Assembly (NCBI GenBank): GCA_023248955.1
Contig: JAHFDP010000038.1
Coordinates: 1-39,366 of the forward strand
Reading direction: 5' to 3'
Origin: Deltaproteobacteria bacterium
GTDB taxonomy: Bacteria; Myxococcota; Myxococcia; Myxococcales; JAHFDP01
Length of the DNA: 39,366 bases
Shown in pieces: positions 1-39,366 of this stretch (the stretch's first letter is position 1; every line of letters starts with the position of its first letter). The notes below the pieces were generated by a model that did no database searches, was not told the origin of the DNA, and saw only the letters and a program-made list of their open reading frames with translations. Made by a program: the position numbers and the translations under genes.

Positions 1-338
1 ACAATTGCCGTTACCTACGACGGCCGATCCCGGCCCGTCTACTTCGGTGCTTGCCGCGCATATTGAAAGCGCGGCCGGCCCGATTGGTGGCGCTGGAAGC
101 GCCCGATCACATAGCGGGCTCCTCCGGTGCCTCCTCAGCGCACCGAAAAGTGCGCTTCCGGGGGCTTGCTCGCCGCAAGCGGCCCCCCTCTGTCGCTGCG
201 CGACATCTCCCCCGGTACCGGGGGAGTCCCCTCGTCCGCGCCTCGCAGCCGGGCCACGCTCGACCGTCTCGGTTCCACGGCAACTGTGGATTTCCGGCTA
301 ATCGGCTCCTGGCACAGCGTTTGCTCAGTAGTTAACCA
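1..338. other. Non-coding repeat-rich segment
   Basis: No reading frame here looks like a protein. The segment holds GC-rich palindromic pieces: one around 55-95 resembles, in reverse orientation, the piece at about 37726-37765 (shared core GCGCTTCCAGCGCCACC), and one at about 205-230 has dyad symmetry around GGTACC (CTCCCCCGGTACCGGGGGAG). These look like dispersed intergenic repeats. The segment ends just before the ribosome-binding site of the small gene at 372. Confidence 0.6.
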
Positions 339-371
339 GTGGTCAACGACACGCGGTCAAGGAGGAATCAA

Positions 372-572
372 ATGAGCGGAACGGGCCATTCGATGACGCA
401 GCACGCCGTGACTTGGACGCTCTCGCGCTCGGGGCTCCGGCTGGCAGGTCCCGATGAAAAAGCCCCGATGCCGCTCTTCGAGATGATTCTGGCCGTGGGG
501 GTTGCCGCGGGGGCTTTCTCGGCAGGGGCCATCTTCTTCTGGGCACGCCACACGTTAGCGCATTGGCTGTAA
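372..572 (+). CDS. Small single-TM membrane protein, unknown function
   Basis: This is a 66-aa protein with one hydrophobic helix at about residues 36-58 (FEMILAVGVAAGAFSAGAIF) and a polar N-terminus, so probably a small inner-membrane protein. I chose the ATG at 372 because a strong GGAGG lies at 361-365 with six bases between; an upstream in-frame ATG at 339 has no such site. The gene stands alone between repeat-rich DNA and the convergent metallohydrolase gene. I do not recognise a family. Confidence 0.55.
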   Translation: MSGTGHSMTQHAVTWTLSRSGLRLAGPDEKAPMPLFEMILAVGVAAGAFSAGAIFFWARHTLAHWL

Positions 573-586
573 GCGGTTCCGACCGC
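573..586. terminator. Possible short bidirectional terminator
   Basis: A 5-bp hairpin, GCGGT-TCCG-ACCGC, lies in the 22-bp gap between the converging genes that end at 572 and 595. It is followed on the plus strand by CTCGTTT. The stem is short and the T-run weak, so this is only a suggestion from position and symmetry. Confidence 0.25.
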
Positions 587-594
587 CTCGTTTC

Positions 595-2115
595 CTACCG
601 GTCGTAAATCCAGCCATTGTTTTTTGGCCGTTCAATTCGCCATGCGCGGCTGGTGCGTCCATGCTCCATTCGGAGCGAATCATTGGGGCGCAGACACTCC
701 ACTCGAACGGCCGATTGGCGCACGCGCGCGCACTCCACCACGCGCTCGGGGAAGGGGTCCGACTGCGCTAATTCTTCGGACATTGATGGCGCGGTTCGCC
801 AACCGGGGTAGCTGGGATAGCCCGCGTAAGATGGGCCCATGCCTTCGCGCCAATACCAGGGCGCGCCGCCGTCGGCGTAAGGCACGAGCAGCTTCGCGCG
901 GAAGGCTTCAGCGCAGTCGAGCGCGGTTTCGGCGTCGTGCATGAGCGCTTGCGTTTTTGTCAACTCGTCGATCGGGACGTTGGCCAGGAAAACGTCGAGT
1001 GTGGTGGTCGGAAAAAAGAGCGGCGCCAGCGAAAATCCGCGCGCGCCAGAAAAAACAACGTCGACCTGATCCACATGGTGCGCAGCCTCGCGCATCGAGC
1101 CTCGCGCATCCGCTCCGGTGTCAGCCAGGAAGGCCGCGGAAAAATCGGGCGTGCGCACGATGCACGTGCAGCCGACGTTGCGGATGGTCTCGTCGATCAG
1201 CGCAGAGGCGGTGGGCTGTTCACCGAAAAAGGGCAACGCCTCGAGCGTGAGGTCGCCGACTTGCCGCCGTTCGCCCGGTTGCCACTCGACGACACGCGAG
1301 AACCCGATTGCAGAAAGGGTCTGGGCGAGCGACGTGGCCAGCAGTGTGCTCTGCGCCACGCGGGGAACCAGAATCAGGGTGTCGCGCGGAATGCGCAGCA
1401 GCGTTCCGAGATGAAAATGGTCACCATGACCATGCGTGATGACCATGGCGTCCAAGTGGCCCCACTGCTCGATGCAGAGTGGCCGGTAACGATCGGGATC
1501 GCCGTCGTGCCACGGGCGCAGCCAGGGATCGATCATCACGCGCGTGGTGAAAGAAGCGACGATGGCGCTGTTGTGGCCGACGAAAAGAATGCCGGGGCCC
1601 GCGCCGATCGGTGGTCGTAATTCCTGTTCGCGCAGCCAACCTGCGTCCTCCATTTCCGCGAAAAAATTCTGCACATCAACGTGACGTGGCTTCGGTGGCG
1701 CACCCTCTCGCAGGCGGGCCAGCGCGTCGGCCAGATCTTCCCACGCCTCGCGCGTCTCGATTGGAAAGTCCGCGCCCAAAAGGCCCAGCCGCGCATGCAG
1801 CAGACGCGCCCGTGGCGGCCGCGGAAAGCGAATTGATTTTTTGATAAGTCGCCGTCCAGCAACGCGCTGATCGTTTTCGCACAGCGCCCGGTAGCGCGGC
1901 TGATCTTCCATCCACCCGATCAGCGTTTCTGCTTGCGCGAGCGCTCGAGCGCTTCCCAACTTCGAAAGTCGCGCCACGAGCGGTAACTGCGCCGCGCGCA
2001 ACGCCGCGGAGTGCGGTCCGTGCAGCGCATCGCCGACTTCTTCATGGTGCGCGCGTTCGGTGTCGCCGCTCGCGAGCACGCTCAAATCGACGCGGGGATC
2101 GAGCGCGCGCGGCAC
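595..2115 (-). CDS. Metallo-beta-lactamase-fold hydrolase (UlaG-like)
   Basis: A soluble protein of about 506 aa. The C-terminal two thirds has the metallo-beta-lactamase fold: a GHNSAIV strand, then the metal-binding signature H228-G-H230-G-D232-H233, and later ADTGAD and a conserved-looking PYADGGAPWYW segment. Enzymes of the UlaG/NAPE-PLD-like branch hydrolyse phosphodiester, lactone or amide bonds; the substrate here cannot be read. The N-terminal ~170 residues are helical and match nothing I recognise. The frame is open to 2208, but the preceding esterase gene ends at 2118, so I favour the GTG at 2115, two bases beyond that stop. Its ribosome-binding site is weak, so the start is uncertain. 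It is the last gene of the minus-strand block. Confidence 0.75.
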   Translation of the reverse strand: MPRALDPRVDLSVLASGDTERAHHEEVGDALHGPHSAALRAAQLPLVARLSKLGSARALAQAETLIGWMEDQPRYRALCENDQRVAGRRLIKKSIRFPRPPRARLLHARLGLLGADFPIETREAWEDLADALARLREGAPPKPRHVDVQNFFAEMEDAGWLREQELRPPIGAGPGILFVGHNSAIVASFTTRVMIDPWLRPWHDGDPDRYRPLCIEQWGHLDAMVITHGHGDHFHLGTLLRIPRDTLILVPRVAQSTLLATSLAQTLSAIGFSRVVEWQPGERRQVGDLTLEALPFFGEQPTASALIDETIRNVGCTCIVRTPDFSAAFLADTGADARGSMREAAHHVDQVDVVFSGARGFSLAPLFFPTTTLDVFLANVPIDELTKTQALMHDAETALDCAEAFRAKLLVPYADGGAPWYWREGMGPSYAGYPSYPGWRTAPSMSEELAQSDPFPERVVECARVRQSAVRVECLRPNDSLRMEHGRTSRAWRIERPKNNGWIYDR

Positions 2116-2117
2116 GG

Positions 2118-3626
2118 CTACTTCGCAGGCGGAAACAGGAAGGCCAGCATCTTCGGATAGCGCAGCGCCCAGTCTGGCCAAGCGTGTTGCGCGCCCGGGG
2201 CTTCCCATTGCAAATAGTCGTAGCCTGTGGCGCTGAGCACCGCCGCGAAATCTTCATTGGACGGTGCGTTGTCGCCGGGCGTTCCACTGTCGAGGTAGAT
2301 GCGCAACGCTTTTTTGGGCGTGTTCTTGAACGCGTTCACCAAGTCGCCGCCGCGGCTGCCGCAATTGATTCCGTCGGGGATGCTCCAGGGATTGACGGAA
2401 CAATCAGCGTTCCAAAAGAAGCTGCCCGATTGCGACGCGGTGAGACCGAAGACGTCGGCGTGCTCCCACGCGATGTCAACGGCGATGAAACCTCCGAGCG
2501 AAACGCCGCTGGTGGCGCGACTTTCCGGCCTGGCGAGGGTGCGCATGTGCGTGTCGATCCACGGCGCTGCTTCGGTGGCCACGAATCCGCCGTAGGCCTC
2601 GCCCGTCGAGCCTGCAGAGCCGACGGAATACTGAAGCATCCGTTCGCTTACATCGTGCAGCGGCAAGTAGACGCCGATGAACGGCGCCACGCGCCCCGCG
2701 GCGATTTCGTTGGCGGCGACGACTTCGAAGCCGCCCTCCGTGATCGCTTCGTTGCCGTCCTGCGTGTAGAGCGCGGGGAAGCGCGCGGCCGTTCCGCTGA
2801 AGTAGGCCTGCGGCAGATGCACGTAGATTTCGCGCCGCTCGTCGCCGAGCAACTTGGAGCTCAGCGCCGGCGCGTGCCACACGTCGGCCGCGTCGAGCGT
2901 GGAACCGGCCAGTGCGACGACCGAGTTGTAGGTGCTCTCCGGGGTTGGAACGATGCCGTCCCAGATCATCCAGGGATTGAGCGCGTCGTTGAACCAAAGG
3001 CCAGGAGCGACGAACTTGTAGGCGTGGCGTTCGTGAATATTGAATGTATGTGTAATACAAACGAGATCGGTGTCGCCGACGCGGGAGAGTTGCTCTGCGT
3101 TCGTGCTCCAGCTGTTCCAGTCGCCGGCGAGATTGGGCGGCGCGTGGTCAATCGCCGTACGGGTGCAGAAGATGGCGTGCGTCGAGTCGCGCGCGGGAAA
3201 GCCGCCGGCGGCGGAGACCGTCGTGACAAAAGCATCCGCGGCGTGTTGCCGATCGGCAGCTGTGGAGGCCGCGGCGATGGTGGTCATCAACTGGTCATAA
3301 CAGGTCGCGGATTGAATGCTGCGCGGATCGGGGATGTCCTTGGGATCGGCCGCAATGGCGCAGGGCGTGGGCGTTCCAGCGTCTGCGCCAGCATCTTGCA
3401 GGCCTGCGTCGGCGACGGTGACGGTGCCTGCGTCATTGATCGTGCCGGCGTCCCTGATCGCGGCGGTGCTGGCATCGTCTCCCGCGTCGACCACGGTGCC
3501 GCTGTCGAGGGCGATTCTCGGTGCACGACAGCCGATCAGTGTGAAGACGACGAGGCTGATCAGCCAATTCCCTCCCCCTTGACGGGGGAGGGTGATGTGA
3601 CTTGCATGTGGTTTCGGTCCCCCCAC
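2118..3626 (-). CDS. Putative esterase lipoprotein (esterase D / Fes family)
   Basis: An alpha/beta hydrolase of the enterochelin-esterase/esterase-D family (PF00756 type), anchored as a lipoprotein. The nucleophile elbow is GVSLGG with Ser376, and a likely catalytic His481 lies in AQHAWPDW near the end. A hydrophobic stretch ends in the lipobox LIGC (Cys33), followed by an Asp/Ala/Thr-rich linker (about residues 38-85). An N-terminal beta-sandwich-like part (HAYKFVAPGLWFNDALNPW) resembles the glycogen-binding-like domain that precedes such esterases. The only ordinary in-frame start before the signal peptide is the GTG at 3626, which lies inside a dispersed repeat and gives an odd N-terminus, so the true start is uncertain. 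Confidence 0.75.
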   Translation of the reverse strand: MGGPKPHASHITLPRQGGGNWLISLVVFTLIGCRAPRIALDSGTVVDAGDDASTAAIRDAGTINDAGTVTVADAGLQDAGADAGTPTPCAIAADPKDIPDPRSIQSATCYDQLMTTIAAASTAADRQHAADAFVTTVSAAGGFPARDSTHAIFCTRTAIDHAPPNLAGDWNSWSTNAEQLSRVGDTDLVCITHTFNIHERHAYKFVAPGLWFNDALNPWMIWDGIVPTPESTYNSVVALAGSTLDAADVWHAPALSSKLLGDERREIYVHLPQAYFSGTAARFPALYTQDGNEAITEGGFEVVAANEIAAGRVAPFIGVYLPLHDVSERMLQYSVGSAGSTGEAYGGFVATEAAPWIDTHMRTLARPESRATSGVSLGGFIAVDIAWEHADVFGLTASQSGSFFWNADCSVNPWSIPDGINCGSRGGDLVNAFKNTPKKALRIYLDSGTPGDNAPSNEDFAAVLSATGYDYLQWEAPGAQHAWPDWALRYPKMLAFLFPPAK

Positions 3627-3653
3627 CCTAGCCCTCCCCCGCAGAGGGAGGGG
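3570..3653. repeat. Paired CCCTCCCC/GGGGAGGG hairpin repeat
   Basis: Two hairpins sit back to back: CCCTCCCCC-TTGAC-GGGGGAGGG (3570-3592) and CCCTCCC...GGGAGGG (3632-3652), joined by a CCCCCCACCCTAG segment. A related sequence occurs at about 23837-23876, and a partial one at 18504-18530. This resembles the dispersed G/C-rich intergenic repeats common in high-GC genomes. Here it is partly translated: it supplies the last residues and TAG stop of the 255-aa membrane protein and the GTG and first ~19 codons of the esterase frame. Confidence 0.7.
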
Positions 3654-4395
3654 AAATCTTGCGTTCCCAAATCACGATCAGCGCCGTCACGACCACCACG
3701 CCCACCAGTGCCGGCCACGGTGCATGTGGATTGAGTGGCGTGCGAACAAGCAGCGACTGCGCGCGTCCCACTGCCAGCGAAAGTCGCCCCATCACCGTGA
3801 ACCCAAACGATCCGCCGAACGACACCATCATGAAGTAGACGCCGATGCGCGCGACCACGCCCAGCGCGCCTTTGTGCTCTTTGGAAAAGAAAAAATAGAT
3901 GAGCGCGCAGACCAGCCCGAAGGTCGAAAGCGCCAATGAAAATGGATTGTCGATGAGCGTCCAGGGGCCGGTGCCGCGCAAATTCACCATCGACGATTGC
4001 ACTTGGATGACAAGGTCCGCCGAGGCCGCACCGATGATCGACGTGCCAGCGAAGGCGCCAACGATGTAGGACATCGGCCAGCGCGAGAGATGCGCAATCG
4101 GTTTCCAGAGCCGCGCGAACATCAGCAGCCCGAACGCCAACGGTATTGAATAGAAGGCCCACTGCGGGTGCGCTTTCAACGTGTCGACGTCGCGGTGAAG
4201 CCCGCCCCAGAGCGGCTGCAAGAGATTCGGCCACGCCACATCGAACGTTTGGCGAACGAGTTGGTAGCCGGCGGAGACGCCGACAAAAACGTGCTCGGCA
4301 AATTTGTAGAGCGGGTTGTCCTTGTAGAGAAACGACAAGATGGCCAGCGTGAAAAACGCCGCGAGCCAAGTCCCGACAATCTCCGCGGTGCTCAT
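3628..4395 (-). CDS. Polytopic membrane protein, unknown function
   Basis: A 255-aa integral membrane protein with about six hydrophobic helices (near residues 7-24, 80-97, 108-126, 150-170, 180-203 and 228-246) and a conserved-looking SFLYKDNPLYKFAEHVFVGV segment after helix 1. Its ATG overlaps the stop of the gene before it by four bases (ATGA, 4392-4395), so the two are translationally coupled. It is the last of five genes in the membrane cluster that begins at 7050. The C-terminal residues ERKISPPSAGEG run into the dispersed repeat, so the original C-terminus may have been replaced. I do not recognise a named family. Confidence 0.75.
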   Translation of the reverse strand: MSTAEIVGTWLAAFFTLAILSFLYKDNPLYKFAEHVFVGVSAGYQLVRQTFDVAWPNLLQPLWGGLHRDVDTLKAHPQWAFYSIPLAFGLLMFARLWKPIAHLSRWPMSYIVGAFAGTSIIGAASADLVIQVQSSMVNLRGTGPWTLIDNPFSLALSTFGLVCALIYFFFSKEHKGALGVVARIGVYFMMVSFGGSFGFTVMGRLSLAVGRAQSLLVRTPLNPHAPWPALVGVVVVTALIVIWERKISPPSAGEG

Positions 4396-5219
4396 GCGGA
4401 CCTCTTGCGCGTGACGAAGTAGGCGATGTTGCCGACGATCACGAATGCGATAATCAGTAGATGCCCGATATTCAATACATCAAGGCCGGCCGTGGCGGTA
4501 CCGGCGACGCCGGTGAGTTTTTCATACTGCGCCGCGCCTGGCATGCCTCCCGCGAGACCGAGAATCTGACGCGAACCGTAGTAGGCGATCATGTCCGCCG
4601 CCTGCACCGCGGTGTTCGCGGCCACGATTTTCATGTGGTAGCGCGACTGCGCGTACTGCACCCACTCCCTCGTTCCAGGCGAGCCGGAGCTTGGATTCAC
4701 CATGAGGTCGAACTGCTCGAGTTTGTCGAGGTCGTGCATCAGGGGGATGTCGTCGAGCGCAATTCCGCGAGCGTCCGTCGGGAAGAGCGAGCGGATCGAT
4801 TGCCCCATCCCGAGCATCACGATTTGCTTGCCCTCTTTGAATCCCAAGTAGTCGTAATCGACACCTTCCTTGAGATCGGGGAATTCCTTTTTGGCGATGT
4901 CCAGCGCGTCTTGCACCATCGGCGGTCCGGCGTACCAGAGCGTCATGATCACCACGTGCGCTTTCTTGCGAAAGAGGTGGCGCAGCGCGCTGATGGTGAA
5001 GGGATGGATCTCCGGCATCGACGCGGCGTCGTAATCGGCCGAGAGCAAAACGCGCGCACCAGGCGGCAAGGCTTCGATCTGATCGTAAATATCCTGCACC
5101 GATTTTTCGACGGAGAAGGGCAGGCCGAGCGGATGGAGTAGCGGCAAGACGATCGCGAAACCCATCAACAAAAAGAGGATGCGGCGATCGATCTTGCTGA
5201 CACGAAGCCAGAAGCCCAT
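4392..5219 (-). CDS. Bitopic membrane protein with large extracytoplasmic domain, unknown function
   Basis: A 275-aa protein with an N-terminal helix (about 13-35) and a C-terminal helix (about 248-268) enclosing a soluble alpha/beta domain of about 210 residues. That domain has striking motifs: ALPPGARVLLSADYDAAS, HVVIMTLWYAGPPM, VMLGMGQSIRSLFPTD and NTAVQAADMIAYYGSRQI. Alternating hydrophobic strands and Gly-rich turns suggest a Rossmann-like fold that binds a small ligand, but I cannot name the function. It starts directly after the preceding gene's stop (5220) and overlaps the next gene by four bases. Both features argue for a single operon and perhaps one membrane complex. Confidence 0.75.
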   Translation of the reverse strand: MGFWLRVSKIDRRILFLLMGFAIVLPLLHPLGLPFSVEKSVQDIYDQIEALPPGARVLLSADYDAASMPEIHPFTISALRHLFRKKAHVVIMTLWYAGPPMVQDALDIAKKEFPDLKEGVDYDYLGFKEGKQIVMLGMGQSIRSLFPTDARGIALDDIPLMHDLDKLEQFDLMVNPSSGSPGTREWVQYAQSRYHMKIVAANTAVQAADMIAYYGSRQILGLAGGMPGAAQYEKLTGVAGTATAGLDVLNIGHLLIIAFVIVGNIAYFVTRKRSA

Positions 5220-5876
5220 CTAGTCGCCACCCAGGTAGGAGCGCTCGAGTCCGAGGATCACGCGCAGACCCGTGGAGATGGCGCCCAGCGCGGCCCCGAT
5301 GAGGACGGCGCGTTTTCCAGCGAGGTTGGGAACTTGCATGACCCAATCGGAGACCAGCGGCAATTTTTCGGAAATCTGCGCGCCGATGGGAACGCGGCCG
5401 AGCATGACGAGCGTGCCCGCGATGAGCAGCAGCGCGGCTTCGGTGCTGCGGGCGCGAAAAGCGCGAAACGCGGCGCTGGCAATGTAGAAGGCCAGCAGCG
5501 CGAACATCGTTCCCGCGAGCGGCAAATAAAAATAGTCGTAGCTGTACTTGAGCGGGCCGGTGTCTTCGCTGGCGATGACGTTGCCGCCCGTTGTATGCGC
5601 CGCGATCGCGCCCCAAGCGCCTGCGCCGATGGTCGCGAAGAGCGAACCCAGTAGCACGATCTTGTACGGCCAATCGGCGCGCCGGCGCACGATGATGGGA
5701 ATGTTGATCTCGACGAGGTTGAGCGTACCGAGAAACATCGTCAGCGCCATGATGGCGACGGCGGAGTTGTAGAGCCCTTCGCGCAGCGCGCCGATACCGG
5801 GTGCGGTGATGAAATATTCGACGACCATGAAGCTGCCGACGAGAAACGTGATGAGCAGCGGAACTTGTTTTTTCAT
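5220..5876 (-). CDS. Polytopic membrane protein, unknown function
   Basis: A 218-aa integral membrane protein. Hydrophobic helices lie near residues 5-25, 36-56, 70-92, 115-137, 142-156 and 185-205; a longer hydrophilic loop (about 95-113) follows helix 3. It starts MKKQVPLL, a normal inner-membrane N-terminus. The next gene's ATG follows its stop without a gap. A 169-bp repeat-rich gap separates it from the DUF6754-like gene upstream on the minus strand. No family name is recognised. Its role is inferred only from membership of the five-gene cluster. Confidence 0.7.
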   Translation of the reverse strand: MKKQVPLLITFLVGSFMVVEYFITAPGIGALREGLYNSAVAIMALTMFLGTLNLVEINIPIIVRRRADWPYKIVLLGSLFATIGAGAWGAIAAHTTGGNVIASEDTGPLKYSYDYFYLPLAGTMFALLAFYIASAAFRAFRARSTEAALLLIAGTLVMLGRVPIGAQISEKLPLVSDWVMQVPNLAGKRAVLIGAALGAISTGLRVILGLERSYLGGD

Positions 5877-6045
5877 AATGTATCCCCCTCCGCCCCCCTA
5901 GACAGGCCGCGTCTCCCGTAGCCGCGGCACGGCACGCGCTTACGCGCGTAATGGAAGGCCAGGGGGGCACTGGGGGTCTGCCCCACGGCGCTACGCCCAA
6001 CAAGTTGGGCCTCCGCACCTTCCCCGTTCTTTAATTTGATTCGAT
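5877..6045. repeat. Intergenic repeat inside the membrane-gene cluster
   Basis: This 169-bp gap contains GC-rich palindromic pieces, such as CCCAACAAGTTGGG (about 5997-6010) and GCGCTTACGCGCGTAA near 5937. Runs of G and C also occur near 5883-5900 and 5961-5985. It interrupts an otherwise tightly packed operon. It looks like an inserted dispersed intergenic repeat. I see no open frame or clear promoter in it. Confidence 0.5.
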
Positions 6046-6843
6046 TCATTTGACGGTGAACCAGTTGAAGAACGGATCCGCGTCGGCCCAGATCGTGTGC
6101 GTCACCACGCCGATCAGGATGAGTCCGATGACCGCCACCTTGGTCCAGTCCGCGGCCTTGAGCGTGGACAGAAGTTTCGGTTCTTTGGAGAGGTACGCGC
6201 TGGCGGCGAAGAGCTCCTCTCCGAGCAGCGTGAAGTCACACGTGACGATAAAAAATGGCAGCTGCGAGATCTCGGCGGTGGCGGCGATTTGCACGGCGCC
6301 AGTTTGCAGGCCGGTTTCCGCCAGCATGAGCGACTCGGCGTAGAAACGGCCGAAGAAAAAATTCGTGGCCGGACGTTCGCGCATCATGATGCCGTTGGTG
6401 CCAGCCGCGAACGCGAACTGCTCGTAGGAGATGTAGCGGATGTTGTCCTGCTTGAACGCCTCGGGGCGGCCGGCGTTGGAGTAGCTCTGCTTGACCACCT
6501 CTTGCGAGACGGTCATCACGAACGGAATCATGCAGCTGACGATGAGGTCGGCGCCGTAGCGCGCGATGCGCTCCGCCACGGGTCCGAGAATCAGCACCGA
6601 GGCGATGGTCTGGATGTCGTACATCTCCTCGACGCCGGGGACGTAGAGCACGGGGCGGCCCATTTCGGTGGCGCGGCCGAGCGCGTCTTCGATGGCGTCG
6701 ATGCCCGGAATGCGGCGGATGTAAAATTGCGCGCCACGCCGAGTGCGCCAGAGAAACCAGGCCACCAGTCCGAAAAAGACCGCGATGAAAAGCAGGACGC
6801 TGAGGCGATCGGTGTGGAAGCCGAACGTTTCGGAAGCGTCCAC
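6046..6843 (-). CDS. DUF6754-like membrane protein
   Basis: A 265-aa protein with an N-terminal helix (about 13-31, LSVLLFIAVFFGLVAWFLW) and a C-terminal helix (about 235-252). Between them is a soluble domain with the sequence RRIPGIDAIEDALGRATEMG, then PVLYVPG, IARYGADLI, and NGIMMRERPATNFFFGRFYA. From memory this matches the uncharacterised family called DUF6754; I have not searched it. The gene starts nine bases after the 65-aa gene's stop. It is the most conserved-looking member of the cluster and the best handle for finding the same cluster in other genomes. Confidence 0.7.
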   Translation of the reverse strand: MDASETFGFHTDRLSVLLFIAVFFGLVAWFLWRTRRGAQFYIRRIPGIDAIEDALGRATEMGRPVLYVPGVEEMYDIQTIASVLILGPVAERIARYGADLIVSCMIPFVMTVSQEVVKQSYSNAGRPEAFKQDNIRYISYEQFAFAAGTNGIMMRERPATNFFFGRFYAESLMLAETGLQTGAVQIAATAEISQLPFFIVTCDFTLLGEELFAASAYLSKEPKLLSTLKAADWTKVAVIGLILIGVVTHTIWADADPFFNWFTVK

Positions 6844-6852
6844 GTCGCGCTC

Positions 6853-7050
6853 TTAGGTTTTCGCGTCGGCGCGGACGTTGTAGAAAATCACCATCGAGAG
6901 GCAGTGAAACTCGTTGTCGCTCGATTGGCTGACACAGGTGTCGACCACCTCGAAGTCCGCGTTGGACTTGAGCCAGCGCGTGACGGTGTCGCCGAGCTCC
7001 TCGCGTTCGCGCGCTTTGGTGGCGGAGAAAACCTTGACGCAGGTAAACAT
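6853..7050 (-). CDS. Small soluble protein heading the membrane cluster
   Basis: A 65-aa protein starting MFTCVKVFSATKAREREELG and ending near IFYNVRADAKT, with a predicted alpha/beta pattern and no membrane segment. I chose the ATG at 7050 because GAGGGG lies seven bases upstream; the in-frame ATG at 7092 has no ribosome-binding site. The compact strand-helix-strand pattern with SSDNEFHCLSMVIFY suggests a small oligomeric or regulatory ferredoxin-like fold, but this is inference. It is the first gene of the minus-strand block and divergent from the gene at 7153. Confidence 0.6.
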   Translation of the reverse strand: MFTCVKVFSATKAREREELGDTVTRWLKSNADFEVVDTCVSQSSDNEFHCLSMVIFYNVRADAKT

Positions 7051-7152
7051 TCTGGACCCCTCGCCCTCGAAAACGGCGCGCGAAATTCCCATAGGGCAAG
7101 TGGCCGAGTCAAATAATTGCGAAAGAGAGTAGGGCGCGCGATCCTAAGGGCC

Positions 7153-7383
7153 ATGTCGTCCGCTGCGCCGCCTTGTCCCTGTCCCCATTGCGAGGAGCCG
7201 CTCGTGTTGCACGGGTCGGCGCTCGAAGACCCGCGGCCATTGAGCAATTGGCGTTGGGCCGCGCTGGCGCTGCTGCTCTCGACGGTGGCGGTCGCCGCGC
7301 GGCTGCATGCCGAGCATTGGAGAAAGGCGCAGCGCGCGGACGCCGACGCGGTCACGAAGTTTGTTGCGGCACGGCATCGTTGA
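7153..7383 (+). CDS. Small zinc-ribbon-like, single-TM protein
   Basis: A 76-aa protein. Residues 7-14 read PCPCPHCE, a Cys cluster like one knuckle of a zinc ribbon; no second CxxC pair is visible, so metal binding is uncertain. A hydrophobic helix follows at about 33-49 (WAALALLLSTVAVAARL), then a basic tail. I prefer the ATG at 7153, which follows TAAGGG; an earlier in-frame ATG at 7117 overlaps the divergent promoter region. Its stop overlaps the probable TTG start of the next gene, indicating coupled translation. Function unknown. Confidence 0.55.
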   Translation: MSSAAPPCPCPHCEEPLVLHGSALEDPRPLSNWRWAALALLLSTVAVAARLHAEHWRKAQRADADAVTKFVAARHR

Positions 7384-8882
7384 GTCGCCTTTCGACCATG
7401 GGTTTGCTGGGTGCGCTCTGCGCCGGAGCTGCTTGCGCCACGATTCGTCCGGCGCTCGGCCCGTCCGACACAAAGTGGGAGCGCACCTACCGCTATGCGC
7501 TAGGCGGCCATCCCATTGGCGCGGCGCGGATTGTGCGCGACGGTGATCTGTGGCGCGGTGAAGATGATCTCGCCTCGATCGGCATGACGCTGGCCACCGA
7601 AACGGCGCTCTCCGCTGGTGGCGAACCGTCTGAACTGGTCGAGGCTGGCCGATTCAACGGACAGCATGTGGAGGTCAGGCTTCGTGCTGCGCCAGGCGAG
7701 GCCACGTTCGCGGTGGACGGTGATCTTCGCTCTGAGGAGGAGCGCGCGACGCTCCGCATGGTGTTGCCGCGACCGTCGCTTTTCCTCGAGACGAATGTGC
7801 TCGCGCACTGGGCCATTGCCGCCGCTCGTTGCCTCGAGCCACGTTGCACCTTCACCGTGTTCGTTCCCTCCGTGCAGTTGCGTTCAACCTTGTCGCTCGA
7901 GGAGGAGGAAATTTCGGGCAACGGCGAGCGTCATCTTTTGGGTCGTGTTGGACCCGTGGTGGCGAGACTGGTGGTCGATGGTGCCGGGCGGTTGGCGTCG
8001 CTCGAATTCGACGGGGGCATGACGGCGACGGCGACCGCAGCGGATGCGGATGTGCACGCGTCGCCGATCTCCACACCACCTTCGCGGCTTCTTTCGCCGT
8101 CACGGTGGCGCGAGGAGGAGGTCAAGGTGAACGGCGTTGCCGGCGTCGTGGCGCGGCCCGCGACCGGTTATGCGCGGTACCCTGCGGCGCTCCTCTTTTC
8201 GGAAGATGATCGCGATGCCAATGGCGCCGTTGGACAATGCGCGCCCCTGGCCGACGTCGCGCGTTCAGTAGCCGCGGCGGGTGCCGTGACTTTGCGAATC
8301 GCGCAGATCAGCGGTGCGCCCACGTTCGCCGCACAATATTTGGAGCCGGCCGCTGCAGCGTTGGCGCTTCTTCGCGCGCGGTCCGATGTCGATCCGTCGC
8401 AGATTTATCTAATCGGTCACGGCCTCGGCGCGCTGGCCGCGTTGCGTCTTGCATCGACGGAGCAAGTCGCGGGACTCGTTCTCTTAGCTCCAACCGCCGA
8501 ACCGCCGGACACACAGCGGGAGAGGCTCGCCTATGCCGCCACCCTGCGCGGCGCGTCCGCGAGGCAACTCGTTTCGCTCGGCGCCAAGGCGCACGCACCG
8601 CAATGGTGGGACGCACTCGATCCGCTGGAATTCGTGCGCGCCTCGAAGGTGCCCACGCTGGTCGTGAATGGCGCGGTCGATCCGGTCGCACCGCCGGATC
8701 AAGTGGCGACGCTCGTTGCTGCATTGGGTGCACCATCGCTGGAGACGATGCTGCTGCCGCGGCTGAATCACGAGTTGGTGGAGATCGAAGGCGAGTCCGA
8801 TGGGAGCGAATACGAGGTGCCCGGGGTGGTGGCTTCAGGTGTGTTGGAGCGGGTAGCTAGGTTTGTGGCTGGAGCTGAGTGA
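7380..8882 (+). CDS. Alpha/beta-hydrolase-fold lipoprotein with Ser-to-Gly nucleophile
   Basis: A ~500-aa exported protein. The N-terminus (MSRLSTMGLLGALCAGAAC) looks like a short lipoprotein signal. Residues ~20-250 form a beta-rich domain of unknown type, and residues ~255-500 form an alpha/beta hydrolase domain. The nucleophile elbow reads IGHGLG with Gly348 (GGC) where family members have Ser. The expected Asp434 (NGAVDP) and His464 (LNHEL) are still present. A single A-to-G change in an AGC codon would explain this. The TTG at 7380 overlaps the upstream stop as TTGA; an ATG at 7398 is the alternative start. Either catalysis is lost and a binding role remains, or another residue acts. A strong hairpin follows the gene. 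Confidence 0.7.
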   Translation: MSRLSTMGLLGALCAGAACATIRPALGPSDTKWERTYRYALGGHPIGAARIVRDGDLWRGEDDLASIGMTLATETALSAGGEPSELVEAGRFNGQHVEVRLRAAPGEATFAVDGDLRSEEERATLRMVLPRPSLFLETNVLAHWAIAAARCLEPRCTFTVFVPSVQLRSTLSLEEEEISGNGERHLLGRVGPVVARLVVDGAGRLASLEFDGGMTATATAADADVHASPISTPPSRLLSPSRWREEEVKVNGVAGVVARPATGYARYPAALLFSEDDRDANGAVGQCAPLADVARSVAAAGAVTLRIAQISGAPTFAAQYLEPAAAALALLRARSDVDPSQIYLIGHGLGALAALRLASTEQVAGLVLLAPTAEPPDTQRERLAYAATLRGASARQLVSLGAKAHAPQWWDALDPLEFVRASKVPTLVVNGAVDPVAPPDQVATLVAALGAPSLETMLLPRLNHELVEIEGESDGSEYEVPGVVASGVLERVARFVAGAE

Positions 8883-8890
8883 TTCGGATC

Positions 8891-8967
8891 GCCTATGCGG
8901 CGGGCGAGGCGGATCGCGACGGGCGGGCGCGACCCGCCTCGCCCGCCGCGCAGGCGAAAAGGTTTTT
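8891..8967 (+). terminator. Strong hairpin with T-run after the hydrolase gene
   Basis: A perfect 16-bp stem (GCGGCGGGCGAGGCGG, 8897-8912, with its complement at 8934-8949) is extended inside by TCGCG/CGCGA and outside by GCCT/AGGC. It is followed by GAAAAGGTTTTTC. The tail from about 8946 to 8979 (CAGGCGAAAAGGTTTTTC, then GCTCACGCC) closely matches the outer end of the structured element at 21511-21540. It therefore works as a terminator and also belongs to the same repeat family. Confidence 0.65.
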
Positions 8968-9042
8968 CCTGCTCACGCCAAAGTGCCCAAATACTGAAAG
9001 TTCACTTCTCATCACCCCCTCTATTGAGTATGCTCCCGCTCC

Positions 9043-10365
9043 GTGACGAACCCCCCAGATGATCTGCTGCGCGCCGCGCTAGAAAAGGTCGTCTATTTTG
9101 AGTGGCGCGTCGAAGAACTCTCCCGTGAACGCGACGCAGCGCTGGCCACCCGCGCGGCCGCGCTAACCGATCGCGACGAGGCGCGTGCCGAAGTGCGACG
9201 ACTCTCCCGGTCACTGGCCGATGCGGAGATGGCATTGACGGAATCGCGCGCCCGCGTTGGTGAAGCCGACGCGCGCGCGCGTGCGGCCGAGTTGGAATCG
9301 CAACGTGCACGGTCCACCGCCGTGGCTGATCGCGTGGCGCCGGCGCAAGCGCTGCGCGCGGAGTTGGAAGCGGCGCAAGCGCAGGCTTTGCGCGAAACCG
9401 AGGCCCGCATGGCGCTGCTTTCCCGCATGGTGGAGATGGAGCGCGCGCGGGAATCGGGCGAGGACGAATCGCCGCTCGATTTGGGGGCATTCATCGCCGA
9501 GTTGCGTGGCGAAGTGGAAACCGTGCGGCAGCGTGAAGTACAGCTGGTGCGTGCGTTGACCGATGCGGGCGTGGCCATTCCGGCGGCCGAAGCGCCGCGC
9601 CCGGTGAATGCGCCGCTGGCCGCGCCTCGGCAATCGACGCGCGAGTTGGGCGAGCGTTTGGCAGCGGAAGGACGACTCGACATTTCGTCAACTCTTCTGG
9701 CTCCACCTCCCGCGGCGCCGCCGTCGGAGCGGGCGCTGTTCGATTTGTGTTTGCGCGATCTGGCCGCGCGCGATCCGGCCATTCGTCGGCGTGCGGCGGA
9801 ACGGCTCGGTGCGTTGGCGTTCGTGGCCGGTGCGCCGGCGTTGGCTGCTTCGCTTCCCGGTGAAACGGAACCCAGCGTTCGTGCGGCGCTGGTGCGTGCG
9901 GTGGTGATTTGCGGTGGCGACGGTTCGCGCGTTTTGGCGCGTCGCGCGTTGGCGGAAGATGCGGAACCTTCCGTGCGACTCGCGGCGCTGGAAGCTTTGG
10001 CCGACGCCGACGCGGTGGAGATTGCCTCGCTCGATGCGGCTGCGGCGGTGCGGCGTTTGGCTGCGGCGATTGCCGCGGGAATTCCCGAAGCGTCCGTTGC
10101 GCTCGAGCGTTTGAAGACGGACGACGATGCTTCGGTTCGCCGCGCCAGCACCATCGCGCAGGGCGGGTCGGGCGATGCACCGGAAGTCGCCGACGACATT
10201 CTCTCGCAGACCTTGTCGGCGGTGCGCGCTTCGTTGCGCGGACGATCGGTCAGCGAAGTGGCCCGTGCCGTTTCACTTTCGCCGCGCGAGGTGCAGATGG
10301 CGGCTGCTCGTCTGCTCGCGGAAGGTCGCCTGGTGCAGCGCGGCGATCGACTGTATACTGCATAG
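9043..10365 (+). CDS. pomY: PomY-like protein: coiled coil, HEAT repeats, C-terminal HTH-like tail
   Basis: A 440-aa cytoplasmic protein starting at GTG 9043. Residues ~10-150 are a long Ala/Arg/Glu-rich coiled coil. Residues ~180-230 are a Pro/Ala-rich linker. Residues ~235-385 form HEAT-like repeats (PAIRRRAAERLGALAFVAG, PSVRAALVRAVVICGG, PSVRLAALEALADADA). Residues ~390-440 look like a winged-helix segment (SVSEVARAVSLSPREVQMAA). In Myxococcus xanthus PomY has a coiled coil plus HEAT repeats, and works with PomX and PomZ to place FtsZ at midcell. The order here, coiled-coil/HEAT gene, ParA gene, coiled-coil gene, matches the pomY-pomZ-pomX order I recall. The HTH-like tail in place of a disordered tail is unusual. 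Confidence 0.75.
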   Translation: MTNPPDDLLRAALEKVVYFEWRVEELSRERDAALATRAAALTDRDEARAEVRRLSRSLADAEMALTESRARVGEADARARAAELESQRARSTAVADRVAPAQALRAELEAAQAQALRETEARMALLSRMVEMERARESGEDESPLDLGAFIAELRGEVETVRQREVQLVRALTDAGVAIPAAEAPRPVNAPLAAPRQSTRELGERLAAEGRLDISSTLLAPPPAAPPSERALFDLCLRDLAARDPAIRRRAAERLGALAFVAGAPALAASLPGETEPSVRAALVRAVVICGGDGSRVLARRALAEDAEPSVRLAALEALADADAVEIASLDAAAAVRRLAAAIAAGIPEASVALERLKTDDDASVRRASTIAQGGSGDAPEVADDILSQTLSAVRASLRGRSVSEVARAVSLSPREVQMAAARLLAEGRLVQRGDRLYTA

Positions 10366-10389
10366 AAGATATTGGAAGGAGGAGAGCAC

Positions 10390-11445
10390 TTGGACAACGT
10401 TCGGTACACGCCGCGCCGATTCGCCGAGCTGCTCGACCTCACCAGCACCGAGTTGGAGAAGCTCGAGCGTGGTCCGCTCAAACCGTTGCGCGGCGGGCCG
10501 GTTCCCGCGGCGTCGACGGCCAGCGTGCGCAAGGGCGCGGCAACGGGCGATGGGCGTCTCTATTTCACGCCGAAGGATCTTGCCGCGGCGCGCGCCACGC
10601 TTGGGATTTCCATTCCGCAGCAGCCGCTGCGCCGCCAACTTTTTTTGAACTTCAAAGGCGGCACCGGCAAGACCAGCGTCTCGACCGCGTATGCTTTTCG
10701 GTTGGCCGAAATGGGCCACAAAGTTTTGGTGGTCGACCTCGACTCGCAAGGACACGCTTCGAAGTGCCTCGGTGTTGCTTCCGAAGATCTACCCACGCTA
10801 ACGGACGCGCTCATCCAGCGCCGCCCGCTCGCCGAGATCACCGTTTCCACCTGCGTGCCCGGCCTCGATCTGGTGCCGTCGAATCTCTCCATGAGCACGG
10901 TGGATCTTGCGCTGATGCCGCTGGCCGCCCGCGAGTTTCGTCTGCGCAACGTGCTCAAAGAAGCCGAGGGCCGCTACGCCTTCGTGGTGATGGACGCGCC
11001 GCCGTCGTTTGGTCTGCTCAACTTGAACGCGCTGATGGCGGCCTCTGATCTTTTCGTTCCCGTGCTGGCCGACTTCCTCTCGTTCCACGGTCTGAAGCTG
11101 CTCTTCGAAACCGTGCAGTCGATGGAAGAGGATCTCCAGCACGTGCTCGATCACATCTTCATCGTGATGAACGCCTACAACCAGACCTACAAAATCGCGC
11201 GCGAGGCGCGGGTCGCTTACGAAAAGCACTATCCCGAATTTCTGCTCAAGAGCGCGATTCGGCAGTGCACTAAGTTTGCGCAGGCGTCGAGCGAGGGCAT
11301 TCCGATTTTCGGATTCGATTGGGAATCGAAGGGCGCGCAGGATATTCAGGCGGTCATGGACGAAGTGTTCGCACGGACTGCGGCGTCGGCGGAAGCGAAG
11401 TCAGCGACGGTGCCGCTACGGCCGGTGATGGCCAGGGGGCGCTAA
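10390..11445 (+). CDS. pomZ: PomZ-like ParA/MinD-family ATPase
   Basis: A 351-aa ParA-family ATPase. The deviant Walker A is K89-GGTGK94-T, with Walker B at VVMDAPPS (Asp202). Later segments (FVPVLADFLSFHGLKLL, IVMNAYNQT, SSEGIPIFGFD) follow the ParA pattern. Residues ~1-75 form an N-terminal extension with a MerR/HTH-like start (YTPRRFAELLDLTSTELEKL). The start is TTG 10390, set by AAGGAGGAG at 10376-10384. In M. xanthus, PomZ dimers bind the nucleoid and carry the PomX/PomY cluster to midcell, stimulating Z-ring formation. No parB gene or parS-like site is apparent nearby, which argues against chromosome-partition ParA. The pomX start follows its stop by two bases. Confidence 0.8.
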   Translation: MDNVRYTPRRFAELLDLTSTELEKLERGPLKPLRGGPVPAASTASVRKGAATGDGRLYFTPKDLAAARATLGISIPQQPLRRQLFLNFKGGTGKTSVSTAYAFRLAEMGHKVLVVDLDSQGHASKCLGVASEDLPTLTDALIQRRPLAEITVSTCVPGLDLVPSNLSMSTVDLALMPLAAREFRLRNVLKEAEGRYAFVVMDAPPSFGLLNLNALMAASDLFVPVLADFLSFHGLKLLFETVQSMEEDLQHVLDHIFIVMNAYNQTYKIAREARVAYEKHYPEFLLKSAIRQCTKFAQASSEGIPIFGFDWESKGAQDIQAVMDEVFARTAASAEAKSATVPLRPVMARGR

Positions 11446-11447
11446 GC

Positions 11448-12344
11448 ATGTCGCGTGGGTTCGAGGAAAATGTTCCCAAGGCGCGGCCGCGCGTGCGGCT
11501 GGGCCGGTTGATGGGGGAGATGGGCGCGCCGGTGGAGCCTCCGCCAACTGCCCCGCCGTCGCACGACGTTTCCGCGGAGGCCGCGCCGCCGTTGCCGGAA
11601 GCCCCGGTGATGCGGCCGATGGACGACGAATTTGGCGCGAATACAAACGTGATCGATTCGAATACAACCGATCGTGCGGCGCTTTTGGCGCTGGCCGAGG
11701 ATCTTCCAACGCCGCGCGAAGTAACAGCGTTGCACGCGGGGCCCGTGCCGATGACGGGTTCAACCGCCGCCGCCATTCGCGAAATGGCCGCCGAGCTGAC
11801 GGCGGAACTCGCCAACGTGGCGTCAACCAACGCGCAGCTGCGCGCGGATCTCGATCGCGCGTTGGCCGAGTTGGCGCGAAGCACCGACGAATCGCGTCGC
11901 CGCGAAGCGGAGTTGGCGCATCTTGGGGGGGAGCTTGCCAGCCGTACCTCGTTGGCAACGCGTCTGGCGTCGGAAGTCCGGCAGGCGGAAGAGGAGCGTG
12001 ACAACGCGCTGGCGCAATTCGCGCGCGGTGGCGCTCAGGCGCGGTCGCTCCGGGAAAAGGCGGTTCTCGCGGAAAACGCGGCGCGTGAAGCGCAGGTTGC
12101 CATTGAGCAGGCCCGGGCGCTCGCTCTGCAGCATGAGCAAGAGGCGCGCACACGTGCGGCCGAACGCGACGAAGCGCGCGTCAGTTTGCAAAACGCCATC
12201 GAGGAAAAGGAACGCCTCGCCGCCGAGCTTTCGCGGGCGCTTTCGGAGAATGAAGCTGCGGCGTCGGCGCAGAGTGCGCTCGAACATGTGCATCGCGCCC
12301 TGACGGACGCGCGGGCGCGCGCGCAGAAGTTGGGCGGGCGGTAA
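11448..12344 (+). CDS. pomX: PomX-like coiled-coil scaffold, PomZ activator
   Basis: A 298-aa protein in two parts: a Pro/Ala-rich N-terminal ~130 residues, then a long coiled coil (~135-298). The first 22 residues contain FEENVPKARPRVRLG, which lines up with the M. xanthus PomX N-terminal peptide as I remember it. That peptide stimulates PomZ ATPase and needs basic residues at positions 13 and 15; here they are Arg13 and Arg15. This N-terminal match and the gene order are the main reasons for calling the locus pom. The ATG at 11448 follows the pomZ stop by two bases. An upstream in-frame extension to 11319 overlaps pomZ and is rejected. Confidence 0.8.
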   Translation: MSRGFEENVPKARPRVRLGRLMGEMGAPVEPPPTAPPSHDVSAEAAPPLPEAPVMRPMDDEFGANTNVIDSNTTDRAALLALAEDLPTPREVTALHAGPVPMTGSTAAAIREMAAELTAELANVASTNAQLRADLDRALAELARSTDESRRREAELAHLGGELASRTSLATRLASEVRQAEEERDNALAQFARGGAQARSLREKAVLAENAAREAQVAIEQARALALQHEQEARTRAAERDEARVSLQNAIEEKERLAAELSRALSENEAAASAQSALEHVHRALTDARARAQKLGGR

Positions 12345-12361
12345 CGTAGCGACTTACCGGC

Positions 12362-15300
12362 TCACTCCGCCGTCACCACCAGCCGCGTCTCCGTCGAAGC
12401 CCCGCCGCGCGCTTCGAGTCGGTCCGCCGCCACGCCGCCCTCGATCAGATATTCCATGACCGCGTAGGCGCGATCTTCCGGCAGCGACGCCGATTGCGCG
12501 CGCGGATCGAGCGATCCTTCAATCCGCAACCGAATCGACGGATGTCGCAAAAGCAGGTCGGTCACTTCATCGAGCACCGCCAACGACGCCGGGAGTAAGC
12601 GCGCTTCGCCCTGGGAAAATTCGAGCGGCTGCTTGAACGTCAACCGCCCGTTCGCCAGCTGCGCCGTGCGCGCGCGCGGTTCCGGCCGGAGCTGAAAATC
12701 GCCGTTGGTGGTTTGCCGAGCATTCACGTCCATCGTCCGCGCCCGCGCCAAATAGCCTTCGGCGATGGCTACCGCGTGGTGTGAACCGGGCGGCAGCGCG
12801 ATCGCAAAGTCGGGTGTCGCAGGAAAGATCTTGCTTCCAATCTCGCCCGCCGCTCCTGGAAAACGCAGCGTAGCCTGCAACGGTCGATTGTCGAGATCGC
12901 TGACCCGACCTCGCCAAAATCCATATCCCTCTGGCACGCTCTCTTTTGTCGCAGTCGCGGGTGAAGTTGAAGTCGCGGGTGCGGGCGAGGCGGTAGTTGA
13001 CCCAGACTCCACGGGACTCGGTATCGCGGTCGAGCCTGTCCTCCCCCGAAACCCAAATTCATATCCAACCAGCACCAACGCCGCCGTCGCGCTGTACTTC
13101 GCCGGCGCCACGAATCCTTCTCCAAGCACCGCCGCCGAAAGTCGCCCCACCCGCAGCGGAAATCGCACGCCCAGCCCCGCGCCAAATCCTCCGGCCAACC
13201 CCTCGGGAATTTTGAGCGCCGTTGCGCGCAGCGCGGCGAACGGCCGCAACTTCCAGGTTCCGAATTCCAGCGATCCTTGCAACGCGCCGCCAAGGTTTCG
13301 CGCCACTTTGAAACCCGCGCCGAGCTCCCAACCCGGCCGCAAGACGTAGCTCGCCCCGACCTCGCCCCCCACGTGCCGTCCCACGGCCTCCCCGAGTACG
13401 CTTCCACCGAGGAAGAATCGCGCGGGGCTCGGTTCATCGGCGCGCGCTTGTTGCGCCAGGATCATCACCAAAATTCCGAGTCCTGCCGCACGGCGTCGCC
13501 GGAAGAAAAGCGGCACCAGGGCCAGCAGCAAGACCGCGCCCACGTTGGTCCCGGAGCCGCTGCATCCCTCGAGGCTCTGCTTGCTGCCGCTCGAAGTGCC
13601 GGGCGCCGAAGTGCAAGCGCCGCTCACGCAGGTGCGGCCCGTGCCACATTCAGCGTCGGTGCAGCAGCCGTCCGCTGGCGCGCAGCTTTTGGTTGTGGCG
13701 CAGTTCTTGTGCTTGCGGTCGCAGACGCACGCGTTGCCCGTGCAGGTTGCGCCGATTCCACAGTCGGTGTCGAGGCAGCAGGCGCTGGCGGCGATGCACA
13801 GGTTCGAACAGACTTTGTGCGTGGTATCGCAGGCGCAAACGCCTTCGGCGCAGCTGCCGCCGGTGCCGCAGTCTTTGTTTTGGCAGCAAGCGGATTTGGC
13901 CAAACAGAGGCTGCCGCAGGCTTTTAGCGAAGAATCGCAACTTGATGAAATGTCAACCGGCTGCGCGACGCTGGAAACGCCGTTCACGACTAGGCGCGCC
14001 CAATGCGGCCCTGCGGTGAGCGTGGCGGGCAATTTGGCCGTGGCGCTGGCGTTGCTGGTCCATGCGGTGACGGTAGCGAATCCGGTCTGCTGGTTGTCGG
14101 TTCGTTGCAGCATCAGGAGCGGAAAATTTGCGGGGGAAGAAGCGGTGCCGCCGCTGGCGCCTTCCGACAATCCAAGAAAGAGCGTGCCGGAAAGGCCGAC
14201 CGTTGCGCCGCGCGCGAGTCCCGTCGAAGGGCCGAGTGGTCCCGCCAGCGTGGGGATGGCGCCAGCGACCGCGCCACGGCCGTCGTCGAAAATTTCGGTC
14301 GAGGCGAGCGCGGCGTCACCCGTGGTCGTTGCGCCGCTTTTCACCGGCGTGAGTCCGCCCGCGAGGAGCACTTTTCCGCTCGGCAGCAGCGTTGCGGTGT
14401 GCGCGGCGCGCGGTGCATTCAGGACGCCGAGCGTGGTCCACAAGCCGCTGGCGGGTCGGTAGAGATAGGCCGCATCTGTGACGTTGAACTTGCCCGGTGT
14501 GTCGAAATCGCCGCCACCGGTGACCAAGACCTCGCCGCTGCCGAGGAGCGTTGCCGTGCCGTGGGTGAAAGAGTCCAACGCTGGCGGCGCGCCGGCCGAC
14601 GACCAGCTTTGGGTTGCGGGATCATACAGTTCGGCGCCGTAGCCGACGAGGAGAAGGAGGCCGCTTGGGAGTAGAACGGCGGCGTGTCCGGATCGCGGCG
14701 TCTTGCGCGGATTGAAAGTGACGCCGGCCCAGCTGTCGTGATCGGGATCGTAAACTTCACCGCTCACGGAATTGTTCTGGTCATTTCCAATCAAGGTCGA
14801 GCTGCCCGCCGCGAACACTTTTCCGTTGGGCAAAAGCGTCGCGCTGTGCATGGCGCGTGTGGTGGTCATGTCGCCGGCGGCTTTCCATGTTCCCTGGAGC
14901 TCGTCGAAGATCTCCGCGCTTTTGAGAAGCGATTTTCCGCTCTGATCGCAGCCGCCTGCCACCAGCACTTTTCCCGAGGGCAAGAGCGTCGCGCTGTGGC
15001 CGTTGCGAAAGGCGATCATGTTGCCGGTCGTGGTCCACGTGCCTTTGGCGGGATCGTAGAGTGACGCTTTGCCGCCGCCGGCGGTCAGAACTTTTCCGCT
15101 GGGAAGAAGCGTTGCCGTTCCCACGGCGCCGGCGGGATCGATGGATTTCCATTGTCCGCCACCGGTGATCGGATCGAAAATCGCGGCCGTGTTGTCGGTA
15201 GGCCCCGGGCAGCGCGCACTGAGTCCCGATACGTCGGCGGCGGCGTACTCATCGGCGGAGATGTTGCCCGCCACGAGCACAGTGCCGTCGGAAAGCAACG

Positions 15301-16447
15301 TGACGCTGTGGCCGGCACGCGCGGCGGGAAGCGCGGGACCCGCGGCAGTGGTGCCCACGGCGACGGTGATCAGCTCCGTCGAATCCAAAGCCGCCTTGCC
15401 GAATCCACCGACCAAAAGGACGTTTCCACTCGGCAGCATCGTGGCGGTGTGGCCCGCGCGGGCCACATTGGCTGCTGCTTCCGGATTCCATTGCTTACTC
15501 GTCGGCTCGTAAAGCTCCAGGCTGCCGAGCGCGGTTGCGGCCTGCCCGCCGGCAACGAGAAGTTGTCCGTTCGGCAGAAGCGTGGCCGAGTGCGCGCTGC
15601 GTGCGTGCGCCAACGGCGATGCCGCGGCCCAGCTGTGACCATCGAAGATCTCCGCGGTGGCGAGCGGGCTCGCGCCAAGTCCGCCAGCGACGAGGACCGA
15701 ACCGTCCGCCAGCAGCGTTGCACTGTGCGCGTAGCGCGCCGCCGCGAGTGGTTTTCCCGGCGTCCAGCTGCCCGTGGCCGGATCAAAAAGGTCGACGTTC
15801 TTGATCGCGGCTCCGGCTGCTTGCCCTCCGGCCACCAGAACTTGACCAGTCGGCAAACGAACGGCGGTGTGGAATGCGCGCGCAACGCTCATGGGCTTAC
15901 TGGTGGCGGTCCAGCTGTTGGCGGCGGGATCGTACAGCTCCGCGGTGGCCACGCCGCCGCCCGCCACGAGCACTTTTCCATTGCTGAGCAGGGTGGCGGT
16001 GTGCCCGAAGCGTGCGGTGGTGAGATCATGCGCCACGGCCCAATTGCCCGTGGCCGGATCGAACATCTCGCACGAGGTGAGCGCCGTTCCGGAAAGCCCG
16101 CCGGTGACCAGCACTCTTCCCGAAGGCAGGAGCGTGGCGGTGTGCAGCGCGCGCGCGGTCGAGAGCGCGGCGGCCGAGGAGAATCGTCCCGTCGCCGGAT
16201 TTCCAAGCTCGCTGGTCGCCAACACCGTTCCGGCGGAGCAGTCCGCGGAGGTTCCCGAACACCCGCCCACCACGAGCAAAAGACCGTTCGAAAGCAGCGT
16301 GGTGGTGTGACCCGTGCGCGCGGTCGAGAGCGCTCCGACCGCTTGCGAAAGCGGCCGGGACCTCGTCTCGAGCGGAGCAGGGGAGGGCGGGGCGCCGATC
16401 GCGCACCCAGCAGCAACGAGGGCTGATGCTAAAAATGTACGTGTCAT
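12362..16447 (-). CDS. Giant kelch-repeat lipoprotein fused to Cys-rich, barrel and OmpA-like domains
   Basis: A ~1361-aa envelope protein. The N-terminus MTRTFLASALVAAGC is a lipoprotein signal with Cys15. About fifteen kelch/galactose-oxidase-type repeats follow (pattern ARxxHTATLLPSGxVLVxGG), forming one or more propellers. A Cys-rich module with four Cys clusters lies near residues 835-945. At residues ~962-1003 a Cys, a hydrophobic helix and RRRR resemble a MYXO-CTERM sorting tail, directly followed by a second signal-like stretch ending AQQARA. Then come beta-rich barrel-like sequence, a carboxypeptidase-regulatory-like domain (~1165-1230) and an OmpA-like C-terminus (LEFSQGEARLLPASLAVL, EDRAYAVMEYL). 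The domains suggest a surface-to-peptidoglycan link. The C-terminal part looks like a second gene fused in frame. Confidence 0.75.
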   Translation of the reverse strand: MTRTFLASALVAAGCAIGAPPSPAPLETRSRPLSQAVGALSTARTGHTTTLLSNGLLLVVGGCSGTSADCSAGTVLATSELGNPATGRFSSAAALSTARALHTATLLPSGRVLVTGGLSGTALTSCEMFDPATGNWAVAHDLTTARFGHTATLLSNGKVLVAGGGVATAELYDPAANSWTATSKPMSVARAFHTAVRLPTGQVLVAGGQAAGAAIKNVDLFDPATGSWTPGKPLAAARYAHSATLLADGSVLVAGGLGASPLATAEIFDGHSWAAASPLAHARSAHSATLLPNGQLLVAGGQAATALGSLELYEPTSKQWNPEAAANVARAGHTATMLPSGNVLLVGGFGKAALDSTELITVAVGTTAAGPALPAARAGHSVTLLSDGTVLVAGNISADEYAAADVSGLSARCPGPTDNTAAIFDPITGGGQWKSIDPAGAVGTATLLPSGKVLTAGGGKASLYDPAKGTWTTTGNMIAFRNGHSATLLPSGKVLVAGGCDQSGKSLLKSAEIFDELQGTWKAAGDMTTTRAMHSATLLPNGKVFAAGSSTLIGNDQNNSVSGEVYDPDHDSWAGVTFNPRKTPRSGHAAVLLPSGLLLLVGYGAELYDPATQSWSSAGAPPALDSFTHGTATLLGSGEVLVTGGGDFDTPGKFNVTDAAYLYRPASGLWTTLGVLNAPRAAHTATLLPSGKVLLAGGLTPVKSGATTTGDAALASTEIFDDGRGAVAGAIPTLAGPLGPSTGLARGATVGLSGTLFLGLSEGASGGTASSPANFPLLMLQRTDNQQTGFATVTAWTSNASATAKLPATLTAGPHWARLVVNGVSSVAQPVDISSSCDSSLKACGSLCLAKSACCQNKDCGTGGSCAEGVCACDTTHKVCSNLCIAASACCLDTDCGIGATCTGNACVCDRKHKNCATTKSCAPADGCCTDAECGTGRTCVSGACTSAPGTSSGSKQSLEGCSGSGTNVGAVLLLALVPLFFRRRRAAGLGILVMILAQQARADEPSPARFFLGGSVLGEAVGRHVGGEVGASYVLRPGWELGAGFKVARNLGGALQGSLEFGTWKLRPFAALRATALKIPEGLAGGFGAGLGVRFPLRVGRLSAAVLGEGFVAPAKYSATAALVLVGYEFGFRGRTGSTAIPSPVESGSTTASPAPATSTSPATATKESVPEGYGFWRGRVSDLDNRPLQATLRFPGAAGEIGSKIFPATPDFAIALPPGSHHAVAIAEGYLARARTMDVNARQTTNGDFQLRPEPRARTAQLANGRLTFKQPLEFSQGEARLLPASLAVLDEVTDLLLRHPSIRLRIEGSLDPRAQSASLPEDRAYAVMEYLIEGGVAADRLEARGGASTETRLVVTAE

Positions 16448-16459
16448 ACGTTCGATCAC

Positions 16460-16470
16460 GATTGTATCAC
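16460..16470 (-). promoter_or_regulatory. Shared upstream motif GTGATACAATC (copy 1)
   Basis: On the minus strand GTGATACAATC lies 12 bases before the ATG of the kelch lipoprotein. The same 11-mer occurs before the kinase gene at 18486-18496. It contains TACAAT, a plausible -10 box, but I see no good -35 partner. The closeness to the start would leave a very short leader. Confidence 0.4.
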
Positions 16471-16619
16471 GTCCTCTTTGGCGCGCCGGTTTTCCAGTCA
16501 CCTTCGGTAGCGCTTTATCCGCAAAAAATTCGACCCGCTGATCTATGCGCGGCGCAGCTCACCGTGCATGGACGCGGATTGTAGCGGCCAATCGCCGAAT
16601 CGCTGAGCGCTACCTTCGT

Positions 16620-18479
16620 CTATTTCAGCGAGATGTTTTTCCGCTCGCCCGCGGCAAGCTCGAACGCCAGCGATTTCGAAAGCCCCGTGGCGACATTCAC
16701 CACGCGCAACGCATGCTCGCCTTCGTAAATTTCCTGCGGCGGCACCGGCGCAGCGCCAAGTCGCCGCCCATCGAGATAAATTCCGGATCCCGCGGGCACG
16801 TCGAGCAGCGCGGTACCCTTCCCGAAGCGAAACGATTTTTCGAATCGCTTCCCCGCACGCGCAGTGATTTCAACCGTGCGTCGCAGCCCCAACGGTCGAT
16901 TGACGAAGGTGACCTTGTTCGCCCCGGCCGGCAACTCAAAGGTGACCGGCGTCGTCTCCCCAAGCACTTTTCCGTCCACCTCGATCTGCGCCGCAGGCTC
17001 GCTGCTAAGAATGAATGTCGCCAGCGCCGGAGCCGTCGGTTTTGCAGGGACCGTTCGTTGCACCGCATGTGACTTGAGCGGAGCTGTCACCTTCGCGGGT
17101 GGTGGTGCACTCGGACGCGCGGTCGGCGTGACACTCGCGGACGCGGTCGCGGTCGCAATCGGCGTCGGCTTCAAAATCGCGGACGCGGTCGGAATCGCAG
17201 TCGCAGCCGGCGTCGGTTTCAAAATCACGGACGCGCTCGGAATCGCAGTCGCAGCCGGCGGAGCCACGGTTGTCTTACTCGTGGCCGTAGCCGTAGCCTG
17301 CCCTTTCTTCTCTGGCGAAAGGATCGGCTCCACCACCACCCGATGCTTCCGTGTCGTCCCCGTCTCCACTCGAAGCACCATCACCGCCATCACCACTGCC
17401 GCGCCTGCCACCAGCGCCAACCCCGCTTTCAACAACCATCCCTCCTTCTCCGAAGGCAAGGGCGACTCCAACTCCCCCACCGCCACCGCCCTGTCCCCCA
17501 CCGACCCCGGCGGATTCAGCGATCGCCAAGCGCGAAAATCCTGAAGCGTCCCCGCCAAAAACGCATCTACCTCCCGCGCATTGACCGGTCCACCACGCGC
17601 TACAGTGAATGTATCTAGTGCCGCCGCCATGTCCGCCGCCGCGACGAATCGCTGATCCCGCCCCTTGGCCAGCGCCTTCAAAATGATTCGCTCCAAGTCG
17701 CGTGGAAAACCGGGCCGCAGAAGATGCGGCGCCATCGCCTCTTTGTTGAGAACGTTCTCCAGCGTCGCGCCGTCATTTTCGCCGGTGAACGGCATCGCCC
17801 CCGTGGTCAGCACGTAGAGCACCACGCCGAGGCTGAAAATATCGGCCTGCCCGTCGAGCGGCTCGCCCCGCACCTGCTCCGGCGCCATGTAGGCGTACTT
17901 GCCCTTCAGCACCCGACCGCGGGTCATCGACTGCGCCGCCGCCGCCTTGGCGATTCCAAAATCGACCAGCTTCACGATGCCGTCGCGCGAGACCAGAATA
18001 TTTTCCAAGCTCACATCCCGATGCACGATGCCCAGCGGCTTGCCGGTGGCGCTGTCCCGGAACCGATGCGCGTAGTCGAGCCCATCCGCGGCGCGTGCGC
18101 AGATGGCCGCCGCCAACCGCGGATCGATGGGCCGTTTGAGCTTGCCGAGCATCTGCGCCAGCTGCCGCAAATTCACGCCATCGATGTGCTCCATGGCGAT
18201 GAAATAGGAACCGTCCTGCTGCCCCAAATCGAAGATGCTGACGATGGACGGATGGTTGAGAAGCGCCGCCAGGCGCGCTTCGTTGAGGAACATGGAGATG
18301 AACTCCGGGTCCTCGGCTAAGTGCGGCAGGATGCGCTTGATGACGAGCGATTTGCGAAAGCCGCCCGGTCCCTCTTGCTGTGCGAGGAAAAGTTCGGCCA
18401 TTCCGCCGGCAGCGATCTTTTCCAGCACCTGGTATTTGCCGAACGGGACGAGCGTTCGCCCGTGGGGCGCAGCGGGCAT
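16620..18479 (-). CDS. Ser/Thr protein kinase with TM helix and PEGA repeats
   Basis: A ~619-aa membrane kinase of the bacterial Hanks type. The kinase domain is at ~14-285, with the Gly loop KIAAGGMAELFLA, invariant Lys in LVIKRI, catalytic HRDVSLEN, DFG in KLVDFGIAKA, and YMAPEQVRG. A transmembrane helix lies near 355-375 (AGLALVAGAAVVMAVMVL). A Pro/Thr/Ala linker contains a 16-residue tandem repeat (unit around ATAIPTASAILKPTP). Two PEGA-like beta domains lie near 475-619. The kinase faces the cytoplasm and the PEGA part the periplasm. I chose the ATG at 18479; longer in-frame versions include DNA carrying the shared promoter-like motif. The FHA protein encoded upstream is a likely phosphothreonine-reading partner. 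Confidence 0.85.
   Translation of the reverse strand: MPAAPHGRTLVPFGKYQVLEKIAAGGMAELFLAQQEGPGGFRKSLVIKRILPHLAEDPEFISMFLNEARLAALLNHPSIVSIFDLGQQDGSYFIAMEHIDGVNLRQLAQMLGKLKRPIDPRLAAAICARAADGLDYAHRFRDSATGKPLGIVHRDVSLENILVSRDGIVKLVDFGIAKAAAAQSMTRGRVLKGKYAYMAPEQVRGEPLDGQADIFSLGVVLYVLTTGAMPFTGENDGATLENVLNKEAMAPHLLRPGFPRDLERIILKALAKGRDQRFVAAADMAAALDTFTVARGGPVNAREVDAFLAGTLQDFRAWRSLNPPGSVGDRAVAVGELESPLPSEKEGWLLKAGLALVAGAAVVMAVMVLRVETGTTRKHRVVVEPILSPEKKGQATATATSKTTVAPPAATAIPSASVILKPTPAATAIPTASAILKPTPIATATASASVTPTARPSAPPPAKVTAPLKSHAVQRTVPAKPTAPALATFILSSEPAAQIEVDGKVLGETTPVTFELPAGANKVTFVNRPLGLRRTVEITARAGKRFEKSFRFGKGTALLDVPAGSGIYLDGRRLGAAPVPPQEIYEGEHALRVVNVATGLSKSLAFELAAGERKNISLK
17155..17275. repeat. 48-bp tandem repeat in the kinase linker
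   Basis: Near-identical 48-bp units (GGCGTCGG followed by TTCAAAATC, and ending in GAATCGCAGTCGCAGCC) stand in tandem, at least two full copies plus a partial one. They encode the repeated 16-residue segment of the kinase's Pro/Thr-rich extracytoplasmic linker. Copy number is likely to vary between strains by slippage. Confidence 0.7.
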
Positions 18480-18485
18480 GGTTAA

Positions 18486-18496
18486 GATTGTATCAC
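18486..18496 (-). promoter_or_regulatory. Shared upstream motif GTGATACAATC (copy 2)
   Basis: This is the same 11-mer as at 16460-16470, six bases before the kinase ATG. If TACAAT is a -10 box, transcription would begin within or next to the ATG, giving a leaderless or nearly leaderless message. That fits the absence of a ribosome-binding site here. A TTGAGA lies 14 bases upstream, too close for a standard -35. Confidence 0.4.
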
Positions 18497-18560
18497 CTAT
18501 TTTCCCTCTCAATTTGACGGGGAGGGTTAGCCTGTCTAATTCACCATATGAGGAAAACAC

Positions 18561-18694
18561 CCCTACAGACTGTAGGATCGCTCTTGGGGGAGGCTTAAAG
18601 GGGGAGCGAGCTCCCCCTCCAAGATGGCGTCACTTCTGATGACGGAGCCTCGGAGTAGGGCCTACGAATAAGTCAGGTTAGGGTCGGGTTCCGT
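18561..18694. other. Intergenic hairpins between FHA and kinase genes
   Basis: This gap has a palindrome CCTACAG-A-CTGTAGG near 18572-18586 and the hairpin listed separately at 18599-18618. It has no open frame. It separates two co-directional minus-strand genes, so the hairpins may end the FHA transcript. Confidence 0.5.
18599..18618 (-). terminator. Hairpin, possible terminator of the FHA gene
   Basis: A perfect 9-bp stem, AGGGGGAGC-GA-GCTCCCCCT, lies 76 bases after the FHA gene's stop on the minus strand. There is no long T-run after it. A role in termination is inferred from position. Confidence 0.35.
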
Positions 18695-20467
18695 TTACTC
18701 CCCCGGCGCGGGATCTTTCCGATCCAACTTATCGAGCAGCTTCTTCGCTTTCTTGGCGTCATCGCCCCCAGCGGGCGTTACCTGCAACACCGTGTGCAAC
18801 ATCCCGCGCGCCGTCTCCGGATCGGTGTCCGCCGCGATGTAAGCGCGCAGATAGAGATCGTGCGCCTCGCGCTGGAGTTTCTGCATCTCTTGCGCGGCGA
18901 GCACGTGTCCGGCGTCCGCGGCCATGGCGGCGCGAAAATGAGTGGCGGCCTGCGCAAGGTGTCCGTCGGTTTTGGCACGCGTCCCAAGGCCGTAGTGCAG
19001 GTCGGCCAACTGGTGGCGGACATCGTTTCCCGGACGCGACCCGCCGGCCGGCGCGATCAGTCGATCGAGCCGCTCGGCGGCTTCCAGATTCTGCACGGCC
19101 TCGGCGTTGCGCCCGGCATGGGCGCTAGTCGCGGCGTCGCGCATCGCCGCCTGGAAGGCGTTGAGGTTGGTCACCATCGTCGCGTCGCCCGCCGCCTGCG
19201 CTTTCGCCAACGCCGTGGCAAAGTCGCCCGCTAGGTAAGGCGCAAGCGCTTGCGACCCGGTGGCCGCCGATGTTTTCTGCTTCTTGTTTTTGACGTGCTT
19301 GCCGCGCGTGTGTTGCGCCTCGGGTTGCGCCGGCGCCGGTGGTGGCGCGGTCTGTTGCTGCGCTGCTGCGGGTTTGGCCTCCGCCGCTTTCGAAGCTTCC
19401 GCGACCGCGGTCTCCAATTTTTTCTTCGCTTCCTGCGCTTGCTCCGCCACGGCACTTTCGGCCGGCACCTGAGCCAGAAGCGTGCGCGCACCGTCCCAAT
19501 CGTGCGCCGCGATCTTGGCCAGTGCACGCTGCACCGCGTCTGCGCGCGGCGCTTCCTTCTCCGCGATTTCGGTGTAGCGGGTGAGCTCCGGATCCTCAGG
19601 CGCGACCGCCTTGGCCGCGGCGATCTTCTCCCGCGCGGCGCTCCAATCGCCCCGCTTGATGGCCTCCTTGGCCGCGGTCATGGCCTCGTCGATGGTGGAC
19701 TGCTCGCGAGCTTCCTCGGCGGCGGCGGCGTCCCTCGCGGCAACGCGGCGTTTGTATTCGCGGCCAAGTCCGAGGAGGAAGAAGATCAGCACCGCCAGCG
19801 TCCAGAGCGCGTAACGGCGTTTCTTGGCCGCCGGCCAACCGCGAATGCCGGGCGCCACCGGGGCCGGTTTCGTTTTCGTGGGCAGTGGCGACGGCCGCGC
19901 GCGGGTCGGCTCGTTCTGCGCCCGTGCCGTCTCGGGGTGCAGTTGCGCCGTCGGATCGGTGCCTGCAGTCTGCCCAGCAGAATCGAGAAACCGCAGCGAG
20001 ACATCGCCGATGCGCAGCTCGTCGCCATTGGCCAGATCGCGGCTCTTGACGCGCTCGCCATTCACGAACGACCCATTGCCGCTGCCCAAATCGTGAAACG
20101 TAAATCCGCCGCCGGTGCGTCGACGAAGCGCCGCATGCTTGCGGGACACCGATTTGTGGATCAACCGAATGCCATTTCCCTGATCGCGGCCCAACGTGAT
20201 TTCATCGCCCGTCAGCACGTGCTCAGGACCGCTCTTCGCTCCTTCGAGCAGCACCAATTTTGCGGAAGGGAGCGGTGGCGCGGCACCGATGACCGTCGCT
20301 GCCAACTCTGCGGAGTTCGCTTCGAGATCGATGACTGTTTTGCCAGCTTCATCGTCGTCGCTCATCGTGTAGCGGGTGAGATCCGAGGCTTTGGGCGCAG
20401 CCAGGTTTTGTGCCGTGGAATCCGAGGTGTTCGCGGAGGTGGGATTTTTTGGATCGTTGTTGGGCAT
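18695..20467 (-). CDS. FHA-domain membrane protein with TPR-like tail
   Basis: A 590-aa protein. Residues ~70-160 are an FHA (phosphothreonine-binding) domain with LGRDQGNGIRL, SVSRKHAALRR, and DLGSGNGSFVNGERV. A Pro-rich stretch is followed by a TM helix near 224-242 (YALWTLAVLIFFLLGLG). The C-terminal part is Ala/Lys-rich and helical with TPR-like units (REKIAAAKAVAPEDPELTRY, HDWDGARTLLAQVPAESAVA). The FHA domain is cytoplasmic and the helical tail probably periplasmic. It lies upstream of the PEGA kinase in the same direction, so it may bind the kinase's phosphorylated targets. The ATG at 20467 has no clear ribosome-binding site; an internal ATG (residue 35) is possible. Confidence 0.8.
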   Translation of the reverse strand: MPNNDPKNPTSANTSDSTAQNLAAPKASDLTRYTMSDDDEAGKTVIDLEANSAELAATVIGAAPPLPSAKLVLLEGAKSGPEHVLTGDEITLGRDQGNGIRLIHKSVSRKHAALRRRTGGGFTFHDLGSGNGSFVNGERVKSRDLANGDELRIGDVSLRFLDSAGQTAGTDPTAQLHPETARAQNEPTRARPSPLPTKTKPAPVAPGIRGWPAAKKRRYALWTLAVLIFFLLGLGREYKRRVAARDAAAAEEAREQSTIDEAMTAAKEAIKRGDWSAAREKIAAAKAVAPEDPELTRYTEIAEKEAPRADAVQRALAKIAAHDWDGARTLLAQVPAESAVAEQAQEAKKKLETAVAEASKAAEAKPAAAQQQTAPPPAPAQPEAQHTRGKHVKNKKQKTSAATGSQALAPYLAGDFATALAKAQAAGDATMVTNLNAFQAAMRDAATSAHAGRNAEAVQNLEAAERLDRLIAPAGGSRPGNDVRHQLADLHYGLGTRAKTDGHLAQAATHFRAAMAADAGHVLAAQEMQKLQREAHDLYLRAYIAADTDPETARGMLHTVLQVTPAGGDDAKKAKKLLDKLDRKDPAPGE

Positions 20468-20474
20468 TAAGGAG

Positions 20475-20489
20475 TTGAGTTTAACTCAA
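20475..20489. promoter_or_regulatory. Perfect 15-bp palindrome before the FHA gene
   Basis: TTGAGTTTAACTCAA (7-bp arms around one central base) ends eight bases before the FHA ATG. Its position fits an operator or a small RNA hairpin controlling translation start. Half of it, TTGAGTTAA in the other reading, recurs at 35611-35619 between pgi and the outer-membrane gene. Confidence 0.4.
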
Positions 20490-20502
20490 GAGGGTGGGTT
20501 CT

Positions 20503-20855
20503 AAAAAAAGCCTTTGCCTGGGCGGCGGCCGGAGCCCGACGGCTTGACGGATGGGCCTTTGCGGCCGCGGTGACCGGATGCGTGGAGGAGGATCGGATTC
20601 GGGTGGTAGCAAGTCACCGCGGCCCCAAAGGCCCATCCGTCTGCCGTCGGAGGATTGATTAGGGTAGGTCGGGAGAGACGTGCTGGGGTGCGAGTTTCAG
20701 TGCAGTTTGGAATCGGCCGATCGCCCGCGACGCCGCCAAACGTAGCGCCATCGTTCCGCCCTGGCCGACGGGATTTTTTGAGAGGATCGATCAGGTTTGG
20801 AGTCACGGCGCGGAACGACGGCTGGTTTGGCGGCGTCGCGGATTCGTGAGGTGGA
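20503..20855 (-). ncRNA. Structured element, left copy (candidate ncRNA)
   Basis: A 353-bp non-coding element, the inverted partner of 21180-21529. Read on the minus strand it has hairpin 2, then a 75-bp linker, then hairpin 1, then an outer end of seven T. Hairpin 1 pairs 20536-20574 with 20613-20650 (about 36 bp, one mismatch, one small internal loop, 38-nt loop). Hairpin 2 pairs 20726-20741 with 20825-20840 (16 bp perfect), with an inner stem 20751-20759/20810-20818. The two copies differ in their stems mainly by changes that keep pairing, while loops and linker are conserved. The minus-strand assignment rests on the T-run and is inference; a DNA-level fold-back element is the alternative. 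Confidence 0.55.
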
Positions 20856-21179
20856 GCTCTCGTGGTTGTGAGGGATCTGACATTTTATCAAGATTCGTGA
20901 TCTTGATAATTCGTCAAGTAAGATTTCACCGCTATCGATTGCAAAACAGTTTCAGCCCGGCACGCCAGTCGTCATGGCCGGGCTTGACCCGGCCATCCAC
21001 GAGGACTTCGATGCACGTGGATGGCCGGCTCTTCGGCCGGCCATGACGACTGGTGTGCCGGACTGAACGGTTACGATCTCGACGACTGGTGTGCGGGCCT
21101 GAACGGTTACGACATTTCGTCAAGTAGCGTTTCATCGCTATCGATTGCCCAAACAGCGTTCCATCAGCTCTGCGAACTT
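20856..21179. repeat. Spacer between the two structured copies: direct repeats and palindromes
   Basis: This contains a palindrome ATCAAGAT-TCGTG-ATCTTGAT (20887-20907). An imperfect ~40-bp direct repeat (20911-20949 and 21117-21156, shared core CGCTATCGATTGC) flanks the nested palindrome. A ~30-bp direct repeat near 21049-21080 and 21083-21112 shares CTGAACGGTTACGA. The 20856-20950 part is AT-richer than its surroundings and could hold outward promoters for both copies. There is no coding frame. The direct repeats bracketing the palindrome suggest insertion or duplication. Confidence 0.6.
20957..21061. repeat. Nested palindromic repeat ('MAGLDPAIH'-type)
   Basis: The outer arms, 20957-20981 and 21037-21061, match at 24 of 25 positions. 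Inside them CCGGCCATCCACG (20990-21002) pairs with CGTGGATGGCCGG (about 21015-21027). The sequence translates to fragments like AGLDPAIH, a hallmark of a palindromic intergenic repeat widespread in proteobacteria, especially alphaproteobacteria. A reduced version lies at 33767-33795. Confidence 0.7.
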
Positions 21180-21529
21180 TCCACCCCACGAATCCGCGAC
21201 GCCGCCAAACCAGCCGTCGGAGGCCGCCGTGACTCCAAATCTGATCGATCCTCTCTAGAAACCACGTCGGCCAGGGGCCTCCGATGGCGCTACGCTTGGC
21301 GGCGTCGCGGGCGATCGGCCGATTCCAAACTGCACTGAAACTCGCACCCCAGCACGTCTCTCCCGACCTACCCTAATCAATCCTCCGACGGCAGACGGGC
21401 GTGCCTTTGCGGCCGCGGTGACTTGCTACCACCCGAATCCGAACCTCCACCACGCATCCGGTCACCGCGGCCGCAAAGGCACGTCCGTCAAGCCGTCGGG
21501 CTCCGGCCGCCGCCCAGGCAAAAGTTTTT
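21180..21529 (+). ncRNA. Structured element, right copy (candidate ncRNA)
   Basis: A 350-bp inverted copy of 20503-20855. Hairpin 2 pairs 21195-21210 with 21294-21309, with inner stem TCGGAGGCC (21217-21225) and GGCCTCCGA (21276-21284). The linker 21310-21384 is the exact complement of the left copy's. Hairpin 1 pairs 21385-21422 with 21461-21499. The right end has CAGGCAAAAGTTTTTC. On the plus strand hairpin 1 keeps a G-T (G-U) pair where the left copy has A-T. The outward T-runs on both copies suggest divergent transcripts from the spacer. Alternatives are a fold-back mobile element or a recombination site. Confidence 0.55.
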
Positions 21530-21725
21530 CAGCTCACGCCAGTCCCCCACCGTAAGGTGGACTGCGCATGCGCGCACCATCCCGTTCACGCTGTAGACGC
21601 CCCGGCGCCGCCTCCCTCCAACCTTCCCCCTCCACTTGTCGTAATATATCTAATATCGAACATTCCTCGGCGCGGCACATGCCTTGAATTGGTGCTAGTC
21701 GCTTTTCATCCGCAGGGGAGGCTTC
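21530..21725 (+). promoter_or_regulatory. Upstream region of the first GH26-like gene
   Basis: This has no open frame of note. An AT-rich patch (about 21634-21660, with TAATATATCTAATATCG) stands out in GC-rich surroundings and probably holds the promoter of the gene at 21726, though no clear -35/-10 pair at standard spacing is visible. The left edge repeats the GCTCACGCC tail shared with 8970-8979. A good ribosome-binding site, GGGGAGG, ends at 21720. Confidence 0.4.
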
Positions 21726-23828
21726 ATGCATCGTGGTGTGTCTAGTTGCCTGGTGGTGGCCCTCTTCATCGGCGCCTGCGTGAACTCGCCCGATACCGCG
21801 GTCGGCAACGAAGGGTCGGGGATCACGGCCTCCGCCGATCAGCTCACCGCGAACGCCGCCAAGTTGAAAATCGGCATGTACGTTGGCGACGACACCAGCG
21901 AATCCGCGCTGACCGGTCTGGAAACGAACATTGGACGGCACCTCGATCGTTTGCTCGTCTATCACTCCATCGCCACGCCACCTGACTCGGTGGGGTTGCC
22001 CGAGCTCCTCGCGCAGCTACGCACCCGCGGCACGGCGCTTTGCCTCGCGCTCGAACCGGCCACCACCATGGAGGACATCGACAACGGCAAGTATGACGCC
22101 CAGCTTACGGCTTACGGCGACGTCATCGCGCTGGGCGGCGCGCAGGTTTGGGTGCGTTTTGCATCCGAAATGAACGGAAATTGGGACTCTTTCGACATCG
22201 GTGTTGATGCCAAACGCAACAGCGCCGCGCACTTCAAGGGCGCCTGGAAACGCGCCCATCGAATCATCTCCGAGCGGTTGGCGGCCAACGGCGCGTCGAG
22301 CGATCTGGTGCGCTGGGTCTTCACCGCTGCTGCGCATCCGACTTGGAACATCGCCGCGATGTGGCCCGGCTCCGACGTGGTCGATGTAATGGCCATGGAT
22401 GGCTATAACCAGTGGGGCAACGGCTGGCGTTCGTTCAGCAAGGTCTTCACCGACGGTTACAACGCCTTGGCCGCGCTGGATCCGAATTTGCCCATCATGA
22501 TCGGCGAGTTCTCCTCGGACCGGGCGGATCGATTCAGTTGGTCCAACGATCGCGCGGCCTGGATTCGCACCGCGGCTTCCGTGCTGGCGCTGAACTTTCC
22601 GCGAATTTCGGCGTTCAACTGGTTCAACGTGGGAACGTCCGATGCGCTCATCCGTACCCACGCTTATGCGCTAACGGATGACGATGGAACGATGGCCGCT
22701 TTCCGCGACGTTTTTGGAACCAGCGCCAAGCCCGTTGATTCCGGCAGCGATGCCGGGAAGGACGGCGGCGCGGCGGGCGGAGGCGTGCATGATGGAGGTC
22801 ACGCCGACGCCGGCACCAAGCCGAGCGGTGTTGCGTCGGATCTGCAGATCGGCCTCTATCTTGGCTACAACACCGACGAGGGTTCGCTGGCGGAGGCAGA
22901 GCGAAACATCGGCCGTCACCTCGACCTTCTGCTCGTCTATCACTCCATAGGCGTGACGCCGCGGTCCGTCGATCTGCCGGCACTTCTCGATCAGTTGGCG
23001 CGACGTGGGACAGCGCTTTGCCTCGCGCTCGAGCCGCCCGGAACGATGGCCGAAGTCGATCGCGGCGATTTCGATACCCAGCTCACGGCCTACGCCGATG
23101 CCATCGCCAACGCGGGTGAACCTGTTTGGTTGCGATTTGCATCCGAAATGAATGGCAATTGGGATAGCTATGACATCGGCACTGATTCAGTCAGGAACAG
23201 CGCCGCTCACTTCATTGGCGCGTGGACGCGGGCGCACCACATCTTCGCCGAACGTCTCGCCGCCGCTGGCCGCGGCAGCGATCTCGTCAAGTGGGTTTTC
23301 ACGCCCGCGGCACATCCGACCAACAACATCGCCTCCTTCTGGCCTGGCTCCGCCCAGGTCGATGTGATGTCCATGGATGGCTACAACCAGCCCGGCAACG
23401 GTTGGCGCACTTTCAAGCAGGTCTTCGACGACGGCTACGCGGCGCTCACGGCCCTCGACGCCACCAAGCCGATTTTCATTGGCGAGTTCTCCTCGGACCG
23501 CTCGCAGAATTTCTCCGCGGGTGGCGATCGCGCGGCGTGGATTCGCACGGCCGCGAGTTCGATGGTGACCGCCTATCCGCGTCTGATCGGTTTCAACTGG
23601 TTCGACCAAGGAACGCTTGCCGCGCCGGCCAACACGCACGCTTATGCACTTACCGACGAGGATGGCACCTACTCGGCGTTCCGCGACGTGTTCGGAAAAG
23701 CCGACTTCAAGCCGGTCAGCACCGACGGTGGAACGCCGCCGCACACCGCGTGTTTTAGCGACGCGGACTGTCTCTCCATCGGGCAGGTTTGCGACATCAT
23801 GCACTTCCACTGCGTCCCGAAAAAATAG
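21726..23828 (+). CDS. Lipoprotein with two tandem GH26-like domains
   Basis: A 700-aa lipoprotein. The signal peptide ends LFIGAC with Cys18; GGGGAGG sits five bases before the ATG. Two homologous TIM-barrel-like domains (about 45-335 and 370-665) each carry RFASEMNGNWDS with a probable acid/base Glu (148 and 474) and IGEFSSD with a probable nucleophile Glu (261 and 587). This is the GH26 (beta-mannanase-like) arrangement, though similarity is by motif only and the substrate is unknown. A Gly/Asp/Ala linker joins the domains. A short Cys-containing tail (about 678-700) ends the protein. The two halves are clearly an internal duplication. It is likely exported to the cell surface and acts on polysaccharide. 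Confidence 0.75.
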   Translation: MHRGVSSCLVVALFIGACVNSPDTAVGNEGSGITASADQLTANAAKLKIGMYVGDDTSESALTGLETNIGRHLDRLLVYHSIATPPDSVGLPELLAQLRTRGTALCLALEPATTMEDIDNGKYDAQLTAYGDVIALGGAQVWVRFASEMNGNWDSFDIGVDAKRNSAAHFKGAWKRAHRIISERLAANGASSDLVRWVFTAAAHPTWNIAAMWPGSDVVDVMAMDGYNQWGNGWRSFSKVFTDGYNALAALDPNLPIMIGEFSSDRADRFSWSNDRAAWIRTAASVLALNFPRISAFNWFNVGTSDALIRTHAYALTDDDGTMAAFRDVFGTSAKPVDSGSDAGKDGGAAGGGVHDGGHADAGTKPSGVASDLQIGLYLGYNTDEGSLAEAERNIGRHLDLLLVYHSIGVTPRSVDLPALLDQLARRGTALCLALEPPGTMAEVDRGDFDTQLTAYADAIANAGEPVWLRFASEMNGNWDSYDIGTDSVRNSAAHFIGAWTRAHHIFAERLAAAGRGSDLVKWVFTPAAHPTNNIASFWPGSAQVDVMSMDGYNQPGNGWRTFKQVFDDGYAALTALDATKPIFIGEFSSDRSQNFSAGGDRAAWIRTAASSMVTAYPRLIGFNWFDQGTLAAPANTHAYALTDEDGTYSAFRDVFGKADFKPVSTDGGTPPHTACFSDADCLSIGQVCDIMHFHCVPKK

Positions 23829-24059
23829 GTTCCGCTACTCCCTCCCCTCGACAGGGGAAGGTCAGGGTGGGGGTGCACGTAGCGCCTCAATGCACCATAT
23901 GGAGTGCGCGCGCATGACGCAGCGTCCGTTTCTCGGACAGCCGAACGTTGCGTCTCTGTCCGCCAGTGGACGCCGCCGGGTCAAGAACCTCACTTTGCGG
24001 AACGTTTCGATGTGCGGCACGTCACTTGAAATAGCTCTCTCGTAACTTCGGGAGAGTGA
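23829..24059. other. Intergenic segment with dispersed repeat
   Basis: CTCCCTCCCC...GGGGAAGG followed by TCAGGGTGGGGG (about 23838-23876) is a variant of the 3570-3653 repeat. The rest (23880-24059) has no convincing frame or hairpin. It leads to GGGAGAG, the ribosome-binding site for the next gene. Confidence 0.5.
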
Positions 24060-25604
24060 ATGACACGACTGGCGTCCCTCTGTTTCGTCTCCGCCGCGGC
24101 GCTCAACGCCTGCTCCAACCCCAACGCAACGCTGGATCGCTCCGGAAGCGAGTTGGTGCCCAGCGCCAAGCACGCGGGAAGCGGGTCGGGAAGCGATGTT
24201 GTGGTTAGCGGGGGTAATGGGACCGCGGTGAACGACTGGGCCGGTCAAGCCAGCGCACGGGGGCTCTCCGTCGGCATGTTTCTCGGAGACATCCGCGCTT
24301 CCAAGTCGGCGCGCCTCGACGAGGTCGAGCGGAACATCAACCGCCACCTCGACATGCTGCTCACCTACCACGACATCCAGACCAGTCCGGATTACGTGGG
24401 ACTCTCCGAGCTAATCGTCATGCTCGACAGACGCCAAACGACGCTTTGTTTGGCGTTGCAGCCTTCCTCGGGTGCCACCGGTCCGAAAATGCGCGACATC
24501 GCCAACGGCGACGAAGATTTGGTGACCAAGCGCTGGGGCGAGGCCATCGCACTCGCTGAGCGAATGCTCCGCCGTCCGGTGACGGTCTGGCTGCGCTACG
24601 CCTCCGAGATGAACGGGAACTGGGACCGCTATGATCGTGGCGCGGATCCGGTCGCCAACAGCCCGGCCTATTTCGTCCAGGCTTGGAAGCGCACGCACAA
24701 CCTGATTAACGACGCCATCGTGCAGGCGGGCGGAAAATCTCGGGTGCGCTGGGTATTCACCGCCGCCGCCCATCCACTTTCGGGCGGGCAGAATGCTTGG
24801 GCTTTATCGGATTTCTGGCCGGGTCGCGACTACGTGGATGTGATTGCGCTCGATGGCTATAACCAAGTGGGGAACGGGTGGCGGCCCTTCGCCGGTGCCG
24901 ATGGCGAGGATGGTTCCGTCTTCGAGGACGGTTACAACGTAGCCGCTCAGCTCGATGAAACGCTCCCGATGATGATCGGCGAAACGGGCTCCGATCGGTC
25001 GGATGCTGCGTGGCGGCGCGGCCGCGGCGATCGCGCCAACTGGATTCGCAACGCGGCTTTGCAGCTCAAGACGCGGCTCACGCGAATCGCCGCGCTCAAC
25101 TATTTTAACGAAAATCCGCCGGGCTCGACGACCACGTACGGACTGAGCGACGACGACGGTAGCATCGAGGCGTTTGGAGAGGCCTTCGCCGGTGGAGCTG
25201 GTCCAGGGCCCGTCGTCGATCCATCTCCGGATCCGTCGCCTACGCCTACTACTCCAGACCCGTCGCCCAATCCGGATCCCACTTCGACGCCGATGCCCGC
25301 CCCGACGATGACATGCGATGCGCCGGCGTTTGCCTATGAAGACGACTGCGTGACGACCGACTGGCAGGCCATCAACCACTCCGCGTGTGAACAGGATGTC
25401 GACTGCAACGGATCGTTTCAAAATACCGGGGTGGTGTGCGACGCCACGCGTGGCGGGAAGGGTAGCCATCGTGGCGTGTGTCGCTTCGGTTGCCGGAGCA
25501 ACGACGACTGCGGCGATTCGCTGGCCTGCAACTACGCAGGGGCGGGTGGTGTGGACACCAAACCTGGCCAATGTGCCGACAACGGAATCGCTTCCGGCCA
25601 GTAG
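24060..25604 (+). CDS. GH26-like lipoprotein with Cys-rich C-terminus
   Basis: A 514-aa exported protein, single-domain paralogue of the gene upstream. The signal peptide ends AALNACSN (Cys18), so it is probably a lipoprotein. The barrel domain (about 60-380) has LRYASEMNGNWD with Glu183 and MIGETGSD with Glu308, so both catalytic positions of the GH26 pattern are kept. A Pro/Asp/Thr linker (PSPDPSPTPTTPDPSPNPDP) follows near 385-415. A tail with eight to ten Cys (about 420-505) resembles the Cys-rich modules of the neighbouring lipoproteins. The ATG is preceded by GGGAGAG. The family resemblance is by motif; substrate unknown. Confidence 0.75.
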   Translation: MTRLASLCFVSAAALNACSNPNATLDRSGSELVPSAKHAGSGSGSDVVVSGGNGTAVNDWAGQASARGLSVGMFLGDIRASKSARLDEVERNINRHLDMLLTYHDIQTSPDYVGLSELIVMLDRRQTTLCLALQPSSGATGPKMRDIANGDEDLVTKRWGEAIALAERMLRRPVTVWLRYASEMNGNWDRYDRGADPVANSPAYFVQAWKRTHNLINDAIVQAGGKSRVRWVFTAAAHPLSGGQNAWALSDFWPGRDYVDVIALDGYNQVGNGWRPFAGADGEDGSVFEDGYNVAAQLDETLPMMIGETGSDRSDAAWRRGRGDRANWIRNAALQLKTRLTRIAALNYFNENPPGSTTTYGLSDDDGSIEAFGEAFAGGAGPGPVVDPSPDPSPTPTTPDPSPNPDPTSTPMPAPTMTCDAPAFAYEDDCVTTDWQAINHSACEQDVDCNGSFQNTGVVCDATRGGKGSHRGVCRFGCRSNDDCGDSLACNYAGAGGVDTKPGQCADNGIASGQ

Positions 25605-25686
25605 AATCCGCGGCTGAGGGCATTGGACGCTACCTGTACGCCCAGTGCATAATGAGCTGTACGATCCTTAGGTTCGGAGGTCGGTA

Positions 25687-28600
25687 TTGGATCGCGAATC
25701 TGTAGGTTCCTGTCTTGGCGTCGCCGCGGTTGCGTTCGCGCTTGCTTGCTCGCCGCCAACCATTCCGCGCGCGGAGCGACCTGACGGCGGCGCCACGACG
25801 GGTGGTGGAACTACCAACGGCGGAACTACCAATGGTGGCACAACAAACGGCGGCACAACGAACGGCGGGACCTCGGGCGGGTCCGTCGGATCGGGAATCG
25901 ACTGGGCGACGCAGGCCTCCAACAGCGGGCTCGCCATCGGAATGTTCGTGGGACCCGCGACCACGGAGCCCGCGCTTACGCTGGCGGAGACGAGGATTGG
26001 CCATCACCTCGATCTGCTGCTTGTCTATCACGAGATTGGCAACGACCCGAACAGCGTCGGCTTGCCCGCGCTTCTCGCGCGACTCGACAAACGCAGGACC
26101 ACGCTGTGTCTGGCCTTGGCGCCGGACAAGGGCGCCACGCTCGACACGATCGCCACCGGCGCCGCCGATGTCGCGCTAACCAAATACGCCGATGCCATCG
26201 CCAAATCGAACACCGTGGTTTGGCTGCGCTTCGCCTACGACGTGAACAGCGATGGCGCCGGCGCGCTGGGGTTCCAGATCGGCGCCGACGTCTCGCGGAA
26301 CAGCCCCGAGAACTTCAAGAAAGCCTGGAACCATGCGCATGATTTGGTAGCCCAACGCCTCACCGCGGTCACGGGAACCAAGGCGCAGGCGCGCTGGATC
26401 TTTTCCGTCGCGGACCATCCGGTCACCAGCATCGCGGGTCGGTTTTCGCTCTCGGATTTCTTCCCCACGGCGGGGGTCGATGCGATCGCGTTGGACGGTT
26501 ACAACACGACCGGCACGTTTCGCTCCTTCGGCGGCCAAACCGGGATAAGCGGATCGATCTTCGAGGACGCCTACCAGACGGCGTCCGCGCTCGGTTCCGG
26601 CAGCCTACCGATGATGATCGGCGAATTCGCTTCGGCCCGCGGAGATCAATTTCCGTCGGTCGGCGGTGACCGGCCCAGTTGGATTGGCCAGGCGGCGGGC
26701 ACGCTGCGCAGCAGCTACACGCGGGTGAATGCAATCACGTGGTTCAATGCCAACGTGGGAACCCACGACTACGCACTGACCGATGACGACGGCAATTATC
26801 AGCCGACTGGCGGCGGCCTTACCCGGGTGGGGAGTGCGAGCAGCAGTTACCACGCGTTTTGCTCGGGATTCGGGAGGAACTGTCCAGGCAACGGTACCGG
26901 GACGGGGACGACAACTGGAACAAGCACTGGGACTAGTACCGGTACGCGGACGGGGACGAGGACTGGAACAAGCACTGGGACTAGTACCGGAACGAGGACA
27001 GGGACGACGACTGGAACAAGCACTGGGACTAGTGCCGGAACGAGGACGGGGACGACGACTGGAACAAGTACCGGAACGCGGACCGGCACAACGACCGGAA
27101 CCACCACCGGAACGCGAACGGGTACAAGCACTGGGACGCGAACCGGTATCTCAAACCTGTGCAATCCGCCCTGTAGAACCGGTCAGCAATGCATCGCGCT
27201 TGTTTGCGTTGGCGGAACTAGCACGGGCACCTCCACCGGCACGAGGACTGGCACTGCGACCGGCACCAGAACAGGTACTGCCACCGGGACCAGGACGGGC
27301 ACTGCGACGGGAACCGCAACCGGGACCGTCACCGGCAGCAACGCGTGCAGCGACACGAAGCCCTGCGCCGACAAGACAAAGATTTGCCAGAAAAACCAGT
27401 GCGTGGCCGCGTCGGGCATTACCTGCTCCACCTCCAGCGACTGCCACCACGTCGATGGAGATGGCCACGTCTGCGGTGTCTGCCCAAAGGGGCAAGCAGA
27501 ATGCGACGCCTTCGTCTGCACCGCCAACGGTTGCTATGTGGACGCGGACTGTCCCGGGAAGAAGGTGGGTTCTTGCGATTTCACGGGCGACGCCTTCGAT
27601 CCGAACAGCGCGGCTGGAAACTGCAAGAGCGCGGAACCCACTCCGACCGGACCCACGTGTCAGACCGACGCCGACCCAACCACCTGCAAGGCCCCCACGC
27701 CGGTCTGTTGCGTCAAGAACCCGAGTGACACCAGCAGCACGGAGGGCGTTTGCAAAGCGTCGTGTCAAGACAAGTCCTCGGGTGGAACCATCGCCGCGGG
27801 GAAGTCATGCGATCCGAAAAATGACCAGTGTGATTCCACGGGCGGGCCCAACGCTCCCGTGGACGTTACGGCCGAAGCGGGGGCAAACTATTTTTGCGAT
27901 CCGGTCAGCAGCACGTGCAAAACGCCTGAGCAGATAGCCAAGACAGGCAGCCCCTGCGATCCTACGGCGGAAGGCGATGCAGCTTGCAACAACGCCAGAG
28001 TACACTCGGGATTTCACTGCAGCCGCACCCTCAAGACTTGCGTTCTCGGCTGCACCATCAACCCCGAGGACCCGGACAACAAAGACATCGATTGCCCGAC
28101 GGGGAAGGTGTGCACGCCGAGCGACGCCGACCCCACCAGCGGCAGCTGCGATTTTGATGGCGTCGACAAGAGTGGCGTCGGCGGGCTGAATCAGCCGTGC
28201 AAGGAGGGCGAGGCGACCGATGCCAAGCTCACCGCCGATCCGCTGTGCGACGCCAAGTCCGACGTGCAGCTCTGGTGCTCGTTCGAGTTGATCTGCCGCA
28301 ACGTCTTCTCCCTCGGGAGCTTGCTGCAGCCCTGCTACAACGGAAACCAGTGCGCGCCTGGGCTCGCCTGTATCCAGAGCAGCACGGCCACCGATTCCAC
28401 GGGGGCCGCGACCGGCGATGACATCTTTGTCTGCCAGGATGCAGCGAAGGTCGGCGTCGCGGGCGGCCAGTGCAACACGTCGGATTTGGATAACGCTTGC
28501 AAGAACGGTCTTTTGTGCGAGGCGGACAGCGGGGCTTGCAAGTCGGCCAGCGCCGTCGGGGGCAAGGGTCAATCTTGCTTTATCAAGGGAGGGACACCGA

Positions 28601-29754
28601 CCGAACCCACCTTGAAATGCACGCAGTCGGACGCCACGAAGTCGGACAGTTGTTGCGATGACAGCTCGTGCACGGACGCCACCATTCTCTGCTGTGCCGG
28701 CAATCATACCTGCCAACTCGGGACCGTCCTTGGAACGCAGAACCATCAATGCACCTTGGACGGTTCCTGCAACGGCGGCTTGACCTGCGTTCTCGCGGCT
28801 CCCGCCAAGTGCGTCGCGGCTGGCGGCGTCAACGACGGCACCGATTGCTACGTGTGCGATCTCGACTCGAACGGTGCTGGAAGTGCGGATGGCGCGAGCT
28901 GCCGCCTGGAGTTTCCGCAATGCGACCCGCCGCTGCTCTGCTCGGACAGCGACCAAAAATGCCACCCGTCCAAGAGCTGCAAGACCGGCGACGACTGCGA
29001 CGCAGGATTAACGTGCGCCATGGTGTCGGGTGCTGTCGCGGGAGCGTGCGCGCCGGTGGATGAAGTCGGGGACGACGGCCTTCCTTGCTTCCACGCCGAC
29101 AACGGTGTGCCGCCCACCAATTTCTGCACGGGCGGTCCCGGCGGCGGCCTCGTCTGCGGCGCCGATGGAATGTGCAGCGCGGGAGGCGGCACCCCCACCG
29201 GTGGCGGCAGTGGCAAGATGGGAGATCCCTGCACCGGCGCCACACAGGTGGCCGATTGTGCCTCGGGCCAATGCGATCCGATACTGAATACATGCCTTGG
29301 CAGCATCGGAGAGGACTGCTCATTGATTGGCAGCGCGTCTTGCGGTTCGGGTTTCTGCGACCCCGTGACGAATCTCTGCGCGCCGACGCCGGGGAATGCC
29401 GGTCAGCCCGGCGGCGTGTGCAACGCGGATTGCTCCTGCCAGTCGGGCTGGATTTGCGACGACAACAGCGCGGCGTGCAGCGGCACCTGCGTATGCGATC
29501 TCGCCGCGGCCTGCGTGGCCGCTGGATGCACGCCGGAGAGCGGCAGCTGCACGGTGACGGATACGAAAGCATGCACCGCGACTTGCAGTCAGCTAACCGG
29601 GTGCCAGAACAACAACGGAGGGTGCGTGGGCGAGATGGGAATTTGCGAAGATGGAGGCGGGGCGTTCCTGACGCCGGTCTGCAAGTGCGACCCGGTTGCG
29701 TGTTTCGACACCAAGCACTGCAACGATGACATCTCCGCGTGCGTGGAGAACTAA
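25687..29754 (+). CDS. Very large GH26-like / Thr-Gly-repeat / Cys-rich secreted protein
   Basis: A 1355-aa protein starting at TTG 25687, with GGAGG at 25676-25680. The signal peptide ends ALACSP, giving a likely lipoprotein. After an NGGTT repeat linker comes a GH26-like domain (~75-395). The nucleophile Glu313 (IGEFAS) is kept, but the acid/base position reads FAYDVN with Asp185 in place of Glu. A Thr-Gly repeat stretch (~400-482), a short Cys cluster, and a second Thr-Gly stretch (~508-546) follow. The last ~800 residues are Cys-rich modules rich in Asp/Gly, of the kind seen in myxobacterial surface proteins. The barrel may bind rather than cut, and the Cys-rich stalk could present it on the surface. 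Confidence 0.75.
26893..27332 (+). repeat. Thr-Gly coding microsatellite-like repeats
   Basis: Two tracts (about 26893-27147 and 27220-27332) are built of short units such as GGAACAAGCACTGGGACTAG and ACCGGAACG. They encode runs of GT, ST and RT dipeptides (GTSTGTRTG). They are separated by a short Cys cluster. The arrangement suggests expansion by slippage, and length is likely to differ between strains. Confidence 0.75.
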
Positions 29755-29755
29755 G

Positions 29756-30940
29756 TTGCGTTCCGCCTGGTCACGCCTGGGTTTCCTAGCCCTCCTCAAC
29801 GCTGCGGCTGGTTGCCATGGCTCGCCTTCATCGTCGTCGGCCTCCGTGATCGCCCCGGACCAGTTCGCCGCGCAGCGTGCCGCAGCCGTTTGCGCGTTTA
29901 CCCAGCGGTGCCAGGCCATCTCCTCCTACGCCGCTTGCGATCCCGCAGCCTTGACCACGGCCGGCGGAACTTTTTCGCGCACGGCCAGCGCGGGGCGTGT
30001 GAGCTTCGACGCGGGCCATGCGCAGGCGTGTCTCGAGGCCATCAACGCCCTGGCCTGTCCGATCTACGCCGCCGCTTTTGATTCGAGTCTGCTTGACCCG
30101 CCCGATTGCCAGGCCACGGTCGCCGGCCAAGTTGCGGTGGGCGGCGATTGCTACGGCACGGGCGAATGCGCGAAGGGGTTTTGCGATCTGTCGAGCTGCC
30201 CCGGCAAATGCGTGGCCTACGCACAAACTGGCACCGCCTGCAGCGCGGTTTCCACGCCTTGCGATTTCGGCGCCGGACTGCGCTGTATCAAAGGGCACTG
30301 CGCCGCGCGCCTGGCCGCTGGCGCCGGTTGCGGCAACAGCGCCGATTGCCAGCCCGGACTTTTCTGCTCCTACGCGTCCCCGCGACAATGCACCGCGTAC
30401 GGTACCGGATCCGCCGGCGCGGCTTGCAGGAGCATCGAAGAGTGCGCGCAAGGGTTCTACTGCCTGCGCTCGAGAACGGGCCGCGCGTGCACGGCGCAAG
30501 TTCAAGCGGGCGGCGCCTGCGCGGAGGACGGCGCGCACGTCGGCGCGGTGGCCAGCGAATGCGCGCTAGGTCTGGTGTGTGCTGGCTACAGCTACGACAA
30601 TGCGAAGCTCGTCGCGACGCCGGGTTTGTGCGCGCACGCTTCCGACATCGGCGGGCCGTGCAAAACCATCGTGGCGGACCCCAATGTTGTTGCGAACACC
30701 GGTTGCCTCGCGGGGCTTGTTTGTAGCAACGGAACCTGCGCGGCGCCGCCGAACACCGGCGCTTGCGCGGAGGATCCTTCGGGTGGATTTCCGCAATGCG
30801 ATCAGCGGAAGGCTTACTGCGACACCAGCAGCGGCACTTGCGGAACGCTGGTCGGTGACGGAGCGGTGTGTGCGACCAGCGATCAGTGCAAGAGCGGTGC
30901 TTGCGATCTAAAATGCCTGCCGCGTTGCAGCGCACCCTAA
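29756..30940 (+). CDS. Cys-rich lipoprotein
   Basis: A 394-aa lipoprotein. The N-terminus is MRSAWSRLGFLALLNAAAGC with lipobox Cys20. The start is TTG 29756, two bases after the previous stop (TAAG TTG), with GGAG at 29744-29747. The body holds roughly 30 Cys in repeated modules such as GGDCYGTGECAKGFCDLSSC and GAGCGNSADCQPGLFC, a Dickkopf-like disulfide pattern common in Myxococcota surface lipoproteins. It is almost certainly co-transcribed with the giant protein before it. Biochemical role unknown; probably a disulfide-stabilised surface or adhesion component. Confidence 0.7.
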   Translation: MRSAWSRLGFLALLNAAAGCHGSPSSSSASVIAPDQFAAQRAAAVCAFTQRCQAISSYAACDPAALTTAGGTFSRTASAGRVSFDAGHAQACLEAINALACPIYAAAFDSSLLDPPDCQATVAGQVAVGGDCYGTGECAKGFCDLSSCPGKCVAYAQTGTACSAVSTPCDFGAGLRCIKGHCAARLAAGAGCGNSADCQPGLFCSYASPRQCTAYGTGSAGAACRSIEECAQGFYCLRSRTGRACTAQVQAGGACAEDGAHVGAVASECALGLVCAGYSYDNAKLVATPGLCAHASDIGGPCKTIVADPNVVANTGCLAGLVCSNGTCAAPPNTGACAEDPSGGFPQCDQRKAYCDTSSGTCGTLVGDGAVCATSDQCKSGACDLKCLPRCSAP

Positions 30941-30958
30941 TAATTTCGGAGGAGATGG

Positions 30959-32149
30959 ATGCGCCGTTCAGGACTCTTCACTTTGCTCTTCTTTGCTGCT
31001 TGCGCATCGTCGGTGGAGCACCAAGCTACCGATGGCGGCAGCAACGTGACGCCGCTCGGCAGCCCCTGCACGTTGGACGCGGATTGCAGCGGTCAGGGCG
31101 CGGTCAAGGAGCGGGTCTGCTCCAACGCGGCCATTTGCATCGTGGCCTGCCACCGCGACAGCGATTGTGCAGAGGACCAGCAGTGCGACACGGGGAAGAG
31201 TTACAAGTGCGTGGCAAAAACGCCGTCCACCCTCGGTAACAGCTGCGCCGCCGACAGCGACTGCACCGGTGGCCGCAAGAACACTGGCATCGTCTGCTCG
31301 ACCAACTCGCACAAGTGCATCAGCGCGTGTCACCGCGACGATGATTGTCCCATGGGCCAAAGCTGCAGCGCCAATGCCTGCCTCGGTGTCTCCGGCTCGA
31401 ACCTCGGGGGCGGCAAGGCTCCCTCCGGCAAGGGGCTCTGGATCTGGTATTGGGGTTACATCGGCAAAACGCCGGCTCAGGCCGCTCAGGAAGCCAAGAA
31501 AGACGGCGTCGGCTACGTCTTGATCAAGAGTGGCGAAAACGGCAATTTTTGGTCCGATCGATTGAATGCCGCGTCCGTCGCTGAATTCACCTCGCGCGGA
31601 ATGCTCGTCTACGCTTGGCCCTATATGAAGCCCTGGGGCGGGGTGGCCGCCGAAGACGCGGCGGCACGGGCGGCCAGCGTCCCCGGTGTGAGCGGCGTGA
31701 TTTTGGACGTCGAAATCGAATTCGGCGGCGGCGGCCATGGCGTTGAGGCGACCGCGTTGTGTCAAGGAATCCGTCGCAAAGCGCCGGGTATTTTTCTCGG
31801 GTACAGCTCCTTTGGCTGGGTCGGGTACCACACCGATTTTCCATATAGAGAATTCGATAAGGACTGCGGCGATGCTTTCTTACCGCAGGTCTATTGGAGC
31901 GATCGTCAAGTGACTTGGGAATTTGGTTATTACCAAGCGAAACAAATGTTGGATGCCGCTGGTCTTCAAGCACCGGTATGGATGGCGCAATCGAACGACG
32001 ACGGAATTAATGGTGGTCCACCTCCCACGGTGGACGGACTAAATGCCTTTTTTGATCAGGCTGGCCCCTATTCTTCGCTCTGGGAATTTCCGGAAGCGTC
32101 GCGCATCGCGAAGTTGAATCAATTGCCGTTGCTTCATTTCGGGAATTAA
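30959..32149 (+). CDS. Cys-rich lipoprotein with TIM-barrel glycosidase-like domain
   Basis: A 396-aa lipoprotein. The signal peptide ends FFAACASS (Cys15). Residues ~35-145 hold two Cys-rich modules (CTLDADCSGQ, CHRDSDCAEDQQC, CAADSDCTGG). Residues ~155-396 form a TIM-barrel-like domain with GLWIWYWGYIGKTP, YVLIKSGENG, a strand ending in acidic residues (GVSGVILDVEIEF), and FLPQVYWSD. This resembles uncharacterised glycoside-hydrolase-like proteins near GH25; Asp and Glu in LDVEIEF are candidate catalytic residues. The start has GGAGGAG just upstream, 18 bases after the previous stop. The next gene starts at its stop codon. Confidence 0.7.
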   Translation: MRRSGLFTLLFFAACASSVEHQATDGGSNVTPLGSPCTLDADCSGQGAVKERVCSNAAICIVACHRDSDCAEDQQCDTGKSYKCVAKTPSTLGNSCAADSDCTGGRKNTGIVCSTNSHKCISACHRDDDCPMGQSCSANACLGVSGSNLGGGKAPSGKGLWIWYWGYIGKTPAQAAQEAKKDGVGYVLIKSGENGNFWSDRLNAASVAEFTSRGMLVYAWPYMKPWGGVAAEDAAARAASVPGVSGVILDVEIEFGGGGHGVEATALCQGIRRKAPGIFLGYSSFGWVGYHTDFPYREFDKDCGDAFLPQVYWSDRQVTWEFGYYQAKQMLDAAGLQAPVWMAQSNDDGINGGPPPTVDGLNAFFDQAGPYSSLWEFPEASRIAKLNQLPLLHFGN

Positions 32150-32682
32150 TGCGGACGCGAATTGGAATGGCGGTAATCGTGGTGATTCTGGCCGCGATCG
32201 GGTGGCGTTTGTGGACGGGGAAGGTGTCGAACGGCGCGGCCGCGAAGCCTTCGCAGACTTGGCCCTCGATCGCCACGACGCTTCCGACCACACCGACCGG
32301 TCTCGATTCCATGGTGCCCGCGCCGAAAATTCCGCCGACTGTTTCAACGCTGGGTGAACAAGCGCCGAAAAAAGTCGATTTGCATTCTCCGCAAGCGACC
32401 GTGCAGACGCAGCTCGACCTGTTGCACGGCGGTTCCGACGAAGCGTTTCGCGCCACCTTTTTGCCCTCGGTGCAGCCATCGCTGACGCCAGACGCTATCG
32501 CCGCTTGTCGACGGCGCGTGGAGCACGTCCCGGTGCGGCCAGATTGGGAAAAGGCGGAGCTCTCGACAGGATCCGCGGGGCGCGTGTTGCGTGTCAGCAT
32601 GTTCGGAAAGTCGGAGACCGGCTTTCATGAAACCGCGGGCCAGTGGCTGGCCGATGCGGCGTGGTGCGTTCCGATTTGGTGA
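32149..32682 (+). CDS. Small membrane-anchored protein, unknown function
   Basis: A 177-aa protein with an N-terminal hydrophobic helix (about 5-20, IGMAVIVVILAAIGWRLW), a Pro/Thr-rich linker (~30-75) and a small C-terminal domain. Its ATG overlaps the preceding stop by one base (TAATG), so it is translationally coupled to the TIM-barrel lipoprotein. No recognisable family. A periplasmic accessory role for the lipoprotein genes is inference from coupling only. It converges with the minus-strand gene that ends at 32686. Confidence 0.6.
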   Translation: MRTRIGMAVIVVILAAIGWRLWTGKVSNGAAAKPSQTWPSIATTLPTTPTGLDSMVPAPKIPPTVSTLGEQAPKKVDLHSPQATVQTQLDLLHGGSDEAFRATFLPSVQPSLTPDAIAACRRRVEHVPVRPDWEKAELSTGSAGRVLRVSMFGKSETGFHETAGQWLADAAWCVPIW

Positions 32683-32685
32683 CGC

Positions 32686-33360
32686 TTACCGTCCCAAGAC
32701 GGCGGTTGCTCCACCGACATGTTGATGCGTCGAGCTGCTGCTGGCGCCGACCGCGCGTCCCTGCCCGGTGATGCCGATGTGGATGTGCTTTGACGACGTG
32801 GAAACCGAACCGCCGGCCGCAAGCGTGTGGCTGGTGGTGGCGGGCGTCGTCGGGGTGGTGGAGGCGACGCATTGGCCGCTCGTGCAGGTTTCGCCGGTGG
32901 AGCAGGTCGGAGGGCAGGCGACCGGCCCGCACAGGTTGTCGCGGCAGACGCCAGTGCCGGACGGACAGTCAGCGTCGGCTTGGCAACTCGGCGCGATCTT
33001 ACAGTGGCCCCCTGAATCGCAGATTTCACCTGCGGTGCAAGGTGCGCTCGCCGAGCAGGTTACTGGCTTGCACAGTTTGTCGCGGCAGAGCGTTCCCGAG
33101 GCGCAGTCGGCGTCTTTTTGACAAGTGGCCGGCGGCACCACGATGCAATGGGGATCGGCTCCCGAGGTGCACGTTTCGCCAGCTTGGCAAGCGGCGGAGG
33201 GTCCGCAGGGAACTTTGCCGCAGGACTCTTTGCGGCAGACCACGTTGGGGTCGGTGCAATCGGCGTCGGCCCTGCACTTCGGCGCTGCTGGCGGAACCGG
33301 CGCGACGCCCGGACAGGCGGAAAGCGCGACGAGAAGGGCAGCAAGAGAGGCGTTGCGCAA
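32686..33360 (-). CDS. Cys-rich lipoprotein
   Basis: A 224-aa protein starting at TTG 33360 (MRNASLAALLVALSAC, Cys16) with GGAG seven bases before. The frame runs on upstream, but that part is antisense to and overlaps the pseudogene, so it is not coding. The body has about 25 Cys in repeats such as CRADADCTDPNVVCRKESC and CQKDADCASGTLC, the same type as the plus-strand lipoproteins. A Thr/Ser/Gly/His-rich tail (about 165-224) includes HIHIG. It begins directly after the tail-collar remnant and may share its promoter. Function unknown. Confidence 0.65.
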   Translation of the reverse strand: MRNASLAALLVALSACPGVAPVPPAAPKCRADADCTDPNVVCRKESCGKVPCGPSAACQAGETCTSGADPHCIVVPPATCQKDADCASGTLCRDKLCKPVTCSASAPCTAGEICDSGGHCKIAPSCQADADCPSGTGVCRDNLCGPVACPPTCSTGETCTSGQCVASTTPTTPATTSHTLAAGGSVSTSSKHIHIGITGQGRAVGASSSSTHQHVGGATAVLGR

Positions 33361-33371
33361 GTGTGACTCCG

Positions 33372-33643
33372 TTAGGTCTTGATAATGAAATTGAGAATCA
33401 AAAAGGGCGGCATGACGTTGTATTCGATTCGGGTCCCCACAATGCCGCTTCGCCGCTGGTCGCGTCATAAATCGCGAATTGAACCGTTGACGTCCCAGTC
33501 TCGGGCGTCCCGTCGATTTTAAGAATCCGGCCCTGTTGATCACGGTAAGGCGGAACCGTGGCCGCCCGCGCCGAGGAAACAAGGAATAAGGCGAGCCCAA
33601 TAGAAACCGAAAGGACAGTATTTGAGGGATGGCGCCTGCCCAT
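33372..33643 (-). pseudogene. Deletion remnant of an exported tail-collar-type protein
   Basis: The first part, from ATG 33643, encodes a signal peptide (ending VSSARA) and a beta domain start, VQFAIYDATSGEAALWG, typical of the N-terminus of collar-type proteins. That frame ends at 33398. In another frame, from about 33440 to the TAA at 33372, the sequence reads YNVMPPFLILNFIIKT, a close match to the usual extreme C-terminus of tail-collar/microcystin-dependent proteins (MPPyLxLNyII). The middle of the gene is missing and the two ends are joined out of frame. This is a deletion scar, still with an intact start and signal peptide. Confidence 0.6.
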
Positions 33644-33664
33644 GGATTGTTTCCCCAAATTCAA

Positions 33665-33953
33665 CTCTTGCGGAGAAAAGATTACACCCTCCTACCGTGT
33701 AGCGGCAAGGTTGCGATAAACGGATTAATCCAAAAACTCGCTTAAGGTGAGGCTGCCTGCCCAATCCGTCATGGCCGGGAAGCCCGGCCATGACGAAATG
33801 GCGTGGTCCCAATCAAAGCGAGCTTTGGGATTAAATGGATGTCCATGCGCCGTATCGTTTGCGTATGCGGACCCTCTATTTTTGGATCTATCGTGTCTTT
33901 GAATAACAAAGGTTCAACGGTTTTATATAACGAGCGATTCCAGATCGGGGCGC
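33665..33953. other. Gene-free segment with a palindrome
   Basis: A perfect 13-bp hairpin, CGTCATGGCCGGG-AAG-CCCGGCCATGACG (33767-33795), is a short relative of the nested palindrome at 20957-21061. The rest is AT-richer than average, especially 33870-33935. I see no convincing coding frame. It may include the promoter of the pseudogene and a terminator for pgi. Confidence 0.5.
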
Positions 33954-35561
33954 TTAAATCGCGTAAGTCGCTTCGAAAATCGATTTTCCCTCGGAGCGTA
34001 CGCGCACGATTCGCTTTTCCGGATTCGCCGCAAGGTGGCGAAGCATGTGAAAGATGGCCTCGCGATCGCCATCGCCAATGGCCTGCGCAACTTCATCACA
34101 GGTCATGGGCCACTTCGTTTGCGAGAGCGCTTTCACGACGCGCGCTTGCAGGTCCAACACCGCTTGCGCGGCCTTCTTTCCCGCTTCCACGCCAGGTTGG
34201 TGGTAGGCGTTGATACCGACCAGCGCTGCGTACAATCCGACCGCGCGTTCGTAGAGTGCGATGAGCTTTCCCAGACCCGCGGCGTCGAAAGCGTCGAGCG
34301 TCACCGTGATCGATTCGCGGCCCGACTCCGTCAGCGCTTGCCGCGTGCCCTGCAAAAAGCCGTGCAAGAAGTCGCCGGACGTTAGGCCTGGCTCGACCTC
34401 AAACGCGGCGCGATCAGGCCCAGCGCGGTCAGGCGCGTCGCGCAGCACTTCAATGAACGTGACGAAAAAATTATCGAGGCCATCGCGAAGCTGCTGCACG
34501 TAGGCGTGTTGATCGGTGGAACCTTTGTTGCCATACACCGCGATGCCTTGGTGCACCTCGCGTCCAGCTAGGTCGAGCCGTTTGCCGAGCGACTCCATGA
34601 CGAGCTGTTGCAAGTAACGCGAAAAGAGCTCCAGTCGATCTTTGTAAGGAAGGACCACCATGTCCTTTTTTCCCACGCCAGCGGTTGTCGAGAGCCAGGC
34701 CAAAGCGAGCAACGCCGCGGGATTCTTGTGAGCGTCGGCGACGCGCGTGGCCACGTCCATGGCACGGGCACCGCCGAGGAGCGCGTCGATGTCGAGGCCC
34801 TGCAAAGCCGCCGGGACGAGGCCCACCGCGGATAATTCGCTGGTGCGACCGCCGACCCAATCCCACATCGGGAAGCGCGCCAGGAAATTTTGCGCGCGCG
34901 CAAAGCGATCCAATTCGCTGTCTTCACCGGTGACGGCGACCGCGTGCTGCGCAAACGAAAGTCCGCGCCGCGTATAGGCCGCCGCTGCTTCCAGCATGCC
35001 GTTGCGCGTCTCTTTGGTTCCGCCCGATTTGGAGATGACGATGGTGATCGTTTCCGCAAGTCCGTCGCCAATGGCCGCGAGCGTGCGATCGAATCCGTCG
35101 GGATCGGTGTTGTCGAAAAAGAATGGACGCAGGCGATCGCGCGACGAGGTGAGCGCGGCGGCGGCAAGCTCCGGTCCGAGCGCGGATCCGCCGATCCCGA
35201 TGACGAGGAGGTTTCGAAATTGCGCGGCGCGCTCCGGGTGCACGCGGCCCTGATGCACGTCGTCGGCGAAGGCGTGAAGGCGCGCTAGCGTGGAGGTGAT
35301 GGCGTCGCGGATGGCTGGCTCCGGCGCCAATTCCGGCGCGCGCAACCAGTAGTGGCCCACGCGGCGGTTCTCGTCGGGATTGGCGATGGCGCCCGCTTCC
35401 AACTCGCGCATGGTTGCAAAGGCTTTCGCCAGGCGGGGCTGTACGTTTTCGAAGAAGCGTTCGGTGAAGTGAATGCGGCTGACGTCGAGGGACACACCCA
35501 GGGTGTCGTCGTGGAAATGGAGGGACCGGAAGTGCTCGAAGGCCGGGGGTTTTGGGGTCAT
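33954..35561 (-). CDS. pgi: Glucose-6-phosphate isomerase
   Basis: A 535-aa cytoplasmic enzyme that interconverts glucose-6-phosphate and fructose-6-phosphate in glycolysis and gluconeogenesis. Family features are clear: [25 protein letters not shown], the signature [42 protein letters not shown], and [13 protein letters not shown]. The ~65 residues after that signature ([20 protein letters not shown] onward) form a winged-helix-like tail. I chose the ATG at 35561 ([11 protein letters not shown]); an open frame to 35624 adds unrelated residues. It is transcribed divergently from the outer-membrane protein gene at 35653. Confidence 0.93.
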
Positions 35562-35652
35562 CCGCCATTTGTACCAAAGACCATAAGCCGTATCGACATC
35601 CGCCCCCTGTTGAGTTAATCCCATTGGGTCGGATTTTCACTCTGGAGCGAGC

Positions 35653-36282
35653 ATGAAAACCCTCTTCGTCGTTCTCACCCTTGCAGCCCTGCCCGCCGCC
35701 GCGGTTCCCGCGCAGGGCGTGCCCTTTACGCCGCGATCCGGGCTCTATGCGGAAGTTATCCCCGGTGCGTTCTTCACGCTCAACACCAGCGGTAACGCCG
35801 TAGGGCAGTCCTACTCCAACCTTCAGCCCTACTTCGGATTCGCGGGCGGCTACGACGTCATGCCCGAGCTCTCGGTCTTCGGGCAGATTGGCGCTGGTTG
35901 GTCGGCCGGAAATTGCTTCTCAGGCGAGGATCCCAAAGTCGGAACCTGCCAAGGCTCGGACAACTTCGGCACCTACTTTTTCGAGGCCGGCGCCCGTTAC
36001 CGTCTCGAGTTGGCGTCGCGGTTGTCGCTGGGCTTTTTCGCAACGGTCGGTTTCGCGATCATGACACCGGGCTTGGTGGCCGACCCGACGAGCACCACTA
36101 CGCCCAAGGCGGCGGCTTCGCTGAGCAGCGGTCCGTCGGTGGGTGGCGGCATTGGCGTCGATTACGCCACGCGCCTTGATCATTTCTGGGTCGGCCTCGA
36201 CGTGGGTGCGCGCGCGGTACTGTCGGCCGATGCGCGCGTTCTCGCCATGAGCTTCGTTCCGCGGATGCGCTACGTTTTCTAG
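35653..36282 (+). CDS. Outer-membrane beta-barrel protein
   Basis: A 209-aa exported protein. The signal peptide MKTLFVVLTLAALPAAAVPA is followed by alternating strands rich in Tyr, Phe and Gly (FGFAGGYDVMPELSVFGQIG, TYFFEAGARYRLELASRLSL, GIGVDYATRLDHFWVGLDVG). It ends RMRYVF, with the terminal Phe expected of a barrel. Eight strands are likely. GGAG lies six bases before the ATG. It may belong among the small barrels that take part in myxobacterial gliding (CglE-like), but I would not name it on this evidence. It is followed after 22 bases by the selenoprotein gene. Confidence 0.7.
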   Translation: MKTLFVVLTLAALPAAAVPAQGVPFTPRSGLYAEVIPGAFFTLNTSGNAVGQSYSNLQPYFGFAGGYDVMPELSVFGQIGAGWSAGNCFSGEDPKVGTCQGSDNFGTYFFEAGARYRLELASRLSLGFFATVGFAIMTPGLVADPTSTTTPKAAASLSSGPSVGGGIGVDYATRLDHFWVGLDVGARAVLSADARVLAMSFVPRMRYVF

Positions 36283-36304
36283 AGTAGCGGGCAGCGTTGC
36301 CGCG

Positions 36305-36853
36305 GTGTTGTTGGGGGGCTGTGTGGCTACCATCGAGCGATCGCGAGCAACGCTCGGCGTTTCTTGTCCCATCCGCGAACCGAGCGGCACTGGGAAGGTT
36401 GTGGAGCTCGACGAGATCGCGCCATCCTTCTCGCTGCCTTCCGTTGGCGGCGGCACGTTCAACTTGGCGCAACTGCGCGGACGCAAAGTGGTGCTCGTTT
36501 TTTTGCGCGGCTTTGGCTGACCCTTCTGCCGCCGGCACCTCTCGCAGTTGCGAGACGACTACGCGCAATTCCAAAAACTGGGCGCCGAGATCGTTGCGGT
36601 GGCACCAGCGCCGATCGACGAAGTTCGTCGCTATTGGCACGAGCACGCGCTGCCCTTTGTCGGGCTCGCCGATTCGCAACGCGCGGTATACGAAAATTAC
36701 CGCGTGGGGAGCAGCGCGGCAGCGCTTGGACAGAAGCCCGGACTTTTTTTGATCGACGCGGCGGGCGCGGTGCGGCTCGTCTACATCGGCGCGCAACAGT
36801 GGCAGATTCCAGAGGACGACGAAATTTTGGGTATGCTGAAAAAGTTGTTTTAG
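36305..36853 (+). CDS. Thioredoxin-fold, peroxiredoxin-like selenoprotein (UGA = Sec72)
   Basis: About 182 aa if TGA at 36518-36520 is read as selenocysteine. Before it: ELDEIAPSFSLPSVGGG and KVVLVFLRGFG; after it in the same frame: PFCRRHLSQLRDDYAQFQKL, IVAVAPAP, FVGLADSQRAVYENYRVG, PGLFLIDAAGAVRLVYIG. This is an AhpC/TSA-type redoxin in which the usual active site RGxWCPFC reads RGFG-U-PFC, so Sec72 replaces the reactive Cys, with Cys75 as partner. The reaction is probably peroxide or disulfide reduction. The start is a GTG with a short LLGGC lipobox-like beginning and a weak ribosome-binding site, so it is uncertain. A candidate SECIS hairpin lies at 36540-36555. surE follows after three bases. 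Confidence 0.82.
36540..36555 (+). promoter_or_regulatory. Candidate bacterial SECIS hairpin
   Basis: TCTCGC-AGTT-GCGAGA is a perfect 6-bp stem with a four-base loop containing GU. It starts 20 bases after the in-frame TGA, with the loop G 27 bases after it. Bacterial SECIS hairpins lie a short distance 3' of the UGA inside the coding region and need a G near the start of the apical loop, which SelB reads. This hairpin meets those requirements. No bulged U of the E. coli type is evident. Confidence 0.6.
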
Positions 36854-36856
36854 CCC

Positions 36857-37627
36857 ATGCGCCTCCTGCTCACCAACGACGACGGCATCGACTCCCCCGG
36901 AATTGCGGCGCTCGCGGCCGCGGTCGCTGAGCTCGGCGAGGTGACGGTGGTGGCGCCGGATCGCGAACAGTCAGCGGCGAGCCACGCCATCACGTTGTCG
37001 CGTCCACTGCGTGTGCAGACTCTCGGTGAACGGCGCTTCGCCGTCGACGGCACGCCCACCGATTGCGTTTACCTCGCGCTCAATCACCTCTTGAAAGATG
37101 CGCGGCCCGATCTCGTGGTCAGTGGAATCAACAAAGGTTCGAACCTCGCCGACGATGTGACCTACTCGGGCACGGTGGCCGCGGCCGTGGAAGCAGCGAT
37201 GCTCGGCGTGCCGTCGTTTGCGATTTCGCTGGCCGCGCGGCCGCCGTGGAATTTCGGTCCGGCGGCACGATTCGCGAGGGCGTTGGCTGCTGAAATCGGA
37301 AACGGAAAAATCGCGCTGCCGCCGCAGACGCTCCTCAATGTCAACGTTCCGCCGCGGGCCGATGTTTCGCGATTTGCCTGGACGCGCCTAGGACGGCGCA
37401 GCTACGGCAACATGGTCGAGGAGCGCAGGGATCCGCGCGGCCGGTCCTACTACTGGATCGGCGGCGACGAGCTGATGCACCAGAACATTCCCGGCAGCGA
37501 CTGCAATGCGCTCGTCGACGGCGGGATGATTTCGGTGACACCGCTGCATCTTGATGTCACCGCTCACGGGCTTCTGGATGCCTTCTCCGCGCTGTCGCTG
37601 CCTGGATTCGAGCGGGGAACCGTGTGA
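36857..37627 (+). CDS. surE: 5'/3'-nucleotidase SurE
   Basis: A 256-aa cytoplasmic metal-dependent phosphatase that removes phosphate from nucleoside monophosphates and is linked to stationary-phase survival. It has the N-terminal metal site LLTNDDGIDSPG (Asp8, Asp9), VVAPDREQSAASHAIT, GTPTDCVYLAL and the signature SGINKGSNLADDVTYSGTVA. Length and layout fit the family. It begins three bases after the selenoprotein stop and is followed by a hairpin and an nlpD-like gene, an arrangement like the surE-nlpD pairing of other proteobacteria. Confidence 0.92.
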   Translation: MRLLLTNDDGIDSPGIAALAAAVAELGEVTVVAPDREQSAASHAITLSRPLRVQTLGERRFAVDGTPTDCVYLALNHLLKDARPDLVVSGINKGSNLADDVTYSGTVAAAVEAAMLGVPSFAISLAARPPWNFGPAARFARALAAEIGNGKIALPPQTLLNVNVPPRADVSRFAWTRLGRRSYGNMVEERRDPRGRSYYWIGGDELMHQNIPGSDCNALVDGGMISVTPLHLDVTAHGLLDAFSALSLPGFERGTV

Positions 37628-37859
37628 AGTTGACTGTGAGCCTGTGAAAAATTCATTTTTCGCTCACAGCGACGCGGCGAAAGCTGCGACGGCGGGTGGG
37701 GTGAGTCCGGAGTCCGACCGAGCGCTTCCAGCGCCACCGCCCGGGCCGGCGGCGCTTCCATCATGCGCCGCACATGCGCCGATTCAGTCGGCGCAGAGGG
37801 GCGGGCGGCGGCCCGACCCTTCAAAACACAGAGGTTGTGAGGACTTTTTCACAACCTCT
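37628..37859. other. surE-nlpD intergenic region with hairpins
   Basis: This contains the terminator-like hairpin at 37635-37668, a GC-rich repeat at about 37726-37765 related in reverse to 55-95, and part of the palindrome at 37827-37862. The upstream in-frame extension of the next gene has no protein-like features, so it is treated as non-coding. Confidence 0.5.
37635..37668 (+). terminator. Terminator-like hairpin after surE
   Basis: Outer arms TGTGAGC/GCTCACA enclose an inner stem GAAAAAT-TC-ATTTTTC. It begins seven bases after the surE stop. The inner T-run within a stem-loop suits transcript end or processing. There is no separate trailing T-run, so confidence is moderate. Confidence 0.4.
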
Positions 37860-37862
37860 GTG
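37827..37862 (+). promoter_or_regulatory. 14-bp hairpin covering the probable start of the nlpD-like gene
   Basis: CACAGAGGTTGTGA (37827-37840) pairs exactly with TCACAACCTCTGTG (37849-37862) across an 8-base loop. The last three bases of the 3' arm are the GTG chosen as start codon. In RNA the start would be buried in the stem, which could repress translation. It could instead be a terminator with T in its loop. Confidence 0.4.
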
Positions 37863-38549
37863 CTCGCGCTGCTGGTTTGCGCGTGTGCCACTTCGCGTTC
37901 CGCCGCGCGCGCCCCCGAAGTGGGGCCGACGGAGGGCGGCCATAGCGGCCTCTTTCACACCGTCGTTGCGGGTGAAACGATCTACGCGTTGGCGCGCGAG
38001 AACGGCGTGAGCGAGCAGGCGCTTCTCGAGGAGAATCTGCTGGCGGGGCCGCAGGACTTGCGCGCTGGAATGGAGCTGTTCATCCCGCATGGTGAGAACA
38101 CCGGCGGCGACGCGCCGCGCGCGCCATCGGCGCCAACGACGACCCGCAAAAAACTTCTGCCGCCGCGTCCGCACGCCGAAACGCCGCGGCTCGCATGGCC
38201 GGTGCGCGGCGTTCTCTATTCGCGATTCGGTCCGCGCGAGCGCGATTTTCACGATGGAATCGACATCGCTTGCCCCGAGGGAACGCCGGTGGCCGCGGCC
38301 GGCGCAGGGCGCGTGGTGTTCGCGGGAGTGCAACGCGGATACGGCAACATCGTATTACTGCGGCACAGCGATGGGCTGATAACAGTGTATGCGCACAACG
38401 CCGAAAACGGTGTGCATGAAGGCGACGACGTGTCCGCGGGACAGGTGATCGCGCACGTCGGGCGAACGGGGCAAACGACGGGGCCGCACCTTCATTTCGA
38501 GGTGCGTGAATCGGCGCGGGCCAAAGACCCGCTGGGTTTTCTGCCGTGA
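37860..38549 (+). CDS. LysM / M23 peptidase-like lipoprotein (NlpD-like)
   Basis: A ~229-aa lipoprotein. A short hydrophobic start (MLALLVCACATS) leads to a LysM domain at ~38-82 (HTVVAGETIYALARENGVS, LRAGMELFIPHG) that binds peptidoglycan. A basic/Pro linker follows, then an M23 (LytM) domain (~120-229) with RFGPRERDFHDGIDIACPEG, VYAHNAENG and GPHLHFEV. The zinc-ligand motifs HxxxD and HxH are intact, so it may be an active endopeptidase; E. coli NlpD by contrast lacks them and activates amidases. The start is uncertain: GTG 37860 is the best in-frame codon before the signal. It lies downstream of surE, as nlpD does in many proteobacteria. Confidence 0.8.
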   Translation: MLALLVCACATSRSAARAPEVGPTEGGHSGLFHTVVAGETIYALARENGVSEQALLEENLLAGPQDLRAGMELFIPHGENTGGDAPRAPSAPTTTRKKLLPPRPHAETPRLAWPVRGVLYSRFGPRERDFHDGIDIACPEGTPVAAAGAGRVVFAGVQRGYGNIVLLRHSDGLITVYAHNAENGVHEGDDVSAGQVIAHVGRTGQTTGPHLHFEVRESARAKDPLGFLP

Positions 38550-38565
38550 TAGATTTCGTGGAGAT

Positions 38566-38639
38566 GGGGCCATAGCTCAGGTGGAGAGAGCAGCTGTTTC
38601 CTAAACAGCAGGCCGCGCGTTCGAGTCGCGCTGGCCCCA
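38566..38639 (+). tRNA. tRNA-Arg (anticodon CCT)
   Basis: A 74-nt cloverleaf: acceptor GGGGCCA/TGGCCCC, D-arm GCTC...GAGC, anticodon stem GCTGT/ACAGC with loop TTCCTAA (anticodon CCT, reads AGG), T-arm GCGCG-TTCGAGT-CGCGC, discriminator A. CCA is not encoded. It lies 16 bases after the M23 gene. A truncated gene starts almost directly after it. Confidence 0.93.
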
Positions 38640-38658
38640 CTTAATATACGATTTTTAG

Positions 38659-39111
38659 ATTAGTGTATTCGTTGGAGGATCAAATCTGCGCTTGAACGGT
38701 GGATCGCTTGAATGTAGGGGCGCCAACGAGTACGGCCAAGTGGGCTGCGCACCGACGGGAAGGTTTTACGAACATCTCCCCATCGACGTGTTCGGGTTCT
38801 TCTCGGGTGCCACGTTGATTGCCGCGGGCCAAGGATCGGAGGCGACCTGTGCGATCGCCAGCGGTGGCACCGTAAGTTGTTGGGGTTGGAATGAATATGG
38901 CTGTCTCGGCGATGGCACCGACACGAAGCGCGCCCAGCCGGTTGCTGTGGTGGGCCTCTCCTCCGGTGTCACATCACTCGGTTTGGGCCGTTATCACACC
39001 TGTGCGGTGACGGCGGCGGGCGGCGTGCAATGCTGGGGCGCGAACGATGCCGGGCAACTTGGCGATGGAACGAACACGGAGAGCATGACGCCCGTGTATG
39101 TAAAGTTCTAG
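38659..39111 (+). pseudogene. 5'-truncated RCC1-repeat protein remnant
   Basis: About 150 codons of RCC1/BLIP-II-type repeats: LECRGANEYGQVGC (degenerate), TCAIASGGTVSCWGWNEYGC, HTCAVTAAGGVQCWGANDAG, ending TPVYVKF, a normal family C-terminus. The frame is open back to an in-frame TAG at 38656, only about 20 bases after the tRNA. The partial first repeat has lost its Trp and a Cys. There is no signal peptide and no good start; TTG 38692 is the only candidate. RCC1-type surface proteins normally have many repeats and an export signal, so this is the 3' end of a gene whose 5' part is gone. Confidence 0.6.
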
Positions 39112-39125
39112 CGATTTGCACACAT

Positions 39126-39356
39126 CGTTCTAGACTCCTGAGTCAGAAGTTCGCCGCATAAATGCGGCGGTCATTTTAGGAGCCTAGCCATCTGGAAGGG
39201 GCTCGCCGCCCCTCTCCGTCGAGCGAAGCTCGTCGGGGACCCCTCCTGGCTTCGGCGCGACTCCGCGCCGCGGCCGCCTTTGGCGTCCGGAAGAATGAGT
39301 GCAAAAATCATTGACTCAGGAGACTGAGATGGTTGGACCTGTCAAGAGCTAGAACG
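39126..39356. mobile_element. Short element with inverted ends (MITE-like), not coding
   Basis: CGTTCTAG then GACTCCTGAGTCA at 39126-39145 is mirrored by TGACTCAGGAGAC (39312-39324, 12 of 13 matching) and CTAGAACG (39349-39356). The interior has hairpin GCCGC-ATAAAT-GCGGC near 39153-39168 and several GC-rich palindromes. There is no transposase frame. The window ends ten bases later, so the right flank cannot be judged. Confidence 0.45.
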
Positions 39357-39366
39357 TTTTTCATTT

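What the first reader, a model, noticed from the sequence alone, without database searches (positions are those of the whole stretch)
20503..21529. Inverted pair of a ~350-bp structured element with compensatory stem changes
Two copies (20503-20855 minus, 21180-21529 plus) share an identical 75-bp linker and nearly identical loops. Where they differ in stems, both sides change together. In hairpin 2 the inner stem TCGTTCCGC/GCGGAACGA of one copy is TCGGAGGCC/GGCCTCCGA in the other, five consecutive pairs swapped with pairing kept. In hairpin 1, GGATGGGCC/GGCCCATCC versus GGGCGTGCC/GGCACGTCC shows two double changes and one A-T to G-T change. Conserved loops with covarying stems are the signature of a selected fold. 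Both copies end outward in a hairpin plus T-run, as expected of two divergent ncRNAs. I know of no named family like this. A fold-back mobile element with gene conversion is the main alternative.
Basis: partly seen in the sequence, partly recalled or inferred. Interest (0 to 1): 0.9.

Follow-up and report, generated by a model that had tools for sequence, protein, structure and literature searches.

The report
Mobile element with structured RNA arms
The two mirrored ~350-bp copies are the arms of one repeated mobile DNA element of this bacterium; the hairpins in the arms evolve as if selected as a single strand reading outward, most likely an RNA, and sister elements elsewhere in the genome carry toxin-antitoxin genes between their arms.

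Summary
In detail: window 20506-20855(-) and 21180-21529(+) are 323/350 identical, share a 103-bp identical stretch over the linker, and differ in the stems by paired changes. It is not a lone pair of ncRNA genes. The genome holds 11 full and about 11 partial arms, six times as inverted pairs. The window composite and one on contig C92 are 92.4% identical and collinear over 1035 bp at unrelated loci, so the pair moved as a unit. Spacers hold a CGTC-REP doublet or, elsewhere, toxin-antitoxin genes (HicA plus HTH antitoxin; a decayed HTH antitoxin). Two further hairpin families share the same outer end. Covariation is real: 8/37 pairs in HP1, a 5-pair block in HP2, 8/36 in family 2. Non-Watson-Crick departures are G.U rather than A.C when read outward (31 v 4 positions in three families, p=3e-6), and unpaired sites show no such bias. 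That favours selection on an outward-polarity single strand, probably RNA. No relative was found in 145 same-order genomes, Rfam, phages or plasmids. The mobilising enzyme and transcription are unproven. New variant of a known kind.

The parts
20503..20855 (-). left arm (type A: HP2 inner stem TCGTTCCGC/GCGGAACGA), reads outward on the - strand
20536..20650 (-). hairpin 1 (HP1) of left arm, 29-bp main stem plus 8-bp basal stem, 38-nt conserved loop
20651..20724 (-). linker of left arm, identical to that of the right arm, 77-92% identical to other composites
20725..20841 (-). hairpin 2 (HP2) of left arm
20878..20916 (-). AT-rich palindrome next to arm A (TTGACGAATTATCAAGATCACGAATCTTGATAAAATGTCA read outward), promoter/operator-like, kept beside A arms whatever the spacer
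20905..21148 (.). central spacer: 38-bp direct repeat (20905-20942, 21111-21148) flanking a nested CGTC-REP doublet
20970..21053 (+). [quoted passage not shown]
   Evidence: PMC3733652
21180..21532 (+). right arm (type B: HP2 inner stem TCGGAGGCC/GGCCTCCGA), reads outward on the + strand
21194..21310 (+). HP2 of right arm
21311..21384 (+). linker of right arm
21385..21499 (+). HP1 of right arm
21500..21550 (+). outer end of right arm; read inward ACTGGCGTGAGCTGAAAAACTTTTGCCTGGGCGGCGGCC, the end shared with family 2 (ACTTTGGCGTGAG...ACTTTT.GCCTGCGCGGCGGGC)
8888..8990 (.). related minimal form: the two outer ends fused into one long hairpin with T-run and CTCACGCCAAAGTG end

Best explanation
The finding is one ~1.03-kb non-autonomous mobile element of a genome-specific family. 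Two structured arms lie inverted around an AT-rich centre that can hold cargo. SHOWN: the whole composite was copied between unrelated loci. The arms carry hairpins with covarying stems and conserved loops. The departures from Watson-Crick pairing fit constraint on the strand that reads from the centre outward. Other composites carry toxin-antitoxin genes in the same place. INFERRED: divergent transcription from the central palindrome makes two ~300-400-nt structured RNAs, one per arm, whose fold and loops are recognised by a protein, either of the element's own mobilisation machinery or of the host. A transposase or recombinase supplied in trans, not found, recognises the outer ends and moves the unit, REPIN/MITE fashion. 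Recombination between arms makes them mosaic. The toxin-antitoxin cargo would favour retention.
For: 11 full and ~11 partial arms in the own genome, six inverted pairs. Window against C92 composite collinear over 1035 bp at 92.4%, nested REP doublet at the same site, flanks unrelated. Covariation: HP1 8 double-changed pairs against 0-2 when slid, 0/500 shuffles; HP2 5 consecutive pairs, against 0-2 when slid; family 2, 8 pairs against 0-2 when slid, 2/500 shuffles. Strand asymmetry: 73 G.U against 4 A.C cells, 22 against 4 positions; family 3 adds 9 against 0, combined p 3e-6, still 5e-5 against p=0.56. No matching bias at unpaired sites, C>T 0.20 per C and G>A 0.16 per G. Cargo: HicA (PF07927, 8e-13) plus HTH antitoxin on C116; HTH antitoxin on C89; RelE-like fragment plus HTH antitoxin next to a family-2 arm on C21. 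Arms hold 1-nt indels between copies, so they are not coding.
Against: No transcript data. MFE of the inward strand is lower than of the outward strand in family 1 (mean 19 kcal/mol) and about equal in family 2. Only one weak sigma-70-like site was found, and B-type arms lack the TTGATAAAAT motif. No Y1 (HUH) transposase gene was found, and the one IS21 (C86) lies on a contig with no matching ends. No target-site duplication could be recognised by inspection of the outer flanks. Positions in one stem are not fully independent. All data come from one genome with many contig breaks at these repeats.
Confidence: 0.62

Rival explanations
1. Purely DNA-level mobile element: fold-back/REPIN-like ends recognised as single-stranded DNA or cruciform by a transposase. 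Stem changes are kept paired by selection on DNA or by hairpin-templated correction; no functional RNA.
For: Mobility as a unit. Block-wise stem replacement (five pairs in HP2; a long block in the C57 HP1). Arm-to-arm homogenisation of the linker. [quoted passage not shown]
Against: A double-stranded or cruciform process is strand-symmetric, yet departures are G.U v A.C 31:4 when both arms are read outward. One ssDNA strand holds one outward and one inward arm. No Y1 transposase gene in the assembly.
Confidence: 0.25
2. Two stand-alone divergent ncRNA genes with a cellular function, duplicated in the genome but not a mobile element.
For: Covariation, conserved loops and outward G.U asymmetry.
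Against: Six inverted pairs between unrelated genes, truncated and fused forms, shared outer ends with two other hairpin families, nested cargo, absence in 145 same-order genomes.
Confidence: 0.06
3. Bidirectional transcription terminators / 3'-end elements: the repeats spread because their ends terminate transcription of flanking genes.
For: At about nine family-1 ends that face the 3' end of a gene the stop codon lies 36-44 nt before the GCCTGGG core, i.e. 0-8 nt from the element. Fused minimal forms are plain hairpins with a T-run (window 8888-8990; C39).
Against: Many ends face gene starts, as in the window. The large covarying hairpins, loops and cargo are not needed for termination. The pattern scan finds no terminator in the window element.
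Confidence: 0.07

Closest known systems
REPINs (REP doublets forming hairpins; Bertels and Rainey 2011, PMC3116915)
   Same: Inverted doublet moves as the unit; extragenic; predicted hairpins; compensatory stem changes; solo copies as remnants.
   Different: Arms of ~350-380 bp with two hairpins and a linker against ~20-25-bp REPs; cargo genes; no Y1/RAYT transposase gene found in the genome; outward-strand G.U asymmetry.
MITEs, some of which give rise to small RNAs (review PMC10969869)
   Same: Short non-autonomous elements with inverted ends, intergenic, strong secondary structure, can form sRNAs or terminators.
   Different: No autonomous parent or target-site duplication recognised; ends are long, modular and covarying; toxin-antitoxin cargo.
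CGTC REPs (PMC3733652)
   Same: One doublet is nested in the window element and in its C92 sister; that paper found no dedicated transposase for them either.
   Different: A separate, far smaller repeat; here only a passenger of the spacer.
IS110 bridge RNA (PMC11208160, seen in search results only; details from own knowledge)
   Same: Structured RNA from a non-coding end of a mobile element.
   Different: No recombinase gene in the element; the variable linker segment matches nothing within 1.5 kb of the insertions.

Membership tests
REPIN | Two conserved short palindromes as inverted doublet that is the mobile unit | tested here: inconclusive
   Inverted doublet mobile as a unit, but the palindromes are long two-hairpin arms, not REPs
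REPIN | Associated RAYT (Y1 HUH) transposase in the genome | tested here: not met
   PF01797: no match in the genome; assembly gaps remain
REPIN | GTAG/CGTC-type tag at the foot of the palindrome | not tested
   Not examined systematically; the nested REP doublet has CGTC
MITE | Terminal inverted repeats shared by dispersed copies | tested here: met
   Shared outer ends
MITE | Target-site duplication | tested here: inconclusive
   None recognised by inspection of the outer flanks; ends are mosaic
MITE | Autonomous parent with the same ends | tested here: not met
   End pattern found only at arms and one solo end; family-2 end found at family-2/3 arms and one coding site (C94); contig gaps could hide a parent
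Structured ncRNA | Covariation supporting the fold | tested here: met
   R-scape itself not available
Structured ncRNA | Single-strand polarity (G.U kept, A.C not) | tested here: met
Structured ncRNA | Transcription | not testable with these tools
   No RNA data
Rfam families | Score above gathering threshold | tested here: not met
   Only a tRNA in the window; far sub-threshold miRNA-hairpin matches

The most novel reading that the evidence does not exclude
A new class of bacterial cargo-carrying mobile element whose two ends each encode a large structured RNA, transcribed outward from a central divergent promoter. The RNAs, not the DNA ends, are the conserved recognition parts used for mobilisation or retention, and toxin-antitoxin genes are shuttled between interchangeable RNA arms of at least three hairpin families.
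Probability: 0.2. Interest if true: 0.85.

Novelty: new variant of a known kind. Interest (0 to 1): 0.58.

Why it matters
Mobile elements whose arms are constrained as RNA of one polarity, and which ferry toxin-antitoxin modules between interchangeable hairpin arms, would link REPIN/MITE biology with RNA-bearing transposons. The G.U against A.C polarity test is also a simple way to tell RNA constraint from DNA palindromes in other repeat families.

Tried and rejected
Loop pattern in genome contigs: one hit, inside a coding region of another lineage, judged chance. Viral contigs with three loop patterns: none. Phages and plasmids: none. Relatives: short GC-rich matches only; HP1 model in 145 same-order genomes: own genome only; family 2 in the same 145: one short chance-like match outside the own genome. 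Protein-coding arms rejected (1-nt indels). HUH Y1 transposase: none. IS21 as mobiliser: one copy on a contig without matching ends. Variable linker 8-mer as a target-matching guide: no match within 1.5 kb. Folding energy as a polarity test: inward strand is as stable or more stable because its linker is G-rich, so not decisive. Paper searches found no description of these elements.

Full report
OBSERVATION. The two copies are real: 350-nt arms, 92% complementary, 324 nt apart. They are identical at 323/350 positions, with one 103-nt identical run spanning the linker. Each arm holds hairpin 2 (HP2), a linker and hairpin 1 (HP1), the last two enclosed by a further closing stem. The fold is far below shuffles, z -9.5 as RNA and -7.8 as DNA.

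A REPEATED, MOBILE UNIT. The window's genome (3.83 Mb, 116 contigs) has 11 full-length and about 11 partial arms. Six times they form inverted pairs, on C84 (the window), C92, C25, C54, C89 and C116, with spacers of 324, 322, 254, 119, 745 and 881 nt. The window composite and the C92 composite, the latter in the opposite orientation, align collinearly over 1035 bp at 92.4%. The alignment includes a CGTC-REP doublet nested at the same place and ends at the outer ends, where the neighbouring sequences differ. So the pair moved or was copied as one unit. Arms come in two HP2 types, A and B, and the inner stems differ within four fully readable pairs and in C116. HP2 is 97-98% identical within a type and about 85% between types. 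The linker is the most variable part between composites (77-92%) but identical within the window pair, which is what local arm-to-arm homogenisation predicts.

CARGO. The C116 spacer encodes HicA (PF07927, E 8e-13) and an HTH antitoxin. The C89 spacer encodes an HTH antitoxin with what looks like a decayed RelE reading frame beside it (by eye; no Pfam match). A family-2 arm on C21 is followed by a RelE-like fragment and an HTH antitoxin up to the contig end. The window copy has no such cargo.

A SUPERFAMILY. A distant covariance-model hit on C64 led to a second family: inverted pairs of single 36-bp hairpins with a conserved ~60-nt loop and an AT-rich centre. A third hairpin family lies on C37, C45, C66 and others. 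Families 1 and 2 share the outer end, read inward ACTTTT-GCCTGsGCGGCGGsC, and the window's right end also has the ACTGGCGTGAG motif of family 2. Most family-1 ends carry instead CGCGCTGGCGCGCCCAGCTTCCTTAGAAACTTTT. Fused minimal forms occur, one in the window itself at 8888-8990.

COVARIATION AND POLARITY. HP1: 98.8% of cells paired, 8 of 37 pairs with double changes, against 0-2 when the partner is slid. HP2: a block of five double-changed pairs, against 0-2 when slid. Family 2, counted on the inward strand: 8 of 36 against 0-2. These changes could be kept by selection on RNA, by selection on DNA, or by palindrome correction. A strand test separates them: a G.T mismatch on one strand is A.C on the other, so a strand-symmetric process gives both equally. 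Read outward, there are 73 G.U and 4 A.C cells, at 22 and 4 positions. Three hairpins of a third family and the right arm of C71 add 9 and 0. Combined, 31 against 4 positions, p 3e-6, or 5e-5 against an expectation of 0.56. Unpaired sites show C>T at 0.20 per C and G>A at 0.16 per G, so there is no matching mutational bias. This favours selection on a single strand of outward polarity in both arms. Two divergent RNAs meet that condition; one long ssDNA does not, since it holds one arm in each polarity. Limits: sites are not fully independent, and minimum free energies do not favour the outward strand.

MECHANISM. Shown: repetition, unit mobility, covariation, polarity, cargo. Inferred: divergent transcription from the central palindrome (TTGATAAAAT beside A-type arms; weak support); a protein that reads the loops; mobilisation in trans. 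No Y1 transposase gene and no end-sharing IS were found, though contig breaks at these repeats could hide an autonomous copy. An odd, unexplained feature: at about nine family-1 ends facing the 3' end of a gene the stop codon lies only 0-8 nt from the element.

RELATION TO KNOWN KINDS. REPINs are inverted doublets that move as a unit, with compensatory stem changes (PMC3116915), and MITEs can yield sRNAs or terminators (PMC10969869). The present element works like these but differs in arm size, cargo, absence of a detected RAYT and RNA-like polarity. Rfam has no match. Absence from 145 same-order genomes means only that no close relative was held.

Noticed in passing
window 8888-8990: Fused minimal form of the same superfamily: one ~29-bp hairpin GCCTGCGCGGCGGGCGAGGC.../...GCCTCGCCCGCCGC.TAGGC with AAAAGGTTTTT and a CTCACGCCAAAGTG end.
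   Followed up: partly
window 20970-21053: CGTC-tagged REP doublet present at about 40 places in the genome; it offers a family to which the polarity test could be applied.
   Followed up: partly
L044 2983-3440, L075 1310-1790 and other loci: Second family of inverted hairpin pairs (about 12 arms) with covarying stems and a palindromic CTTGATAAAATATCAAG-like centre.
   Followed up: yes
L107 1-330, L109 340-600, L111, L110, L112: Third hairpin family with 36-54-bp stems and an apical hairpin GCAATCG...CGATTGC.
   Followed up: partly
outer ends, loci L031-L035, L037, L041, L075: Stop codons of flanking genes lie 0-8 nt from the element end; no empty site was available to explain it.
   Followed up: partly
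L039 1-335: An arm on C45 is truncated next to an open reading frame with a weak DUF6788 match that resembles the N-terminus of an IS transposase; probably a nested IS.
   Followed up: partly
L038 405-519 (C57): HP1 with a long block of the stem replaced on both sides at once, plus a changed 3' part of the loop.
   Followed up: partly
L069 / C89:10091-10260: An alternative right end (type C) opposite an A arm: arms of different hairpin families can be combined in one composite.
   Followed up: partly
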